A stretch of DNA of 64,000 bases, taken from NCBI RefSeq assembly GCF_032191465.1, contig NZ_JAQOUE010000001.1:868001-932000 (forward strand). The letters are read 5' to 3'. Below, one piece after another: positions 1 through 64,000 of this stretch. The position numbers were made by a program, and so were the translations under genes. The notes below the pieces were generated by a model. That model was given only the letters and a program-made list of their open reading frames with translations, was not told the origin of the DNA and did no database searches. Numbering within the stretch: position 1 is the stretch's first letter; each line of letters starts with the position of its first letter. The stretch comes from Candidatus Nitronereus thalassa (lineage in GTDB: Bacteria; Nitrospirota; Nitrospiria; Nitrospirales; UBA8639).

Positions 1-2966
1 AACTCCGATTTAGTCCGTCCCGCCACCGGCGATCCAACCAGAATATCATCTTGCCCTGATAACCGAGACAGTAATACCTGCAAAGCAGACAACAACACGA
101 CATACAACGTAGTTCCCTGTTGCCTTGCTAAGGTGTGTAATTTTTGAGTGAGCGATGCAGAAAGCCTAAAGGAATGGGTAGCTCCTTCGACATTATGGTC
201 TGACGCTCGCGGGTAATCCAAAGGTAGCGGCAGGACGGGAATGGCTCCATGGAGTTGCTCACGCCAATACTCCCACAACCGTTCACCATCTGGGCCAGTT
301 AGACGATCAGCTTGCCACCGGACAAAGTTGGAATAGTTCGACCCCACAGGCTCAAGGGAGGATTCGCACCCATGTTTTTCAGCGACATACAGTTGGCGAA
401 GTTCGTCGACCAATATCGACATGGACCACATATCCATCACCAAATGATGGACCGCGATGAAAAGAATGGCTTCCTGATCCCCACGACAAAACACGTGCAC
501 TCGAAACACAGGCCCGTGCTCTAAATCAAAGGGTCGATACGCCTCCTCTTCAAGCCTCGCCTGAAACACTTCAGGAGAATCTTCAGAGGCATCAATGAGA
601 TTAAACATTTCATCGTGATACGGTCCCACCGTTTGCCGAAGAAGTCCTCCTGTTTCCAGAAAGGTAGTTCGCAACACGGAATGTCGAGCAATGAGGGTCT
701 GTACGGCCTTCTGAAAAGCCGGTACGTCGAACGCACCAGATACCCGGGCGGTAAAACGAATTTGATAGACATCGATTTCTGGTTGTTCTCGCTGAAGGAT
801 CCAAAGTCCTTGTTGACCATAGGAAAGCGACTCGTCAGGGATCATGGGTGGGGAATCTTGACCCGGGCTGACAGTCCCTTCAAAGGACACATCTCTCTGA
901 ACCATGCGCTGATGAGATGGAACGGTAAGGCCATCAGCAGCAGAATAATTTATTTGGCATTCAATCTCGTGAGCTAACTCATTGAGGGAAACTTCATCCA
1001 TCAACAGAGAAAACGGCACCATCACTCCGAAACCTTTTTCAATATGCTGTCTGAGGGAAAATAGCATCAAGGAATCCAATCCAAGCGTCACCAGTTTTTC
1101 ATGGACAGGCACATTGTGAGTACTCTGGTGAAGAAGGCGGGCAAGGATGTATTGAAGGTGGTCCTGAATTGTTGCCCTTCGATCCTTGGTCGAAAGGGTG
1201 AGCAGTTCATGCACCGAGAGATGAACCGCCTCCTCTGTGGTACTGGAGGGACTCACTCTATTCTCGACAATGACGTGCAATTGTCCAGCCAGATAGGCCT
1301 GACGACAAGCCTGACGTTGGACCTTGCCGCTGGACGTTTTGGGAATCGTTCCTGCACGCACCAACACGACTGCCAAGGTGTGAAGATGATGTTCCTCAGC
1401 CACGGATCGTCGAATAGTCTCAACGATTTTATCCGTGTCTTGTCCTTTCCCCTCACGCCTGAGTTCTTGCACGATGACGAGTTTTTCTTCGCCATCTTGT
1501 TCAATGGAGAACGCAATTCCCGCTCCTTGGCGCAAAGATTCATGACTCCGTTCAACGGTACGTTCTATATCCTGCGGATAAAAATTGCTGCCGCGGATAA
1601 TGATGAGATCTTTCAATCGCCCGGTGACAAACAACTGGTCATCACGAAGGAATCCGAGATCACCTGTACGCAGGAATGGACCCTGCAGCCTATCAGCCAG
1701 AAAAGCGTTATAGGTATGGGTGGTTTCCTGTTCCCGATTCCAATATCCTTTCGCGACACTGGGACCAGCCACCCAAATTTCACCCACTGTGCCAGAGATA
1801 CACGGGTGCAAGGTGACTGGATCCACGATCTCCACCTTCATCCCGAAATCAACTCGCCCACTCCCCACAAGAGCTTTGCCCAAAGGATCATTGGATTCCA
1901 CCTCCAGAACCTGATTCATTTCCAGTGCCTGAGAGCTAACCGTGATGGTGGGAGGAATCTCCGACTTTGGCTTCGCTGACACTTTCAAGGTAGATTCCGC
2001 TAACCCATAGGCCGGGCAAAAGGCTGACCACTTGAATCCCTGGGAGGCAAAGTTTTTGGCAAACCGACTCAGGGTTGAATGACGAACTGGTTCAGCTCCG
2101 CAATAGGCCAATTCCCATGTCGATAAATCTAATGAAAATCGTTCTTCAACTGAAATACTGTTGGCACACATGTCATAAGCGAAATTGGGGCCACCACTAT
2201 GCGTGGCTCGATAGTGGGATATGGCGTGAAGCCATCGTAGAGGACGTTGCACAAACGACTGAGGAGACAAGAGGATCCCTCGACACCCTTGAAAAATTGG
2301 CTGAAGAATCCCATTCACCAAACCCATATCGTGAAAATGGGGAAGCCAAGAGACTAATATACTTTGAGGAGTGTATTCGCATCCCTGCTCAATATAAGCG
2401 AGATTATGAAACACATTTCCATGAGTCACCATCACGCCCTTGGGTTGAGATGTGGAACCGGAGGTGTATTGCAGATAGGCCAGACTGTCTTCCTTTATGG
2501 TTGGCAGGGTCCAATGCTCTTGCAAGTCTTCCGACAGTGCATCGGTGGGCAGCCAGATCAATGAGGAATTTTGTCCAGCATCCTTCTCTTGACCTTTCAA
2601 TTTCGAAATCACATGTTTCGTCGAGAGAATAGACTTCGCCCCAGCATCATGAAGAATCGCCTCCAGTCGAGAAAAGGCTCGGCGGAATCCCAGCAATGGA
2701 ACTGGAACGGCTACCGCCCCAGCATAGAGACAACCGAAAAAAGCGGTAATAAATTCCAGCCCCGGCGAAAACACAAGGAGGACTCGCTCTCCAACCAACT
2801 CTAACTTCTGCAACTGCGCGGCAATGGTCTTGGCTTGGGAATCCAATTGTGCGAAGGAGATGTGCGCCGACTCTTCCTCACCGTCACCAAGAAAAGTCAG
2901 CAAAGGCTTACACCCCTGCTTCTCTGCCCTGACGCGCAGCAGTTCAACCAAATTGTCCGATTTCAT
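1..2966 (-). CDS. Partial NRPS: fatty acyl-AMP ligase - carrier protein - condensation domain (3' end beyond window)
   Basis: An uninterrupted frame runs from the ATG at 2966 to the left edge (988 codons) with no stop, so the gene continues outside. Residues 1 to about 580 form a fatty acyl-AMP ligase (FAAL) domain: the AMP-binding motif YTSGSTSQPKG starts near residue 167, followed by the FAAL-type WLPHFHDMGL segment. A carrier domain follows, with the phosphopantetheine serine in LGLDSL at residue 632. A condensation domain starts near residue 705, with active-site HHLVMD at 840-845. This order is that of lipopeptide initiation modules, where a fatty acid is activated as acyl-AMP, loaded on the carrier and joined to the first amino acid. 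The start follows the stop of the upstream sugar-transferase fusion by 11 bases, so the genes are probably cotranscribed. The glycine usual after HHxxxD is methionine here. The family is certain; the product is unknown. Confidence 0.9.
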   Translation of the reverse strand, partial: MKSDNLVELLRVRAEKQGCKPLLTFLGDGEEESAHISFAQLDSQAKTIAAQLQKLELVGERVLLVFSPGLEFITAFFGCLYAGAVAVPVPLLGFRRAFSRLEAILHDAGAKSILSTKHVISKLKGQEKDAGQNSSLIWLPTDALSEDLQEHWTLPTIKEDSLAYLQYTSGSTSQPKGVMVTHGNVFHNLAYIEQGCEYTPQSILVSWLPHFHDMGLVNGILQPIFQGCRGILLSPQSFVQRPLRWLHAISHYRATHSGGPNFAYDMCANSISVEERFSLDLSTWELAYCGAEPVRHSTLSRFAKNFASQGFKWSAFCPAYGLAESTLKVSAKPKSEIPPTITVSSQALEMNQVLEVESNDPLGKALVGSGRVDFGMKVEIVDPVTLHPCISGTVGEIWVAGPSVAKGYWNREQETTHTYNAFLADRLQGPFLRTGDLGFLRDDQLFVTGRLKDLIIIRGSNFYPQDIERTVERSHESLRQGAGIAFSIEQDGEEKLVIVQELRREGKGQDTDKIVETIRRSVAEEHHLHTLAVVLVRAGTIPKTSSGKVQRQACRQAYLAGQLHVIVENRVSPSSTTEEAVHLSVHELLTLSTKDRRATIQDHLQYILARLLHQSTHNVPVHEKLVTLGLDSLMLFSLRQHIEKGFGVMVPFSLLMDEVSLNELAHEIECQINYSAADGLTVPSHQRMVQRDVSFEGTVSPGQDSPPMIPDESLSYGQQGLWILQREQPEIDVYQIRFTARVSGAFDVPAFQKAVQTLIARHSVLRTTFLETGGLLRQTVGPYHDEMFNLIDASEDSPEVFQARLEEEAYRPFDLEHGPVFRVHVFCRGDQEAILFIAVHHLVMDMWSMSILVDELRQLYVAEKHGCESSLEPVGSNYSNFVRWQADRLTGPDGERLWEYWREQLHGAIPVLPLPLDYPRASDHNVEGATHSFRLSASLTQKLHTLARQQGTTLYVVLLSALQVLLSRLSGQDDILVGSPVAGRTKSE

Positions 2967-2977
2967 GGGAAGATCCC

Positions 2978-5527
2978 CTAGCGAGCCGTCCCCACTTGTT
3001 CAAGGAGGGTAGCTGAGGAAGACTCACGTTGATGGATGTCGGCAGGATGGAAGGTAGGCACAATGCTCTGCAACCATTGAGCCACAAAGAGAGGATTTTT
3101 TAAGACAGAGGCATTTTCAAATTCCACCAGTTTCTTGAGAAGGTGACTGGAATCTGGATGCTGCCCATTTTTCACACGGTTTATTTTTTCCACAGAAGAG
3201 GGCTGAACGTTTTCATCTCGGCCAACCAGTTCTTCATAGAGTTTTTCCCCTGGCCGAAGTCCGACAAAGGTAATCGGAATTTCCACTTCTGGAATAAAGC
3301 CTGATAACCGGATAAGATTTCTGGCTAAATCAATTACCTTGACTTGTTCTCCCATATCAAGAACATAGAGGGCACCCTGTTCTCCTAACGTCGCAGCTTG
3401 AAGAACTAAATGCACCGCCTCTGGGATTAACATAAAATAGCGTTGCATTTCAGGATGAGTCACGGTCACAGGGCCTCCCGCTAGAATTTGTTCCTTGAAG
3501 GCCGGAACGACAGAACCATTACTCCCCAAAACGTTTCCAAATCGAACCACAGAGAAACGGGTCTTTGACCGTTGAGCCATATGTTGTACGACCATTTCGG
3601 CAACTCGTTTCGTCGCACCCATGACACTGGTGGGATTTACCGCCTTATCTGTAGAAATCAACACAAATCGTTCTACGCCAAATCGATCTGCCGCCATGGC
3701 CACCATCTGAGTCCCAAACACATTATTCTTAATGGCTTCACAGGAATTCAGTTCCATAAGCGGCACATGCTTATGTGCGGCGGCATGAAATACCAGCTGA
3801 GGGCGATGCCTCGCCATAATTTCATCAAACCGCTCACGATCAGTCACATCCCCTATCACCGGATGCATGGGCGCGGCACCAACCAAGTTTTTTAATTCCA
3901 TCTGAATGTTGTGTAGGCTATTTTCATATCGCTCATACAACACCAATTCCTGAGGATTGAAACTCATAATTTGCCGGCATAATTCAGACCCGATCGACCC
4001 TCCAGCGCCAGTCACCAGGACACGTTTTCCTTGCACAAGCTCACGGACCCTTTCAGTTTCCATATACACTGGCGGACGGCCTAACAAATCTTCAATAGCC
4101 AATGGCCGAATTTGAGTCACGGCCACATTACATTGCAGAAGTTCATGCACACTTGGTAACGTTTTGATTGGCACATTCCACGTTTGTAGAGCCGACACAA
4201 TCCTCCGACGGATAGATGAATCGGCATGAGGAATCGCCATTAAGACTTCATCCGGGCGATGATTTTCCAATATTTTCGGGAGATCCGCACATGTTCCGAG
4301 GACCCGAACTCCGTGAATACGCTGCCCCACTTTCCTCACGTCATCATCGACAAACCCAATCGGAAGGTACAAAGATTCAGCATGCCGATGCATATCCCGG
4401 ACAATCATTTCCCCAGCATCTCCCGCCCCAATAATGAGCACTCGCTTATCACTTTGAGGTATCACAATGCCCCGAACCAATCGTCGGATTAAACGAACGC
4501 CGCCGAGCATCACCACAAGAAGCAGTGCATCGATGAATATAATTGATACCGGATATCCACTTCCCGCAAGACCGGTTTTTATCAAGAGAAAAAATACACC
4601 TGAACTCATAGCGACTGCGGTAATGATATTTTTGAGATCCCATAACCCTGTGTATTTCCAAAGCCCCTGGTAAAGCCGGAAGGGAATAAACGTAAGGCAC
4701 CGAATGGCAACCAACCACGGAAGGGTGTTCAGGAATAAGGAAATTTCGCTTTCAAAAATGACACCATCAAATCTCAACCAAAAGGCTAAATAGTTTGCCA
4801 ATACCACCAGGGCAATATGAATCGACACCACGATTGGACGACGACAGACAGACACCAGGTGCCCTATCCGCCCAAGATGTGAGCCTCCCCCACCTGACTT
4901 CCCATTTTCTTCGGGAAGCCTAAACAATACTCTTTTGATACCACATAATCTCAGACATGTTTCTCCTATTAACAGGAGGTCATATAACAATGAAGATTGA
5001 CATACATACAATTTGGCTAACCGTAGCTTATCAGGAAGAATATTGTTGACATACTCATGTTCTGGATTGGCACTGGCGCCAAGTGTCCTTTGCTCATCAA
5101 CATATTTCAGGCTCGCTAAATCCGTTAATCCAGGACGAACCCTCAATACATCCGCATATTCTTTTTGAAACATGTCGACATAGCAGGGCACCTCAGGACG
5201 TGGCCCTACAATACTCATATCCCCTTTCAGAATGTTCACAAGCTGTGGAAGCTCATCCAACTTCCATTTCCGCAGGACGCAGCCAATCTTCGTCACTCGA
5301 TGGTCCTGGCCGATGGTCAGTTGCCCACCCTGTTCAGAGGCGTCTTGTCTCATGGTGCGAAACTTCAGCAACTCGAACCGACGAAACCCCTTTCCAACGC
5401 GGGTTTGCTTAAAAATTATGGGCCCTGGTGAATCCCATCGAATGAGCATGGCCACGATGAAAAAAACTGGCGACAACATCACAAGCCCAAAGGCAGCCAC
5501 AAGCACATCACACGTTCGTTTTATCAT
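2978..5527 (-). CDS. Fused monotopic phosphosugar transferase and NDP-sugar 4,6-dehydratase (PglC-like + WbpM/FlaA1-like)
   Basis: 849 aa. Residues 1-205 are a small bacterial sugar transferase: an N-terminal re-entrant hydrophobic helix (about 9-30), KFRTM near 56, the catalytic DELPQ at 91-95 and VGPRPE near 108. These enzymes move a phosphosugar to undecaprenyl phosphate at the inner membrane. Residues 206-220 hold a Gly-rich linker containing SGGGGS. From about 225 the protein is a full WbpM/CapD-type dehydratase, with four membrane helices to about 345, a first Rossmann fold (IIGAGDAGE, about 366) and the catalytic Rossmann fold (VTGAGGSIGSE, about 507) with STDKAVNP. These usually convert UDP-GlcNAc to the 4-keto-6-deoxy sugar. 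Both halves look complete. The start codon overlaps the stop of the upstream aminotransferase (ATGA), which suggests coupled synthesis of a diamino-sugar lipid carrier. The fusion is unusual; the domain calls are firm. Confidence 0.93.
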   Translation of the reverse strand: MIKRTCDVLVAAFGLVMLSPVFFIVAMLIRWDSPGPIIFKQTRVGKGFRRFELLKFRTMRQDASEQGGQLTIGQDHRVTKIGCVLRKWKLDELPQLVNILKGDMSIVGPRPEVPCYVDMFQKEYADVLRVRPGLTDLASLKYVDEQRTLGASANPEHEYVNNILPDKLRLAKLYVCQSSLLYDLLLIGETCLRLCGIKRVLFRLPEENGKSGGGGSHLGRIGHLVSVCRRPIVVSIHIALVVLANYLAFWLRFDGVIFESEISLFLNTLPWLVAIRCLTFIPFRLYQGLWKYTGLWDLKNIITAVAMSSGVFFLLIKTGLAGSGYPVSIIFIDALLLVVMLGGVRLIRRLVRGIVIPQSDKRVLIIGAGDAGEMIVRDMHRHAESLYLPIGFVDDDVRKVGQRIHGVRVLGTCADLPKILENHRPDEVLMAIPHADSSIRRRIVSALQTWNVPIKTLPSVHELLQCNVAVTQIRPLAIEDLLGRPPVYMETERVRELVQGKRVLVTGAGGSIGSELCRQIMSFNPQELVLYERYENSLHNIQMELKNLVGAAPMHPVIGDVTDRERFDEIMARHRPQLVFHAAAHKHVPLMELNSCEAIKNNVFGTQMVAMAADRFGVERFVLISTDKAVNPTSVMGATKRVAEMVVQHMAQRSKTRFSVVRFGNVLGSNGSVVPAFKEQILAGGPVTVTHPEMQRYFMLIPEAVHLVLQAATLGEQGALYVLDMGEQVKVIDLARNLIRLSGFIPEVEIPITFVGLRPGEKLYEELVGRDENVQPSSVEKINRVKNGQHPDSSHLLKKLVEFENASVLKNPLFVAQWLQSIVPTFHPADIHQRESSSATLLEQVGTAR

Positions 5528-6723
5528 CGTCGATAGGTCCTAATAATTTCGCGGACAACTTCGATCACATACTCAATATCCGCTTCAGTCATTTTTGGAT
5601 AAATAGGCAAGGATATAATCCGTTCAAAACAGGCACGAGCATTGGGAAAGTCTTCAGGTTGGTATCCAAAGGTCTGTCGGTAATACGGGTGAAGGTGCAA
5701 TGGAATGAAATGAACACTCGTGCCGATATTGTAATTTTTTAGTATTTCGATAAATTCATTTCGTCCGATTCGCAATCGCTCCACATCTAACTGCATGACA
5801 TACAAATGCCAGGCATGCTGCACATTATCCGCGACTGAAGGCCTGATAATTTCTGGTAGATCCTTGAATCCCTGGTTATATAACCCCGCATACTGTTCTC
5901 GAGTTTTTTGGAACTGATCACATTTTTTGAGCTGTTCAATTCCCAGGCTGGCAGCAAGATCTGTCAAATTATATTTATGCCCTGCATGGCAAATATCGTA
6001 ACTCCATGAACCATTGGCGCTATACCGACTCCAGGCATTTCGACTGATCCCGTGCAGACTCATCATTCGCATTTTGTCCGCCCATGTTTCATTTTGCGTC
6101 GTCGCCATCCCCCCCTCTCCAGTGGTAATGGTTTTGGTCGCATAAAATGAAAAACACGTAATATCTCCAATCGACCCGACCTGCACGCCTTGGTACCATG
6201 CCGGAAGCGCATGAGCCGCATCTTCGATTACTCGTAAATTGTACGCTTTTGCCAGTTCCATAAGTGGGATCATCTCACATGGATGGCCAGCAAAATGAAC
6301 CGGAATAATGGCTTTCGTCCTCGGGGTGATTAATTTCTCGATTTGGGTGACATCAAGGGTAAGATCATCAGGGCGACAATCAATTAAAATTGGCTTCGCA
6401 CCCAAATAAGTCACCACTTCCCCTGTCGCGGCAAAAGTCATCGTCGGAACGATGACTTCATCCCCTTCCTTTACCCCAACGGCCTCCAAAGCTAAGTGCA
6501 AAGCAGCCGTACAAGAATTGAGTGCCACCGCATGTTGGGCACAAACTTTTGCACCGAAATCTTGTTCGAATTGCTTTACTTTGGCGCCGGTCGTCAACCA
6601 GCCTGAACGTAGCGTTTCCACCACAGAGCGAATCTCTTCTTCTCCAATTGAAGGAACGTGGTACGAAAGAAATTGAGGCCGAATATGTGGCAAAGAGGAA
6701 ACCGACAAACTTTGAATACTCAT
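5524..6723 (-). CDS. DegT/DnrJ/EryC1 sugar aminotransferase (PglE-like)
   Basis: 399 aa, PLP-dependent fold type I. It carries IEDAAHALPA near 165 and the PLP lysine at about residue 197 in SFYATKTITTGEGGM, the typical signature of nucleotide-sugar aminotransferases. The likely reaction is transamination of a UDP-4-keto-6-deoxy-HexNAc to the 4-amino sugar. This fits because the overlapping downstream gene encodes the 4,6-dehydratase that would make the substrate, fused to the transferase that would use the product. No PglD-type N-acetyltransferase is seen next to it, so the amino group may stay free or be acylated by a gene elsewhere. The start at 6723 follows a non-coding stretch of about 220 bases that may hold the promoter for this three-gene unit. 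The exact sugar is inferred. Confidence 0.9.
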   Translation of the reverse strand: MSIQSLSVSSLPHIRPQFLSYHVPSIGEEEIRSVVETLRSGWLTTGAKVKQFEQDFGAKVCAQHAVALNSCTAALHLALEAVGVKEGDEVIVPTMTFAATGEVVTYLGAKPILIDCRPDDLTLDVTQIEKLITPRTKAIIPVHFAGHPCEMIPLMELAKAYNLRVIEDAAHALPAWYQGVQVGSIGDITCFSFYATKTITTGEGGMATTQNETWADKMRMMSLHGISRNAWSRYSANGSWSYDICHAGHKYNLTDLAASLGIEQLKKCDQFQKTREQYAGLYNQGFKDLPEIIRPSVADNVQHAWHLYVMQLDVERLRIGRNEFIEILKNYNIGTSVHFIPLHLHPYYRQTFGYQPEDFPNARACFERIISLPIYPKMTEADIEYVIEVVREIIRTYRR

Positions 6724-6946
6724 AATTTTATTTCCACTAACAAATTGCAGGACGGTGAGACATCCTCAGATTCAGGTCCAATAATGGTATATAACCGTGA
6801 ATAATTAGAAATAACCTGGACAAACGGTATAGACTCGAGGAGAAATGTTAAATACGAGAATTGGCGTAAAATTCGAATTGTCCAAACGGAAAAAGCTTAG
6901 GCAATAGACGAATTGAGAAATGAAAGAAAAGCAGGAAAGAAAAAAA

Positions 6947-9900
6947 CTATGGAACAATGGAAATGATAACATTGGCTTGGGCACTCGTATCGATACCACC
7001 ATTACTCGTACCACCATTATCTTCCACGTGGAATGCGAACGTACTTGTTTCTAGCCCATCACCTAACGATCGATGGAAAACATGCGGATCCTCTAAAATC
7101 ACCGGTAATTGGGATTGAACAATCTCAGGACCACCAGCAGTCAGAGATAAAATGCCTGCCGTTGGAACGGTGTCCAAGACAAAACTCAGAACCTGGTCGA
7201 TTTCCGGATCTCCATCTTCTCCTGTGAGAATAATGGGAACTTCGCTATTTGGATTTACTTGGAGGGCTTGAGAATGTGCAGTCGGTGGATCATTGATTCC
7301 TGAGACTTCGAACGTGACAGTTCCGGTTTTACTGAGCAACTCACCATCACTTACCGCAAACTGTAATGAATTCATCCCTACGAAATTAGGATGAGGGGTG
7401 TACATTAAATTCGGCCAATCGCCAGTTATCGTTCCATGTTGAGGGTGTTGTTGAATGACAGTGGAAAGCGGATCACCTTCAGGATCAAAGCCTGGCAACA
7501 CCATGCTAATGGGTGTCTCTTCTTGAACCGCAACAAAGCGATGGCCTGACACCTCGTGAATTTCATTACTGTCCACACTTTCCTGAGTCCCATCAAAGGC
7601 TCGGATGACATAGTATGATGGAGTACCAACTGCAAATCCTTCCCCATCATGAAAACTGAACACCAAGGGTTCTTCAATTTTTGCCAATAATTCATAAGGG
7701 CCACCGGAATGTTGACTTCGATACACACGTTGCTCCACGACATTCGGAGACGATGATGGCAGCCAGGAAAGAGCGTACGATGTAATAGTTGGTGGATCAT
7801 TCACCGGTGTCACTTCTACAGAAACGGTCGCCTTACGAGTGATGAGTCCATCCATTATGGTGTAGGTAAGTGTTTCGGTGCCGAAAAAATTCTGAGGTGG
7901 GGTATAATAAAGGCCCTGATGATCAGGTCCGATGGTCAACAATCCATTGTTTGTGATTGAAGTCACTTCAGTAATGGTTAATACTTCCCCAGTATCTGGA
8001 GCTGTCGTATCATTCGCCAACACATTGAAGTATGTCTCAGGGTCATCTTCCTTAATGGTAAACACATCATCTATGGCAATGGGCGGGTCATTCACAGGCA
8101 ACACCGTAACCATGACATTGGCTGGCAGGCTCTCTAGGGTTCCGACACTCACTACATACGAAAAACCATCCACCCCATTAAAGTCCGGCAGGGGCGTATA
8201 GGTGAGATGAGGAGGCTGACCACTCAGATGTCCATAAGCGGGAACCGTAGCAATGGTATAGGAAACCGGAGTGACGGCATTATGATTTTCTCCCATCAGC
8301 GTAATGGACACGGCTCCATCTTCAACCACCTCAAGGTGAAGGGGTTTCGCAACCGGCCTATTGTCACGAGGTTGCCCACTCAGTTCCGGAGTCAATGGAC
8401 TTTCTTGGGTCCCATCAAACGCACTGATCGCATAGTAGTAGATCGTATCAGCCACCAAAGGTTCATCGACAAAGTTGGTGGTGTGACTTCCGGATATCGT
8501 GGATACGAGGGAATAGGGGCCACCAGAAACTGACCCGCGGTACACTCGTTGTTCCACAACATCATCCCTAGGAGATGGAACCCAGGAAATTGATAAGGCA
8601 GTGCCATCATCCTGAAGCAGATCCGTAACACTCAGTCCCGTTGGAGGACTGGGAGGGAGATTATCCAACGCCAGGGCACTAGCTTCATGACTATTTTCAC
8701 TTTCTTGGTTACCATCGAACGTCCGAACGATATAGTGCTGAACCACCCCATTGGCCAATTCCGTATCTTGGTAAGTCGAGACTGAAGAAGTTGGAAGGGT
8801 ACCCACCAAGGAATAGGGTCCGCCAGATTGAGCACTGGAGTACACGCGATATTCTTGGATACCTGAGTGTAAAGAAGGCGTCCAACTAATTCGTATTGTT
8901 CCTCCTTCATCCGAAGGTTCATCCTCAGCCGTTACCTGGGTTGGCGGATTAGGAGGAGCCAGACATGTAGAACAAAAAAATAATTCAGTGGACCCAAGGG
9001 CTAGAGAGGAAAACGAAGCTTCACCCGAACCGCCACTAACTAAGACTTTTCCATTGTTCAGAAGGGTCGCCGTATGATGTCCGCGACCAATTGCCATCGG
9101 TTCAACCTCTGAAAAAGTCCCAGTTTCAGGGTGAAAAATCTCTACCGAACTCAACACAGACTGTTCACTGCCCGTCCAACCACCTACGACGAGAACCTCC
9201 CCATTCTGCAATCTCGTGAGCGTATGATGTTGCCGCTTATTGATCATGGGGCCCGTATGAACGAAACTTCCAGTTCCTGGAAAATATAATTCTGCTGAGG
9301 AAAGAGCTTGTCCTCCTGAGCCAACGCCTCCTGCCACAAGCACTTCCCCAGACTCTAACCGGACCGCCTGAAGGAATCCTGCACGTCCAATATGAAGTGC
9401 CCCTGTCGGAGTAAAGGTTCCTAACGCAGGATCATACACTTCAGCAGAATTCAGTATGGTCTTATTCGGCGGCCCATATCCCCCAAGCACCAGCACCTTT
9501 CCAGTCGTTAACAACACCCCACTAAAATTCGAACGCGCCCCATGCATGGATCCAGTTTGGGTAAAGACTCCAGTTGAAGGATCGTATAATTCCGCAGAGG
9601 CAAGAAAATTCGTCCCGTCATGGCCACCAACGATCAATACGTTCCCATTGGATAGTTGAACGGCAACATGCCCAGCGCGTGGCGTCATCATCGAACCAGT
9701 GATGGCAAACTCCCGGACTCCAGGTTCGTACAGCTCCGCTGTAGATTGGTATGCCCATTCATTATTGATCCCACCGGCCACCAACACGCGTTCATTTTGT
9801 AGCAAAGTCGCCGTATGTCCTGCCCTGGATTCTGACATAGATGCAACGGGGATAAATTCATCAGAAGACGTCATGTAAAGTTCCGATGCCGTGGTGGCAT

Positions 9901-10156
9901 TGGAAACTCCATGGCCAGAGCCATCTAGCCCGGCTTGGCCTCCGACCAATAACACGTCACCATCTCCCAAAAGAGTGGCGGTAGCAAGATAGGTTCTCGC
10001 AGTATCTAGAAATCCGGCTTGCGCCCAATTTCCTTGAATATCCGCACGAGTGGGAAGATCGAGACGCGGCATAAGGACCAGAAACCAAATGACCCCTACA
10101 CACAAGCCCAACCCCATCCAAATAATTTTTGTTTGCAATCGTGTTTGTTTCCCCAT
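6947..10156 (-). CDS. Membrane-anchored surface protein with kelch-like repeats, FN3 and cadherin-like domains
   Basis: 1069 aa. A short basic N-terminus precedes one hydrophobic helix (about 11-29), either a signal anchor or an uncleaved signal. About six kelch-like blades follow (roughly 50-400), each ending in a pattern like VLVAGG...SSAELYxPxTGxF, so this half is probably a beta-propeller. Two FN3-like units (from about 405 and 500) share the phrase QRVY/EYRVY...SGGPYSL. Then come cadherin/VCBS-like units with PVNDPP junctions and FNVLANDT, a third shortened FN3-like unit inserted after PVNDPPTITSY, and two more cadherin-like units. There is no LPxTG or PEP-CTERM tail; the protein ends in NVIISIVP. 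It is likely an extracytoplasmic adhesin or polysaccharide-binding protein. The function is inferred from domains only. Confidence 0.85.
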   Translation of the reverse strand: MGKQTRLQTKIIWMGLGLCVGVIWFLVLMPRLDLPTRADIQGNWAQAGFLDTARTYLATATLLGDGDVLLVGGQAGLDGSGHGVSNATTASELYMTSSDEFIPVASMSESRAGHTATLLQNERVLVAGGINNEWAYQSTAELYEPGVREFAITGSMMTPRAGHVAVQLSNGNVLIVGGHDGTNFLASAELYDPSTGVFTQTGSMHGARSNFSGVLLTTGKVLVLGGYGPPNKTILNSAEVYDPALGTFTPTGALHIGRAGFLQAVRLESGEVLVAGGVGSGGQALSSAELYFPGTGSFVHTGPMINKRQHHTLTRLQNGEVLVVGGWTGSEQSVLSSVEIFHPETGTFSEVEPMAIGRGHHTATLLNNGKVLVSGGSGEASFSSLALGSTELFFCSTCLAPPNPPTQVTAEDEPSDEGGTIRISWTPSLHSGIQEYRVYSSAQSGGPYSLVGTLPTSSVSTYQDTELANGVVQHYIVRTFDGNQESENSHEASALALDNLPPSPPTGLSVTDLLQDDGTALSISWVPSPRDDVVEQRVYRGSVSGGPYSLVSTISGSHTTNFVDEPLVADTIYYYAISAFDGTQESPLTPELSGQPRDNRPVAKPLHLEVVEDGAVSITLMGENHNAVTPVSYTIATVPAYGHLSGQPPHLTYTPLPDFNGVDGFSYVVSVGTLESLPANVMVTVLPVNDPPIAIDDVFTIKEDDPETYFNVLANDTTAPDTGEVLTITEVTSITNNGLLTIGPDHQGLYYTPPQNFFGTETLTYTIMDGLITRKATVSVEVTPVNDPPTITSYALSWLPSSSPNVVEQRVYRSQHSGGPYELLAKIEEPLVFSFHDGEGFAVGTPSYYVIRAFDGTQESVDSNEIHEVSGHRFVAVQEETPISMVLPGFDPEGDPLSTVIQQHPQHGTITGDWPNLMYTPHPNFVGMNSLQFAVSDGELLSKTGTVTFEVSGINDPPTAHSQALQVNPNSEVPIILTGEDGDPEIDQVLSFVLDTVPTAGILSLTAGGPEIVQSQLPVILEDPHVFHRSLGDGLETSTFAFHVEDNGGTSNGGIDTSAQANVIISIVP

Positions 10157-10491
10157 GTGTTTATTTTTCTAAAAGCGAAAAGACAGGTAAATGTTTAATG
10201 GTTCGATGGCATAATTCACGTACGCCCCATCAGCAACGGTCATCCTTCAAACCCCTGAAATTTCACTGTAGGCTTTAGCGGAACACCGTTGGTATCAAAC
10301 CTGACGAACATCGGCCTTCCTCCGATGCCGGGGCCAGCCTTTTATTGGGGTAGGATATTTTCAAACAGAGGGGTTCAGATAAATAACCTGTGGAAATGTC
10401 CGGTTACTATGAACCACATACAAGTTCTCAAAACACTGGAGAACAACTAAACTGTTAATATGAGGAAAGCCGAATGTCTCACTCCCATGCA
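10157..10491. other. 335-base intergenic region with two tiny overlapping reading frames
   Basis: This lies between the nucleotide-sugar dehydrogenase (ends 10492) and the kelch protein (starts 10156) and probably carries the kelch gene's promoter or leader. On the minus strand, frame 10240-10311 encodes 23 residues with a perfect GGAGGA (10318-10323) six bases before its ATG. Its stop overlaps the ATG of frame 10169-10243 (24 residues, ending in YLSFRF). The CATCGG...CCGATG arms around the ribosome-binding site can form a hairpin. They may be leader peptides, or the worn end of an outer-membrane protein gene; I cannot decide. Confidence 0.3.
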
Positions 10492-11793
10492 CTACGACAA
10501 TAGCACCACATTCTTGGATGGCGCCTGAATATTTCTCGTACCATAACGTGTATCAAAAACAAGAGACGCCTGCTGTACAATCATGTCATAGTTGAATGCC
10601 GAATGCGCGGTAAGAATCAGGGCACAATCACATTGGGCCAATTCATCAGCTGTAAGGTCCACCGCCTTATATTGTTTGCCATCTATCACCAAACTGGGAG
10701 TAAAAGGATCTGCATAAGACAGACAGGCGCCTTCTTTCTGCAACAACTCCATCACTTTCGTTGCCGGAGATTCTCGAGGATCTTCGATATCCGCTTTATA
10801 GGTCACCCCGAGCACTAAAATCTTCGCCCCATTTAGACACTTCTTCTTTTCATTCAGAATTCGTTGAAGTTTCCCCATCACGTAATAGGGCATATTTTCA
10901 TTGATTTCCCCGGCCAACTCGATAAACCGTGTATGCAAATCATATTCTTTGGACTTCCACGCCAGATAATAGGGATCAAGGGGAATACAATGCCCGCCAA
11001 CACCAGGGCCGGGATAAAACGCCATAAACCCAAAATTTTTGGTAGCCGCAGCATCAATCACCTCATACACATTGATGCCCATCCGATCACACAGCACAGC
11101 CAACTCGTTCACCAGCGCAATATTGACTGACCGGAACACATTTTCAAACACTTTAGTCATTTCCGCCGCACGAGGGGACGACACTGGAAAGACTTTTTCT
11201 ATAGATTGCTCATAAAAAGATCTGGCCACTTCCAAACATGCGGGGGTAGCCCCTCCAACCAATTTAAAAGTGTTATGGGTTTTAAACGCCTTATTCCCTG
11301 GATCCACACGTTCGGGGGAAAATGCGACGAACAGGGTTTCCCCTAACTCTAAGCCTCCCTTGGTAAGTGCAGGAATAATAACTTCTTCCGTCGTGCCAGG
11401 ATACGTCGTACTTTCCAATACGACCAACATATGAGGATGAGATTGGTGGGCGATATGCTGTGTCACTTTGACAATGGCGGTAATATCAGGTTCCTTATTG
11501 AGTGTCAGTGGTGTGGGCACACAGATCAGGACCACATCACATTCCTTCAATCGCCCAAAATCAGTCGTCGCAACCAACAGGCCAGATTCGACCGCCTGAG
11601 TTAATTCTTCATTCTTGACATCCAAAATGTAATTGTGGCCCTGGTTCACCCTGTCCACTTTATCTTCGGATTCATCAATACCGATGACTTTATAACCGTT
11701 TTTGGCTTGGAGGACGGCCAAAGGCAAACCCACATATCCTAAGCCAATGACGCCAACTACCGATGTGTGATCTTGAATTTTCTTTAACAACAT
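10492..11793 (-). CDS. UDP-N-acetylglucosamine/UDP-sugar 6-dehydrogenase (WbpA/TviB-like)
   Basis: 433 aa, the usual length for the UDP-glucose/GDP-mannose dehydrogenase family. The N-terminal NAD fold has GVIGLGYVGLPLA at 14-26; the catalytic cysteine is C269 in GVGGHCIPLDPYY; the C-terminal domain carries GVTYKADIEDPRESP. The LDPYY/YLAWKSKEY wording is closer to UDP-HexNAc 6-dehydrogenases (WbpA, WecC) than to UDP-glucose dehydrogenase. It would oxidise C6 of the sugar to a uronate, giving the polymer negative charge. If it instead used UDP-glucose, it would supply UDP-glucuronate to the UDP-xylose synthase at 19308. An AGAGG ribosome-binding site precedes the ATG. Family is certain; substrate is inferred. 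Confidence 0.92.
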   Translation of the reverse strand: MLLKKIQDHTSVVGVIGLGYVGLPLAVLQAKNGYKVIGIDESEDKVDRVNQGHNYILDVKNEELTQAVESGLLVATTDFGRLKECDVVLICVPTPLTLNKEPDITAIVKVTQHIAHQSHPHMLVVLESTTYPGTTEEVIIPALTKGGLELGETLFVAFSPERVDPGNKAFKTHNTFKLVGGATPACLEVARSFYEQSIEKVFPVSSPRAAEMTKVFENVFRSVNIALVNELAVLCDRMGINVYEVIDAAATKNFGFMAFYPGPGVGGHCIPLDPYYLAWKSKEYDLHTRFIELAGEINENMPYYVMGKLQRILNEKKKCLNGAKILVLGVTYKADIEDPRESPATKVMELLQKEGACLSYADPFTPSLVIDGKQYKAVDLTADELAQCDCALILTAHSAFNYDMIVQQASLVFDTRYGTRNIQAPSKNVVLLS

Positions 11794-12167
11794 TGAATAA
11801 CCTCTTTAGTGTATGCCAGAACTGCCACTTTTACATATACTCGAAAGTGGAAAATATGGAAAAAGTTCGCCTCCCTAAATTCAAAAGTTTCAGGAAGTCG
11901 AACTTCGGGGTCTTCAATACCTTCTTCCTATTTATTTACCCTTTTTTGGAAGAAAGATACGAGAGCCTTCTTGTGAGAATTTAATGGTGAACAGGAACGA
12001 ACATCAATACGCATTTAGGGCAATAACAACCGCGGGTTTCCCATATGAAAACACAGACACGGATATATTTTCTGAAAAAAACAAAGTAAAAATGAAGATA
12101 TCAGCACCAAAATTACCGACATCAATAAAGCCTGACAAATTGTCTCAAGGACAAATGAGAAAGGATT
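11794..12167. other. 374-base AT-rich intergenic region
   Basis: Between two minus-strand genes. It holds the ribosome-binding site of the downstream dehydrogenase near 11800 and probably a promoter, but I could not pick a convincing -35/-10 pair. Plus-strand frames here (for example 11984-12181) lack ribosome-binding sites and resemble nothing. Confidence 0.4.
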
Positions 12168-13496
12168 TCACTGCGGATTAGGAAGTGTGGCTATTTTCTT
12201 GAGTGGTTGACATATACGATAAAGAGTTGTACTCCACCGTTCGATCATTCGATCCAAACTAAACTCTTTGATGGCAACGGCTTGGCCTTCTAAGGCAACC
12301 TCATGCAAACTTTTTCTATCAAGCACGAATTTCTCAAGGATGTCGCGCAAGGCCCTGCTATCGCCCTTTGAAAAAAGAGGAAGATTCGCCAATTTGGCAA
12401 TTTCCATCGCTCCTCCGCTTCCAGTTGTCACAACCGCACAACCAGCCAACATGGCTTCGACCATCGTTAACGGCAAGCCTTCATCCCTCAAGCTTGGAAA
12501 CACTAGGACATCATGCTCTTGATACACACATGGCATCTTTTCATGGTTGACCTTTCCTAAAAATGACACCAATCGCGACAAATTCAATTTCTCTACTTGT
12601 TGTTTTATTTCTCGACCATACTTTGACATGTTGTCTCCGGCGATACTCAATGAAATATTTGAACGCACCTTTTCGTCCATAAGACCGAGAGCGTCAAGCA
12701 CGGAATGCAGGCCACGATCTGGAGTAATTTGTCCTGCATAGAGAAGCCGTAATCTGCGAGGTGTTGCGTCTCGTCCATTGAGCGGATGAAAAAACTGTTC
12801 GATAGGGATACCACCATGAATTACTTCCGTAGATGGAAATACGAGCCCCTCTTCATGGTAAAGTTCCCTAAGATGTTCGCTCACAAAACAGACGTGCTTT
12901 GGGCAATTTGGAAATTCTCGGGTTGGGAACCCAGCCTTGGTAAACTGCTTTTCCAGCTTCCTCCCCGCCAGTCGGAAGAAAGGGCGGAATATAGATGGCC
13001 CCCAGTTCCCATCCCAACAACCGCTCCAAATTTCCGAGGCATTTTCTCCCTTCGCACCATATTCACGAATCATCCACCAATGTTCGATCCAATGCACATC
13101 AGGAATTCCCCACTCCTTTGGCAAAGGAAGCAGCATTTTTGAGAGGCCATACATACTCCACCAATTGACCACATCAGGTTGAAAGGAAGCTATGATTTCT
13201 TGAAACTTCTTTGCATCAAAAAAATGACGTTTGGCGTCAAACAGTCTTCCCGGCAAACGCTTGGGTTGTGGTTTATAGTGATACTGATTCAAGCTGCGGT
13301 AAATCTGAACTCCATTGATGGTTTCCAATTTTTCTGATGCGTTTCCGAAAGTTGGCATGGGAAGCCCATAGGTACTCGTCAACACACAGACATCATGCCC
13401 TTCTCCATGAAGTGCTTCCGCAACTTGAGCACATCGAACTTCGTACCCCCCTTGGTAATAGGGAGGATAAAGATTAGAAACCATTAAAAGTTTCAT
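12168..13496 (-). CDS. Glycosyltransferase family 4 (GT-B)
   Basis: 442 aa. The N-terminal MVSNLYPPYYQGGYEVRC opening is the classic GT4 glycine-rich acceptor domain, and the C-terminal domain has LYAGQITPDRGL and SLRDEGLPLTMVEAM, an E-x7-E donor-binding motif. It would transfer a sugar from a nucleotide donor to the growing lipid-linked glycan on the cytoplasmic face. It sits in a run of glycosyltransferase and modification genes, 73 bases downstream of the stop-to-start gap from another GT4. The specificity cannot be read from sequence. Confidence 0.9.
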   Translation of the reverse strand: MKLLMVSNLYPPYYQGGYEVRCAQVAEALHGEGHDVCVLTSTYGLPMPTFGNASEKLETINGVQIYRSLNQYHYKPQPKRLPGRLFDAKRHFFDAKKFQEIIASFQPDVVNWWSMYGLSKMLLPLPKEWGIPDVHWIEHWWMIREYGAKGENASEIWSGCWDGNWGPSIFRPFFRLAGRKLEKQFTKAGFPTREFPNCPKHVCFVSEHLRELYHEEGLVFPSTEVIHGGIPIEQFFHPLNGRDATPRRLRLLYAGQITPDRGLHSVLDALGLMDEKVRSNISLSIAGDNMSKYGREIKQQVEKLNLSRLVSFLGKVNHEKMPCVYQEHDVLVFPSLRDEGLPLTMVEAMLAGCAVVTTGSGGAMEIAKLANLPLFSKGDSRALRDILEKFVLDRKSLHEVALEGQAVAIKEFSLDRMIERWSTTLYRICQPLKKIATLPNPQ

Positions 13497-13569
13497 TAAA
13501 ACCTAAAGATATTTGCGTTGTAATTTTTCAATTAAACTTATCGCCAGAGGTCTTGTAATTGGACATGCC

Positions 13570-14727
13570 TTAGCCAACAAGCAAGGAACGAAATTTTGTT
13601 AACATTTGGTTGATGTCAAAATTATCTCTAACTCTACACTTTCCATTTTGTCCCATCTTGAGCCGCTGCTCTTTATCCATGACAAGCGTACGGATAGCTT
13701 TCGCCAATTCTCCTACCACTCCCGGGGGAACAATTAGTCCATTCTCGCCATGAATCACCGCTTCCCGATTCCCTCCTACATCAGTAGCAATACAGGGCAA
13801 ACCAAAAGCCATGGCTTCAAGTAAAGAAAATGGAAGACCCTCTTTAAACGAAGGAAGCACAAAAATGTCAGCCTCTTGTAAAAATGGCCTGACATCATCC
13901 TTATGACCTATAAAATGAACCTGCTTACTGATATCAAGCGCTTCAACCTTTTCTCGTAAATCTTTTTCGGCTGGACCATCACCGACCAAAAAACAAGAAA
14001 GGGAAACATTCTCCCGTTTCACTTTATTGATTGCATCCAATAAAATCCCTATCCCTTTTTTCCGATCCAAACGAGAGACACATACAAGGATGACTTCCTC
14101 AGGCCCAATTCCCAGACCTTTTCGTAAGTTCAATCCTTGGTCGGTGATGGCCCCATAGTAATGTAGATCAATTCCATTCCAAATGGTCTTCGTTTTATCT
14201 CGGGGATACCCATAATCATCAACCAGTCTATTTCTTACGGCATGGCTAACACAGATGGTTTGGCTGGTTAAAAGCCCAGGAATTTTCCGGCGCCCGATCT
14301 TTTTTGCTATTTTGTCCTTCCAAGATAACAACCCACCATTTCTTAAAAGTGGATCCCCAATGGAATGTTCAATGGCCAACACTTGCTCCGCACCTGACAA
14401 TCGTGCGGCCAGGTAGGCTTTCCACGGAAATAATCCGAGTTGGCCATTAACAAAAACAATGACGGAAGGCTTGACACGTAGAAACCGTATCCAATACGAA
14501 AAAAAACCTTTTACGGTTGGACTATCATCAGAAAGCACAATAGGAGAAGTGCCTTTAGGAAATATTTTTTCATAAAAGGCCTTCGTGAATGACAAGATAT
14601 AGGTAGTCACATCCTTGCTCTGTAATCCAAGAACAAGATCTTTTAAATGCTTTTCTGTACCTCCAAACCCCAAAGGCCAAGTCACGTACAGTATAGTTTT
14701 CTTATCCATTTGAGGATTCATCAACAT
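13570..14727 (-). CDS. Glycosyltransferase family 4 (GT-B)
   Basis: 385 aa. It begins with a GT4 opening (YVTWPLGFGGTEKHL), and the C-terminal half carries VSRLDRKKGI and SFKEGLPFSLLEAMAFG, the E-x7-E motif typical of retaining GT4 enzymes, followed by VGGNREAV. It likely adds one residue to the repeat unit. It is a different subfamily from its neighbour at 12168, so this is not a recent duplication. Donor and linkage are unknown. Confidence 0.9.
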   Translation of the reverse strand: MLMNPQMDKKTILYVTWPLGFGGTEKHLKDLVLGLQSKDVTTYILSFTKAFYEKIFPKGTSPIVLSDDSPTVKGFFSYWIRFLRVKPSVIVFVNGQLGLFPWKAYLAARLSGAEQVLAIEHSIGDPLLRNGGLLSWKDKIAKKIGRRKIPGLLTSQTICVSHAVRNRLVDDYGYPRDKTKTIWNGIDLHYYGAITDQGLNLRKGLGIGPEEVILVCVSRLDRKKGIGILLDAINKVKRENVSLSCFLVGDGPAEKDLREKVEALDISKQVHFIGHKDDVRPFLQEADIFVLPSFKEGLPFSLLEAMAFGLPCIATDVGGNREAVIHGENGLIVPPGVVGELAKAIRTLVMDKEQRLKMGQNGKCRVRDNFDINQMLTKFRSLLVG

Positions 14728-14889
14728 AAATTAAATTTTTAAAACCTTCTTATTCAGTTTTCTTACCAACCTAACAATGAGCGAGTTTCAACAAACATAG
14801 GACTCCGAGAAAGACAATTGGCTCTACCTGGGGAAAGATGTTTGGGTCCAAGTCGCACCCCTTAATTTCACACGTCGGTGTTTTTCTCA

Positions 14890-15936
14890 CTAGACGGGAA
14901 ACCAAGTTGATATTCTTCGAGAGAATTCCTCTCCGTTCCAATCTCGAGTCGAGACCCTGGGTAATTGAAAGGGATCCACTCCTCTTCGAACGATTCCTGA
15001 ATAGTTTGAACACGCATAGGAAAATCCCAACTGCTTGACAAGTTCAGGGGTCTGTACCGAATAGTCCGATCGTTCACCATAGGGATAAGCAAAACTCAAG
15101 ATCGGTCGATTGAGTTTTTCCTCTAGGCCCTCCTTACTTTGTAAAATCTCATCTCGCTGCTCAGAAAGAGAAAGACTAGATAATACGGGGTGCGTCACCG
15201 TATGAGCGCCAATCTCTACCAGTCCCCCCTTGCCTAATTGTTCTAATTCATTCGTTGTCAAAGAGGCATGTGTCACTCGCCCCTTTCGATTAGAACCAGA
15301 CCACTTTGCAATTTCATCCAATAAGGGTCTTCTTTTTTCCTCCGGTAAGGGACGCAGTAAGGAATGAAGGGATCGGTACAATTCTTTTCTCCCCAATTTT
15401 CCCTCTTCTTGAATTTTTGAAAATTTTGGTGGAACGATTTCCGTTGAGGGAGAAGGATTCGATGGCACATCAACCTTCCATGAATGCTCAATACCTTCTA
15501 CAGTCAAGGTAAGTGTCTGTGGTAGGCTTTGCGGTTGTAGTAACATACGATCCAAATCATCCCACCAAAACTCTTGTTCTTGATCCAAGCATCCACATGT
15601 GACATAAAACGATGCCGGGACATCGTATTTTTCTAATAACGGTTTGGCATTATAAAGATTGTCGGCATACCCATCATCAAAGGTAACGGCTACTGCACCT
15701 TTTGGAATTTTTCCCTTTTGCGCTGCACGATGTAATTGTTGCAGGCTCATCGGATAAAATTTCTTCCGTAAAACATCCAAATGTTCCCCAAAATGTTGCG
15801 GTGTAACCGACATTAATTGCCAATCAGAAGGCAATTCCGCAACCCGATGATAGATCAGAATGGTAGCCCCCTGAAACATATGGTTTTTTATATATCGCCC
15901 AACCCATCGAATGTTAGAAATAACCGTATTTCCCAT
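14890..15936 (-). CDS. Polysaccharide deacetylase (NodB fold)
   Basis: 348 aa from the ATG at 15936, which has GAGG upstream; a GTG one codon earlier is an alternative. NodB motifs are clear: VTFDDGYADN (motif 1, general base and metal Asp) and GAHTVTHPVLSS (motif 2, zinc histidines), with a C-terminal FAYPYGE. Carbohydrate esterase family 4 enzymes remove N-acetyl groups from HexNAc residues. There is no signal peptide, so it may act on lipid-linked or nucleotide-bound intermediates in the cytoplasm, or the activity may face inward. A second, unrelated-looking member lies at 39937. Confidence 0.9.
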   Translation of the reverse strand: MGNTVISNIRWVGRYIKNHMFQGATILIYHRVAELPSDWQLMSVTPQHFGEHLDVLRKKFYPMSLQQLHRAAQKGKIPKGAVAVTFDDGYADNLYNAKPLLEKYDVPASFYVTCGCLDQEQEFWWDDLDRMLLQPQSLPQTLTLTVEGIEHSWKVDVPSNPSPSTEIVPPKFSKIQEEGKLGRKELYRSLHSLLRPLPEEKRRPLLDEIAKWSGSNRKGRVTHASLTTNELEQLGKGGLVEIGAHTVTHPVLSSLSLSEQRDEILQSKEGLEEKLNRPILSFAYPYGERSDYSVQTPELVKQLGFSYACSNYSGIVRRGVDPFQLPRVSTRDWNGEEFSRRISTWFPV

Positions 15937-15998
15937 CACACGCCTCTTCTACTCCATCGTTGTAATTTCGTATTCATCTAAACGATCGCCAAAAATTT

Positions 15999-17003
15999 CT
16001 ATTTAACACGACGATGACTTGCTTGAAGCCAATGATAGACCGGACTGGGCAATACTCGCTGAGCCAGATCCTTCCCAATCCCGATAATGACATTTTTCAA
16101 CTGAATGGTCCGTCGACGTACTAATTTTATATGCCAATATTGGTAGCGTTGAAATTCCTGATGAAACACTACCCAGACTTCTTTATCTAGCACATTACAT
16201 CGCTTGAGATAGCGTTCCAGCCAAAGTAGGTACTCTCTCCGTACTGCATGGTGTTCACCACTTTGCACAGTTAACGAACAGCGCTGCTTGTCATGTTGTC
16301 GATACCGAAACCAACATTTACCCGACACAAATGCCGTAACATGAAGACCGAGCTTTGCATAAAGAACCTGATCGTCATAAATACTCCGAAACGATTCTTC
16401 AAAACCACCAACCTGTTGCAAGATTCCCCGGTCAACCAGTATTCCCGAGGGAGGAGGAACCGCAGCCCCATTATGATGCAAATAAAGAGGAAGCAGTTGA
16501 GGTGAAGGAATAATCGAATTCAACGAACAATGAAGGTCTTGAATGACGTCACTCTGAGGGATTTGAGACTGATGGTCCCAACTATACCACCATTGTCCAG
16601 GTCCATAAACAAAGTTGACTCCTGGATGAGATTGAAAAATGGCTACTTGTTCCGCCAACTTTTGGGGTACCCAAACATCATCCGCATCTAAAAATGCCAC
16701 ATACTGACCTTTAGATTCTCTCATTCCCAAATTCCGGGAAGCACTGGCTCCACGATTTTGATGATTGAGATGCTCAAGATAACGAATCTTCCCTGGAAAT
16801 CGAGTGACATAACCCATGGCAAGGGCAGTACTGGCATCGGTCGAACCATCATCCACGAGGAGCAATTCCCAATGAGAGTAGGTCTGGCAAATAACACTTT
16901 CGATGGCTTCTTGAAGAAATTCTTCGCCATTCAAGAAATTACACACCACGGACACTAATGGGCTACCCAGCATGTCCTGTTCACATTTTAGAGTCGTGCC
17001 CAT
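15999..17003 (-). CDS. Glycosyltransferase family 2 (GT-A)
   Basis: About 334 aa from the ATG near 17003; an upstream GTG adds three residues. The protein has the GT2 pattern: VSVVCNFLNGEEFL at the start, LLVDDGSTDAS, and AFLDADDVW (the DxD metal site), then a GGFEESF acceptor-side motif. It overlaps the end of the upstream epimerase gene, which indicates translational coupling. It probably adds one sugar to the polymer. The C-terminal about 100 residues are basic and lack membrane helices. Substrate unknown. Confidence 0.9.
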   Translation of the reverse strand: MGTTLKCEQDMLGSPLVSVVCNFLNGEEFLQEAIESVICQTYSHWELLLVDDGSTDASTALAMGYVTRFPGKIRYLEHLNHQNRGASASRNLGMRESKGQYVAFLDADDVWVPQKLAEQVAIFQSHPGVNFVYGPGQWWYSWDHQSQIPQSDVIQDLHCSLNSIIPSPQLLPLYLHHNGAAVPPPSGILVDRGILQQVGGFEESFRSIYDDQVLYAKLGLHVTAFVSGKCWFRYRQHDKQRCSLTVQSGEHHAVRREYLLWLERYLKRCNVLDKEVWVVFHQEFQRYQYWHIKLVRRRTIQLKNVIIGIGKDLAQRVLPSPVYHWLQASHRRVK

Positions 17004-18169
17004 TGTATCCACGCTTTTGTACGCCTCATTCCTTCAACAAAATCGATTTTGGGCTCATATCCAAGGACATTTTTGGCCTTTTCGATACTGAACCTAACTT
17101 GTTCAAATGCCGTTACCATATTTACTTCTGGTGGAGACAGTGGCGAAGGAATTGCTAGTGTGGCACCATGAGAACTCTTCGGCTTCGCCTTGGGCGTCAT
17201 TCTTCGACGCAAAGCACCACGAATAGACATTGGAAGTATTATCCTAGCCACACTTCGCGTCAAAGATTCCATACGCCTCACGAGAGGAATAGAACGTAGG
17301 GCCTTGAGGGTCTTGCGGTCGGAAATAATGTTACAAATTTGCTTAAAAGATGAGGGAACCTGACTCTTAATGTACTGCCTCATTTGTTCTATCTCTTCCA
17401 CCGTTTGTTCCTTTAGTGGGAGATAGGTCGATCCTAACGCATGAGCATGCTCTTCAATAAAAGCCTTCCATGTGACAGGGCTCTCATCAGAAATATGGAA
17501 TATTTTCCCTACGGCCTCATCTTTTTCAGCGGCTAACAACATGGCCTCGACGAGATTATCAACATACAAAACATTACACGTTCCCCAACCTCCATTCACT
17601 AATACCATCCGCCCTTTACGAATGAGGTCAATCGTTGAAACAGAATAATCTCCAAAGGGTCCATAGACGATTGTTGGGCGTAAAACCGTAACCGGCAGCC
17701 CCTGGTCCAGAAAATATCGAAGGGCTATTTTTTCAGATTCTATTTTCCCATCGCAGTAGGCATCACCTGACAAATTAGGTTTCCCTTCCTCAGTCGAGGT
17801 GTCCGGCTTAGCTTGATAACTAAATACGGCGGTACTGCTCAGGTGCACAACACGGTTGACACCTAACTCCTTGGCCACTTGCATGACATTGTCCGTTCCC
17901 TGAGCACTCGTCTGTCGGTGAAGGTCTCCCTCAACACGATTGTCTACGGCGCAATGAAAAACCACATCACAGCCCTTCATGGCCTTACAAAGAGATTCCT
18001 TATTCAAGATATCCCCATGAACCATCTGGATCGGGAGTCGGGCTAGACGTACGGCACGAGACCATTGCCGCACCAAGGCCACAACCTCAAATTGCCGTTC
18101 ACACAGCACTTCAGCCAACCGACAGCCAATAAACCCGGTTCCCCCTGTAATAAAAATTTTCTTCATCAT
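16988..18169 (-). CDS. NAD-dependent epimerase/dehydratase (extended SDR)
   Basis: 393 aa from the ATG at 18169, which overlaps the stop of the upstream Gfo/Idh gene; the longer frame from 18244 would add 25 residues inside that gene and is less likely. ITGGTGFIGCRLAE is the NAD-binding glycine motif, and AYCDGKIESEK supplies the Tyr-x3-Lys catalytic pair. An insertion of about 110 residues follows the catalytic core (roughly 270-370), rich in basic residues, before the C-terminal GYEPKIDFVEGM signature. It likely modifies a nucleotide sugar made with the help of the upstream oxidoreductase. The product cannot be named. Confidence 0.87.
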   Translation of the reverse strand: MMKKIFITGGTGFIGCRLAEVLCERQFEVVALVRQWSRAVRLARLPIQMVHGDILNKESLCKAMKGCDVVFHCAVDNRVEGDLHRQTSAQGTDNVMQVAKELGVNRVVHLSSTAVFSYQAKPDTSTEEGKPNLSGDAYCDGKIESEKIALRYFLDQGLPVTVLRPTIVYGPFGDYSVSTIDLIRKGRMVLVNGGWGTCNVLYVDNLVEAMLLAAEKDEAVGKIFHISDESPVTWKAFIEEHAHALGSTYLPLKEQTVEEIEQMRQYIKSQVPSSFKQICNIISDRKTLKALRSIPLVRRMESLTRSVARIILPMSIRGALRRRMTPKAKPKSSHGATLAIPSPLSPPEVNMVTAFEQVRFSIEKAKNVLGYEPKIDFVEGMRRTKAWIQWARL

Positions 18170-19239
18170 CTTCCCACTTCCACCATTGAATAATGAGCCG
18201 ATTTCATCCAAGGCCATTCCACAGGCTTCCGTTCTCGATAGCATTGCTCAATAAGCGCCACCGTTCCGAGCGCACCATCCCCGGAGGTTAATGCCCTTTC
18301 CCCCGTAAGAATTGACTGGGCAAACATTTCTAATTGAATAACAAATGCATCATGCCATGATTGGGGGCGCTCAGATTGGGAGTCCGTAATAAATCTCGAA
18401 TGGCCTTCAACCTCGTGGGTCGGCCACATTCGCACTGAGTCCATGCTGGATAGATCCCATTCAAGGGTAAATTGTTCTCCAACAATCCTCACTACATTAC
18501 TCAGGTTTCTCAGGCGACTAAGCACAACGGTGCCAGAAACGGGACCAGTCGGACCATCGAGCGTTAAAGATAATTCACAATCACTTTCTACTCCTCCTAG
18601 TGAATCGTCTCGATACTCGACATCTTTCACCTCCCCGAACCACCACAAGAGGAGATCCAGCATGTGGCTCCCTATATCAACAAGCTGTCCGCCGCCAGCC
18701 TGGTCTTTGAGGACGATCCCCCCTGATGCAGCCGGCCAGTCATACAGCAGGCCGTTTTCCAATGAAAAACCTTCCAATTTTCCTAGCCAATCATTCATCA
18801 ACGCTCGTTTGATCAGTTGAGCCCCTTTGAAATAGCGAGACATCAGCCCAACCTGCAAAGGAACCGCATGGCGCTTCGCAAGGTCAACCATCTCCTCTGC
18901 ATCCGTCACTGTCAGAGCCATTGGCTTTTCAACGAGTACCGCAATCCCTTTTGTAAGAAACTCCTTGGAAACTGAAGCGTGTAGATAGTTGGGAAGACCA
19001 ATGATGACACCATCAATTTCAACTTCTGAGAGTTGCTGGTAATTCTCCAGACATTTAGACACGCCAAACTGTTTCGCGAGAGTTTCAGCGCGAGGAAGCT
19101 GTCGATCAACCAATGCAACGACTTCCATATTTGATATCTGCTGCACAGCAGGAAGATGGCACAATTCGGCAACCGCACCACACCCAATAATGGCAATACG
19201 CAATGGCCTATTATTCGAAGGCCTCATTTCACTCTGCAT
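18166..19239 (-). CDS. Gfo/Idh/MocA family oxidoreductase
   Basis: 357 aa. The N-terminal Rossmann motif is IIGCGAVAELCHLPAV, with VEKPMALTVTDAEEM as the family's EKP active-site block. The C-terminal alpha/beta domain holds GGGQLVDIGSHMLDLLLWW. Such enzymes oxidise or reduce sugar carbons with NAD(P), for example the 3-keto step of amino-sugar or uronic-acid pathways. It is coupled by a 4-base overlap with the SDR at 16988, so the two probably act in sequence on the same sugar. A second Gfo/Idh-SDR pair exists at 37088-38987. Exact substrate unknown. Confidence 0.9.
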   Translation of the reverse strand: MQSEMRPSNNRPLRIAIIGCGAVAELCHLPAVQQISNMEVVALVDRQLPRAETLAKQFGVSKCLENYQQLSEVEIDGVIIGLPNYLHASVSKEFLTKGIAVLVEKPMALTVTDAEEMVDLAKRHAVPLQVGLMSRYFKGAQLIKRALMNDWLGKLEGFSLENGLLYDWPAASGGIVLKDQAGGGQLVDIGSHMLDLLLWWFGEVKDVEYRDDSLGGVESDCELSLTLDGPTGPVSGTVVLSRLRNLSNVVRIVGEQFTLEWDLSSMDSVRMWPTHEVEGHSRFITDSQSERPQSWHDAFVIQLEMFAQSILTGERALTSGDGALGTVALIEQCYRERKPVEWPWMKSAHYSMVEVGR

Positions 19240-19307
19240 TTCTCTTTATCTCCACAATGAAATATTGTCACCCATACCGCGGTTTCCAAAAAACTCATTT
19301 CCCCGAA

Positions 19308-20315
19308 TCAGGCTGGAATTTTCTCCGTCTCTCTAACGATCGAGTTTTTCTGCCTTGGTAAATTTTTCCGGAAATTTGATTTATAATATTCAATGGTTTT
19401 CATGAGTCCCTCTTTTAACTCGACCTTGGGTCTCCACCCTAAAATCTTATTGGCCTTTTGAATATCAGGACGTCGTAAAGCCGGATCATCTTGAGGCAGT
19501 GGCTTAAACTCCACTTTTGATTTGGATCCAGTTAAACGTATGACCTCTTCGGCTAATTCGAGTATGGTAAATTCGTGGGGGTTGCCTAAATTGATGGGCC
19601 CCGTTTCCTCATTTCCCGATTCCATAAGTAATATCAACCCACTGATGAGATCATCCACATAGCAAAAACTTCGAGTCTGACTTCCATCACCATAGACGGT
19701 CATATTCTTGTTCTGTAGGGCCTGAATAATGAAATTACTGACCACCCGACCATCGTTGGGATGCATTCTCGGACCATAGGTATTAAAAATTCGTGCAACC
19801 TTGATATTCAGGTGGTATTGGCGGTGATAATCAAAAAATAATGTTTCGGCGCATCGTTTCCCTTCATCGTAGCAAGCTCTTTGACCAATAGGATTCACAT
19901 TTCCCCAATAGGTTTCCACTTGAGGATGTACTCGCGGGTCTCCATATACTTCGCTTGTTGATGCCTGCAGAATCTTGGCTTTGACCCGCTTGGCAAGACC
20001 TAAGAGATTGATACTTCCGTGAACGGACGTTTTGGTCGTCTGAACAGGATCGAATTGATAGTGAAGAGGAGATGCCGGACAAGCGAGGTTATAAATTTCA
20101 TCGGTCTCTATATATAGTGGAAAGCAAATATCATGCCGTTTAACCTCAAAATACGGGTGATTCATGAGATGCAAGATATTTTCTTTTCGTCCTGTATAAA
20201 AATTATCCACACAAAGGACTTCATGACCTTGCTCAAGGAGCCTTTCACAAAGGTAGGACCCCAAAAACCCAGCTCCTCCGGCAACCAAAATTCGTTTACT
20301 ACTAAGATTCTTCAC
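19308..20315 (-). CDS. UDP-glucuronate decarboxylase (UDP-xylose synthase-like SDR)
   Basis: 335 aa, starting at a GTG with AGGAGTGAT upstream. [17 protein letters not shown] is the NAD motif, and the UXS-specific blocks [27 protein letters not shown] and [10 protein letters not shown] (Tyr-x3-Lys) are all present, then [18 protein letters not shown]. These features separate it from ordinary epimerases. The reaction is UDP-glucuronate to UDP-xylose and CO2 in the cytoplasm, supplying xylose to the polymer. UDP-glucuronate must come from a UDP-glucose dehydrogenase that is either the gene at 10492 or outside the window. Confidence 0.92.
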
Positions 20316-20669
20316 GAGATATCACTCCTATACGATTTTGGGTAAATGAAACTTTCCCATCCATTCTCAATCCACGTTTCATCAAACTCCTGAATTTCTT
20401 CAAATGGAATAAGAATATTCTTAAGAAAAAGGTTGTTCACCCTCCCGAATACTTCGCTAAACTCATTTGAGTTCCAAGCCAAGATTTAGAGGACTTGTGG
20501 CTATTAGAAACAATCTTATTCAGACCGACAAACCCAACAGGGGGTTCAACATCAGCACAAGAAGGGCAAATTGGAATAGGCTATATGATTTAAGAATGTA
20601 GGACAGGAACAGTGAAATACCCAAAAGGGCTATATTAAAACCTGCTCTCAACGGTTGCCAAAATTGGTC
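20316..20669. other. 354-base intergenic region with an in-frame hydrophobic frame after the glycosyltransferase stop
   Basis: Immediately after the TAG of the gene at 20670, the same minus-strand frame stays open for 49 codons (20669 down to 20520) and encodes a strongly hydrophobic sequence with two membrane-helix-like stretches (around GISLFLSYIL and FALLVLMLNPL). It has no clear start of its own other than a TTG. It may be a remnant of a lost membrane protein. The rest of the gap carries the GTG start region of the UDP-xylose synthase-like gene. Confidence 0.3.
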
Positions 20670-21887
20670 CTATGTCCGAATGCGAGAGATTCGTTTAAAA
20701 CAAAGGTTTATACATACCCCCGGCCATTTTAATACCGGCTCATTGTTGAAAGCATTGACAATCACTTTTACCCGATGTTTCCAGACAGAGAGGAAATTCT
20801 TGTATTTATGGTAAGGTTTTACTGCTATCAAAATGAAAATATGGTCTCCAAGGCTTTGCACCAAACTGATGCCAAGGTGCAAAAGAAAACCACACCGGTT
20901 GACACAAGCCACTCCTAGGCTATCAGGTTCCTGGCAAACCACTTGAGTAGGCTGCAATTTCAACTCATACTGAACTAGCCCCCAATTTTCCCCATTTGGA
21001 TTAAACTGATCCGGCAAGTGGTCAGAATCTCTTTCGGGATTACATTTTCGGTTTCGGCTGGCAGACCATGGTTCAAGAGGAGAGCCATGGTCTAAATGAT
21101 AGAAATCATGATCTACGAGTTCTCCTAAATTGACAAACTGATACTTATTGACCAACCGCAAAATCATATCTTTTTCTTGATTATCCATATAGATAAACCG
21201 CTCATCGTAGCCTCCACAATCAGCCCACAGCTTTTTGTGCAAAAGCCATATACCGATGTAACATTGATAATAGAGATGCGGAGGTGGTGGCTCCATCAAA
21301 GGGAGAACCTTGTTAAACCATCGAATATATCGTTCAACCCCGAAAAATGAAGGGCACCGCTTTGCAAACCTGTAAGGAATTCGTCGACGATTAGACAGGA
21401 GCAATGCCGACTCCAGTGGCACAAGCAATTGAGACTTTTCATATAAATCAAAAAAGGTTTTCAAAAACTTTTTGCCAACTAGAGTATCTTGATCAATCCG
21501 ACCAACATATTCTCCAGCAGCGCGCCTTGCTGCAGCGTTCAGAGCCAACACTTCCGGAAAGGGGCTATCTTTTTGAAGACTTTTGGCGACATCGGAAGAT
21601 ACATGTAGAAATTTCACCATCTTTGCGGCTGCAGGAGAAAGCCGAATCATCTCATGCAACCCCACCTGACTTCCCCAATCGGCGACAATTACTTCAACCT
21701 GAGTTCCCCTATTTAATTCCTCCACTTTCTGGGCAACATAATTTAATGCCGTTTCTAGCCGCCAGCGGGAATTGCCCTGGTATTGGTCATTGCGAGAACA
21801 AAGAATTAGAGACATTACCGGAGTTTGGCATTCATTAGTTTTCCTCGAACTATTTTCAAGATTATTTTTCATCCAACATTCCTTCAT
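20670..21887 (-). CDS. Glycosyltransferase, GT2-like (GT-A), paralog 1
   Basis: 405 aa. The GT-A core has SLILCSRNDQYQG, VIVADWGS, and GRIDQDTLVG, whose Asp-Gln-Asp is the likely metal-binding DxD, then CGGYDERF and DHDFYHLDHGSP. The gene at 22062 encodes a clear paralog sharing these blocks in order, so the pair arose by tandem duplication. Both probably add similar residues to the polymer. The start at MKECW is uncertain, since a later Met just before the core is possible. Donor unknown. Confidence 0.85.
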   Translation of the reverse strand: MKECWMKNNLENSSRKTNECQTPVMSLILCSRNDQYQGNSRWRLETALNYVAQKVEELNRGTQVEVIVADWGSQVGLHEMIRLSPAAAKMVKFLHVSSDVAKSLQKDSPFPEVLALNAAARRAAGEYVGRIDQDTLVGKKFLKTFFDLYEKSQLLVPLESALLLSNRRRIPYRFAKRCPSFFGVERYIRWFNKVLPLMEPPPPHLYYQCYIGIWLLHKKLWADCGGYDERFIYMDNQEKDMILRLVNKYQFVNLGELVDHDFYHLDHGSPLEPWSASRNRKCNPERDSDHLPDQFNPNGENWGLVQYELKLQPTQVVCQEPDSLGVACVNRCGFLLHLGISLVQSLGDHIFILIAVKPYHKYKNFLSVWKHRVKVIVNAFNNEPVLKWPGVCINLCFKRISRIRT

Positions 21888-22061
21888 TTTTTCTCAATCT
21901 TGCTTGAAAATTGACTAATTCCGAGAGGCAAATATACATTCTGGTTCTTTTAGATAATTCCAAGAGTTCAAATAACCGAGATGACTATATTTTTCTTAAA
22001 GAAAGAGGAGAGGTCCACTTCTTAGAGGACCACGCTGGGCTTAACGGTCTCACATTTTCAC

Positions 22062-23294
22062 TCAATTATTTTTTAATCGCTCTAGCCTTGCATATCTTTT
22101 TGAGGTCCATAGTCCCATAATCAATGTAGGCCAGTGGATAAGTGACTTTCCGGAAACGGTTTCCTTTACCAGGTTAAACCGATAGATCCAGGTATTAACA
22201 AAATCTTTTATTTTCTCCAATCTCGGCATGACAACTTTAAATACAGCTGCATTAATATCATCAAGGATGCCCTGGATTTTGCTGCTCGTGACCAAGGAAA
22301 TAAATCCGAAGAAACTTCCCTGACTTTTTACCATTCCTTTATCAACTCCATTAGGTCTTTCACCATGAGGGGGTGATACCGTTAAATGATAAGTCCTTAA
22401 ACCCCAATCAAGGCTATTAGGATGAAACTCGTCAGGAGTTTTTGTTAAATCCATATCAGCATTACTTTTCGTACTCGCATGAACTCTAGGATGGAGAATG
22501 CCAGACCAAGAAGGTTTTTCTTGATAATGATCAAGATGAAAAAAGTCATAATCAACAATTTTTCCCAAATCCACCATTTGATATTTAGTCTGAAGCCGTA
22601 TTATCATTTCGACTTCCATCCAGTCATAGTAAATCATGGTTTCATTGTATCCACCACATTCTTCCCATATCTTTTTTGTTAAAAGAAAGATCCCTACGTA
22701 ACTCGTCCAAAATAAGTCTGGGTAATGGGGATTATAGTTCCAAACCTTCAAAGCATCCCCATAGTCCTCGATATATTTTTCCACATAGGCGAATTTCGGG
22801 CATTGCACGGAAAATCGATAAGGAATACTTTTTCGATTTGCGAACAAAATAGCATTCTCGTAGTCACTCCCCCCTTGGGAGGAATGCCCTAGAACTTCAA
22901 AAAACCATCGCAAAAATTTTTCCCCAACAAGAGTATCTTGATCTATTCGTCCAATATAGTTTCCTTTTGCAACTCGCGCCGCTGCATTCAACGAATGCAC
23001 CTCTGAAAATGGGCTGTCCTTCTGACATTTTTTTGCTATAGAAGGAGGGATACATATGAAACGAACAATATCTTTACCTGCCCGATCAATATTAAGCACA
23101 TCTCGAATGGGAGTGGAACTCCCCCAATCGGCAATGATAATTTCCGCCTCTTGGACTCTATCAACCTTCACTAAATTCTTGATGAGATAATTTACCGTCG
23201 TTTCCAGCCTCCACATGGGATTTCCCATATAGTTGTCATTCCTGGAACAGACAATAAAAGAAATTTTTGGGCTCATATTTGTCATTCTATGCAT
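22062..23294 (-). CDS. Glycosyltransferase, GT2-like (GT-A), paralog 2
   Basis: 410 aa. It contains SFIVCSRNDNYMGNPMWRLE, IIIADWGSS, GRIDQDTLVGEKFL, CGGYNETM and DYDFFHLDHYQ. The order and wording match the protein at 20670, but many positions differ, which marks an old duplication. It is 174 bases upstream of its paralog and just downstream of the sulfation genes. The C-terminal about 130 residues are less conserved between the two and may set acceptor specificity. Function beyond glycosyl transfer is not readable. Confidence 0.85.
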   Translation of the reverse strand: MHRMTNMSPKISFIVCSRNDNYMGNPMWRLETTVNYLIKNLVKVDRVQEAEIIIADWGSSTPIRDVLNIDRAGKDIVRFICIPPSIAKKCQKDSPFSEVHSLNAAARVAKGNYIGRIDQDTLVGEKFLRWFFEVLGHSSQGGSDYENAILFANRKSIPYRFSVQCPKFAYVEKYIEDYGDALKVWNYNPHYPDLFWTSYVGIFLLTKKIWEECGGYNETMIYYDWMEVEMIIRLQTKYQMVDLGKIVDYDFFHLDHYQEKPSWSGILHPRVHASTKSNADMDLTKTPDEFHPNSLDWGLRTYHLTVSPPHGERPNGVDKGMVKSQGSFFGFISLVTSSKIQGILDDINAAVFKVVMPRLEKIKDFVNTWIYRFNLVKETVSGKSLIHWPTLIMGLWTSKRYARLERLKNN

Positions 23295-23411
23295 TTCCTT
23301 ATTTCAGAAAGAACATTGCCGTTTGTTACATGAAATCAAAATTCAAAAAAAACCCTTATTAGCTCCTCAACGATCTCTTACCTATTCACATTTACGTCTG
23401 TTGCTAAAATC

Positions 23412-24044
23412 TTATATGGCCCAATTTCCTGAAGCCACACTCTGCACGGTTTTGTTCTCAACAGGATTTTCTTTACCAGGAAATACCTGATCAATAATTT
23501 GTTCAGGGAGATAGTTGAGGCCAATCAAACATTCAAGAATTTCCTTAAGGTTGGCTTCTGGAGTATCCAAATCGGTATGCACGACTAATTCTGGATTATC
23601 TGGTGGCTCATAAGGATCTGACACCCCGGTAAAATTTTTGATCTCTCCCCGACAGGCTTTGGCATACAACCCTTTGACATCACGATCTATACATTTTTGC
23701 AAAGGGCAATTAACATAAATTTCTACAAATTTTCCAATTTCAGTTCTTGCTCGATCTCGCGTTTCGTGAAAGGGCGAAATGGCTGCAACGATAGGAATCG
23801 CGCCAACCTTGGTTAATAATTTTGCCACGTATGCGATTCGTCGAATATTTTCATCTCGATCTGCCTTTGAAAATCCTAGCCCTTTCGTAAGACGTTGACG
23901 AATTTCGTCCCCATCTAAAATCACTACAGGAAGACCTGCTTCCTCTAAACTCTGGCATACCAAACGGGACAACGTACTCTTACCTGAACTCGGAAGTCCG
24001 GTTAACCAAATTGTAAAACCACTGTTTAATTTCATGTCTCTCAT
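23412..24044 (-). CDS. cysC: Adenylylsulfate (APS) kinase
   Basis: 210 aa from the ATG at 24044, which has AAGGAG seven bases upstream; an ATG at 24065 would add seven residues. It has the P-loop GLPSSGKST, LDGDEIRQRL, GFSKADRDENIRR and the APS-kinase block FTGVSDPYEPP. The enzyme phosphorylates APS to PAPS, the universal sulfate donor. It lies 98 bases downstream of a sulfotransferase gene, so the pair forms a local sulfation unit. ATP sulfurylase is not in the window and must be supplied by general sulfate metabolism. Confidence 0.95.
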   Translation of the reverse strand: MRDMKLNSGFTIWLTGLPSSGKSTLSRLVCQSLEEAGLPVVILDGDEIRQRLTKGLGFSKADRDENIRRIAYVAKLLTKVGAIPIVAAISPFHETRDRARTEIGKFVEIYVNCPLQKCIDRDVKGLYAKACRGEIKNFTGVSDPYEPPDNPELVVHTDLDTPEANLKEILECLIGLNYLPEQIIDQVFPGKENPVENKTVQSVASGNWAI

Positions 24045-24142
24045 GTCATTCTCCTTTTTCTCCATCTCGAATATACTGAATGGAGGAAAGCTAAGTACCT
24101 TAAAAAATAGATTTCTTCCTGAAAATACCTTCTTATCCCCTT

Positions 24143-25072
24143 TTAGGACATAGGCGTTTCAGGTTTCATTGCCTGGAATAATAATCCTAGTTCATACCGC
24201 CGTTTTGCTTCTTCCTCACTATCAGTTTCACCAGATTCAATGGCATCGTACCCACATTCGAGAAGGGAAGGATTAACAATCAGCGCCAGATCGGCCAACG
24301 TGGGTGAAGAAAACTTTCTCCATCGACCAACGCTTGTGGTCTCGATCTGAGACTTGGAAAATGTTTTCCAGTCACTAAAACCTTGAGAGTCTTTATGATG
24401 CATTGCACGAGAGAGAAGGCCCGAATCCCACGGTTCTCCAATAAAATCGAGCACACGGCGCATCTCAGCTTCCGGATTTGCCACTAAATCTTCATATCGA
24501 AGTTCAAGAGAGTTCTCCTGATGCAAGGCAACAAATTTCCGAAGATCTCTCGTTACATCCACCCAGGCATGGCAAAACGCTTCAAGCGGTCGTGGATATT
24601 GTCTGACATAGTGATATAACTCAGAAAAATACACTTGGGATTTATCACACCAATCCATCATGCTACAGGCCACATCCATACCATGCCGGGTAATGCAAAT
24701 AAATAAAGCATGGTCGCCGAACAAACGACTTATTTCATTGATATAAAACGCATCGACGGCTGTCTTTTCGACCCATCGAGCTTTACCTTCACGGGCCGCG
24801 TGTTGACGTCGAAAAGTAAAGGCGAATTCTCGCAGTCGGTCGAGAACCTCCTGTGTTTCAAAACCGGCATAACCAAGCCCGTTGAGCACCCCGACATTCA
24901 TACCATCAACCGCTCGATCGCTATGCAGAAAGCGAGCACAGGCCGTCAGAATATGGGTTTCCCCCGGAGCGGCGATATTGGAATGCGCATTTAACAGCCT
25001 CCGGAGTAAAGTCGTTCCGGAGCGAGGGCATCCCAAGATTATTATTCCCTCGTATTTCCTGTTTCTTTGCAT
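24143..25072 (-). CDS. PAPS-dependent sulfotransferase
   Basis: 309 aa. The 5'-phosphosulfate-binding loop is ILGCPRSGTTLLRRLL near the N-terminus, and the 3'-phosphate block is CITRHGMDVACSM near 130, with LRYEDLVANPEAEM and GEPWDSG further on. This is the Sulfotransfer_3-type fold found in bacteria that sulfate glycans or lipids. With cysC directly downstream, it probably adds sulfate to the polysaccharide or its precursor in the cytoplasm. It lies next to the carrier protein of the acylation system, so both decorations may be co-regulated. The acceptor is inferred from context. Confidence 0.92.
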   Translation of the reverse strand: MQRNRKYEGIIILGCPRSGTTLLRRLLNAHSNIAAPGETHILTACARFLHSDRAVDGMNVGVLNGLGYAGFETQEVLDRLREFAFTFRRQHAAREGKARWVEKTAVDAFYINEISRLFGDHALFICITRHGMDVACSMMDWCDKSQVYFSELYHYVRQYPRPLEAFCHAWVDVTRDLRKFVALHQENSLELRYEDLVANPEAEMRRVLDFIGEPWDSGLLSRAMHHKDSQGFSDWKTFSKSQIETTSVGRWRKFSSPTLADLALIVNPSLLECGYDAIESGETDSEEEAKRRYELGLLFQAMKPETPMS

Positions 25073-25099
25073 ACCATTTCCTCTTTGCTGTTGGGGAAA

Positions 25100-25360
25100 T
25101 TAGTGGGAGCCGTTTTTGCCATTAGCCCGTATCTCAGTAAAAGTCAGAATACGACTGACCGAATCCAGGTTATCAAGATTCACCTCTGCCGGTTTAATCT
25201 TGATTCCACATTGTTTTTCAATAAAAAGCACAAGCTCCACCATAGTAAATGAATCAATCAACCCAGATGAGATCAGCGCCATCTCCGCCTCAATTTGGTT
25301 TGGGGCCATGTTGATTTTATTTCCCAAATAATTCAGTAACACATCTCGTTCTAAGGTCAT
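25100..25360 (-). CDS. Acyl/aminoacyl carrier protein (DltC-like)
   Basis: 86 aa from the ATG at 25360, preceded by GAAGGTG; the longer frame to 25378 uses a TTG. The phosphopantetheine attachment serine is in SGLIDSFTMVELV at about residue 38, the standard DSx2 context after a turn. Helices I-IV fit the carrier fold. It is 171 bases downstream of the adenylation gene at 25532, and in this setting would hold the activated amino acid or acyl group as a thioester for the MBOAT at 27162. A general fatty-acid ACP is less likely given the length, neighbours and lack of FabD/FabH genes. Confidence 0.9.
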   Translation of the reverse strand: MTLERDVLLNYLGNKINMAPNQIEAEMALISSGLIDSFTMVELVLFIEKQCGIKIKPAEVNLDNLDSVSRILTFTEIRANGKNGSH

Positions 25361-25531
25361 TTTATTAATCACCTTCAAGCTAAATTTTTAATAATGTGAG
25401 AAGGCAAGGAGTGCGTCACAAACGCAAACCAAATATCGACTACCAACAAAAGGTTTTTGTCATTTTGCTAATACGAGGCCAGCCCAAATTCGATGGTTCT
25501 ACTTCTGGCGGGTTAAACCTTAGGTCTTCGA

Positions 25532-27154
25532 TCAAGCGACTTGCGGGGAATACTCATTACTTTGCAGTAGATTTGCTAAGGCCTTACGGTCCACTTTTTC
25601 ATTTGAATTTAGCGGCAGGATTGCCAGTGTATAGACGCGTCGAGGTACCATATAGTCTGGAAGTTGTTTTTTGGCCGTCTCAAGGATGGCTTTCACATCG
25701 GCTTTAGGGGTCTCTAGAAAAGCCACAATGCCCTGAGCCCCATCAGCGGTGATAGGCCACCCAAGCGCAACCGCCCGATCCACTCCAGCCGCGACCCTTA
25801 AAATAGCCTCAACTTCACCCAACTCGACTCGTAACCCGCGAATTTTTATTTGATAATCGATACGACCAAGATACACGATTGGCTCTCCATCCTTTGGACG
25901 ACGAACCAAATCCCCGGTCCGATAAAAGATATCCTCAGAGCCTGGTGGCCGAAGAAATGCTTGTGAAGTTTTATGAGGATTATTCCAATATCCTAGCGCC
26001 ACTTGAGGTCCAGACATAAGAAGCTCTCCGGTCTCACCTTTATTGACTTCTTCTAAAGACTCGTCCACAACCATCGCCCTCATTCCTGGAAAGGTTTCTC
26101 CAATAGGCACAACCCCGTTTTCGCAGTCCTGATGCGAGGACTCTCCCCTCCAACGATACAACGTACATGCCAACGTCACCTCCGTGGGACCATAGAGATT
26201 TTCTAGAATTGAATTGGGCGAGGCCTTCTGCCAAGCGTCAGCAACACTCGCCGTTAACGCTTCCCCACAAAACAAACTCAAACGTAGACTTGGGAAAGCC
26301 CCACCCTGAAGGAACCCAAGTTGTTTCATGAGTACTGCTACAGAAGGCACTGAAAACCATACCGTAATATTTGATTCCAACAGATAGTTTGCTGGAGAAA
26401 ACAAATGCTGGCTGGAAGGATTGCACACACAACCACCAACTTTCCACGCCATGAACATATCAAACACTGAAAGATCAAAACCCATGTCGAACAATTGTGA
26501 AAATCGGTCTGTCTCATTCAGCCGATAACGCTCCTGCATCACTTCTAAAAACCGAGCCACATTTCGGTGTGAAACCATGACCCCTTTCGGAACCCCTGTA
26601 CTACCTGAGGTAAAGAGTAAATATGCGATTGTGTCGGCGTCAGGGATAGTGGGTTCACACAATTCCTTTTGCGTACAGTCATTTAAACCGAGGACAATAT
26701 GTTGGGGAAACTTTGTCACCAAATCGGCAACATCCTGACGCTCGGGGAAAATCAAAACGAGTTGTTCCTCGATTCCTTTCAAGACACTATCGAGTTGCTT
26801 CTCCCCCATTGCATCAATAATGACTGCCCTACAACCTGCCTGGGTAAGCATTGAACGTGTTCGATCAGCTGGAAATTTCGGATTGAGTGGTACATATCCA
26901 TGCCCACGAAGTACAGCCGCCAATACTCCTGAAAACGCCGTGATAGAGTGATAGGCGAAAACAGCTGTCAGAGGAGGCTCAGTGGAATTGAAGTATGCGT
27001 GCATCGTAGTCGCAAGTGACGCGGCACGGTGATATAAATCGTGATAGGTCAGCACTTGCCCATCACTCTCAAGGGCGGGACGATCAGGATACTTCTGCAG
27101 GGATGTCAAAAAGCCACTGCCAAGCCAATGGTTGTCGTTATTCATATCGCTCAC
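25532..27154 (-). CDS. Stand-alone amino-acid adenylation enzyme (DltA-like ligase)
   Basis: 540 aa, a free-standing ANL-family A domain with no carrier or condensation part. Motifs: A3 LLFTSGSTGVPKGVMVSH, A4 FDLSVFDMF, A5 LYGPTE, A7 YRTGDL, A8 RGLRVELGEVE and the C-terminal lysine in NEKVDRKAL. My manual code at the ten specificity positions reads D-L-F-F-L-C-L-L-A-K. The cysteine lies in FCGE, the same block that holds the D-alanine-selecting cysteine of DltA, so a small or D-amino acid is plausible. The GTG start gives a 7-base gap from the MBOAT gene; an in-frame ATG at 27145 is the alternative. It would load the carrier protein at 25100. Role firm, substrate inferred. Confidence 0.9.
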   Translation of the reverse strand: MSDMNNDNHWLGSGFLTSLQKYPDRPALESDGQVLTYHDLYHRAASLATTMHAYFNSTEPPLTAVFAYHSITAFSGVLAAVLRGHGYVPLNPKFPADRTRSMLTQAGCRAVIIDAMGEKQLDSVLKGIEEQLVLIFPERQDVADLVTKFPQHIVLGLNDCTQKELCEPTIPDADTIAYLLFTSGSTGVPKGVMVSHRNVARFLEVMQERYRLNETDRFSQLFDMGFDLSVFDMFMAWKVGGCVCNPSSQHLFSPANYLLESNITVWFSVPSVAVLMKQLGFLQGGAFPSLRLSLFCGEALTASVADAWQKASPNSILENLYGPTEVTLACTLYRWRGESSHQDCENGVVPIGETFPGMRAMVVDESLEEVNKGETGELLMSGPQVALGYWNNPHKTSQAFLRPPGSEDIFYRTGDLVRRPKDGEPIVYLGRIDYQIKIRGLRVELGEVEAILRVAAGVDRAVALGWPITADGAQGIVAFLETPKADVKAILETAKKQLPDYMVPRRVYTLAILPLNSNEKVDRKALANLLQSNEYSPQVA

Positions 27155-27161
27155 ACTTTTC

Positions 27162-28379
27162 CTAATGAAGTGGATTCAGCCCTAAATTATATCCCAGTAG
27201 TTTGGCAAATACCCGCAACCCCGTCCATCCGCCATAGCCAGAAGTTGCCGAAAAGGCATAGCTCCCGGTTACAAACGCGAAGGTAAACGGCACACCAACA
27301 TACTTCCAGGAATTCCCCAATACCGTGTGCCATCCTCGACTTCGTTTAATTCTTCCCCAAGTCAAAAATATGGAAACTCCCGTGGCATGATAGGCCCCCC
27401 ACAATATCCAGTTCGATGTGGCCCCATGCCATAACCCCATTGTGAGGAACGTACTGTAAACGGCTGCATAAGGGCTTCGGGTCAGCCCTATTGTTGGTAA
27501 ATAAATATATCGCTGAATCCAACCCACTAGCGTCATATGCCACCGCTTCCAGAATTCACCAATGTTACTGGCCAAAATCGGAAAGTTGAAATTCTCCATG
27601 ATGCGAAACCCATAGAGCCGACTTGCACCAATGGCAATATCAGAATACGCACTAAATTCGATGTACGCATACAAAAAGGTTAAGGCCAAATACCCCCACA
27701 CCTCATGGGTCTGCAAACTGGTTAAATGCGAAATTAGGTCCAAAGGAGTAAGCACGCTCCCCCCCGTCACCCACGGCTGAAGAAGTTGAGCAATAAACAG
27801 CTTCCCAATAACAAACAGCTTGATGAGCCCATATACGATTCGCGTAGCACCCTCAACCATTGACTGCCGTTGCCACGAGTCCTCGCGGTTAGCCAAGAAG
27901 TGATCAAAGCGTTCAATTGGTCCGGCGGTGAATATCGGATAAAGAAATATATAACAGAAGAATCGCGATAACGAACGATCGGTAATGTTACCCCGTACGA
28001 CTTCTACTGCATAATGAATCAGTTTGAACGTAAAGTAACTGATTCCTAGAGGGACAATCGGACTCTTTAAAAATTCCAGAGTAGGGAACAATCCTACCAG
28101 GATGGGAAAGTATTTGTAGTAAAAGAGATACCCGAGTATGGCGAGGATTAATGCTGGCACGATCAACCGGGTCGGCTGTTTTTCCGTCATTGCATGAGGC
28201 GTCACATAGAAAAACACCAGAATCCACGCAATTAACACCGTCACCGCGACTGGCTCGATCGAGGCCAGGTAGGCATAGGAAGCCAGCGCAAGAAAGCCAG
28301 CACGGAACTTCAGCGGAAGAAACCAGTAGATAAGAACCGTGCTAAAGAGTAGCAGCCAAAAGTTTGAAGTCTGTATCAT
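27162..28379 (-). CDS. Membrane-bound O-acyltransferase (MBOAT; DltB/AlgI-like)
   Basis: 405 aa, the length of DltB, with about ten hydrophobic segments. MBOAT marks are FWKRWHMTL (His281) and GLWHGATSNWILWG (His318, the expected catalytic histidine), plus YAYIEFSAYSDIAIG. It sits in the inner membrane and passes an acyl group from a cytoplasmic carrier thioester to an acceptor on the outside. The flanking genes give the whole path: adenylation enzyme and carrier downstream, and a microprotein with an FxYxxF tail ending 21 bases upstream. Its own C-terminus (GYNLGLNPLH) has no acyl-shuttle motif, so the shuttle is supplied in trans. Confidence 0.93.
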   Translation of the reverse strand: MIQTSNFWLLLFSTVLIYWFLPLKFRAGFLALASYAYLASIEPVAVTVLIAWILVFFYVTPHAMTEKQPTRLIVPALILAILGYLFYYKYFPILVGLFPTLEFLKSPIVPLGISYFTFKLIHYAVEVVRGNITDRSLSRFFCYIFLYPIFTAGPIERFDHFLANREDSWQRQSMVEGATRIVYGLIKLFVIGKLFIAQLLQPWVTGGSVLTPLDLISHLTSLQTHEVWGYLALTFLYAYIEFSAYSDIAIGASRLYGFRIMENFNFPILASNIGEFWKRWHMTLVGWIQRYIYLPTIGLTRSPYAAVYSTFLTMGLWHGATSNWILWGAYHATGVSIFLTWGRIKRSRGWHTVLGNSWKYVGVPFTFAFVTGSYAFSATSGYGGWTGLRVFAKLLGYNLGLNPLH

Positions 28380-28400
28380 ATAAAAATCGTTGAAATAGTG

Positions 28401-28532
28401 TTAGAAACCCTGATATCTAAAAAGCCTCACGCCAGCAGCGGTCGATACCAATTCACATAAGGCTATAAAGAGGAACACTCCCATGACAAATCCTTGCAAG
28501 GAGACACCAAAAACATAGGCAAATTTTTTCAT
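28401..28532 (-). CDS. DltX-like single-TM microprotein 1 with C-terminal FRYQGF
   Basis: A 43-codon gene, ATG at 28532 with TTGAGG about 8 bases upstream, TAA at 28401. The protein has a basic start (MKKFAY), one helix of about 20 hydrophobic residues (roughly 9-30), and ends in GVRLFRYQGF. By the positive-inside rule the C-terminus faces the periplasm. The last six residues fit F-x-Y-x-x-F, the C-terminal hexapeptide of DltX whose tyrosine carries D-alanine from DltB to DltD. It lies between an SGNH gene and the MBOAT gene, where such a protein would work. Its paralog at 30204 shares 29 of 43 residues with 14 synonymous codon differences at those positions, strong evidence that both are translated. 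The function is inferred from motif, topology and neighbours. Confidence 0.85.
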   Translation of the reverse strand: MKKFAYVFGVSLQGFVMGVFLFIALCELVSTAAGVRLFRYQGF

Positions 28533-28679
28533 TAGGGTAACCTCAACTACGTGGGCCTTTGAAAACCGTGTCGAACAAACTGGAATTCGGAATCATGACA
28601 CCCTTATCCGAAAGTAACGATGGTACGCCAGCCCCTATACACTACCGTTACCCGCGGCGTTGGAAGGCAATTTTGGCCA

Positions 28680-29870
28680 TCATCTCTGAAGAGTTGCAGC
28701 CGGTTCAGTTAATTTTGCAACCATTTCCTTCTCGGTTATAACCTTTGCTACTTGCGAGGCGATGGCTTGCGTGCAGCGTTCTCTTGCCTCACGACTACGA
28801 AGGTGCCCCGCATAATCGCGGAAGTCATCGGGGAGAAACTCTGTTGCCTTATTAACAGATAAAAACGACATCCGTTGCTCAGTGGCAAATTGACGAAGGT
28901 CATTCGTGTACCTCTTGAAGAATTCCCTACCCTTGGGTTCGTCATACCACAACGGATTGATGGGACCTTGCAGTAGGATAAAGGAGGCACCATTACCCTG
29001 TCCTCTTAACTTGGCAACTATCTGTCCAATAATGCCCAGATTAGCCTGCTTATTGGATTCATAGAGAGTCGATGCCTTGGAAAGGTATGATTTCTTCCGC
29101 TCTTGCCCTAAGGCTTCCAACCGTTTGCTCTCCGTCATCCAAGAAACGTCCAAAGGGTCGCCATAAGGCTGGGGACCCCTGAAGAGCAAATTGAGGATGG
29201 CAGAAGAAAGCCGAGGTAAGATAAAACGCCAATTGTCGATGAAGTAAATACCTGTCCTATATGGCACATTCATACCCCAAGACCTGGATTCGCTGTCCAA
29301 CACCTCAGATGTTAACCCTACATGGGGAAATTCCCCGATAGTTTCTAATAACGCTCGAGTTTCGTTTGATAAGACTGGCGGAGCTACTCCAAAAACCACG
29401 ACACCTCTAAATTCAGCAGGAAGGTACTCCGCAAATGTTGCCCACTCCCAGGAGATAGTTCCATCTGCACTCATATCATAAACAATGGGGGCTGGCCTCT
29501 TTAGCTTTGCCGCAACCATTCCACCGAGGCGCTCTTCACTGCTAACACACCGAACTGTCACAGAATCCCCTAGGATCACGAGATCCGGAGGTTTAGAACG
29601 TCGTAAACGCAATGCCTTGGCCGTGACGATTAACTCACTGTCGTATGGATCCTTCATGAGGTAACGATGCAGGGGACCCGCAACAAAATCAGGAGTTACG
29701 TAAAGACAAAGGCCACCAAAAGCAAAGGGAGTTACAGAGAGTGTGATCACCCAAGATAAAAGGGTGGGCCGAGTAGCACCATTCCAAAATTCTGACCAGC
29801 AATCACATAACCAGCTCTTGCTCCGTTCATCGGAATTGCCCAAAGTAGGACTTTCTGCTTTTTTCAACAT
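28680..29870 (-). CDS. SGNH-fold periplasmic acyltransferase/esterase 1 (DltD-like)
   Basis: 396 aa. One N-terminal membrane helix (about 37-58) anchors a periplasmic domain. VILGDSVTVRC gives the nucleophile Ser103 of the SGNH block I; the conserved DYAGHL (D352, H356) near the C-terminus is the likely Asp/His. GIYFIDNWRFILP and GPINPLWYD are shared with the paralog at 30506. DltD uses a serine to take D-alanine from the DltX tyrosine and pass it to teichoic acid; by analogy this protein would acylate an exported glycan. Its microprotein gene follows 147 bases downstream. Sequence similarity to true DltD is not obvious, so the role rests on fold motif and context. Confidence 0.82.
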   Translation of the reverse strand: MLKKAESPTLGNSDERSKSWLCDCWSEFWNGATRPTLLSWVITLSVTPFAFGGLCLYVTPDFVAGPLHRYLMKDPYDSELIVTAKALRLRRSKPPDLVILGDSVTVRCVSSEERLGGMVAAKLKRPAPIVYDMSADGTISWEWATFAEYLPAEFRGVVVFGVAPPVLSNETRALLETIGEFPHVGLTSEVLDSESRSWGMNVPYRTGIYFIDNWRFILPRLSSAILNLLFRGPQPYGDPLDVSWMTESKRLEALGQERKKSYLSKASTLYESNKQANLGIIGQIVAKLRGQGNGASFILLQGPINPLWYDEPKGREFFKRYTNDLRQFATEQRMSFLSVNKATEFLPDDFRDYAGHLRSREARERCTQAIASQVAKVITEKEMVAKLTEPAATLQR

Positions 29871-30203
29871 ATATATGAACTCGATCTAACAATTCAGTGC
29901 GATTCATGAAATCCTCTAATCGTCCAAAACCTTCAAGGTTCACCGGCCGTGGGAACAATACATGTTAAATTTATTCCGAAGTCTTATTTTTTATTTAACG
30001 GGAACTGCATCAAATTTTCCCACTCCAATTGTGAAACTTTAACTCTGATACTAAACCCCTACGTTGTAGAATTTTCGACATGTAACTCTGAATAACGTTT
30101 TATGACTTCACCAACCTGAAGGGATGTTCCATCAGATTACAGCCAACAAATGCCTATTAATTGTGAAGAGCATTCCGAATTGTGGATAATAAATAAAAGT
30201 TAG
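29871..30203. other. 333-base AT-rich intergenic region between duplicated cassettes
   Basis: Separates microprotein 2 (ends 30204) from SGNH protein 1 (starts 29870). It is AT-rich and without a supported reading frame. It marks the boundary between the two SGNH-microprotein units and could hold a promoter that lets the downstream unit be expressed separately. I see no convincing promoter or terminator. Confidence 0.35.
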
Positions 30204-30335
30204 CTAGAACCCTTGATATCTAAAGAGCTTTACTCCGCTAGCTGTAGCAACTAATTCACAAAAGGCAACAAACAGGAGCACCCCCAAGACAAAGCCTCGA
30301 AAATATACCCCCAATAAATAAGCATAACGTTTCAT
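30204..30335 (-). CDS. DltX-like single-TM microprotein 2 with C-terminal FRYQGF
   Basis: A 43-codon gene, ATG at 30335 with GAGG 8 bases upstream (same spacing as its paralog), TAG at 30204. It starts MKRYAYLLG, has one membrane helix (about 7-30) with GFVLGVLLFVAF, and ends GVKLFRYQGF. The tail is identical to microprotein 1, and CELV near the helix end is also kept. The gene lies 170 bases downstream of the second SGNH gene, the same order as the first pair. It is the presumed acyl shuttle for the protein at 30506. Too short for most gene callers, it would usually be missed. Confidence 0.84.
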   Translation of the reverse strand: MKRYAYLLGVYFRGFVLGVLLFVAFCELVATASGVKLFRYQGF

Positions 30336-30505
30336 TATTACGACCTCACAAAGCGGACATGTTTTACTCGTGAAACGAACCAGTAAGGGAAAGAGAGGAC
30401 AGACTAAAACAAATTCTCTTTTAGTTTCATGGAAAGCGTTAGAAAGATTTAGGGAAATGTTCTCTCCAACATCTGAGAGCTTCTTCCTACAACTAGTGGA
30501 TTACT

Positions 30506-31642
30506 TTAACTCAGATTTTTGACTAAACCATCGCGCTGGGACACCATTTCTTTTTTGGTCATTACCTTTACTACTTGGGTAGCTATGGCTTCTGAACATC
30601 GTTCTATAGCTTCCCGATTATCGAGGTGCCCCTCATAATCCATAAAGTCCGCAGGGAGGAGAGCGGCTTGCATAGTCGCCGACAAAAAAGACATCTCATG
30701 CTTAGCAGCAAATGTTTTTAGTTCGCTATGGACTTTTTTAAAGAACCTCTCAGCACCGTGTACGTTATTCCAAGCTGGATTGTAAGGCGCTTCCATCAGT
30801 ATAAAAGAAGCGTTACTACGTTTTCGAAGATTGACAACAATACGTTGAATGACATCAAAATTTATATTTTTATTCAATTCGTATTCCTGCATTAGCCATG
30901 GCAAATCATCAATCTCTTGCTCTATGAAATTCTGCCTATCAGGGCTCTCAGGCTTATTGACATCATCAAAGATATCACCAGTAGGTTGAGCTCCAGTGAC
31001 AAAAAGATTACGGGCAATAAAATATCGCCGCGCCGAAAGAAATCGCCAATTATCAATAAAGTAAATCCCCGTCCGTGAGGGACCACTCAATCCAGAAAAC
31101 CCCGCTTCTTGTTCGAGGGCCTTAGACAAAAACCCTAGTCTGGGATTGGCCACAATATCTTTCAATTCTTCAACACCATAAGACAACAAACCTGGACCTA
31201 TTCCGATGATCAGTACTCCATCAAATTGCGGTGGCAATTTCTCGACAATTGCAGCCATCTCCCATGAAGTCTGTCCAGGCACGCTTAAATCAAAAACGGC
31301 AGAAGGGGCCTTTCCCATTTTACTAGTGACCATTCTGGCAAGACGCTCTTCACCTGCAACACAGTGCACAGTCAGTGAATCCCCGAGAACGACAATGTCT
31401 GGAGTTTCAGATTTCCGGATAGACAGAATCTTAGCCGTGCTGGATACATTGCGGTCCCACGGATCCTGCATTAGATAGTGATGACCATCTCCCATCATAA
31501 AGGCCGGTGTAATCAAAAGACTTAAACTGAAGAACACGATAAGGTTCAAAGAAATGACTATGACGAGAGAAGTCAGGGAAGGTCCAGTCACTCCACAAAT
31601 AAAATTACCCCAACAATCACGTAACATTTTCAGGCCTTTCAT
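30506..31642 (-). CDS. SGNH-fold periplasmic acyltransferase/esterase 2 (DltD-like)
   Basis: 378 aa and a paralog of the protein at 28680. A membrane helix (about 23-45) is followed by HHYLMQDPWD, VVLGDSLTVHC (Ser89), GIYFIDNWRF, GAQPTGD and DYEGHL (D335, H339), in the same order as the paralog. The N-terminus has two candidate starts, ATG at 31642 and ATG at 31627. It presumably accepts an acyl group from microprotein 2 and transfers it to the polymer in the periplasm. It is the first gene of the acylation unit in transcription order. The acceptor site may differ from that of the paralog, which would explain keeping both. Confidence 0.82.
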   Translation of the reverse strand: MKGLKMLRDCWGNFICGVTGPSLTSLVIVISLNLIVFFSLSLLITPAFMMGDGHHYLMQDPWDRNVSSTAKILSIRKSETPDIVVLGDSLTVHCVAGEERLARMVTSKMGKAPSAVFDLSVPGQTSWEMAAIVEKLPPQFDGVLIIGIGPGLLSYGVEELKDIVANPRLGFLSKALEQEAGFSGLSGPSRTGIYFIDNWRFLSARRYFIARNLFVTGAQPTGDIFDDVNKPESPDRQNFIEQEIDDLPWLMQEYELNKNINFDVIQRIVVNLRKRSNASFILMEAPYNPAWNNVHGAERFFKKVHSELKTFAAKHEMSFLSATMQAALLPADFMDYEGHLDNREAIERCSEAIATQVVKVMTKKEMVSQRDGLVKNLS

Positions 31643-31867
31643 AGAACACTAAACCCAACCGACATCATAAGTTACAAATCCTTTTTCATTACAAAAAAAC
31701 AAGTCACCGCCCGAAAGTTTGTGCTTACCATTTTCAGGGAAAATCATAGGAAGGCAGGCAACTCTTTAATACTTTTCTCTACCTACACTCTTTACTCATA
31801 TCCTTACTTTAGGATGAGAAATTTTTAAAGAAATCAACTTCGCCACTAAAACAAGACCATTTTTTAT

Positions 31868-33595
31868 CTATTCAATAGGCATTAAAAAATCTGGCTGGCC
31901 CTTATTTTTCACCCATTGAGCGAATGCACCAAGGTCAGGAGCAGAATACCATTCTTCTTTAGTCTTAATATTTATTCGGTTTTGATTGAATCGATTTTCT
32001 AAACCAATATTCTGATGATATTCAAAGTTCATTGAGGTTAGAGGAAGTGGCCGAAGCATAAACGTTCCGTAGGCAAAACGGTCTGCCAATTCTTTTTGCT
32101 TCTGAGTAAGTGGCGGAATATTTTGAATACTTGAAAGTCTTGTGAAATACTGTTCTTTCGTTTGGGAGTCTATGGTAAACCCTTTGTGTGAATATCGCCC
32201 AGAACCTCCAGTGAGTACCGGCACTCCCATCCTGGCTGCTTCAATTCCCACAGTACCACGCACAGTCAGGCAATAATCCATAATCGGGAAAAGGGACAAA
32301 GTACTAATGTCATAATGTGCAGGAAGAAGAAAAATATGAGCAGGAAGAAGGCCAAAAACCTCTCGCAATGCTATCACTTCAGCCGGCTCCCCGTGAAACC
32401 CCTCGACAGTCCCCTTTCCTACATGAGCCGGATGAATTTTTATTACCCAATTTACTTGCTCGTTTTGACAAGCCATCCTGACTGTTTCAATAAACCATTC
32501 TTTATAACTTTCAAATAAGTTCTCACCATGAAAGATCGGAGCATCCCATAAAATATGGGGAAACACTATTGCTGTCTTCTTTGATGGATTTAGGCCAATT
32601 TTCTCTTTTATCTCATCAGGATTCATGAAGCGTTTGTTAAATTGTGTTCCATTGGCACTATACCAACTACCACTGGCATAGCCATTGTAAAATTCCTGAT
32701 TGAGTTCCTTGGTATGTGCTTCCGTCCAATCGAGATTTTTGAGTAACTCCCAAGTTTCGTTCGATATCGACCAGGGATGATCATTTCGAATATCATAAGA
32801 GTACCGCTTAAACATAATAGAATTGTTCTTATGGCCGATATCCCATGAAATAGCTTCAATTCCATACGCCAAACAATTATCAAACAATTCTCCTTCTGGA
32901 GTATAAACTCCATCTACAAACATGGCCAAATCAGGCTTCACTTGATGAAGTATTTCTTGAGCTGACCGTGCAAAGGCCATCGATGTCACAAGGTGTTTTA
33001 CTAAAGGCTCACGAATCTGTTCAGAATTAAACTCAAGTGAACCTAAACGAAGCCTGCGTAACATTGTGGCCACTGCAAATCGGCCAACTCTGGCATTACA
33101 ATATTCAAAATTTAGAAGGTCATCTACAGATCTGGCGTCCCGAACAACTGTTTCAGCCACAGCCAAAAATTCAGATTTTTCAGAAGCCTCACGATAACGG
33201 AATACGTGCTTAATCCCAGCAAGGTCATAATACTGTCGAAGTAATTCATCTTCGTCCATAATCAGAACAACGGGTTCAAATCCAGCTAATTCAAATCCTT
33301 TAATCAAACCCAACTCAATTTCAATCTCTGGGAAACCAATACTACTGATCAAAACTTTTCGAAGATTAGTATTGGTGAGATTCAAATTATGCTTAAGAAT
33401 ACCTCCATGTGCATTTTTGTATTCGGCAAACCTCTGTTGTTTCGCTTTCTCTAAATCCTTGCCCTCTTTTTCTTGTCGCCGAAGCTCAGGATTTACTAAC
33501 AAACGAATAAAATAGAAGAAAGACCAAGCAATGCTTAATAGTCCAAAAATATGAAGTAATGATTTTATTCTTTTCCTTAAAACGGGATTTCTCAT
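31868..33595 (-). CDS. Capsular polysaccharide synthesis/export-type protein (GT-B-like)
   Basis: 575 aa. A short membrane helix (about 13-31) precedes a soluble region. The C-terminal half reads WVIKIHPAHVGKG, DISTLSLFPIMDYCLTVRGTVGIEAARMGVPVLTGGSGRYSHKG in separate blocks; the TVRGTVGIEAA...PVLTGG pattern is that of KpsC/KpsS and CDP-glycerol transferase-like GT-B donor domains. It may be a glycosyl- or phosphoglycosyl-transferase that builds a linker or chain. The exact class is not clear, and the N-terminal 250 residues resemble nothing I know. Upstream is a possible 49-residue small gene coupled to an SGNH gene. Confidence 0.65.
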   Translation of the reverse strand: MRNPVLRKRIKSLLHIFGLLSIAWSFFYFIRLLVNPELRRQEKEGKDLEKAKQQRFAEYKNAHGGILKHNLNLTNTNLRKVLISSIGFPEIEIELGLIKGFELAGFEPVVLIMDEDELLRQYYDLAGIKHVFRYREASEKSEFLAVAETVVRDARSVDDLLNFEYCNARVGRFAVATMLRRLRLGSLEFNSEQIREPLVKHLVTSMAFARSAQEILHQVKPDLAMFVDGVYTPEGELFDNCLAYGIEAISWDIGHKNNSIMFKRYSYDIRNDHPWSISNETWELLKNLDWTEAHTKELNQEFYNGYASGSWYSANGTQFNKRFMNPDEIKEKIGLNPSKKTAIVFPHILWDAPIFHGENLFESYKEWFIETVRMACQNEQVNWVIKIHPAHVGKGTVEGFHGEPAEVIALREVFGLLPAHIFLLPAHYDISTLSLFPIMDYCLTVRGTVGIEAARMGVPVLTGGSGRYSHKGFTIDSQTKEQYFTRLSSIQNIPPLTQKQKELADRFAYGTFMLRPLPLTSMNFEYHQNIGLENRFNQNRINIKTKEEWYSAPDLGAFAQWVKNKGQPDFLMPIE

Positions 33596-33602
33596 ATCTC
33601 GT

Positions 33603-33752
33603 TTATACCCTACTGTAAGAAAACGTATTTTCAGAAGAGATAGTTAATTTGGAAGTATCTCTATATGGAATCAAAAACTTTTGCGATTTTATTTCGGCAC
33701 AGGAAGCTAAAAAGAGGAACACCCCTTTCCAGCATAGCTTTTGATTTTTCAC
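33603..33752 (-). CDS. Possible 49-residue small lipoprotein or microprotein
   Basis: Starts at a GTG whose GTGA overlaps the stop of the SGNH gene at 33749 and ends TAA at 33603, just before the capsule-type gene. It has a basic start, a short hydrophobic run GVFLFLAS and a lipobox-like LASC-A (cysteine 18), then a polar tail ending FSYSRV. That ending partly recalls the FxYxxF shuttle motif but lacks the last Phe. Coupling overlaps of this kind are common in this locus. With only one copy there is no codon-level support, so it may be chance. Confidence 0.3.
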   Translation of the reverse strand: MKNQKLCWKGVFLFLASCAEIKSQKFLIPYRDTSKLTISSENTFSYSRV

Positions 33753-34981
33753 AAAATTTTCTGAATACGTTGCCCTATCTCTTTTGCGACTATTTCGTTA
33801 CCTTTCGGTCCCACGTGACACCAATCGATGTAAATGGGCTCAGCAACATCATCAAACATATTTCCTAAAAAATATATATTCTCATCTTCCTTATCAGACA
33901 GTCTCGCTTTGGCTTCAAAAAAAACTTTGCGTTGCGACTCTCTAAACACCGGAGTACTATTGTTTCTTAAGATCTCCGCTTCATACGGCAAGAGATTCCT
34001 TGTTCCACTAAGGAGATTGGGTTGCCAAAAGAAAAAGACCTGAAACCCATACTCTTTAGCAAGAGCTTTTACCTGGCGAACATGGGCTTCATACGCATCA
34101 ATGACACCTTTAGTATTTTCAGTAACCTTTGGTTGAACGATGCTATCCCATTTTTCTAATTCTTGTTCTTCCAAGTATGCATTCGTCCACAATGAACGTT
34201 TCAGGTAACCGACAAGACTCCAATAATTAGACCATTTGAAAATTTTTACGATCAAGCTAGATTCAATAGGGCTGCCTTGTTTTTTACTTATTTGATCAGA
34301 CCTGAGGTTATGAGGATCTCTAGGGATAGCCGGTGAATATGCACCGGCATATCCATCATTGACACCATCGTAGAACACGACGACATCAGGAATATTCCCC
34401 TTCACTAATTGATACATTAAATAGTTTAATTCTTGCGTTGAAACCCACCCGGTTTCACCATAGTTATAGACAACATACTCATTTCCAAGTATCGCTTGAA
34501 GAAAAGAGGGAATAGTATGTTCATCCTTTACTCCCATTCCCCACATGGTTGATCCTCCGAACAAAAACACTTTCTTCCCACCCTTGCTTTGACCAGAATT
34601 AAGCGTAAACCTCACACCATCAGAACCTACATTTATATATTTCCCACTTAACTCATTGCCTCGCCAATGGTAGTACGGCTCAAAGTGCATCGTATCGAAA
34701 GCGTTTACTTGTTCTTGCCAGAATGCCTCCTTATCTGGATAGGATTCATAGGCAGGTAGCTTTGCTCTTGAGTCAACACCGCTCAATTGCACATTTAACC
34801 CTTTGCCTACAATATGTGAATAGTTATGTTTCACATAGATACCAGCACCTAAAAGAAAGTGTCCGGCCACAAATAAAATAGCCATATAGCCTACAAACTG
34901 GCAAAATTTCCCGCACGATGAAATGAATTTCTGCACACTATTAAGGCTATTCACCCTGGTCTTTCTTATATCTTTGGTCAT
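33749..34981 (-). CDS. Membrane-anchored SGNH/GDSL-like protein
   Basis: 410 aa. One N-terminal membrane helix (about 30-52) and a periplasmic SGNH domain: KVFLFGGSTMWGMGVKD holds the nucleophile serine, VVFYDGVNDGY the block III Asn, and DWCHVGPKGNEIVAKEIG the Asp/His pair (DxxH). The DxxH spacing is the classic one, unlike the two DltD-like proteins. It probably adds or removes acyl (often acetyl) groups from an exported polysaccharide. It stands apart from the acylation cassette, upstream of the capsule-type gene. ATG at 34981 has GAGGATC upstream. Confidence 0.85.
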   Translation of the reverse strand: MTKDIRKTRVNSLNSVQKFISSCGKFCQFVGYMAILFVAGHFLLGAGIYVKHNYSHIVGKGLNVQLSGVDSRAKLPAYESYPDKEAFWQEQVNAFDTMHFEPYYHWRGNELSGKYINVGSDGVRFTLNSGQSKGGKKVFLFGGSTMWGMGVKDEHTIPSFLQAILGNEYVVYNYGETGWVSTQELNYLMYQLVKGNIPDVVVFYDGVNDGYAGAYSPAIPRDPHNLRSDQISKKQGSPIESSLIVKIFKWSNYWSLVGYLKRSLWTNAYLEEQELEKWDSIVQPKVTENTKGVIDAYEAHVRQVKALAKEYGFQVFFFWQPNLLSGTRNLLPYEAEILRNNSTPVFRESQRKVFFEAKARLSDKEDENIYFLGNMFDDVAEPIYIDWCHVGPKGNEIVAKEIGQRIQKIL

Positions 34982-35167
34982 CTAATGATCCTCTAAGAAA
35001 TCGCTATGCAAGCCTTCACGATTACGACATTTTCAAAACTACATCATGAAGACAAAGATACTTTGGAGATCTTTACTATGAAATCTCTATTTGAATGTAA
35101 GTTTGTCTCCCAATGGCTTTCCCTTAGGGGAGAAGTTAAAGTTATGTCGCCTCAGGCTAGTTACCAA

Positions 35168-36085
35168 TCAAAACCCACTGGCACTCATTACGACGCTTTC
35201 CTTTGGTTGCCATTTCAGTTTTTTCCTTTGTGGCAGCTCAATATCTAAGATATCGGTATCTTTATTTCTGAGAGCTTCCGCAATAGCTATCGTGTCTTTC
35301 CGAACCCTTCGCAGTCCATCTGGCTCTAATGAAGCCGCATGATCTGTCCCTTTCCAGGATCGATCGAGCGTAAAATGCCGTTCAATATATTGAGCGCCTA
35401 ACACATACGCAGCGCCATCTAATCCAATTCCCGTGTAATGAGCAGAAAACCCAATTGCTTTTACTCTTTCACCTAATGACTCGACGAGTTGCCGAATCCC
35501 AAGCAAGCAAATATCTCGATGTGGAACAGGATACCCTGACGTACAATGGTACAGCACGACATCTTGAAGACGTTTATGATTTTGAAGCAGTTGTATAATT
35601 TTACCTTGTTCTTCATAGGTCGTCATACCAAGTGAAATGTGTATATCCCCTTTATAATACCTGCACATATGCTCCAATAACTCCCAGTGCGTATTAATAG
35701 CCGATGGAATTTTTATATGATCCAGATTCAACTCCATGATTTCCTTTAAAGACGTCATATCCCATACAGAACAGCTATAGCCAATGCCTAAACCCTCGCA
35801 ATATTCCTTCAATTGTGCATGTTGGTCGATATCAAATTCTAAAAATTCTCGATGCTGTCCATATGTTTCGCCATAGGAGTGATAGGGGACAGGATGAGGA
35901 GAATTATATTGCTCGTCCGTCATTAGTTCTCGCGAGTTTCGCTTCTGAAACTTCACATATTCCACGTTGCAAAATAGCTTTGCTATTCGAATCATCTCTT
36001 TCGCAATCCCGAGATCACCTTTATGATTACATCCTATTTCAGCAATCACTACTGGTGGTTGGGCCTGTTTAATTTTGTCCATCAT
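35168..36085 (-). CDS. neuB: N-acetylneuraminate (nonulosonate) synthase family protein, short form
   Basis: 305 aa. NeuB-family TIM barrel: VVIAEIGCNHKGDL at the start, VKFQKR, HIKIPSAI, HISLGMTT, and IGFSAHYTGIGLDGAAYVLGA near the end, with IERHFTLDRSWKGTDHAASL. The family condenses phosphoenolpyruvate with an N-acyl-mannosamine-like sugar to form a nonulosonic acid such as neuraminic or legionaminic acid. The C-terminal SAF (antifreeze-like) domain of about 60 residues is absent; only about 25 residues follow the barrel. Ribosome-binding site GGAGG lies 8 bases before the start. With the cytidylyltransferase upstream, it makes a CMP-activated acidic sugar. The sugar identity is not known. 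Confidence 0.88.
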   Translation of the reverse strand: MMDKIKQAQPPVVIAEIGCNHKGDLGIAKEMIRIAKLFCNVEYVKFQKRNSRELMTDEQYNSPHPVPYHSYGETYGQHREFLEFDIDQHAQLKEYCEGLGIGYSCSVWDMTSLKEIMELNLDHIKIPSAINTHWELLEHMCRYYKGDIHISLGMTTYEEQGKIIQLLQNHKRLQDVVLYHCTSGYPVPHRDICLLGIRQLVESLGERVKAIGFSAHYTGIGLDGAAYVLGAQYIERHFTLDRSWKGTDHAASLEPDGLRRVRKDTIAIAEALRNKDTDILDIELPQRKKLKWQPKESVVMSASGF

Positions 36086-36377
36086 CTTCTAGCCTCCAAT
36101 TTAAATGAGGGTATAACCCATGCCGGGCCCCCCTCTAATGTTTGTATATTTACGCGGACTCTTCGCTCTATCATTCTCATCTTTACGTAAGGGGTCCTCC
36201 CATCAATTTCCGGAAGGGAAATCATGGCAAGGAATACGATTGTGGGGATTGACTGCCTAGGAACCGAGGAAAATATTTTTGCGTGAGGAATTCAGGAGGG
36301 TGAAATGGCTTTAATACTTTCCAATCTATCCACCCTTCGAGCACATTGCCAGAAACAAACCATGCTCACGTATTTTG

Positions 36378-37094
36378 TTAATACACCTCTTCTTTGAGGA
36401 GGAATTCTGCAATTTTTAAACTTAGAGGTTGATCAATATCAATGATATTTTGTTCTTCCATGATAAACGGCAAAATATAATCACCCGTCATGGAATGCTT
36501 TAGTTCTAGAGTCGATCTGGCAATGACATCAACATACCCCGTCTGCCAAAGGACCCTTGGTAAATTTTGCCGTGGCTGGTTATAGGGTTCAGGAATATTG
36601 AGATCCACGAGGGGCTTCATAAAGTGAGCTTCTTCCGTCCACATTTTAAACGGATTTTGCAATGGGAAGGTTACCGCTCTCACCGAATCGGCACTAGGAT
36701 TATCGACTAAGAGTTGAATCGCTTCATCAATTTTTTCTGCCCTTCGAAGCGGTGTTGTCGGACGCAAATGGACTACAAAATCTGGCAAATATCCTTCATA
36801 CGTTTTCAACCATTCCAAGGCGTGAAGAAAAACCGGGAAATCTTTAGTATCATCTTGCGCCAATTCCGATGGACGCAAAAATGGAACTTCTGCCCCCAAT
36901 CCCCTACTGACCTCTCGAATTTCCTCGGAATCAGTACTGACAATAGTTCTTGAGATTAATTTACTTTGTTGAGCGACCTGGACACTAAAGGCAATAAGTG
37001 GTTGGCCTGCCAGGGAGGCCAAATTCTTCATGGGTATCGACTTTGACCCTCCTCGTGCAGGAATGATGGCTAAAATTTCAGGGGTCTCTACCAT
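36378..37094 (-). CDS. neuA: Acylneuraminate cytidylyltransferase family protein (CMP-sugar synthetase)
   Basis: 238 aa from the ATG at 37094, which has GGAGGA 8 bases upstream; the ATG at 37103 overlaps the previous gene more. AIIPARGGSKSIPMKNL is the CTP-binding signature, with VVHLRPTTPLRR and WQTGYVDVIA further on. It activates a 3-deoxy-2-keto acid sugar with CTP for transfer to the polymer. It sits with a NeuB-family gene, an SDR and a Gfo/Idh gene, which is similar to Campylobacter ptm-type legionaminate clusters. Confidence 0.92.
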   Translation of the reverse strand: MVETPEILAIIPARGGSKSIPMKNLASLAGQPLIAFSVQVAQQSKLISRTIVSTDSEEIREVSRGLGAEVPFLRPSELAQDDTKDFPVFLHALEWLKTYEGYLPDFVVHLRPTTPLRRAEKIDEAIQLLVDNPSADSVRAVTFPLQNPFKMWTEEAHFMKPLVDLNIPEPYNQPRQNLPRVLWQTGYVDVIARSTLELKHSMTGDYILPFIMEEQNIIDIDQPLSLKIAEFLLKEEVY

Positions 37095-37909
37095 GCGGTC
37101 CATCCTCCATCAATAACCAAATTGGATCCCGTCATATAAGAGGAGGCATCGGAAACTAAAAACAACAATGCACCACAATACTCTTCTTTCTCCGCCATTC
37201 TCCCCAAAGGAGTTCGATAACTGTAGTTCTTCACAAATTGCTCTTCGTGATTATTAAAAACTCCACCAAGAGTCAAAGTATTCACACGAATATTTTTGTT
37301 AGCCCAATAAGTGGCTAAATAAGAGGTAAGGCCTAAGACAGCGCTCTTGGTTACCGAATACGTTACAGGTTTATAAACAGGTGTTCCACCAGAGTCACTT
37401 TGGTAGATTCGTTGGTCCGGTCCCACCAAACCATAAATCGAAGAAACATTAACAATCACGCCTTTTTGTTGAGCTAACATGGTCGGCGCAACTGCTTGAG
37501 CACATAAAAACATCCCTGTTACATTGACAGCCAAACTGTCATTCCACAGCTGCAGAGGATACTCTTCAAAACTATTTATTTGCTCACTAGCATGATCAGG
37601 ATCAAACTTAGGATCCAGCGCAGCATTGTTCACCAAAATGTCCACTCGGCCAAATTCAGCAATGGTCTGAGCAATCATCGCTTGAACTGAGGCATTACTC
37701 GATACATCGGTTTGAATTCCTAATGCCCTCGCTTTTGAAGACTGAGTAACTTCATAAGCCAAGTTCTCTGCTGCCTGAAGATTGATATCCGCAATCACCA
37801 CGTGGGCACCTGCTTGTGCAAGAGCGACGGCATACTGACGACCAAGCAAACCAGCTCCACCCGTTACGATAGTGACTCGACCTGACAAATCAGACATTTT
37901 TAAATACAT
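37088..37909 (-). CDS. Short-chain dehydrogenase/reductase
   Basis: 273 aa from the ATG at 37909 with GAGGTGAG upstream. Classical SDR: VTGGAGLLGRQYA, NNAAL, SSIYGLVGP and YSVTKSAVLGL (Tyr-x3-Lys), ending DGGWTAW. It overlaps both neighbours by a few bases, so it is part of the nonulosonate operon. It may reduce or oxidise a sugar precursor together with the Gfo/Idh protein upstream, in the way PtmA-type SDRs accompany NeuA/NeuB in Campylobacter. The substrate is unproven. Confidence 0.9.
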   Translation of the reverse strand: MYLKMSDLSGRVTIVTGGAGLLGRQYAVALAQAGAHVVIADINLQAAENLAYEVTQSSKARALGIQTDVSSNASVQAMIAQTIAEFGRVDILVNNAALDPKFDPDHASEQINSFEEYPLQLWNDSLAVNVTGMFLCAQAVAPTMLAQQKGVIVNVSSIYGLVGPDQRIYQSDSGGTPVYKPVTYSVTKSAVLGLTSYLATYWANKNIRVNTLTLGGVFNNHEEQFVKNYSYRTPLGRMAEKEEYCGALLFLVSDASSYMTGSNLVIDGGWTAW

Positions 37910-38987
37910 ATTCACTACTCACCTCAATCACTTTCCTCTGCACGCCAGATTCCTTTGCGGCCAACGCAATCTCCAAGGCGCGAATACCATCATTCAAGGA
38001 TACAACGGGTTCCTCGTTTTTATATAGGCAATCAAAAAAATGTTGGACTTCATCCAAAAACATATTATTTCTTTCAAACCCTGGTGGAGAAGGAATGGCA
38101 TGCCACTTTTGCTCATCCGCTTGATAATAAGTCACAGTGCCATCGGCATTATCCCATTTGATAGTCCCAGTCTGACCCGTAATTTGAATCCAATGAGAAG
38201 GAGGACGTTGCACATAATCTAAATGAACCGTGCCTATCACACCGGACTGGAACTCTACATTGATATTAGCGGTATCTTCTACTTCTAGTTCTAACCCCCC
38301 AACCAGACCAGATATTGCAGAAACGGATTGTATCTCACCAATGAGCCATCTCAGATAGTCAAAAGGATGACATAAGGTGAGAATAACCCCTCCCCCCAAA
38401 TCTTCCTGGGCACTGTAGCTTTTTCTATAGTCTTCCCAAGGATGCCACCCCGGCAGATATTCCCCCCAATGCACCTGACAAGAAACGACCTTGCCAATTG
38501 CACCATCATCAATTAACTGTTTAACTGCACGAAGGCCTGGGTTAAACCGGAACTGAAAACCCACCATGACATGGAGTGATTTTTTTTGAACAATGGCCTG
38601 TAATTCGTCGAGTCCCATTGTTGAATTAGAGAGGGGTTTTTCAATAAATAAGTGACATCCTGCCTCCGCTGCAGCCAAGGCTACAGGCACATGCAAACTG
38701 CTAGGATTGGCAATAAACACTATTTGTGGTTTCTGATTCAATGCCTCCTCTAGACTCGGCACCACATTCAGTCCATAGCGTTTTTCTAAAGCTCCTGTTT
38801 TTTGTTCCAATGAATGATCAAAATGAACATGGTTATTTTTACCTGTGCGCCAGGCCATCACCTCAACCTTATTCCCAAGTAAGGCCCGTAGGTTATGAAG
38901 ATGCCTCTGCCCTACAGCCCCCAAACCAACAAAAAGAACCTTCAGATCATCACCACATTCATGTATTTCGTTTCGTGTTTCAGTCAT
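37890..38987 (-). CDS. Gfo/Idh/MocA family oxidoreductase
   Basis: About 365 aa from the ATG at 38987; an in-frame TTG at 39008 with GAAGAG upstream would add seven residues. VLFVGLGAVGQRHLHNLRAL is the Rossmann motif, IEKPLSNSTMG the EKP block, and GGGVILTLCHPFDYLRWL the C-terminal signature. It is the first gene of the nonulosonate unit and overlaps the SDR start. It likely acts on a sugar or nucleotide sugar in the same pathway. A divergent 253-base gap separates it from the plus-strand phosphatase gene. Confidence 0.9.
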   Translation of the reverse strand: MTETRNEIHECGDDLKVLFVGLGAVGQRHLHNLRALLGNKVEVMAWRTGKNNHVHFDHSLEQKTGALEKRYGLNVVPSLEEALNQKPQIVFIANPSSLHVPVALAAAEAGCHLFIEKPLSNSTMGLDELQAIVQKKSLHVMVGFQFRFNPGLRAVKQLIDDGAIGKVVSCQVHWGEYLPGWHPWEDYRKSYSAQEDLGGGVILTLCHPFDYLRWLIGEIQSVSAISGLVGGLELEVEDTANINVEFQSGVIGTVHLDYVQRPPSHWIQITGQTGTIKWDNADGTVTYYQADEQKWHAIPSPPGFERNNMFLDEVQHFFDCLYKNEEPVVSLNDGIRALEIALAAKESGVQRKVIEVSSEYVFKNV

Positions 38988-39008
38988 GACAATTTCTGCT
39001 TCATCCAA

Positions 39009-39261
39009 TCTCTTCGCCTACGGTAAAAAATGAAATATCAAAGTCAAAGCACCGGCGCATCATATGGATGAAAGAAATATGAGGCACCACATGAGACCCC
39101 TTCAATTTAAAAAGTGGTTGCCGAAGTTGCCTTCCTCTGTTAGGATCTCGCCCCTATCAAAGGCAGCATGCAGCATATCCTATGAAAATTGAGGAATGAA
39201 AAAATGTTGGCATAGAACTGTGGCTATAGGATGAAAAAAACCGCTTTCCCTTTTTCAAGAC
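39009..39261. promoter_or_regulatory. Divergent intergenic region between nonulosonate operon and phosphatase gene
   Basis: The only divergent gene pair in the window flanks this 253-base gap, so it must contain a promoter for each direction: one for the minus-strand Gfo/Idh-SDR-NeuA-NeuB unit and one for the plus-strand phosphatase. I could not assign -35/-10 or -24/-12 boxes with confidence. Confidence 0.45.
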
Positions 39262-39741
39262 ATGAACAAGGCTAAAAAAATTCCAATCCAACAATTACGC
39301 CTAATCGTGTATGATTTTGACGGAGTCATGACAGACAATCGGGTCTTAACCATGGAGGATGGCCGTGAGGGTGTATGGGTATCCCGGGCCGATGGGTTAG
39401 GAATAGAACTTATTAAAAATAAAGGCATTCCCCAAATTATTTTATCTACCGAAACGAATAAAGTCGTGAAGGCTCGTGCCAAAAAAGTTGGTTTGCCTAT
39501 ACTGATGGGTGTGAAGGATAAGCGAGCGACGCTAACGCAATATTGTCAAAAAAAAAGACTGCCTCTAAGCTCAATTCTTTATATAGGAAATGATGTCAAT
39601 GACCTCGAAGCCATGAAATTGGTCGGATTTCCTATTGCTCCTGCTGATGCCCATCCTACAATATGTAAAATGGCGAACAAAGTTTTACAAACGCGTGGCG
39701 GAGAAGGTGTCATTCGAGAACTTGCTGATTTATTGAATTAA
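39262..39741 (+). CDS. KdsC-like HAD phosphatase (3-deoxy-ulosonate phosphatase family)
   Basis: 159 aa, the only plus-strand gene that I accept. HAD motif I is YDFDGVMTDN, motif II ILSTE, and motif III-IV YIGNDVNDLEAM, with no cap domain, as in KdsC (Kdo-8-phosphatase) and sialic-acid-9-phosphate phosphatases of bacteria. It would remove phosphate from a 2-keto-3-deoxy sugar acid phosphate. This fits the adjacent NeuB/NeuA set if the synthase uses a phosphorylated sugar. It starts at ATG 39262 with only a weak ribosome-binding site. It may alternatively serve general Kdo synthesis. Confidence 0.9.
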   Translation: MNKAKKIPIQQLRLIVYDFDGVMTDNRVLTMEDGREGVWVSRADGLGIELIKNKGIPQIILSTETNKVVKARAKKVGLPILMGVKDKRATLTQYCQKKRLPLSSILYIGNDVNDLEAMKLVGFPIAPADAHPTICKMANKVLQTRGGEGVIRELADLLN

Positions 39742-39936
39742 CCTTCAAGAATCCACTTTACCATAAGACATCAGATCCTCTTTAAATTACACCACCTACT
39801 AATTATTATATCCTATTGAAATGATTCCCCTTCAACTAAACCTACCCCGTCAAATAAGGCCATGAAATACCAAGGCTAATTCCTTCCCTTAATTCTTGTT
39901 CAACATAACTTAGGATATCATCTGCCCCAGATTGGC

Positions 39937-41016
39937 CTATCCTTCATTTCCTCTAAGGAATGGCTCAAATAGCTTCTCACTATGATTTCGATATGCGCGA
40001 TGAAAAAGATGCTGGACATTGGATTTGCCTTCTACGCACCCCTCTGGGTCATCCCCCCAAATTCTATTGACGATGAACGACCGATCCTTTTTGAATTCCC
40101 GCATATCAAACAACAATCCAATAAAGTCATATCTCTTAACGACATCTTCCAGAAATTCTCGATCTAAATAGTCTGCCGAAAACGGAAAGGCAAAAGGAAC
40201 CTTCTCTTGGCCGGTAACTTCTTTGATAACCCTGCATGAGGTTACAATCTCTTCCTCAATCTGCTTCCTCGTTTTTAAAGTGTAAAGGTATGCGTGCCGT
40301 TGGCCATGCGCCCCGACGGTGAAACCATTCTGCACTAACCTCTTAATCTCTTGAGAAGTTAAATATGGTTGATGTTTTTTCAAGTATTGTTGAACGTCAA
40401 TGTTCAGCATGACACACATTTCATCAATCATTGGGGTGTCAGAATAATGCAAAGATCCCATCCACGCTAGAAACCCTTTGCGGGTTTTGAGGTTTTGCTT
40501 AAACCGGTGGTTAATATCCTGCAATACTCCCTCAAACTTCACATCATCCAGACTCATCATTACGTCATCAATTAGGGACATTTTATTCGGATACACCATA
40601 AATTTGTTATCAATGACTTCAGATGTCACAAAAAACATACAAGGAATATTATGTTTTTTTAATAGGGGCATAACCACTGAGTAACATTCTGAATACCCAT
40701 CATCAAAGGTTAATATTACTGAATTCTCAAATTCTCGCGTGTTCTTCAAAATGAGTTCTTCAACCTGCGAATAGGAAAGAAGCTTATAGTTACTCTTAAG
40801 GTATGTCAGATCGTTTTCAAATTGCTTGTGAGATTTATAAGGCAAAGTGTATTTGATATGAGGCAAATCTTGATCTGAGACGATATGGTAGTTCAAACCC
40901 GTCACCTCTCTTCTCATAAAAATTCGGTAAGCCGAAAGTGGCAACACCTCTGCGAACTTCCGACCACACTTTCCAATATACCGCAACAACATTCTCTTTG
41001 TTAAAATTATTCCCAT
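39937..41016 (-). CDS. Polysaccharide deacetylase (NodB fold)
   Basis: 359 aa. LTFDDGYSECYSV is NodB motif 1 and FTVGAHGQRHAYLY motif 2; VPFAFPFSAD follows. The N-terminus has no cleavable signal. Carbohydrate esterase 4 enzymes remove acetyl from sugar amines. It ends the operon with the pyrrole module and GNAT gene, separated from the GNAT by 12 bases. Deacetylation could expose the amine that the GNAT or acyl carrier system then acylates; this is an inference. It shows little obvious similarity to the member at 14890 outside the motifs. Confidence 0.88.
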   Translation of the reverse strand: MGIILTKRMLLRYIGKCGRKFAEVLPLSAYRIFMRREVTGLNYHIVSDQDLPHIKYTLPYKSHKQFENDLTYLKSNYKLLSYSQVEELILKNTREFENSVILTFDDGYSECYSVVMPLLKKHNIPCMFFVTSEVIDNKFMVYPNKMSLIDDVMMSLDDVKFEGVLQDINHRFKQNLKTRKGFLAWMGSLHYSDTPMIDEMCVMLNIDVQQYLKKHQPYLTSQEIKRLVQNGFTVGAHGQRHAYLYTLKTRKQIEEEIVTSCRVIKEVTGQEKVPFAFPFSADYLDREFLEDVVKRYDFIGLLFDMREFKKDRSFIVNRIWGDDPEGCVEGKSNVQHLFHRAYRNHSEKLFEPFLRGNEG

Positions 41017-41028
41017 TTTTATTTTTTC

Positions 41029-42219
41029 TCAGACAAAAGAATAATCGCCATCACAAAGGTCAACTTCAATTTCATTCACCACTTGAGCTAAGGGGCTATT
41101 TTTATGCTCTGGTCGACAAACATACAGATGCTTAATTTCGGATAATAAAAACCTGGATATCCCATGTGTCATAAAAAATGTCGACAATTTAGGTGAAATA
41201 ACGATCGCATCAACATTAAATTTTGCCGCCTGTTGCAAAACAGCAAGAAAGATCACCGACAAATCGCAATGCTCTTCCAATTTAAAATCTAACACTTTTA
41301 TTGTAGCATTCCCCCCTTCAACGCTAAGAGATACCAGGAGGAACCCTAGGAACCGTTCCTTACAAGAAGAATAAATCAATAAAGGTTTTATTTGAAAATG
41401 CTCTCGGACTCCACGAAAATGATAATTGTCGTATGAAACGTCAATTTCATCTTTACTAAAAAGCCACTGGTATTGAATTTTCCAATTGATCCATTCAGGT
41501 CCCCGGTAAAATTCCGCCGTGGACTGTTGGACATTACGAGGAAACCTTTCAGGAGGAATGGCTGTAACGGTTTCACAATAAATACTGTGCAGTTCTCTAC
41601 GGAATACCCATAAAAGCAGCTTGAAATATCCCTTTTTTGTCCGAGAGTAGATCCGCCCCTTCCACTTCCCAACAACCCGCCTTACAATAGATGACAACCC
41701 AAAACGAGTGGCACCCCTTAAATTAGCAACTCGCTTCTCAAGGAAACACAAAATTGGATCAATCCAATTCAGTTTATTCACATTCACGACAAAAACACTT
41801 CGCGGCCCTAATGGGCCAATTAGTCCGAGCCCCCTCCATACCTTCTCAGCCATTTGGCTCATTTCAGCGCCAACTAAATCAATCTTGAGAGACAACAAAT
41901 TTTTGATTAACAACAGACCAATCCCAGCCGTTCTATATTGCGGGGCAACATAAAATGTCGAAGCCCAAAATACCTTAGAGAATTCCTCGCCATTTCTGAG
42001 CAATCCTGGAATCAACCCAATATATCCAGCGCAACGGCCATTAAGATAGGCCACGATTAATCCAACATCCACCGCATCAGCATAGGGATTTTTCGCCTGA
42101 GCAATAGCTAAGTGCTTGGTAATTGGAATGACCCCAGAGTCTTTTTCCTTTTCGATAATGCTATCTGCGAACTCAACGAGTTCCTTAACTTTGACTCTAT
42201 CAATTTGTATATCTTGCAT
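41029..42219 (-). CDS. GNAT-fold acyltransferase, double-length
   Basis: 396 aa, more than twice a single GNAT domain. The N-terminal half has the GNAT acyl-donor pattern FWASTFYVAPQYRTAGIGLLLIKNLL (shown here in separate parts: FYVAPQYRTAGIG is the loop that binds the acyl-carrier pyrophosphate). The C-terminal half may be a second, degenerate GNAT domain (LLVSLSVEGGNATIKVLDF). It lies directly downstream of a carrier protein and adenylation gene. It may transfer the group made by that module, possibly pyrrole-2-carboxyl, to an amino sugar. This is inference; acetyl-CoA is the default donor for the family. Confidence 0.7.
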   Translation of the reverse strand: MQDIQIDRVKVKELVEFADSIIEKEKDSGVIPITKHLAIAQAKNPYADAVDVGLIVAYLNGRCAGYIGLIPGLLRNGEEFSKVFWASTFYVAPQYRTAGIGLLLIKNLLSLKIDLVGAEMSQMAEKVWRGLGLIGPLGPRSVFVVNVNKLNWIDPILCFLEKRVANLRGATRFGLSSIVRRVVGKWKGRIYSRTKKGYFKLLLWVFRRELHSIYCETVTAIPPERFPRNVQQSTAEFYRGPEWINWKIQYQWLFSKDEIDVSYDNYHFRGVREHFQIKPLLIYSSCKERFLGFLLVSLSVEGGNATIKVLDFKLEEHCDLSVIFLAVLQQAAKFNVDAIVISPKLSTFFMTHGISRFLLSEIKHLYVCRPEHKNSPLAQVVNEIEVDLCDGDYSFV

Positions 42220-42454
42220 AAACTTTATTGGGCTTTCTCAATCATATGACCATGCCAAATGACAAAATCACCACAAAGCACAACACACAAGGATTTATGG
42301 GGACCTGTCCCCAACCCCACACTAAATATTCAATGTTTGAGATCGTTCACCAGATACTTTTCCCAAGCAAATAGCCAGTTTGATGGGATAAGCAGAAATA
42401 AAAACGAAGGAGGTAAAATGAACTTGCGCCCGAGGGTATCGTGACAATTCAAAC

Positions 42455-42706
42455 TTAACTTGCGTCTTGTTTCTTTTCGAGGAAACCCACAATATTATTG
42501 ATTGTCTCAAAATTTTTGGGAATGACTTCACCATCACCTACTGCAACTCCGAATTCCTCTTCAAGAAAACGTATCAACTGAATAAAGGCTAGGGAATCCA
42601 GGATTCCTAGAGTATACAAATTTTCGTCATACCCTAATTCGCCCATACTACCATCGCTAGTAGTTTTATCTAGTAAAAATGTCTTTAATTTTTCTTCGTT
42701 GTTCAT
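42455..42706 (-). CDS. Peptidyl carrier protein (PltL-like)
   Basis: 83 aa from the ATG at 42706; a GTG two codons earlier is possible. The phosphopantetheine serine is in LGILDSLAFIQLIRFLEEEF. In size and position it matches the free-standing carrier of pyrrole-2-carboxylate pathways (PltL, RedO, CloN5), and its partners, a prolyl-AMP-ligase-like enzyme and an acyl-CoA-dehydrogenase-like enzyme, lie directly upstream. It would carry L-proline and its oxidised pyrrole product as a thioester. Confidence 0.88.
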   Translation of the reverse strand: MNNEEKLKTFLLDKTTSDGSMGELGYDENLYTLGILDSLAFIQLIRFLEEEFGVAVGDGEVIPKNFETINNIVGFLEKKQDAS

Positions 42707-42837
42707 GCACACAACCCTTTCCTAGAAATTTCAGGTTCAACAACTTTCTTGATAAGGCTCTACGGCAAGATATGCATTCTATTATCATGAGCCCTTCGCA
42801 AAAATGAAATTGTTATGTTTGTAAATCAACTGTGATT

Positions 42838-44433
42838 TTACACACAGGCTAACAGAGGGCGATTGATTTTCCCTGTGGAGGTTTTTGGTAAATCTTGGCA
42901 CAACTCAATACTCTCTGGAATCATATATCGCGGAAGACATTTCCAACAGTGAGTTTCAATTTCTTTACCTGCGAGTTCCGTTCCATCCATTGGCACGACA
43001 TAGGCTTTCAATCGATTTCCAATAAGTTCATCGGGAATCGCAACCACGGCGACTTCTTTAACTCCCGGATAATGATACAGGGCCGATTCAATCTCCCCCA
43101 GCTCAATGCGATATCCCCGAGATTTGACCATATGGTCATTTCTTCCGATAAACTCCCAGTTAACACCATCTTGGTCCAGCATTACGATATCACCGGTTTT
43201 ATACGCTAGATCCGTAAAGTTTTCTTGAAACGAATTATTGATAAACCGTTGCGTGGTCTTTTCCAAATCTCCCCAATATCCATGAGCAAGACATGCCCCT
43301 CTTACCCAAAGCTCACCTCTCTCCCCTGGTTTCGTCACTTTTTGTCCATCATCATTTACGGCGAAGACCTCAATGTTCTCACATGCAATTCCTATCGGAA
43401 GCGGTCGCCTTTGATCAGGATAGACATCCCTACCTTGCACCTTATAATAAGTACATACATTAGTCTCAGTAGGACCGTACAAATTGTAAAACTCCGCTCG
43501 GGTAAGTTTTTCCGTTAACTTTCGTAAATATTTAATAGGAAAAACCTCTCCTGCAAATAAAACCATTCGCACTCTCGTAAGATCATGGGTATCAAGTTCT
43601 CCATAATTCACCATCATAGAAAGTATCGACGGCACAAGATAAACTACCGTAATTTTTTCTGATTCTAACAATTCAACTAATTGAACCGGGAATACCGAAA
43701 GATTTTCAGGGACAATGATAATTGTTCCACCCGCCATGATAGTCACAAAAATTTCAAACGTAGATAAATCAAAATGAAGTGGCGCATGGAAAGGGATTCG
43801 ATCATTTTCGGTAATTGAGAATTTTTCATAGCACCAGTTTAAAAATGTAAATATAGCCCTATGGGAAACCATAACTCCTTTAGGATGCCCCGTTGAACCA
43901 GAGGTATACAGAATGTATGCTAGATCTCCATCTATTGATTCAGTGCACATGACCTGTCTATCACTTTTAGATTGGACGACAGACCAAGGTATAATTTGAA
44001 GAATTCCTTTTAGTGGAATTTCTTTTCCTTGTTTACAGTTGGCCATTAATATTACTGATTGAAGGGAATGTGAGTCTGCCACAATTTCCTCAATATTTTT
44101 CAACTTCTCAGGAGTAGAAAGAAGTATTTTTATTCCACAATTGTTAAGAATATAGGACAACCGTTGTGCAGGCGCACTTGGATCTATGGGGACATAGACA
44201 GCCCCTGATTTCAATACGCCAAAAGTCGCAATTATTGATGCTAGAGATTTAGAAACAAATATTCCCACCCGATCTCCACGCCGAACTCCCAAGTCGAGCA
44301 GCGTTTGTGCAACTTTGTTGGTAACCTGATCCACCTCTTGATAGGTCAAAGTTGCCCCCTGAAATCGCACGGCTTCTTTATCAGGAAATCGCCGAGCACT
44401 ATTTTGCAGCAACTGATGTAAAAGATAGGCCAC
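42838..44433 (-). CDS. Stand-alone adenylation enzyme, likely L-prolyl-carrier ligase (PltF-like)
   Basis: 531 aa, ANL superfamily. Starts at a GTG preceded by GAGGTGAT; the frame has no upstream ATG before a stop. Motifs: A3 ILYTSGSTGHPKGVMVSH, A4 FDLSTFEIF, A5 LYGPTETN, A7 YKTGDI, A8 RGYRIELGEIE and C-terminal STGKINR. Aligning by eye to GrsA, the specificity residues are D-L-F-Y-L-A-L-V-C-K, nearly identical to the proline code of PltF/RedM-type ligases (D-L-L-Y-L-A-L-V-C-K as I recall it). It would load L-proline on the carrier at 42455. The code and the neighbouring dehydrogenase support each other; a database comparison is still needed to fix the substrate. Confidence 0.9.
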   Translation of the reverse strand: MAYLLHQLLQNSARRFPDKEAVRFQGATLTYQEVDQVTNKVAQTLLDLGVRRGDRVGIFVSKSLASIIATFGVLKSGAVYVPIDPSAPAQRLSYILNNCGIKILLSTPEKLKNIEEIVADSHSLQSVILMANCKQGKEIPLKGILQIIPWSVVQSKSDRQVMCTESIDGDLAYILYTSGSTGHPKGVMVSHRAIFTFLNWCYEKFSITENDRIPFHAPLHFDLSTFEIFVTIMAGGTIIIVPENLSVFPVQLVELLESEKITVVYLVPSILSMMVNYGELDTHDLTRVRMVLFAGEVFPIKYLRKLTEKLTRAEFYNLYGPTETNVCTYYKVQGRDVYPDQRRPLPIGIACENIEVFAVNDDGQKVTKPGERGELWVRGACLAHGYWGDLEKTTQRFINNSFQENFTDLAYKTGDIVMLDQDGVNWEFIGRNDHMVKSRGYRIELGEIESALYHYPGVKEVAVVAIPDELIGNRLKAYVVPMDGTELAGKEIETHCWKCLPRYMIPESIELCQDLPKTSTGKINRPLLACV

Positions 44434-44480
44434 ACATCACCTCATATTGTGCACGTAAACCTTAGAAGCTACTTCATGTA

Positions 44481-45629
44481 TTAGAGCCCTAACCATTTTG
44501 CAATAATTACTCGTTGAATATCTGATGTACCTGAAGCCAATGTACCACCAAGAGCATCTCTGAGGTCACGTTCAACCTCATACTCGGAGAGATATCCATA
44601 ACCACCATGGACTCTGATGGCATCGAGACCAGACTGAACAAAACATTCACTCAAGTATAATTTGGCAATCGCGGCTTCCATTACCGCGGACTTTTTCATC
44701 TTTTTTAGCCACGCGACTTTGTACAACATAAGTCGAGCCGTCTCCAATCGCACCTTCATATCGGCAATACGATTTCCCACAGATTGAAACTTTCCAATAG
44801 GCTGATTAAACTGTCGTCGTTTCTGTGCGTATTGGATGCACGTTTCCAGTTGCCGCTCCATGGTCCCAAGACAACTCGCTAAAATAAAGCTACGCTCCCA
44901 TTCCATCGAATGATTAAAAATTCCAACACCAGCTCCCTCTGGTCCTAATCGATTTTCTTCTGGCACAAAGCAATCCTGAAATGTTAATTCCCCCATGGGA
45001 TGAGTTCGAAGGCCCATTTTTTCCAATTCTCTGTTAATCACAAAACCAGGACTTCGGGTATCAACAATAAAAGCGGTTACTCCTCTTATTCCCTGTGAAG
45101 GATCAACAGTCGCAAAGACCACGGCAATATCCGCTATAGGGGCACTGCCAACAAAAGTTTTTGTTCCATTAAGAATATATCCTTCATTTCGCTTTTCCGC
45201 TTTGGTAGATAAACTATAGGCATCTGAACCTGAATTTGGTTCTGTCATGCCATGCGCCGCAATTAACTTTCCATTACATAAATCTGGTAAGTATTTTTCT
45301 TTTTGCTTCTCAGACCCAAAAGTGAGAATAGGAAGTTGCACACTCCACATTTGAGCATTCAAGGCAAAAATAAGTCCATTATCATGACAACCATATCCCA
45401 GGGCTTCCATTATGGCCGTAATGGCTACAATATCAACATTTTGTCCACCATATTCTGTTGGTATGGGTAAACCTAAAATGCCAAATTGAGCACATTTCTC
45501 CCAATTTTCACGAGAAAATTCTCCATTTTTTTCTCGCTCTCTTAATCCAACATTTAACTCTTTTTGTGCAAATCTAATTACCTCATCTCGTTTTAAGGGC
45601 GAAAGGTCTTCGTTCAAAGAGAAATCCAT
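44481..45629 (-). CDS. Acyl-CoA-dehydrogenase-fold enzyme, likely L-prolyl-carrier dehydrogenase (PltE-like)
   Basis: 382 aa, flavin-dependent fold with MTEPNSGSDA (FAD/acyl site), GTSDIQRVIIAKWL at the C-terminus and MERQLETCIQYAQKRRQF. The blocks SAPIADIAVVFAT, MEWERSFILA and MERQLE strongly resemble PltE, the enzyme that oxidises prolyl-carrier protein by four electrons to pyrrolyl-2-carboxyl-carrier protein. Fatty-acid oxidation is unlikely, since no thiolase, hydratase or CoA ligase lies near. It is 47 bases upstream of the prolyl-ligase gene, so the two are translated together. Confidence 0.88.
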   Translation of the reverse strand: MDFSLNEDLSPLKRDEVIRFAQKELNVGLREREKNGEFSRENWEKCAQFGILGLPIPTEYGGQNVDIVAITAIMEALGYGCHDNGLIFALNAQMWSVQLPILTFGSEKQKEKYLPDLCNGKLIAAHGMTEPNSGSDAYSLSTKAEKRNEGYILNGTKTFVGSAPIADIAVVFATVDPSQGIRGVTAFIVDTRSPGFVINRELEKMGLRTHPMGELTFQDCFVPEENRLGPEGAGVGIFNHSMEWERSFILASCLGTMERQLETCIQYAQKRRQFNQPIGKFQSVGNRIADMKVRLETARLMLYKVAWLKKMKKSAVMEAAIAKLYLSECFVQSGLDAIRVHGGYGYLSEYEVERDLRDALGGTLASGTSDIQRVIIAKWLGL

Positions 45630-45777
45630 ATTTTCACACCTATTTATTAGTAGCTAAAGTTTTCGAATGGCTATATTTAAAGTTAAAGAAAAAAATGAAA
45701 TCGTTTTCCTTGGAAAAATATACCAAGTAAATGGGAGAGCATTTTTCAATTAATTAGAGAAAACTTTAAATGGGAGG

Positions 45778-46809
45778 TTAAGGCGTTGGACTATATCGAA
45801 GCAAAAAGTAGAGCCAATTATACATTCGCCTGACTCCTTCCCTAATAAATCTTTTTCTGACAATTTTCCAAAAAAAAGTCGATGGAGGAGACCAAACCTC
45901 TACTTTTTCCTCAAGTTTCAAATCCGCTAAGCGCCCTTCAAATTCTGGTGTAATCACATTCCCAATATGATCAACAAAACGACCAAAGGTAGAAAGTCGA
46001 GCATACCCCAGGGAATCGATTCTTTCGTCTAATCCACTTTCCGTGGCATTCGACTCTTCTGATGCTGGCCCCTCTCCTCCCATCAGACGACTGTCCCATT
46101 TGCAAGCATTCAAACCTTCAAGAATAACGGCCTTGGGAGTCACATATTGGAAATGAGTTGCAGTGGAATAGGCTTGAAGTCCCTTACGTTCTAGTAAAAT
46201 ATCCGTACAACCACTGGTGCAAGCAGTCGCATCTTTCATGGCCCATCCAACACTCTGAAAGAAATCTTTTTCCCACTCCTCTGGTATAAACTTCCCATAT
46301 TGAACTGCAATCTCAGGATACTGAGACAAATAGTCTTTTAAATACTGATTCCCGTAACGGAATTGCCACCTAATGGGTACGCCACTGACCATTCCAACAC
46401 GAGGGAACTCATCAATTACTTTCAAATGGGCTTCAAGCCACCCGGAATGAAACAAAACATCGTCTTGTGAATAGGCAATAATCTCACCGGGAGCAGCATT
46501 AAACATGACCTTCAACGCATTTAATATTCCAATATTATCTTGAGATAAAATCAGATATCGGATTCTCCCTTGGGTTTGCAATTCACGTAAATACGTAACA
46601 ACTTCTGAACAACTTCCATTATCAAATACCATTATGTCGTAGGGTTGAGGAGTATGTTTAAAAATACTCGCCAGGGACATTTTTAATACATTGAAACGAT
46701 TGGCAAAATAACCAATTTGGTCTGGAATATAGGTCAAAATGCATATTGTAACACGTGCTGGCTGGTAGTTAGACTTTTGGGTTCTAGTAGGGCTTAAGCC
46801 AATCCGCAT
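45778..46809 (-). CDS. Glycosyltransferase family 2-like (GT-A)
   Basis: 343 aa. VTICILTYIPDQIGYFANRF and the block DIMVFDNGSCSEV and AYSQDDVLFHSGWL follow GT2 order; the last contains the DxD-type metal site. A CTSGCTDILLERKG region and ESGLDERIDSLGYARL come later. It lies upstream of the pyrrole module in the same direction and may start that operon, with a 518-base gap on its 5' side. Donor unknown. Confidence 0.82.
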   Translation of the reverse strand: MRIGLSPTRTQKSNYQPARVTICILTYIPDQIGYFANRFNVLKMSLASIFKHTPQPYDIMVFDNGSCSEVVTYLRELQTQGRIRYLILSQDNIGILNALKVMFNAAPGEIIAYSQDDVLFHSGWLEAHLKVIDEFPRVGMVSGVPIRWQFRYGNQYLKDYLSQYPEIAVQYGKFIPEEWEKDFFQSVGWAMKDATACTSGCTDILLERKGLQAYSTATHFQYVTPKAVILEGLNACKWDSRLMGGEGPASEESNATESGLDERIDSLGYARLSTFGRFVDHIGNVITPEFEGRLADLKLEEKVEVWSPPSTFFWKIVRKRFIREGVRRMYNWLYFLLRYSPTP

Positions 46810-47327
46810 AGTCAGTTTTCTCCTTGCCTGTCACCCTCACGATCCATCCAGACAATTATATAGGGGGATTCCACAACCCTACGATTGGGATTAATTAAGC
46901 GGAAATGCCTGGCCATCGAAGTCATTACTTCACTTCCTTCCAATGAGGTGATCTACTAGTTGAAGGGACTGTTTATTCAACTTGGATGGTGTCCTATTTG
47001 CACTTGGACTGAACTTGCTTTAAATCCGTGCAATCATAGAAAATGGCAGTAAAGAGAGTTGTAATGGCCAACTACAGGATTAATTGAAGAATGGGACAAT
47101 CTTTTCTATCGTGGAAAATACTTACGCGCTGGTCGAAAGCTAGCAGCAACAGCACAATAAAATTCGCTCATCCAGCTTCCTGGCTTACAAACCACCGGCC
47201 TCAAAAAAGGACGTCGGTGGCACCTTGCAACCTGTGGGTATAAGCTACATTCACGATAGATTAGCCGCTAAGGGAATGGCAACAGATAACATTTTATATT
47301 CAATAGCACTAAAGGTTACACCAGTTT
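46810..47327. other. 518-base intergenic region between glycosyltransferase and wzt
   Basis: No supported reading frame. It contains an imperfect inverted repeat with arms CCACCG (47192-47197) and CGGTGG (47215-47220) but no U-run, so it is not a clear terminator. It probably holds the promoter for the minus-strand unit starting at 46809. Confidence 0.4.
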
Positions 47328-48602
47328 TCATAATGAGATATGGCACATCCAAGAATGAGGCATCACAAAAGTGCCATGTTTTCGCTTAAGTAACGTAAAG
47401 CTGGTCCCTAAAATGTTTCGAGATGCGACATTTACAGTTAAGGCGTTCTCAACATAATCAGCCTCTTCCCCATTCACCGAGGCCCACACATGAATATGAT
47501 ATTCTTCTTCGACTAAAAGAAATTTCGGTATTTCACAAACAAAACTTCCACAGGAGGGAGCTTTTTCAAAATCGCCACCGGAGATAAAAGACCCGACAGT
47601 AAAAATTTTATTTCCACCCCGATCCAGAAATAGAGCTGCAACTGAAACATTCTGCAGTTCATCGTCATTCTCAATGCAAGAATTATATTTCAGAATTAAC
47701 TTTATTCCCTCTCCTGACAATATTGTCCTAGTAGCATTTCCATTAAAATCCTCGATCCGCAATTCTGAAAAACGCAATCTTCCGCTACCCACTCGGTCCG
47801 TACGTACGTGAAGAGGTAAATCACTTTGCTCACCGACATTTACCAGATACCTTTTCACTACAGATTCCGTATCACCCATCATTTTTATTTGGCCATCTTG
47901 GAGCAAAATCGCTCGATTGCAAAGGTTTGATACTGCGGCCATCTGATGACTGACAAAAATTATTGTGCGTCCTTCTTTTGATACACTTTCCATCTTTCCA
48001 AGACACTTTCGCTGAAAACCTGAATCCCCCACTGCCAACACTTCATCAATCAATAGGATCTCTGGTTCTAAGTGTGCTGCAACAGCAAAGGCTAACCGAA
48101 CCCCCATTCCGCTTGAATACCGCTTTACCGGTGTATCAAGAAACCTTTCAACTTCCGCAAAGGCTACGATTTCGTCAAATTTTCGTGAAATTTCTTCCTT
48201 CTTCATCCCTAAAATGGCGCCATTAAGATAGATGTTTTCTCGCCCCGTCAGTTCAGGATGAAACCCGGTCCCTACCTCCAACAGGCTTGAGACTCGTCCA
48301 TGTAATTTGATTTTTCCTGTGGTCGGGGAAGTAATTCTCGTGAGGATTTTAAGTAACGTGCTTTTTCCGGCACCGTTGTGGCCAATGAGACCTACAACTT
48401 CCCCCTCTTTAACTTCAAAAGTAATATCCTTAAGGGCCCAATAGATGTCATTTTTATCGCAAGAAGAATGATGACCATTCATTCGGAATACTGACTTTAG
48501 AGATTTGGTCATTTGCTCCTTGAGAGAACTATGACGGTTTTTTGCTTCTCCAAGCTTGTATCGTTTGGATATGTGGTCTACTGTTATTGCGACAGAACTC
48601 AT
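47328..48602 (-). CDS. wzt: ABC transporter ATP-binding protein for polysaccharide export (Wzt)
   Basis: 424 aa. Walker A is GHNGAGKST, the LSGGQ-like signature YSSGM and Walker B EILLIDEVLAVGD. The ATPase spans about 1-250. Residues 250-424 form a C-terminal beta-rich extension like the Wzt-C domain that recognises the finished chain end in O9a/O8 type O-antigen export. It energises export of a lipid-linked polysaccharide with the permease at 48743. The gap between them is 140 bases, so they may form one unit. ABC export means the chain is made fully in the cytoplasm, in keeping with the many GTs and decorations here. Confidence 0.93.
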   Translation of the reverse strand: MSSVAITVDHISKRYKLGEAKNRHSSLKEQMTKSLKSVFRMNGHHSSCDKNDIYWALKDITFEVKEGEVVGLIGHNGAGKSTLLKILTRITSPTTGKIKLHGRVSSLLEVGTGFHPELTGRENIYLNGAILGMKKEEISRKFDEIVAFAEVERFLDTPVKRYSSGMGVRLAFAVAAHLEPEILLIDEVLAVGDSGFQRKCLGKMESVSKEGRTIIFVSHQMAAVSNLCNRAILLQDGQIKMMGDTESVVKRYLVNVGEQSDLPLHVRTDRVGSGRLRFSELRIEDFNGNATRTILSGEGIKLILKYNSCIENDDELQNVSVAALFLDRGGNKIFTVGSFISGGDFEKAPSCGSFVCEIPKFLLVEEEYHIHVWASVNGEEADYVENALTVNVASRNILGTSFTLLKRKHGTFVMPHSWMCHISL

Positions 48603-48742
48603 AATGGTTTTTACTTATCTTTAAATGGTTTCGAAAATTGAAGGCAGGCGAAAATTGGATTTCCCTCAGTTGGTCATTGACCCAATGGTGCTTCCTGCCC
48701 TCGTTTTGCTTTAAGAGCACATTCTACGGTTTCCTTTGGGGG

Positions 48743-49624
48743 TTAAATGACATCGGCGAAATATCGTTCCATCCGGTTAAAATAAAGAATTCCCAATGCC
48801 AGCAATGTCACCACCATTCCTCCACTAAGTCCCATTGCCACCAAATCTGGATTGACTTTTCCAAGAATTGCCCAACGGAATCCTTCAATCACTCCCACCA
48901 TTGGATTTAGGCTGTATAAAAACCGCCATCCTTCGGGAACAAGACTCAAAGGGTAAATGACTGGGGAGGCGTACATCCAAAATTGAATAAGAAAGCCTAT
49001 TGAGTGACCAACGTCTCGATACCTGACATGGAGAGCAGACAAAAAGAGGCCTACACCTAATGCCGTGAACAGGGCCAACAATAAAAACAATGGAAGCAGG
49101 ACGATCCCCCAAGTTGGCACAACATTGAACCAGGCCATCAATCCTGTTAAGACCAAAAAGGACAAGCAAAATTCAATCAAAGGGGCAACTGCAGAAGCAA
49201 TTGGAATGATTAAACGCGGGAAATACACTTTGGTTATTAGAACAGAATTACCCAGCACGCCCAAACTGGTACGAGTAACTGCCTGGGAAAAGTATGTCCA
49301 TGGAAGAAGCGCCGTGTATGCAAATATAGGATAAGGAATCCCATCTGAAGGGATATTCGCAAAATTTCCAAAGATAACAGTAAAGATAATCATGGTCATC
49401 ACGGGTTGAATTATCGCCCAAGAAGCACCAATCACGGTCTGTTTGTACTTGACCTTGATATCACGCCAAATCAAAAAGTATAGCAATTCTCGATGCTTCC
49501 AGATCTCCAAGAGGTCCACATGAAAAAGCCCTTTCGTCGGCTCAATAACCAAAGAAGGTTTTTCATTTGAACTTGCATTGGAAAGAAGTACGATTTCCCT
49601 ACTGGATATTGCTTCTGTTCCCAT
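48743..49624 (-). CDS. wzm: ABC transporter permease for polysaccharide export (Wzm)
   Basis: 293 aa. A soluble N-terminus with LLEIWKHRELLYFLIWRD and VKYKQTVIGASWAII is the ABC-2 polysaccharide-export signature, followed by about six membrane helices. It forms the inner-membrane pore for the lipid-linked polymer with Wzt. It has no substrate signature of its own. Its gene precedes wzt in transcription order, as is usual. Confidence 0.93.
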   Translation of the reverse strand: MGTEAISSREIVLLSNASSNEKPSLVIEPTKGLFHVDLLEIWKHRELLYFLIWRDIKVKYKQTVIGASWAIIQPVMTMIIFTVIFGNFANIPSDGIPYPIFAYTALLPWTYFSQAVTRTSLGVLGNSVLITKVYFPRLIIPIASAVAPLIEFCLSFLVLTGLMAWFNVVPTWGIVLLPLFLLLALFTALGVGLFLSALHVRYRDVGHSIGFLIQFWMYASPVIYPLSLVPEGWRFLYSLNPMVGVIEGFRWAILGKVNPDLVAMGLSGGMVVTLLALGILYFNRMERYFADVI

Positions 49625-49696
49625 AAGCTAGATAGACTTTCTTATATAAAGACCAAATATTCTTTGCATCAAAACGGGCATACCACGAACAATATC

Positions 49697-50710
49697 TTAG
49701 GCCACAGATTTCATTTCTTTTTTCTCAGATGAAGCTGCTTGTAATTTCGCTTTCACCTGGGCCTCTATCCAGGGGTACGTTCGCGCAATCCCCTCTTCCA
49801 GGGAGATTACAGGCTCCCATCCCAGCACATCCCGCAACCGAGTATTGTCGGAATTTCGCCCTCGAACTCCTTGTGGACCAGGCACATGTTTTTTCTCAAT
49901 TTTATGATCAGCCACTTTCGCAACCATATCCGCTAATTGATTGATTGTAACCATTCGATCTTGTCCCAAATTGAGTGGTTCATGAAATTCCGATCGCATG
50001 AGTTTATAAATACCCGTCACGCAATCATCGATATAGCAAAAGGATCGAGTTTGTTCTCCATCTCCCCAAATCTCGACTTCAGGGTTCCCTGTTAATTTGG
50101 CCATGGCCACTTTCCGACACAATGCCGCGGGAACCTTTTCTCGTCCCCCTTCCCATGTGCCTAAAGGACCAAAAATATTATGGAATCGAACGGTTCGTGT
50201 TTCGATCCCATAATCTTGTCTATAATATTCACACAATTTTTCTGCGATTAGCTTTTCCCATCCATAGGCATCTTGAGGTTGCGCAGGATAGGCATCCTCT
50301 TCTTTCAGGGGTACCACATTGGCTTCCATTTGTTTGAATTCGGGATATACACAGGCAGAGGAGGTATACAAATACCTCTTCACACCATTGATACATGCAG
50401 CTTCGAGTGTATGAATATTAATAAGTGAGTTATTACGTAAAATTTGGGCGTGATTGGCAGAAATAAATCCCATTCCTCCCATATCTGCTGCCAAAGCGTA
50501 GACCTCTTCAACATCACGAGTGGCTTGAAGACAATTGTCCCAACGACGCAAGTCAAGCAGCTCGAACTCATCCGCATCCGTGGTGCTGAATTCTGGATAT
50601 TTAATATCAACGCCTCGAACCCAATACCCGCGTTTCTTTAAATATGTTACCAAACCGTTTCCAATGAACCCACCTGCGCCTGTCACCAACACTCGTGTTT
50701 GCCGAGACAT
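49697..50710 (-). CDS. GDP-mannose 3,5-epimerase-like extended SDR
   Basis: 337 aa. VTGAGGFIGNGLVTYL is the NAD motif. The blocks LAADMGGMGFISANHAQI, YTSSACVYPEF, AYGWEKLIAE (Tyr-x3-Lys) and RFHNIFGPLGTWEGGREKVPAALCRK are those of GDP-mannose 3,5-epimerase (plant GME), with the cysteine in SSACVYPE acting in proton exchange. The enzyme turns GDP-mannose into GDP-L-galactose or GDP-L-gulose. Good ribosome-binding site AAGGAGGA precedes the ATG. Supplies an unusual L-sugar. The family call is good; the product is inferred. Confidence 0.88.
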   Translation of the reverse strand: MSRQTRVLVTGAGGFIGNGLVTYLKKRGYWVRGVDIKYPEFSTTDADEFELLDLRRWDNCLQATRDVEEVYALAADMGGMGFISANHAQILRNNSLINIHTLEAACINGVKRYLYTSSACVYPEFKQMEANVVPLKEEDAYPAQPQDAYGWEKLIAEKLCEYYRQDYGIETRTVRFHNIFGPLGTWEGGREKVPAALCRKVAMAKLTGNPEVEIWGDGEQTRSFCYIDDCVTGIYKLMRSEFHEPLNLGQDRMVTINQLADMVAKVADHKIEKKHVPGPQGVRGRNSDNTRLRDVLGWEPVISLEEGIARTYPWIEAQVKAKLQAASSEKKEMKSVA

Positions 50711-51453
50711 CTCTCTATCCTCCTTATTTTAGCGGACAACAAAATGCTCCTCGCGCCATTGCTGCCAATTACATGTAAATTAATTAGAAATTCTTGGAAT
50801 TACCTACCAACAATCTAACTAATCAAATTCCTACTTCGTGTTCTTACAAGTTGCTTTATATTCTGCTTTCTATTTTGGTATTTGCATCAGTTAAATCTTG
50901 CAAACTCAGTTCCATCCCCATAGGGGGAAAGGCCAAATCCTATTCGCGTAATTTTTTCGGGCTGCCGCCATTCTGGTGCATAACCAGTTCATTTTTTTGA
51001 TTTGGATTAGTCTTAGAATTTCAAGACATATGATGCTTTTAAACAGAAATTTAGGTTACGGGAGAAGTATGGAAGCCTCAATACGTCAACTACAGTAGTG
51101 ATTACGGAATTACTTTGGTTTTCCAAGAAGGAAATTAACCTAGTTGCCATCAACGAGGAGATTTCGTGGATACTACTAGGAGTGCAAAATGACCCATCAA
51201 TGAATATAAGGTCATTTTTTTAATGTGCGAGAAATTAGGCACCACGTGTTTTACGCTGGCCCCAACAGAAATTTGCTATTTTTTAGGAATTTACGAAGAA
51301 CAGGAAAGAAGAAGAATTTTTAGGGTTAAAAGGCCGATTCATTAAAAGAAATATTTTTTCACCTATTAATTAAATAAGATCCTCAAAAGGTGATCTATTC
51401 TGACAGAGGCCCGGCACCAGTAGATCCAATAGGTTCCAATTAACGTACAGGCA
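50711..51453. other. 743-base intergenic region, largest gap in the window
   Basis: AT-rich with no supported reading frame on either strand. It holds a palindrome (51186-51218) listed separately. Around 50900-50990 a more GC-rich tract on the minus strand (GCGGCAGCCCG, then ACGCGAATAGG, then CCCCCTATGGGGATGG) could be a structured leader or protein-binding site for the epimerase gene at 50710. No known riboswitch fits. Confidence 0.4.
51186..51218. terminator. Possible bidirectional terminator (9-bp stem)
   Basis: Arms AAAATGACC (51186-51194) and GGTCATTTT (51210-51218) pair perfectly over a 15-base loop, with further T's on the plus side. It could end transcription from the VanZ-LamG unit on the minus strand. 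The stem is AT-rich and weak. Confidence 0.4.
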
Positions 51454-53028
51454 TCATAAGAAGGAGCAAGGGCCAGATAATGTTTTTCGAAAGTATATGC
51501 TGATCAAAACAGAAGCCAGTATCACCAGCCCCCCAAACAACAAAGTCGAGTAGCCTTGTTCTCTCATATAAACGGTTTCAAGAGGAACCATCCAACTAAA
51601 CCCTAATACGGTCATCCCCACACCAACAGAAAAAAAAGCAGGTTTAAAATTTTTACTGCAATTCGAAAATCCCAGGCACGAGAAAAAACATAGAGGAAAC
51701 AGAAGAAAAAAACTGTAGGCATATGGACCACAGAATTCCTCCATATATTGGAACACATACTTTCTCTTGGCCATCCGAATCATTTTATGTTCTTGTCCAT
51801 TGAGGTACAGGGTTTCATAGCCTGGGCGATAGGTTGCCACTACATGCATCATGTTTAAATTAAGAGGCGCATCGGTCGTATACAATTCAGGCTTCGTGCC
51901 CGTTTCCCCTGTCAAGGGTGTCCGCAGTCGAAACACCACGTTTTGCCTTTCCTGCCCAAGAATAAAATTCACCGAATCCGACTCTTTTGAATATGAAATT
52001 ATTCTCGCCGGACCTTTCTGATCGATATCCGATGGCTGGAACCAAGCTTCAATAGTGACCTCACTGTTCGCATATCCTTTGTCAGCAAAAAATTTGCGAA
52101 ATGGCTCCTGACTTTTCACCATGGTATTTTCCAACAGTTCGATGCCGTTAGGTTTCAACCACTTAATTTTTGTGGGGTTTTGTATCCGTAAGTTCAGGGG
52201 AAGACCAATCTCTCCACGATCATGAACCATTGCACCGGAACCTTCGGTAAAATTATAAAAGGCCAAGAGCCCATCCTGGACTCTTAAATTGGCCTTGTCT
52301 ATATACGGCCCAGCCTGAAAGTTCAACTGAACCTCTGACGCACCAAGACTCTTCCCATACACAGCAATTTGATAAATCTTCCCCAACCAAGGCCGATCTT
52401 GGGTTGCTTCATTGCCTAATTGAACTAAAAAGGATTGGTCCCAATTTTTGAAATTGGATTTTAAAGGAACGGTGTACATGAGGCCTATAAGCATGACATA
52501 CACTACCACTCCTATTATCATGATTCGATTGGTACACCCCATGACCCATGAACTTTTAATAAATTGACTCACGGGCACAAAATAATAATGCCCAATAATG
52601 CCACCAATCGCGCCGCTGAGTATATTCATACTCAAATCCACCAGGGAGGGGTACCTGGGTAAGAATAATTGCATGATTTCTACCGAAAGACTTAAAAGTC
52701 CACTGGCCAATCCGACTAGTAGAATTTTCTTGGACAGAGAGTAAGAGGAAAACTTCTGAAGAGAGACTAAAAATATTCCAAACGGTATAAATAAAACGAG
52801 ATTACTTATGACATTTTCTAAAGACCAAGCCGCTGTGCAACAAATCGGGAAAAATTTGCCAAACTTTTTAGCAATAAGATCGAGAAATGGCCCTTCATCC
52901 TGAAAAGAAAACGTAAATGGCATCATCGTTAAAATACATATATAGACCGAAGATAAATTCAATAGGATAAGCACCCCCTGATTTTGTAAAGTCTTTGGGG
53001 TTTTCACCTTTTTTTCACTCATGGGCAT
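51454..53028 (-). CDS. VanZ-like and LamG-like membrane protein
   Basis: 524 aa. Residues about 15-185 hold five membrane helices with NLVLFIPFG and SLSVEIMQLFLPRYPSLVDLSMN, the VanZ-family block. Then a periplasmic region of about 220 residues has FYNFTEGSGAMVHDRG, VTIEAWFQP and MHVVATYRPGYETLYLNGQ, the wording of a LamG/concanavalin-like jelly roll that binds sugars. Four more helices finish the protein. This links a sugar-binding domain to a VanZ-like membrane core, so it may sense or bind the exported polymer. Two possible starts (53028, 53022). The function is unknown. Confidence 0.78.
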   Translation of the reverse strand: MPMSEKKVKTPKTLQNQGVLILLNLSSVYICILTMMPFTFSFQDEGPFLDLIAKKFGKFFPICCTAAWSLENVISNLVLFIPFGIFLVSLQKFSSYSLSKKILLVGLASGLLSLSVEIMQLFLPRYPSLVDLSMNILSGAIGGIIGHYYFVPVSQFIKSSWVMGCTNRIMIIGVVVYVMLIGLMYTVPLKSNFKNWDQSFLVQLGNEATQDRPWLGKIYQIAVYGKSLGASEVQLNFQAGPYIDKANLRVQDGLLAFYNFTEGSGAMVHDRGEIGLPLNLRIQNPTKIKWLKPNGIELLENTMVKSQEPFRKFFADKGYANSEVTIEAWFQPSDIDQKGPARIISYSKESDSVNFILGQERQNVVFRLRTPLTGETGTKPELYTTDAPLNLNMMHVVATYRPGYETLYLNGQEHKMIRMAKRKYVFQYMEEFCGPYAYSFFLLFPLCFFSCLGFSNCSKNFKPAFFSVGVGMTVLGFSWMVPLETVYMREQGYSTLLFGGLVILASVLISIYFRKTLSGPCSFL

Positions 53029-53033
53029 GGTAC

Positions 53034-53750
53034 TTAATTAACAGGTTTTGTAATGAGAGCCAAATAATGCGTGTTCAGAATTTTCAGCTTTTCTAAAAGG
53101 TGACATCCCAAGAGTGAATAGGAAGCGAGGCGTCGTGTAATGGGAGGTGCCAACGTCACTCGATGAAGGGAAAATTGGCAATCTGGAAACAATTTGTACA
53201 TTTCATGCTTTTTCACCCCACGGACATCAGAATTCCAGGGATTATTGACATGAAAGTCATACCAGATAATACAGCCATGTTTTTTCATCACTCGGACCAT
53301 CTCCCGAGCAATCCGGATTTTCATTTCCGGGTCCAATACAGAAGAAAATACTGTGGATTGAAGGACTACATCGAATTGCTCATCACGAAATGGCAGATCG
53401 ATCGCACTTCCATTTTCAATATGAACACCTTCGGGACATAACTGCTTGGCCTCCTCTACCCGACCAGGAAGAAGTTCAATACCCGTCACATTCTTAGGTT
53501 GAGCGCCCCACTTAATGAACTCGCGTAGCCAAAACCCCTTACCACATCCTATTTCAAGTATGGACTGCTCATCCAAGGATTGAACTCCATGTTGGTGAAG
53601 AAGGCGCAACATTATCTTCTCCTGCTCTTGAATCATGACCCTGTATGCAGGATTAAACCAGGAATATCGATCTGTATCTTGCCGCCTGGCATACACATCG
53701 CGAATTCTGGCTTCTTCGAAGCGAAGAGAAGTTATCGTCTTATTTTCCAT
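53034..53750 (-). CDS. Class I SAM-dependent methyltransferase
   Basis: 238 aa. SAM-binding motif I is ILEIGCGKGFWL, then GIELLPGRVEEA and IDLPFRDEQFDVVLQSTVFS (Methyltransf_11 pattern). The C-terminal region WYDFHVNNPWNSDVRGVKKHEM is typical of methyltransferases that act on polysaccharides or lipids. It may O-methylate a sugar, possibly as a chain-end cap, which in Wzt-type export often sets length; this last point is inference. It is 5 bases upstream of the VanZ-LamG gene. Confidence 0.85.
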   Translation of the reverse strand: MENKTITSLRFEEARIRDVYARRQDTDRYSWFNPAYRVMIQEQEKIMLRLLHQHGVQSLDEQSILEIGCGKGFWLREFIKWGAQPKNVTGIELLPGRVEEAKQLCPEGVHIENGSAIDLPFRDEQFDVVLQSTVFSSVLDPEMKIRIAREMVRVMKKHGCIIWYDFHVNNPWNSDVRGVKKHEMYKLFPDCQFSLHRVTLAPPITRRLASYSLLGCHLLEKLKILNTHYLALITKPVN

Positions 53751-53805
53751 ATATTTTATCCCAAGAAAGGGATGACAAGTGGGATGAGCCTATTTTGAAG
53801 ATCTA

Positions 53806-54867
53806 CTAACTGTGGCTGGCTGTTTGGCGAGACAGTTTCGTAAAGAATTCCTGAGGCCCCTTCCGTATCACCACAAAATCCCAAATACCTCTGAGGAACC
53901 CAACTCCATAAGCAAAATGATAACAAGCAAATACGATGGGAAGAACCCATATAAGGCCCCAGCCCTTTTGGCGAGCCGTGCTTATGGAAGCCAGAAGGTT
54001 TAAGAGTCCATACAGTCCGACAACACCACCCCACGCCCATATTGCTGGGAACCACCCTAATGCTATTAGGGGGAGGCAGATTACAGACAACACAAAACAT
54101 CCAGGAATGAGGTGCCGTAACGAAGCCGGCAGTTTATGTTTTTGAATGACTCTGACTTTCCAATACCCATATTGCATATACTGCCGGAATAAGGCCCGCA
54201 ATGACCCACGGGGACGATACCAACTCCGTATCCGTGGCGATTGATATATCCGACCACCATTCCGCGTGATGCGTAGGTTGTACTCGTCATCTTGGTTGCG
54301 AACTAACTCCTCATCAAAGGGCCCATGCTTGGCAAAAACGTCCTTCGGCCAACAGCCCAGATACACGGTATCCACTATTCCCTCAAAATTTGGATCGTGC
54401 CCCCTAGCCCCCCCCACTCCAAAAGGGGACTGAAAAGCCGCAGCAATCGCACAACTTATTTTTCCTGCCCCTTTTGCCACCCACGGTCCTCCAACGTTGT
54501 CGGCACCAGATTCTGTGAGTACCTTGATGCACTCCTGAATATAGTTCGGCGCATAGGAAGTATGAGCATCCATGCGTATAATTATACGCCCTCTTGCACT
54601 GCTAATGGCCTCATTGAGTCCTGTGGACACGATTCGTCCGGGATTATCGATTACCCGAATCCGCGGATCCTCCTCAGACAATCGTTGGAGAATCTCTCGG
54701 GTTCCATCATCTGACATTCCATCAGCAATAATAACCTCGTAACTTTCCTCCGGGGCCTGTTGTTTCAATATCGATCGGATACATCCTTCAATATGATCTT
54801 TTTCATTTCGGCATGGTATAAGAATTGAAACCGCAGGTGTTGTAGGTGACAAAGAGGTTAACATCAT
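53806..54867 (-). CDS. Glycosyltransferase family 2 with C-terminal membrane helices (ExoA-like)
   Basis: 353 aa. SILIPCRNEKDHIEGCI, EVIIADGMSDDGT, IIIRMDAHTSY (DxD-type) and RNQDDEYNLRI are the order found in succinoglycan-type ExoA glycosyltransferases. Three membrane helices lie in the last 100 residues. It would add a sugar to the lipid-linked intermediate at the inner face. It precedes the methyltransferase by 55 bases. Substrate unknown. Confidence 0.9.
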   Translation of the reverse strand: MMLTSLSPTTPAVSILIPCRNEKDHIEGCIRSILKQQAPEESYEVIIADGMSDDGTREILQRLSEEDPRIRVIDNPGRIVSTGLNEAISSARGRIIIRMDAHTSYAPNYIQECIKVLTESGADNVGGPWVAKGAGKISCAIAAAFQSPFGVGGARGHDPNFEGIVDTVYLGCWPKDVFAKHGPFDEELVRNQDDEYNLRITRNGGRIYQSPRIRSWYRPRGSLRALFRQYMQYGYWKVRVIQKHKLPASLRHLIPGCFVLSVICLPLIALGWFPAIWAWGGVVGLYGLLNLLASISTARQKGWGLIWVLPIVFACYHFAYGVGFLRGIWDFVVIRKGPQEFFTKLSRQTASHS

Positions 54868-55191
54868 CTTTTCCTGGATTTTTCTAGTTCAAAATTCGCA
54901 ACTCTTCCCTTGAGGAAGAACAAACCTATCCCGCTCTAATTTCTTAAAATTTCCATAGAAAATAAATGAATTTCTTAGTGAAACCTGCCCCCCCATTATC
55001 TGACTCAGGATTCGAATTTTCTATTGATGATATTCCATCAACGGGAATGTGAACCTTGGCTAGAAAGCGAGGGAAGATATGGAAAATTGAAAAAGAATTT
55101 TGGTACTGAAAGGTGTCAGAAAACCTTAACACCTTTCAGTACCTTTGGCTGAATTTTTGCAATGAAATTTGAAAGGCCAGAGAATTTTTAA
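54868..55191. other. 324-base intergenic region with a strong terminator
   Basis: Between the beta-helix gene (ends 55192) and the glycosyltransferase (starts 54867), both minus strand. The perfect inverted repeat at 55102-55143 is listed separately; the rest is AT-rich, with a probable promoter for the gene at 54867 but no reading frame. Confidence 0.5.
55102..55143 (-). terminator. Intrinsic terminator of the beta-helix gene
   Basis: A perfect 15-bp inverted repeat, arms 55102-55116 (GGTACTGAAAGGTGT) and 55129-55143, with a 12-base loop. On the minus strand it is followed by AAAATTCTTTTTC, a T-rich run. It lies 49 bases past the stop of the beta-helix gene. Confidence 0.8.
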
Positions 55192-56439
55192 TTAATTTGA
55201 CATAAATTGAAGGTTGGTAGGCGGAGCAGGTGGTTGATTATCGGCAACTGTGACGCCATATTCGTAAGCTCCAATATCACTTTTATTACCCTGTGGCCGG
55301 CTTCCACCTAAAAAGTCATCGGACACTTCAGAGAGATTTGTTCCTGCATCAATAGCTAAGCTAGAGCTCGTAAGCTTAAAATCATTGTTCGATTCACTTA
55401 CAAAACCAGGATTGGAGCTGAGATTATGGGAACTAATGGCAGATCCAACAATTCCATTTGTTCCATTTTTCCAAAAAATGTTGTTTCTGATTTCACTTGA
55501 ACTACCACCGGAAGCCAGCTCAACAGCCATACTGGGGTTATCATAAACCGTATTGTGAAAAACTTTCGCTGCTCTATTTAAACGAATTCCCTTATAGTTG
55601 TTTCGTATAATGTTGTTATAAACCATATTACCACTACCACTTCCAATAATCACGCCACCGGTGTTTCTTTTCATGGCATTATCGTAAATGATGTTCTTCC
55701 GAATTATGTTGTTATTCGCATTATTATCATGCCCATTATATACATGGACTCCCCAGGAACCTGAATTCCAAATTATAGATTCTTCTAACACACTATTACT
55801 GCCTTCAATATATATAGCATATCCATACAGGCCATCACCCTTAACATCAACAGTGCCATTATCATGTAAATTCAAGTTTAAAAATTCATGTGAATCTGAT
55901 CCAACACCAACCATAATTCCTATATTCTTTGCATTCCTAATTTCACAGTTTTGTATCCGGATATGGTTCGCCTCATCACCGGCACCATTTCTCGTTAATT
56001 TTATGGCATCGTAATTGGAATTTTGAGCATCAACAATCAACCCATTCAGAATGATATATTTTTTATTTGCCCCTTGAATGTGAATGGTTCGATCCACACC
56101 GGAAGGGCCTTTAATGATAACTGTATGGCCTGGATAGGCAGAAACCGTGACTGGACTGCTCCAAGAAGTTCCACCGGGAATCGAGTTATTCAACCATTCG
56201 TTATATGTTCCACTTTTCACGTAGAGGGTATCACCGGGGGCAAGACACCCCACACCAGAATTTATTGTTTTCTTTGGAGTTGATTCAGATTTTGCACTTG
56301 AACAAGAATTGCCGTCATTCCCATTCGTTGCCACATAATAATTACTCGCGGCATAACTGAAAGCTGGAAAAAGCACAATCGCTATAAAATTTAAAACCAT
56401 TACAGAAATAAGACCCGCATGGTATGTTCGGTTTCTCAT
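55192..56439 (-). CDS. Secreted right-handed parallel beta-helix protein
   Basis: 415 aa from the ATG at 56439 with GAGGAG upstream; the longer frame uses GTG. A signal peptide ends in AFSYA-A near residue 31. The mature protein opens with YYVATNGNDGNSCSSA (DUF1565-like), then repeated coils such as IRIQNCEIRNAKNIGI, NIIRKNIIYDNA and NNIIRNNYKGIRL, typical of a Beta_helix fold. Such proteins include polysaccharide lyases and C5-epimerases (AlgG-like). It has its own terminator, so it can be a separate transcript. It may trim or epimerise the polymer in the periplasm or outside. The catalytic class is not readable. Confidence 0.85.
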   Translation of the reverse strand: MRNRTYHAGLISVMVLNFIAIVLFPAFSYAASNYYVATNGNDGNSCSSAKSESTPKKTINSGVGCLAPGDTLYVKSGTYNEWLNNSIPGGTSWSSPVTVSAYPGHTVIIKGPSGVDRTIHIQGANKKYIILNGLIVDAQNSNYDAIKLTRNGAGDEANHIRIQNCEIRNAKNIGIMVGVGSDSHEFLNLNLHDNGTVDVKGDGLYGYAIYIEGSNSVLEESIIWNSGSWGVHVYNGHDNNANNNIIRKNIIYDNAMKRNTGGVIIGSGSGNMVYNNIIRNNYKGIRLNRAAKVFHNTVYDNPSMAVELASGGSSSEIRNNIFWKNGTNGIVGSAISSHNLSSNPGFVSESNNDFKLTSSSLAIDAGTNLSEVSDDFLGGSRPQGNKSDIGAYEYGVTVADNQPPAPPTNLQFMSN

Positions 56440-57181
56440 GACCACTCCTCACAAAAACAAAAGGCTTAAAATGAATTTTGGGTTTATTTGGATACGCGAA
56501 AACTGTCAAGAGTATGGCACCCTACAAGCTTATCCAAAAGACTGTAAATTTCACCTGATAAATGGTTCGGTCTTCTGACTAAATTTCTTTAGCTGACCCC
56601 TTCATGAATTCTTAAGCCTCATTCAACAGCAACCCTCTTTATTCCAAATCATCCAAAGCCAAAACAGCAAAGTTCATACCAACTTCATTTTCAAATAAGG
56701 TTTTTTTGTAACCTATGGAAAAGTATATAAGAATTTTCGTTTTACCCTGATGGCGTCTTTTATCTGTTTATCTTTTCAGTCCAAAAACTTTACCAAAAGT
56801 GAAGGCTCACTCCTTCACTTTAATGACTGACATGTTCAACGAAACACTTTAAGGGAAAGAGTTCTCTGACGATAATACGCTAGTATCATAATTACTGAGC
56901 ATTGAGAACCTAGGATGGATCACTCCCAATAGGCATCCCAAATTAACTCCAGCCAACGTCAAGAAAGCGTTATTAATAAAGGACAAACTACCTATTTCTT
57001 TACCAAACAAATTTTGAAGATTTCCTAGGTTAGTCGATTGAAAGGCAACTAAACAGAAGTGTCAACGAAGAAAGGTTTTGTAAACCTCTAAGCAAACTTT
57101 GGAGGGTGCGTCAATTTGCCTACAGTGATGATATTTTCCGACTCGTTCAATACTGGAAATGAGGAAATTTAAAATATTTGC
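56440..57181. other. 742-base intergenic region upstream of the beta-helix gene
   Basis: AT-rich gap with no supported reading frame, between the CapK-like gene (ends 57182) and the beta-helix gene. It contains a 10-bp inverted repeat at 56796-56821 (listed) and a small palindrome at 57073-57087 (AGGTTT-TGT-AAACCT). It likely holds the promoter of the beta-helix gene and the end of the CapK transcript. Confidence 0.45.
56796..56821 (-). terminator. Hairpin, possible terminator of the CapK-AsnB unit
   Basis: Arms AAAGTGAAGG (56796-56805) and CCTTCACTTT (56812-56821) pair perfectly around a 6-base loop. On the minus strand it is followed by TGGTAAAGTTTTTGG, a partial T-run. It lies about 360 bases past the gene end, far for a terminator, so it may be another regulatory element. 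Confidence 0.45.
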
Positions 57182-58591
57182 TCACCTCTGCAAAAGCTGC
57201 CGTTGTTCTTTTGGAATTTTGCAGACCACGGCACGGAATTTTCCGTTGGCACCGCGTGGGACTTCAGCAACTTCAGTCAATGTCACATTAATAGGTCCCA
57301 TACGTGCTCGTAGGCCATCAATGATGGCTTGCCCAGCTTTGGGAGTAAAGTCTGATGCCGGAACATACGTTACCTGTATTTGATCTAATGATTCTTGAGT
57401 GATTTGGGCTTCACGCACTGGAAGATCTTCTTTAAATACTGGATCTAATCGTCCTATACATCTCCCATCCAAGGTATACAACACATCATCCACCCGGCCT
57501 TCTACAGAACCTAATATGGGAAGAGTTCGACCACAGTCACAGAGTTCGTTGTGTTTTTGGAGAGAACCACAATCTCCAACTCGATAACGAATTAAAGGCA
57601 TATCGTCGTTCAGAAGACTAGTGCAGACAAGATCTCCGGACATTCCATCTTCCAACTTATTTTCTCCTTGGAATACTTCTACCACACCGATCTCAGGCCA
57701 CAAATGCAATTGCCCCTCCTCACACTCACTCGCCGCTGCCACAATTTCGGCCATACCATAGGTTTCTCGAACTGGGCATTGAAATGCTTTTTCAATAACC
57801 TTTCGTTGATAATCAAAAAGTGGCTCTGCGTTGGCTATCACCACAGACATTTTTAAATCCGTCCTTCCCAGACGTTCCACTTCTTGCGCTAAGGCATACA
57901 AAGAAGAGGTATACCCCAACAGGAATTTGCAACCATACCGATTGATGGCATCAAGATAATATGGAATAAGTTGAGGAGCCAGATGATACGAAGACATGTA
58001 CAATTGATGAAGAGCCTGATTCCACACCCAAAAAGGTGGACGGCGTTGTTCTACAGGTGTTACCAACTGCCCGCCCAAAATAGCCCACCGGTCATGACGA
58101 GAAACCCCATACCATTGTCGCCATCGTGCTTCCGAAAGAGCATACCACGCCCTTACGGTATTACGGCTCCACCATAAGTTCAGAGATTTCCCCGAAGTAC
58201 CGCTCGTATGTTCGTGATACATTTGAGTGATATGACAGTCCTCGGCCACAAAAGCTTGTGGATTGGCTCTTAACTGATCCTTATCTAATATTGGCCAGTT
58301 TTCTAGGATTTCCCATGATGACTGATCCCCACGATGGCGACGGGCCGCCCAGTATTCTCGATAGTACGGTACTTTAGTGGCAGCCCGCTGTAAGACATAG
58401 CCTAATCGCTCCGCTTGCCAGGCCTTAAGTTTGTCGGGGGCCCATCGGTCACGGGCAAGAGCCGCCTTCACAATTTCCTCCGTTTCTTTACCAAACCGCC
58501 AAGAACGGAGGTAATACCCATGTGCGGTAGCCGCCATTGAACGCATCCAAGCAGGCAACCCATGATAAAGTGTTAATTTCCAATTTCGCAT
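57182..58591 (-). CDS. CapK/phenylacetate-CoA-ligase-like adenylating enzyme
   Basis: 469 aa from the ATG at 58591, just past the stop of the upstream asparagine-synthase gene; the longer frame to 58639 overlaps that gene. HEHTSGTSGKSLNLWWS is the AMP-binding loop, with RETYGMAEIVAAASEC and LIRYRVGDCG the downstream ANL blocks. It belongs to the PaaK/CapK family found in many capsule loci, where the substrate is usually unknown. It may activate an organic or amino acid for amide or ester attachment. The neighbouring amidotransferase-type gene suggests that the two act on one substrate. Confidence 0.87.
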   Translation of the reverse strand: MRNWKLTLYHGLPAWMRSMAATAHGYYLRSWRFGKETEEIVKAALARDRWAPDKLKAWQAERLGYVLQRAATKVPYYREYWAARRHRGDQSSWEILENWPILDKDQLRANPQAFVAEDCHITQMYHEHTSGTSGKSLNLWWSRNTVRAWYALSEARWRQWYGVSRHDRWAILGGQLVTPVEQRRPPFWVWNQALHQLYMSSYHLAPQLIPYYLDAINRYGCKFLLGYTSSLYALAQEVERLGRTDLKMSVVIANAEPLFDYQRKVIEKAFQCPVRETYGMAEIVAAASECEEGQLHLWPEIGVVEVFQGENKLEDGMSGDLVCTSLLNDDMPLIRYRVGDCGSLQKHNELCDCGRTLPILGSVEGRVDDVLYTLDGRCIGRLDPVFKEDLPVREAQITQESLDQIQVTYVPASDFTPKAGQAIIDGLRARMGPINVTLTEVAEVPRGANGKFRAVVCKIPKEQRQLLQR

Positions 58592-58601
58592 ATGTCTGTA
58601 T

Positions 58602-60485
58602 TTAGTGTGCAGAAATGAGAGATTCAGGAATTGAGGCATGTTCGAAAAATGCTTTGTACCATCCCGTCACCATGACCAATTGTTTTACTAATGGCTCAAC
58701 GGATTTCTCACCTTCCAAAAATTGTTCCACAATCCGTTTCACCTGAGATCGCTCAAAAGGTCCACCGTTAATGGGAGACATATTGGGTAAGTCCTGCACA
58801 AAGCGACGCCATTCGGGAATCTGTCGAAAATAGGAAGCCCAGGGGACACCAAATCCCCATTTGCGGTGTTTTTGGATGTCTAATGGAAGACGTCGCCCAA
58901 GGGTCTCCCGTAACAGATATTTACTCTCCTTGCCCTGCAATAGTGTGGAAGAAGGAAGAGCCGCTAGACCCTCCACCAACCGATAGTCAAGAAACGGAAC
59001 TCGACATTCAATGGAAGCTCCCATCGTCATCCGATCGTTTCGATCAAGTATCGAACATAAAAACGTGTGCTGGTCTGAGAACATAGCCTGGCGCATAGGA
59101 TCATCCCTATAGAGGGATTTCGATTCGGCAAGCACTCGCTCCCGGAAGGGATACCTTCCAGTTGTTTTCATCCCCAGCAATTTCAGGTCATCTGGAAACA
59201 CATCACAGGAATTAAATAATATAAAGTTATCAATGGATCCCAATTGTAAAAACCGACTCAATTTAAGAAGCCGACCATTTAACCCTAGTTTGGAAACAAA
59301 ATAAGGAAGCACAGGTCGTGCTGCATTTAACAGCCATGGCGACCGGAGAGGTTGGTACCTCACATATCCTCCGAGCAATTCATCACTCCCCTCACCAGAC
59401 AGCAGTACCGTGACTCGGTCTTTCGCCATCTGAGAAATCCTCCATAGGTGTAAATCGTTCCCATGCACCAAGGGTTCGTCATTCAACCTGGATCCATTGA
59501 ATAAGAGAGGCAAAAGCTCTTGGGGTGAGAGAAACAGCTCATGATGGTCAAGATTGAGTTTGTCGGCCACCTGTCGCGCTAATGGCCCTTCATCATATTC
59601 CGGCTCTTCAAATCTGACGGTAAAACTGGCGACTCCCGAACCGGCTTGCGCCGATAACGAAGCCGCGACACTATTGGAATCAAGACCGCCACTCAATAGC
59701 ACACCAATTGGAACATCCCCGATTCGTCTCACATTCACGGAATCTTCGAAGGTTTCCTGGAACCATTCCAAAGGGTTCCTAGGAAGGTTTTCCCGCAAAG
59801 CCTGTGCACGGTCAGTTAAATTCCACCAGCGATGTATTTGGCTCTTCCCGTCTTGCCAAGTCATAAAATGGCCTGGCAAGAGTCGAAATACTCCTTCGAA
59901 TGGAGTACGCTCGCCCGCCACATACCGGAAACATAGCAGCTCTTCCCAGGAAGATTCATCAAACCGAGAAGGAACTCCCGAGGCAAAAAGCCCCTTGGCC
60001 TCAGAAGCAAAATACAGAGCCCCTTGATAATACGAATAAAATAATGGTTTGATGCCGACCCTATCGCGAGCAAGAAAAAGTTTCCGCTCTTTTTGATCCC
60101 AAATTGCCACAGCAAACATTCCATTTAACTGTTCCAGCATATCCGGACCATATTCCGCAAAAAGGTTTAGCACCACTTCGGTATCGGTGTTGGAGAAAAA
60201 TTCGTATCCCCTAGATTTCAAGCGATGGCGTAGATCGTTGGCGTTATACACTTCGCCGTTATAGGCAATCCAATATCGGCCATCTCTCGTCCCCATTGGC
60301 ATATGTCCCCGCTCAGAGAGATCTTGGATAGAGAGACGTCGGGAACCCAATGCAATTCCCGGTTGAATATAAACCCCATGGTCATCAGGGCCTCGGTGCT
60401 CAAAACTATCCCGCATCGCTTCTAAGACGTTTTGGGAAACTATCGAAGTATTATCATCCGAGGCTATTCCGCAAAAACCGCACAT
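58602..60485 (-). CDS. asnB: Asparagine synthase (glutamine-hydrolysing) family protein
   Basis: 627 aa. The N-terminal class II glutaminase begins MCGFCGIA with the nucleophile Cys2. The synthase half has the PP-loop LLSGGLDSNSVAA near 265. The protein is full length with both active sites. In polysaccharide loci these enzymes often amidate sugar uronic acids or amino-acid substituents instead of free aspartate. Here it stands beside a CapK-like enzyme and a CapA-like protein, and a second asparagine-synthase-like gene ends at 63890. The acceptor is not known. Confidence 0.92.
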   Translation of the reverse strand: MCGFCGIASDDNTSIVSQNVLEAMRDSFEHRGPDDHGVYIQPGIALGSRRLSIQDLSERGHMPMGTRDGRYWIAYNGEVYNANDLRHRLKSRGYEFFSNTDTEVVLNLFAEYGPDMLEQLNGMFAVAIWDQKERKLFLARDRVGIKPLFYSYYQGALYFASEAKGLFASGVPSRFDESSWEELLCFRYVAGERTPFEGVFRLLPGHFMTWQDGKSQIHRWWNLTDRAQALRENLPRNPLEWFQETFEDSVNVRRIGDVPIGVLLSGGLDSNSVAASLSAQAGSGVASFTVRFEEPEYDEGPLARQVADKLNLDHHELFLSPQELLPLLFNGSRLNDEPLVHGNDLHLWRISQMAKDRVTVLLSGEGSDELLGGYVRYQPLRSPWLLNAARPVLPYFVSKLGLNGRLLKLSRFLQLGSIDNFILFNSCDVFPDDLKLLGMKTTGRYPFRERVLAESKSLYRDDPMRQAMFSDQHTFLCSILDRNDRMTMGASIECRVPFLDYRLVEGLAALPSSTLLQGKESKYLLRETLGRRLPLDIQKHRKWGFGVPWASYFRQIPEWRRFVQDLPNMSPINGGPFERSQVKRIVEQFLEGEKSVEPLVKQLVMVTGWYKAFFEHASIPESLISAH

Positions 60486-60511
60486 GGATCATTTCCTCAC
60501 TTTCCAGCACG

Positions 60512-61546
60512 TCATGACATCATACGTGAAAACACATCTTCCCACTTAGGTTTAATCTGTTCCCAGGAAGACCGTTCTGCCAATTTTCGGCCATTACGCG
60601 ACAGCGTTTCAGCCAAACTCGGGTCTTTCAATAATCGAAACACCGCGGAGGTCATCGCGACATCATCATCATCCGGCACCAATAACCCAGTTTCACCATC
60701 TGTCAACAAATCAGGAATTCCGCCAACCTTTGTTGCTACAACAGGAAGCCCCATCGCACAGGCCTCAACGACACTTACCGGCATGTTATCCACGTGATTG
60801 GTATTCAAAAAAATTTCAGCCACATTTCCTTCTTGAAATTTGCTCGACATACTTAAATATCCGGGAAAGGTTACAGCATCTTGCAACCCTAACTGCTGAG
60901 AAAGTTGATGAACCTTGGATTGCTGGCCTTTATCTTGACCAGCAATCACTAACGTTGCCCCTGGAATTTCCTTATGCACATTGGCCATCACACGAACGGC
61001 CATTTCGGGATTATAAATAGGATGAAAGGTTCTCATCCAAAGCAATCGAGGCGAGAGTTTTTGGCGAAGACGAAACGGATACGATGAAAGTTTGATGATA
61101 TTGGGGATAACCTCACAGGGAAACCCTTGCGTTTCAACGAATTTGGATAAGAACGTTGAAGGTGACACGATCGCATCAGCACGGCTTAAGACTCGTCGAC
61201 ACCAGGAGGGATATCGTTTCATAAATTCGGGAAAGGCTCCACCTCGAAGGACCATAATAATTTTTTGTCCGAGCAATCGACCAACGCTACTTGCAAGATC
61301 CTCCACCACAAAACTCGGACCTCCAAAGACTTGCAAGCATTGAATATCAATTTCTTTTCGACGTTGAACCAAAGTCAACAGGATATCTGCAAGCCGCACA
61401 TAACGATTTTTGGCAAAGGAGACACCGATAACGGGATACCCCTCAGATTGAAAATGCTCAACCAGACTTTCGCCCTGAGTCGTCACGCATCCAGGATGCC
61501 TCCCAATCATTGGGCCAACAAATCCAAGTCCCGGCAATAACTTCAC
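60512..61546 (-). CDS. Glycosyltransferase family 4 (GT-B)
   Basis: 344 aa from the GTG at 61546, whose GTGA overlaps the stop of the upstream CapA-like gene; the longer frame uses TTG at 61576. The C-terminal domain has LVIAGQDKGQ, NVAEIFLNTNHVDNMPVSVVEACAMGLPVVATKVGGIPDLL in parts: N-H-V-D-N-M-P-V-S-V-V-E-A is the GT4 donor loop. It transfers a sugar to the growing chain. It has no membrane helix. Confidence 0.9.
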   Translation of the reverse strand: MKLLPGLGFVGPMIGRHPGCVTTQGESLVEHFQSEGYPVIGVSFAKNRYVRLADILLTLVQRRKEIDIQCLQVFGGPSFVVEDLASSVGRLLGQKIIMVLRGGAFPEFMKRYPSWCRRVLSRADAIVSPSTFLSKFVETQGFPCEVIPNIIKLSSYPFRLRQKLSPRLLWMRTFHPIYNPEMAVRVMANVHKEIPGATLVIAGQDKGQQSKVHQLSQQLGLQDAVTFPGYLSMSSKFQEGNVAEIFLNTNHVDNMPVSVVEACAMGLPVVATKVGGIPDLLTDGETGLLVPDDDDVAMTSAVFRLLKDPSLAETLSRNGRKLAERSSWEQIKPKWEDVFSRMMS

Positions 61547-62754
61547 TTTGAAGATCCCCCTAAACTCCACACCCAACCACCGATCATCTTAAAATGTTCA
61601 AAGCGAGCTTTGCGCAAGGACCCAACAACATACCCCCAATTTCCACGAAGTAAATGAAACAGCAAGACTTTTAATATCCCCCCCGTATTTCGTGAAGCAC
61701 GCTGACGTTCAAATTCCACACCAAAATTTCCTTTTAAATCCTCACTAATACGATGGAGACGGTTCAAAATTTGGTAGCCCCGATCGCCGGTTGCCCAACG
61801 GACACGGCAATTTTCATCAATCCACGTAGGAAGAGCGGCTACCTGTGCCACCCCTTGCTGGTCTAACCCTATATAGAATACGGCGCCTTCATTTTGTTCA
61901 CGCAACATCACGGGCGTCATGACATTGCCTTCCTGCCAGTCGTACAGGAAATTGCCAAGATTGTAACAAGCCACGCGATTCGTTGAGGTCACCTCGACCC
62001 CCTGAAGAATATGCGCATGATGCATGAGAATTAAATCCGCTCCCCGGCCCATTAACTGTTCAGCCATTGCCTTGTGATCCGGACTGGGATAATCGATGTA
62101 CATCATACCTATATGAATCGACACAATTAACAGGTCTACCTGAGAACGGCTTTCCTCAATAGCGGCAAGCAATTCGTTTTCCTCAAACTCCCAATATTGC
62201 GGCCCACTTTCATTTTGAGGCAGGAGGGTTCGACCACAACCTAACCAGCCAATACGAAGTCCACCCACATCGGTTCGTTTGAGCTGTTTTGCCATTTTTG
62301 CATCATCGCCGGCACCCAAAGGCACCAATCCCTTCGAACAAACTGCATGTAGGGTTTTCGACAGGCCTTCCTGACCATACTCACTGACATGATTATTGGC
62401 CAAATGCATCAAGGAAAACCCTGCTCTTTGTAATAGTTCTGCTCCCATCAGGGGGGCCGCAAACATCTTTGTTGAAAGACTATCCTTAACAAGAGGAGAC
62501 TCAAGATTTCCAAACACAATATCTGAATCCTGAAAAAGCGGCGTGACCTCCGAGAATAAAACATCCCCTCCATCACGAGTTGCTGTCATAGCCGCTCGTC
62601 CAGAAAGTCCAATATCTCCGACCGCACACAACGAAACCATGGACCCGGCAGGACGGCGATGCATGATTTGCCATGCCGGAACATCAGGAGGGACATTCGT
62701 TGAAATGGTATTCCCTTTCACGATGTGAAATTGACACGGCACTTCGGTTTTCAT
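61543..62754 (-). CDS. CapA-like (PGA_cap) metallophosphatase-fold protein
   Basis: 403 aa. VSLCAVGDIGLSGRA, VFGNLESPL, LMHLANNHVSEYG and LIVSIHIGMM, then DLILMHHAHILQGVEV, form the PGA_cap calcineurin-like metal site (Asp, Asn, His). CapA of Bacillus takes part in poly-gamma-glutamate export. No capB/capC genes are seen, so the role here is likely another: such proteins are also common in capsule loci with unknown function. It has no signal peptide. Its start overlaps the stop of the upstream GT4 gene by 4 bases. Confidence 0.88.
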   Translation of the reverse strand: MKTEVPCQFHIVKGNTISTNVPPDVPAWQIMHRRPAGSMVSLCAVGDIGLSGRAAMTATRDGGDVLFSEVTPLFQDSDIVFGNLESPLVKDSLSTKMFAAPLMGAELLQRAGFSLMHLANNHVSEYGQEGLSKTLHAVCSKGLVPLGAGDDAKMAKQLKRTDVGGLRIGWLGCGRTLLPQNESGPQYWEFEENELLAAIEESRSQVDLLIVSIHIGMMYIDYPSPDHKAMAEQLMGRGADLILMHHAHILQGVEVTSTNRVACYNLGNFLYDWQEGNVMTPVMLREQNEGAVFYIGLDQQGVAQVAALPTWIDENCRVRWATGDRGYQILNRLHRISEDLKGNFGVEFERQRASRNTGGILKVLLFHLLRGNWGYVVGSLRKARFEHFKMIGGWVWSLGGSSK

Positions 62755-63866
62755 TGTGCTCCTTTTTCAGCCAAGGCATCCAGATATACAGTCGTCATAT
62801 TCATCACCATTTGCTTTAGGCCAAAATCCCTTTCCATTTTTTCCCGCCCAGCCTTGCCCATGAACTCCCGACTATCTGGATATTTCAAAAGGCCATTGAC
62901 ATATTTCGCCATATCTTCAGTATTATTTGGGGAAACCAAATATCCAGTCACTCCATGATCAATCAGTTCTTTACTCCCTCCACAATCAGTTGACACAACT
63001 GGAACTTTTGCTGCTGCGGCTTCCATCACCAAATTAGGCATCCCCTCAGTCCATGATGTTAGGCAACAAACATCAAAAGCAGGTAAATATTGAGCGGCAT
63101 TGGGAATAGCACCGGGGAAAAACACTTTGTCACTAACCCCTTTGCTTTTCGCCATGTTTATCAACAAGGATCTTAGGGGACCTTCGCCAATGATCATTAA
63201 TCGTAAGTCAGGCCATTGAGGTTCCAACATACAAAATACGTTGACCAACATCGCATGGTTTTTATTATGATCAAGCCGACCTATACTTCCCATCAACAAC
63301 TGATTGGGCAAAATACCCAACTTTGCTCTCAGACCCAGAAGATCCGCGGGGCTGAACTCTTGAGACACTCCGATCCCATTAGGCACCACTTTCACCTGCA
63401 GTTTTGGATGATTGCTTTCAGATAAATGCTGTGCAGTAAACGCAGAGTTTGTCACAAGAACATTGCTTCGAAGGCCTAGCCACCTCAATAATTGGCTCTT
63501 GGGTAATCCTTCGTAATTTTCTCGCATCGAACCAACTTGTAATGGCACACCGGCTAATTTTCCACATAGCTTTGCATAGGGATTGGTATGAAATACCCAG
63601 CTATGGACCACTTTTACCTTTTTGGTCCGTAAGATGTTGACGATTTTCAAAATTCGCTGGAGTCGGCCTAATGACCGTGGCACATGCCAAACATTGATTC
63701 CTAATTGATCAATCGGGCCAGCCCAATGTTCATTGGACTCAGAACCTAGATTTATCACCTCAGGACAAAACCGAGTTCGATCTATTCCCGAAAGGAAATA
63801 AAAAAGCTGCTGTTCCGCGCCTCCAATTCCTAACTGGCCAATAATGATGGCAATACCAACTGGCAT
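62751..63866 (-). CDS. Glycosyltransferase family 4 (GT-B)
   Basis: 371 aa from the ATG at 63866. A longer frame to 63950 starts at TTG and runs through the end of the upstream gene, so it is unlikely. IIIGQLGIGGAEQQL is the GT4 N-terminal glycine loop; MGSIGRLDHNKNH and SWTEGMPNLVMEAAAAKVPVVSTDCGG in separate blocks give the donor E-x7-E. Coupled to the CapA-like gene by a 4-base overlap. Adds a sugar to the polymer; donor unknown. Confidence 0.9.
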   Translation of the reverse strand: MPVGIAIIIGQLGIGGAEQQLFYFLSGIDRTRFCPEVINLGSESNEHWAGPIDQLGINVWHVPRSLGRLQRILKIVNILRTKKVKVVHSWVFHTNPYAKLCGKLAGVPLQVGSMRENYEGLPKSQLLRWLGLRSNVLVTNSAFTAQHLSESNHPKLQVKVVPNGIGVSQEFSPADLLGLRAKLGILPNQLLMGSIGRLDHNKNHAMLVNVFCMLEPQWPDLRLMIIGEGPLRSLLINMAKSKGVSDKVFFPGAIPNAAQYLPAFDVCCLTSWTEGMPNLVMEAAAAKVPVVSTDCGGSKELIDHGVTGYLVSPNNTEDMAKYVNGLLKYPDSREFMGKAGREKMERDFGLKQMVMNMTTVYLDALAEKGAQ

Positions 63867-63889
63867 GATGGTGAGAAATAACCCTTTTC

Positions 63890-64000
63890 CTAATCGAGGT
63901 ATTGCCTTGCCCAAAGTTCGAACATGACAAGAGTCCACACCCGGTGCCAAAGTTGATGGGTACTAATCCTCAGTGCTCGTTCCCCATCATCAGTGACAAT
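63890..64000 (-). CDS. C-terminal fragment of a second asparagine-synthase-like protein (continues beyond window)
   Basis: An open minus-strand frame enters at the right edge and ends at TAG 63890, giving 36 residues that finish STHQLWHRVWTLVMFELW followed by ARQYLD. This LW...W.L..ELW ending is the usual C-terminus of glutamine-hydrolysing asparagine synthases. It fits a locus that already has one such gene at 58602. The short length limits certainty. Confidence 0.6.
   Translation of the reverse strand: MVTDDGERALRISTHQLWHRVWTLVMFELWARQYLD

Follow-up and report, generated by a model that had tools for sequence, protein, structure and literature searches.

A probable Dlt-type trans-membrane acylation module with separate FxYxxF microproteins in a diderm polysaccharide locus

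Acyl transfer by way of a shuttle microprotein is known from the D-alanylation of teichoic acids in Gram-positive bacteria, where the DltXABCD system combines five component types, including an FxYxxF microprotein, proteins of the DltB and DltD folds, and a carrier-bound donor. An acyl-tyrosine is formed on the FXYXXF motif of both DltX and PatA, and MBOAT pathways besides Dlt have been stated to be without such a microprotein (PMC12148441). The PatA/PatB and AlgI/AlgJ-type O-acetylation systems also pair an MBOAT with an SGNH partner and have FxYxxF as the proposed acyl shuttle, the motif being part of the MBOAT chain, fused C-terminally on two additional helices; their donor is acyl-CoA, with no adenylation enzyme and carrier nearby. 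Genes of the dlt type are already known in Gram-negative bacteria (PMC3544676), and the operons of Dickeya, Pectobacterium and Photorhabdus, as well as that of an Enterobacter plasmid (L133), have an outer-membrane host and a D-X-B-A-C gene order. The plasmid operon, which sits between IS elements and outside any cluster for glycan export, carries a 40-aa ORF ending in HFEYQKF between dltD and the MBOAT gene.

The module described here lies in a 64,000-nucleotide stretch of the Candidatus Nitronereus thalassa genome (the window), in the same cluster as a Wzm/Wzt-type exporter and nonulosonate genes. LptD is encoded in the genome, which indicates an outer membrane. As the first-pass annotation had described, the components lie in one direction, every part at its assigned place on the minus strand, in the order SGNH2, microprotein 2, SGNH1, microprotein 1, MBOAT, adenylation enzyme and carrier (Table 1). 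The whole genome has no PF03062 match besides the MBOAT. An internal ATG at 25360 is a possible alternative start for the carrier. The sulfotransferase belongs to the conserved neighbourhood, with a homologue beside the module in five relatives (L053, L057, L058, L060 and L063). The module is absent from the sampled genomes of the same genus and family, which suggests that it was gained horizontally, and a search of plasmids for close relatives of the MBOAT found none.

Table 1. Features of the acylation module and its surroundings (positions in the window)
Feature	Position	Strand	Description
APS kinase	23412-24065	-	PF01583, 204 bits; sulfate-donor supply likely; context only
Sulfotransferase	24143-25072	-	PF13469; conserved neighbour of the Dlt-like module
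Carrier protein	25100-25378	-	PF00550 above cut-off; Ser in GLIDSF
Stand-alone amino-acid adenylation enzyme	25532-27154	-	PF00501, TIGR01733; proposed donor loader
MBOAT	27162-28379	-	about 405 aa; DltB-like; without C-terminal motif
Microprotein 1	28401-28532	-	putative DltX-like shuttle; C-terminus VRLFRYQGF-stop; 21 nt upstream of MBOAT
SGNH1	28680-29870	-	membrane-anchored SGNH; proposed DltD-like final acyltransferase
Microprotein 2	30204-30335	-	putative DltX-like shuttle; C-terminus VKLFRYQGF-stop
SGNH2	30506-31642	-	membrane-anchored, SGNH acyltransferase-like; SGNH1 paralogue (43% identity)
Second donor cassette	42455-45629		A-domain with proline code DLFYLALVCK; PigA/RedW-like prolyl-carrier dehydrogenase beside

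The MBOAT matches PF03062 with 65.8 bits (cut-off 27), and its only NCBIfam match is DltB (TIGR04091), at 143.9 bits and below the cut-off of 375. The DltB structures 6bug/8jem are matched at E 4e-26 by sequence and E 3e-13 by fold, DltB being the best PDB fold match of the MBOAT model. The histidines of the WHG and RWHM motifs are invariant, that of WHG in 32 aligned MBOATs, whereas the Enterobacter MBOAT has WNG.

The adenylation enzyme scores 344 bits against TIGR01733 (cut-off 317), and 271 bits against the DltA model TIGR01734, below its cut-off of 559.85. It is 29% identical to Listeria DltA and approximately 27% identical to the enzyme of the Enterobacter plasmid. The Asp-Leu and Cys301 positions of its specificity code, DLFFLCLL(A/C)K, are common with DltA, and most other pocket positions differ; as a pointer to D-alanine as the acyl group, the code is only suggestive. 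The carrier reaches 21.8 bits against the DltC model TIGR01688 (cut-off 52.35) and is 31% identical to Listeria DltC over 45 aa, its best NCBIfam match, a weak one, being an ornithine-lipid ACP.

For the two proteins that the first-pass annotation had called SGNH, the assignment is weak by sequence, where the match to Lipase_GDSL_2 is below cut-off, and firm by fold and catalytic residues. In PDB comparisons the SGNH1 AF2 model (pLDDT 87.7) matches DltD best, at E 7e-5, with 261-274 residues aligned at Z 13.4; the scores of other SGNH folds come close to this, but cover approximately 190 residues. The two proteins have no DltD family match in Pfam or NCBIfam, and an hhalign comparison with DltD gave E 0.023. 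The catalytic Ser (GDS), Asp and His are conserved in all 14 SGNH family members, SGNH1 and SGNH2 having one extra residue between Asp and His (DYAGH and DYEGH, versus DxxH in relatives).

Both microproteins are 43 aa long, with a single hydrophobic helix and a terminal FRYQGF-stop, and resemble DltX in having a C-terminal FxYxxF, one helix and a position beside the MBOAT. Spurious ORFs were ruled out by conservation, by the GAGG Shine-Dalgarno-like sites that precede both ORFs, by an amino-acid identity of 67% between the two, and by the bias of nucleotide differences across codon positions 1, 2 and 3 (7, 6 and 23); they are therefore real genes. Neither matches a Pfam or NCBIfam family, a PDB search with the microprotein 1 sequence gave no match, and sequence-profile alignment of the microproteins with Listeria DltX is limited to the C-terminal motif. 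In a tethered AF2 model, built as a stop-read-through chain of microprotein, linker and MBOAT, the fold reaches pLDDT 88 and the microprotein tail stays below 50, so that placement of the tail is of low confidence.

The first-pass annotation had proposed searching for short FxYxxF ORFs near other MBOAT genes, and the pattern was borne out. Across 15 loci (320 kb), 15 ORFs with a C-terminal F.Y..F were found versus 0.13 expected, all 15 on the MBOAT strand and 14 of them upstream of an MBOAT at a distance of at most 64 bases. Among 14 relatives from several phyla, 13 keep both the motif and its position, with 0-47 nt between the end of the ORF and the MBOAT; occurrence of the motif by chance is thus ruled out. 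The SGNH gene is mostly upstream of the microprotein, with the A-domain and carrier nearby. An adjacent microprotein is absent at one locus (L055) and at the second MBOAT of another (L056). The two Phe and the Tyr of the motif are the sole invariant residues in 20 aligned microproteins.

Fusion of the motif to the window MBOAT was ruled out, its C-terminus being without it and the motif residing on the separate microproteins. More generally, short MBOATs are without the motif and long MBOATs carry it fused at the C-terminus, the two groups falling on opposite sides of one branch in the tree (support 100/99). A separate microprotein goes together with a carrier-bound donor: both an A-domain and a carrier are found next to 16 of the 24 'split' MBOATs and next to none of the 63 'fused' ones, although these counts include related genomes and are not independent events. 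The adenylation enzyme and carrier, which the first-pass annotation had allowed might serve another pathway, are in this way placed with the module. In the tree the window MBOAT clusters, with support of 98/93, among relatives in which most donor enzymes are unlike DltA. In several, an exosortase-A-associated acyl ligase and PLP decarboxylase (TIGR03098/TIGR03099) are found beside the same MBOAT-microprotein-SGNH core, and are predicted to leave GABA, beta-alanine or a similar amino-acyl group on the carrier. The window module does not have this set beside it: its donor enzyme is DltA-like and a decarboxylase is absent, the single PLP decarboxylase of the genome being outside the locus.

Taken together, the locus is best read as a polysaccharide cluster of a diderm that contains a Dlt-type module for trans-membrane acylation, a well-supported reading at a probability of about 0.83, with a Dlt-type component for each step and a module kept in relatives as adenylation enzyme, DltC-like carrier, DltB-fold MBOAT, FxYxxF microprotein and DltD-fold SGNH protein. 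The acid that the adenylation enzyme would activate and load onto the carrier is most likely a small amino acid, and the MBOAT would accept the acyl group from the carrier at the cytoplasmic side. The MBOAT would then esterify it to the Tyr of the FRYQGF tail, inserted from the periplasm, by a chemistry that homology with DltX and PatA points to. The acyl-tyrosine would swing over to the active-site Ser of the membrane-anchored SGNH protein, and this protein would pass the acyl group to a hydroxyl on a sugar of the glycan that the adjoining genes export, an acceptor suggested by gene neighbourhood. One MBOAT would feed both SGNH-microprotein pairs, and the tandem arrangement probably reflects either two acceptor sites or simple duplication.

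An unlikely alternative is an ordinary, horizontally acquired Dlt operon whose D-alanine would go to LPS or capsule, a role already proposed in Dickeya and Photorhabdus. The order SGNH-X-MBOAT-A-C equals that of the Enterobacter plasmid, and the sole NCBIfam match of the MBOAT, the best folds (DltB and DltD) and the shared Asp-Leu and Cys301 all agree with it; against it stand scores that fall far short of the equivalog cut-offs for DltA, DltB and DltC, the dissimilar pocket and the donor enzymes of the tree relatives. The same low scores, differing pocket and other donors in relatives, along with the diderm glycan export cluster and the duplicated SGNH-microprotein pair, set the window apart from Gram-positive Dlt. 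It is improbable that a lipid or lipid-linked precursor is acylated rather than exported polysaccharide, as the carrier's ornithine-lipid ACP match might suggest, since the periplasmic SGNH partners and DltD-like fold indicate an extracytoplasmic sugar or polyol and the genes of the locus form a cluster for glycan export.

Two further readings concern the donor. The presence in one cluster of two donor cassettes and as many SGNH-microprotein pairs, and the proline-type A-domain beside a prolyl-carrier dehydrogenase, would fit export of pyrrole-2-carboxyl by the same MBOAT, each pair serving one donor; this seems quite doubtful, as the second cassette is approximately 11 kb from the module, its adjoining GNAT-like gene could transfer in the cytoplasm, and such pairing occurs in none of the relatives examined. 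A literature search for pyrrole-2-carboxyl polysaccharides found nothing relevant. That the adenylation enzyme and carrier serve a siderophore, NRPS or lipid pathway, with MBOAT-SGNH a separate acyl-CoA-dependent acetylation, is highly improbable. An NRPS does adjoin the window, the genome has nine AMP-binding and nine carrier domains, and other MBOAT-SGNH systems use acyl-CoA (PMC12148441), but only 7 nt separate the MBOAT from the A-domain, and across many phyla split MBOATs repeatedly have an A-domain and carrier next to them, which holds for none of the 63 fused-motif loci.

By implying that Dlt would be new to a Gram-negative, the first-pass annotation overstated the novelty, because Gram-negative dlt genes and the D-X-B-A-C plasmid operon were already known. 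The new points are a distinct and widespread family, present in Pseudomonadota, Planctomycetota and Hydrogenedentota, to which the DltX acyl-tyrosine shuttle would be extended; the exchangeable donor enzymes of this family; and the association between separate microproteins and carrier-bound donors. This association gives a simple rule, in which a separate microprotein predicts a carrier-bound donor and a fused motif an acyl-CoA donor, and offers a possible function for unexplained exosortase-associated ligase, decarboxylase and carrier genes. More tentatively, and somewhat against the odds, the SGNH-microprotein-MBOAT core may be a platform that exports carrier-bound acids in general, with a DltA-like activator here, an acyl ligase and PLP decarboxylase elsewhere, and perhaps pyrrole-2-carboxylate from proline in this genome; if so, surface polysaccharides would bear acyl groups so far unreported there. 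The acyl group of the Dlt-type module is most likely an amino acid, and the predicted amino-acyl esters on capsules or exopolysaccharides would alter charge and be readily lost under alkaline work-up.

The gene set that the first-pass annotation had read as lying in one direction was recovered in full, with all seven genes on the minus strand in the order SGNH2, microprotein 2, SGNH1, microprotein 1, MBOAT, adenylation enzyme and carrier. The carrier, adenylation enzyme and MBOAT were each confirmed by Pfam and NCBIfam, SGNH1 and SGNH2 scored below cut-off by sequence, and neither microprotein matched a family in Pfam or NCBIfam. The microproteins are each preceded by a GAGG site and are 67% identical in protein sequence, with nucleotide differences (7, 6 and 23 at codon positions 1, 2 and 3) that are mostly at the third position. 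The SGNH-microprotein pair is duplicated in tandem beside a single MBOAT, and no second MBOAT exists in the 4.0-Mb genome. In SGNH1 and SGNH2 alike, the catalytic Asp and His (D-x-x-H motif) are separated by one residue more than usual.

Features of the window and of other loci
Feature	Coordinates	Strand
Seven-gene module	window 25100-31642	minus
Tandem SGNH-microprotein pairs	window 28680-31642	minus
GNAT-like protein, adjoining the next cassette	window 41029-42219	
Carrier, adenylation enzyme (proline code DLFYLALVCK), PigA/RedW-like prolyl-carrier dehydrogenase	window 42455-45629	minus
Large NRPS genes, directly adjoining the polysaccharide cluster	window 1-2933 and further left (G000:C1:859508-870933, window's genome)	minus
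Enterobacter plasmid dltD-X-B-A-C operon	L133:3502-7554	
Sphingomonas aerophila SGNH, microprotein and MBOAT	L061:8810-11188	
Patescibacteria/Peregrinibacteria MBOATs	L065:4143-5420; L066:9872-11155	

The chain modelled for the MBOAT ran from microprotein 1 across the stop codon into the MBOAT (32-row alignment; mean pLDDT 88.1), and the best PDB matches are the DltB structures 8jem and 6bug; the microprotein tail (residues 35-48) has a pLDDT below 50, and the artificial tether makes the model uninformative on tail placement. The best fold match of the SGNH1 model (pLDDT 87.7) is DltD (Foldseek E 7e-5; VIA Z 13.4 over 261-274 residues), with non-DltD SGNH folds scoring almost equally but over only ~190 residues.

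Searching 84,980 species genomes for relatives of the window MBOAT gave 14 loci (42-56% identity), in Parabeggiatoa, Hydrogenedentota, Phycisphaerales and other Planctomycetota, Magnetococcales, Octadecabacter, Halioglobus, Sphingomonas, Caulobacteraceae and a gammaproteobacterial MAG. The small ORF ending in F.Y..F-stop that had been proposed as a search target near MBOAT genes is present in 13 of the 14, ending 0-47 nt before the MBOAT. Across these loci and the window (320 kb; 5583 ORFs of at least 30 codons), 0.13 occurrences of the C-terminal pattern are expected and 15 were found, all on the MBOAT strand. Fourteen of them are no more than 64 nt from the MBOAT start used; the exception belongs to the second SGNH-microprotein unit of the window. 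Only F38, Y40 and F43 are invariant in 20 aligned microproteins. In the relatives the microprotein has SGNH genes upstream of it, and Ser, Asp and His are invariant across the SGNH proteins. No adjacent microprotein was found beside two MBOATs, that of L055 and the second of L056. In S. aerophila, the SGNH and MBOAT genes each have one in-frame stop, reflecting decay or sequencing error, and the microprotein is intact. The module was not found in the genomes sampled from the same genus and the same family as the window organism, and was therefore probably gained by horizontal transfer.

MBOATs lacking the motif are ~400 aa long and accompanied by a separate microprotein (split), whereas longer ones (~450-550 aa) carry FIYFxF or a similar motif at their own C-terminus (fused). 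The two groups fall on opposite sides of one branch (support 100/99) in an unrooted tree, where the branch of Listeria DltB is long. Of the split MBOATs, 16/24 have both an adenylation enzyme and a carrier within 8 kb, against 0/63 of the fused ones; these counts come from related, non-independent genomes and include short contigs. This pattern fits the distinction drawn in the literature between Dlt (carrier donor and DltX) and PatA-type systems (acetyl-CoA donor and fused motif; PMC12148441), and the split MBOATs stretch its Dlt side well past the Dlt equivalogs. Patescibacteria/Peregrinibacteria MBOATs also have a DltX-like microprotein (tails ..MFIYNNF in L065 and L066, ..IFIYNNF in L076), but neither an adenylation enzyme nor a carrier lies within 8 kb of them.

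Gram-negative dlt genes are known from Dickeya, Pectobacterium and Photorhabdus, their substrate being unknown (PMC3544676), and by a 2017 BLAST search dltX occurs in 809 species, of which 805 are Firmicutes (PMC5541007). The PLSDB plasmid pGX1Z-1L (Enterobacter cloacae, conjugative IncHI1A/IncFIB) has a complete operon between IS elements, with the window's gene order (dltD, microprotein, MBOAT, A, C); its MBOAT has WNG in place of the WHG motif. The 40-aa product annotated there as 'hypothetical protein' ends HFEYQKF and is a DltX-like microprotein, so that Gram-negative Dlt has the microprotein too; this seems overlooked in the literature examined, though the original paper on the DltX mechanism (Schultz et al. 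2023) may mention it. Judged by sequence and models, the window module would work like Dlt while lying outside it by family cut-offs.

The window organism is a diderm, since its genome encodes LptD. The surrounding cluster encodes NeuB, a CMP-sugar transferase, glycosyltransferases and a Wzm/Wzt-type exporter; downstream of the module are a sulfotransferase, which also adjoins it in five relatives, and an APS kinase. By gene neighbourhood, the exported glycan is the obvious candidate acceptor. Elsewhere in the cluster, a pyrrole-2-carboxyl-carrier cassette is predicted at the proline-code adenylation enzyme, the dehydrogenase scoring 429 bits to PigA (cut-off 500). The adjoining NRPS open frame is 2913 aa.

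The window adenylation enzyme retains the amino-acid Asp235 and has the code DLFFLCLL(A/C)K, its ninth position alignment-dependent; the Halioglobus enzyme (L060), 38% identical to it, reads DLFLLCIV(S/C)K, and Listeria DltA, by the same method, DLMVLCTVVK. The acyl group is likely a small or hydrophobic amino acid, possibly D-alanine. In other relatives the donor set consists of TIGR03098-like ligases. In four of these loci (L053, L056, L057 and L058) such an exosortase-A-associated-type acyl ligase and a PLP decarboxylase, TIGR03099-like where tested, adjoin the MBOAT-microprotein-SGNH core, a placement that hints at a role for these two unexplained families. The BtrI/J/K chemistry of butirosin biosynthesis is established, and by analogy this set could yield GABA or beta-alanine by decarboxylating an amino acid bound to the carrier. 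Given the differing donor sets, the core resembles a platform that takes interchangeable donors.
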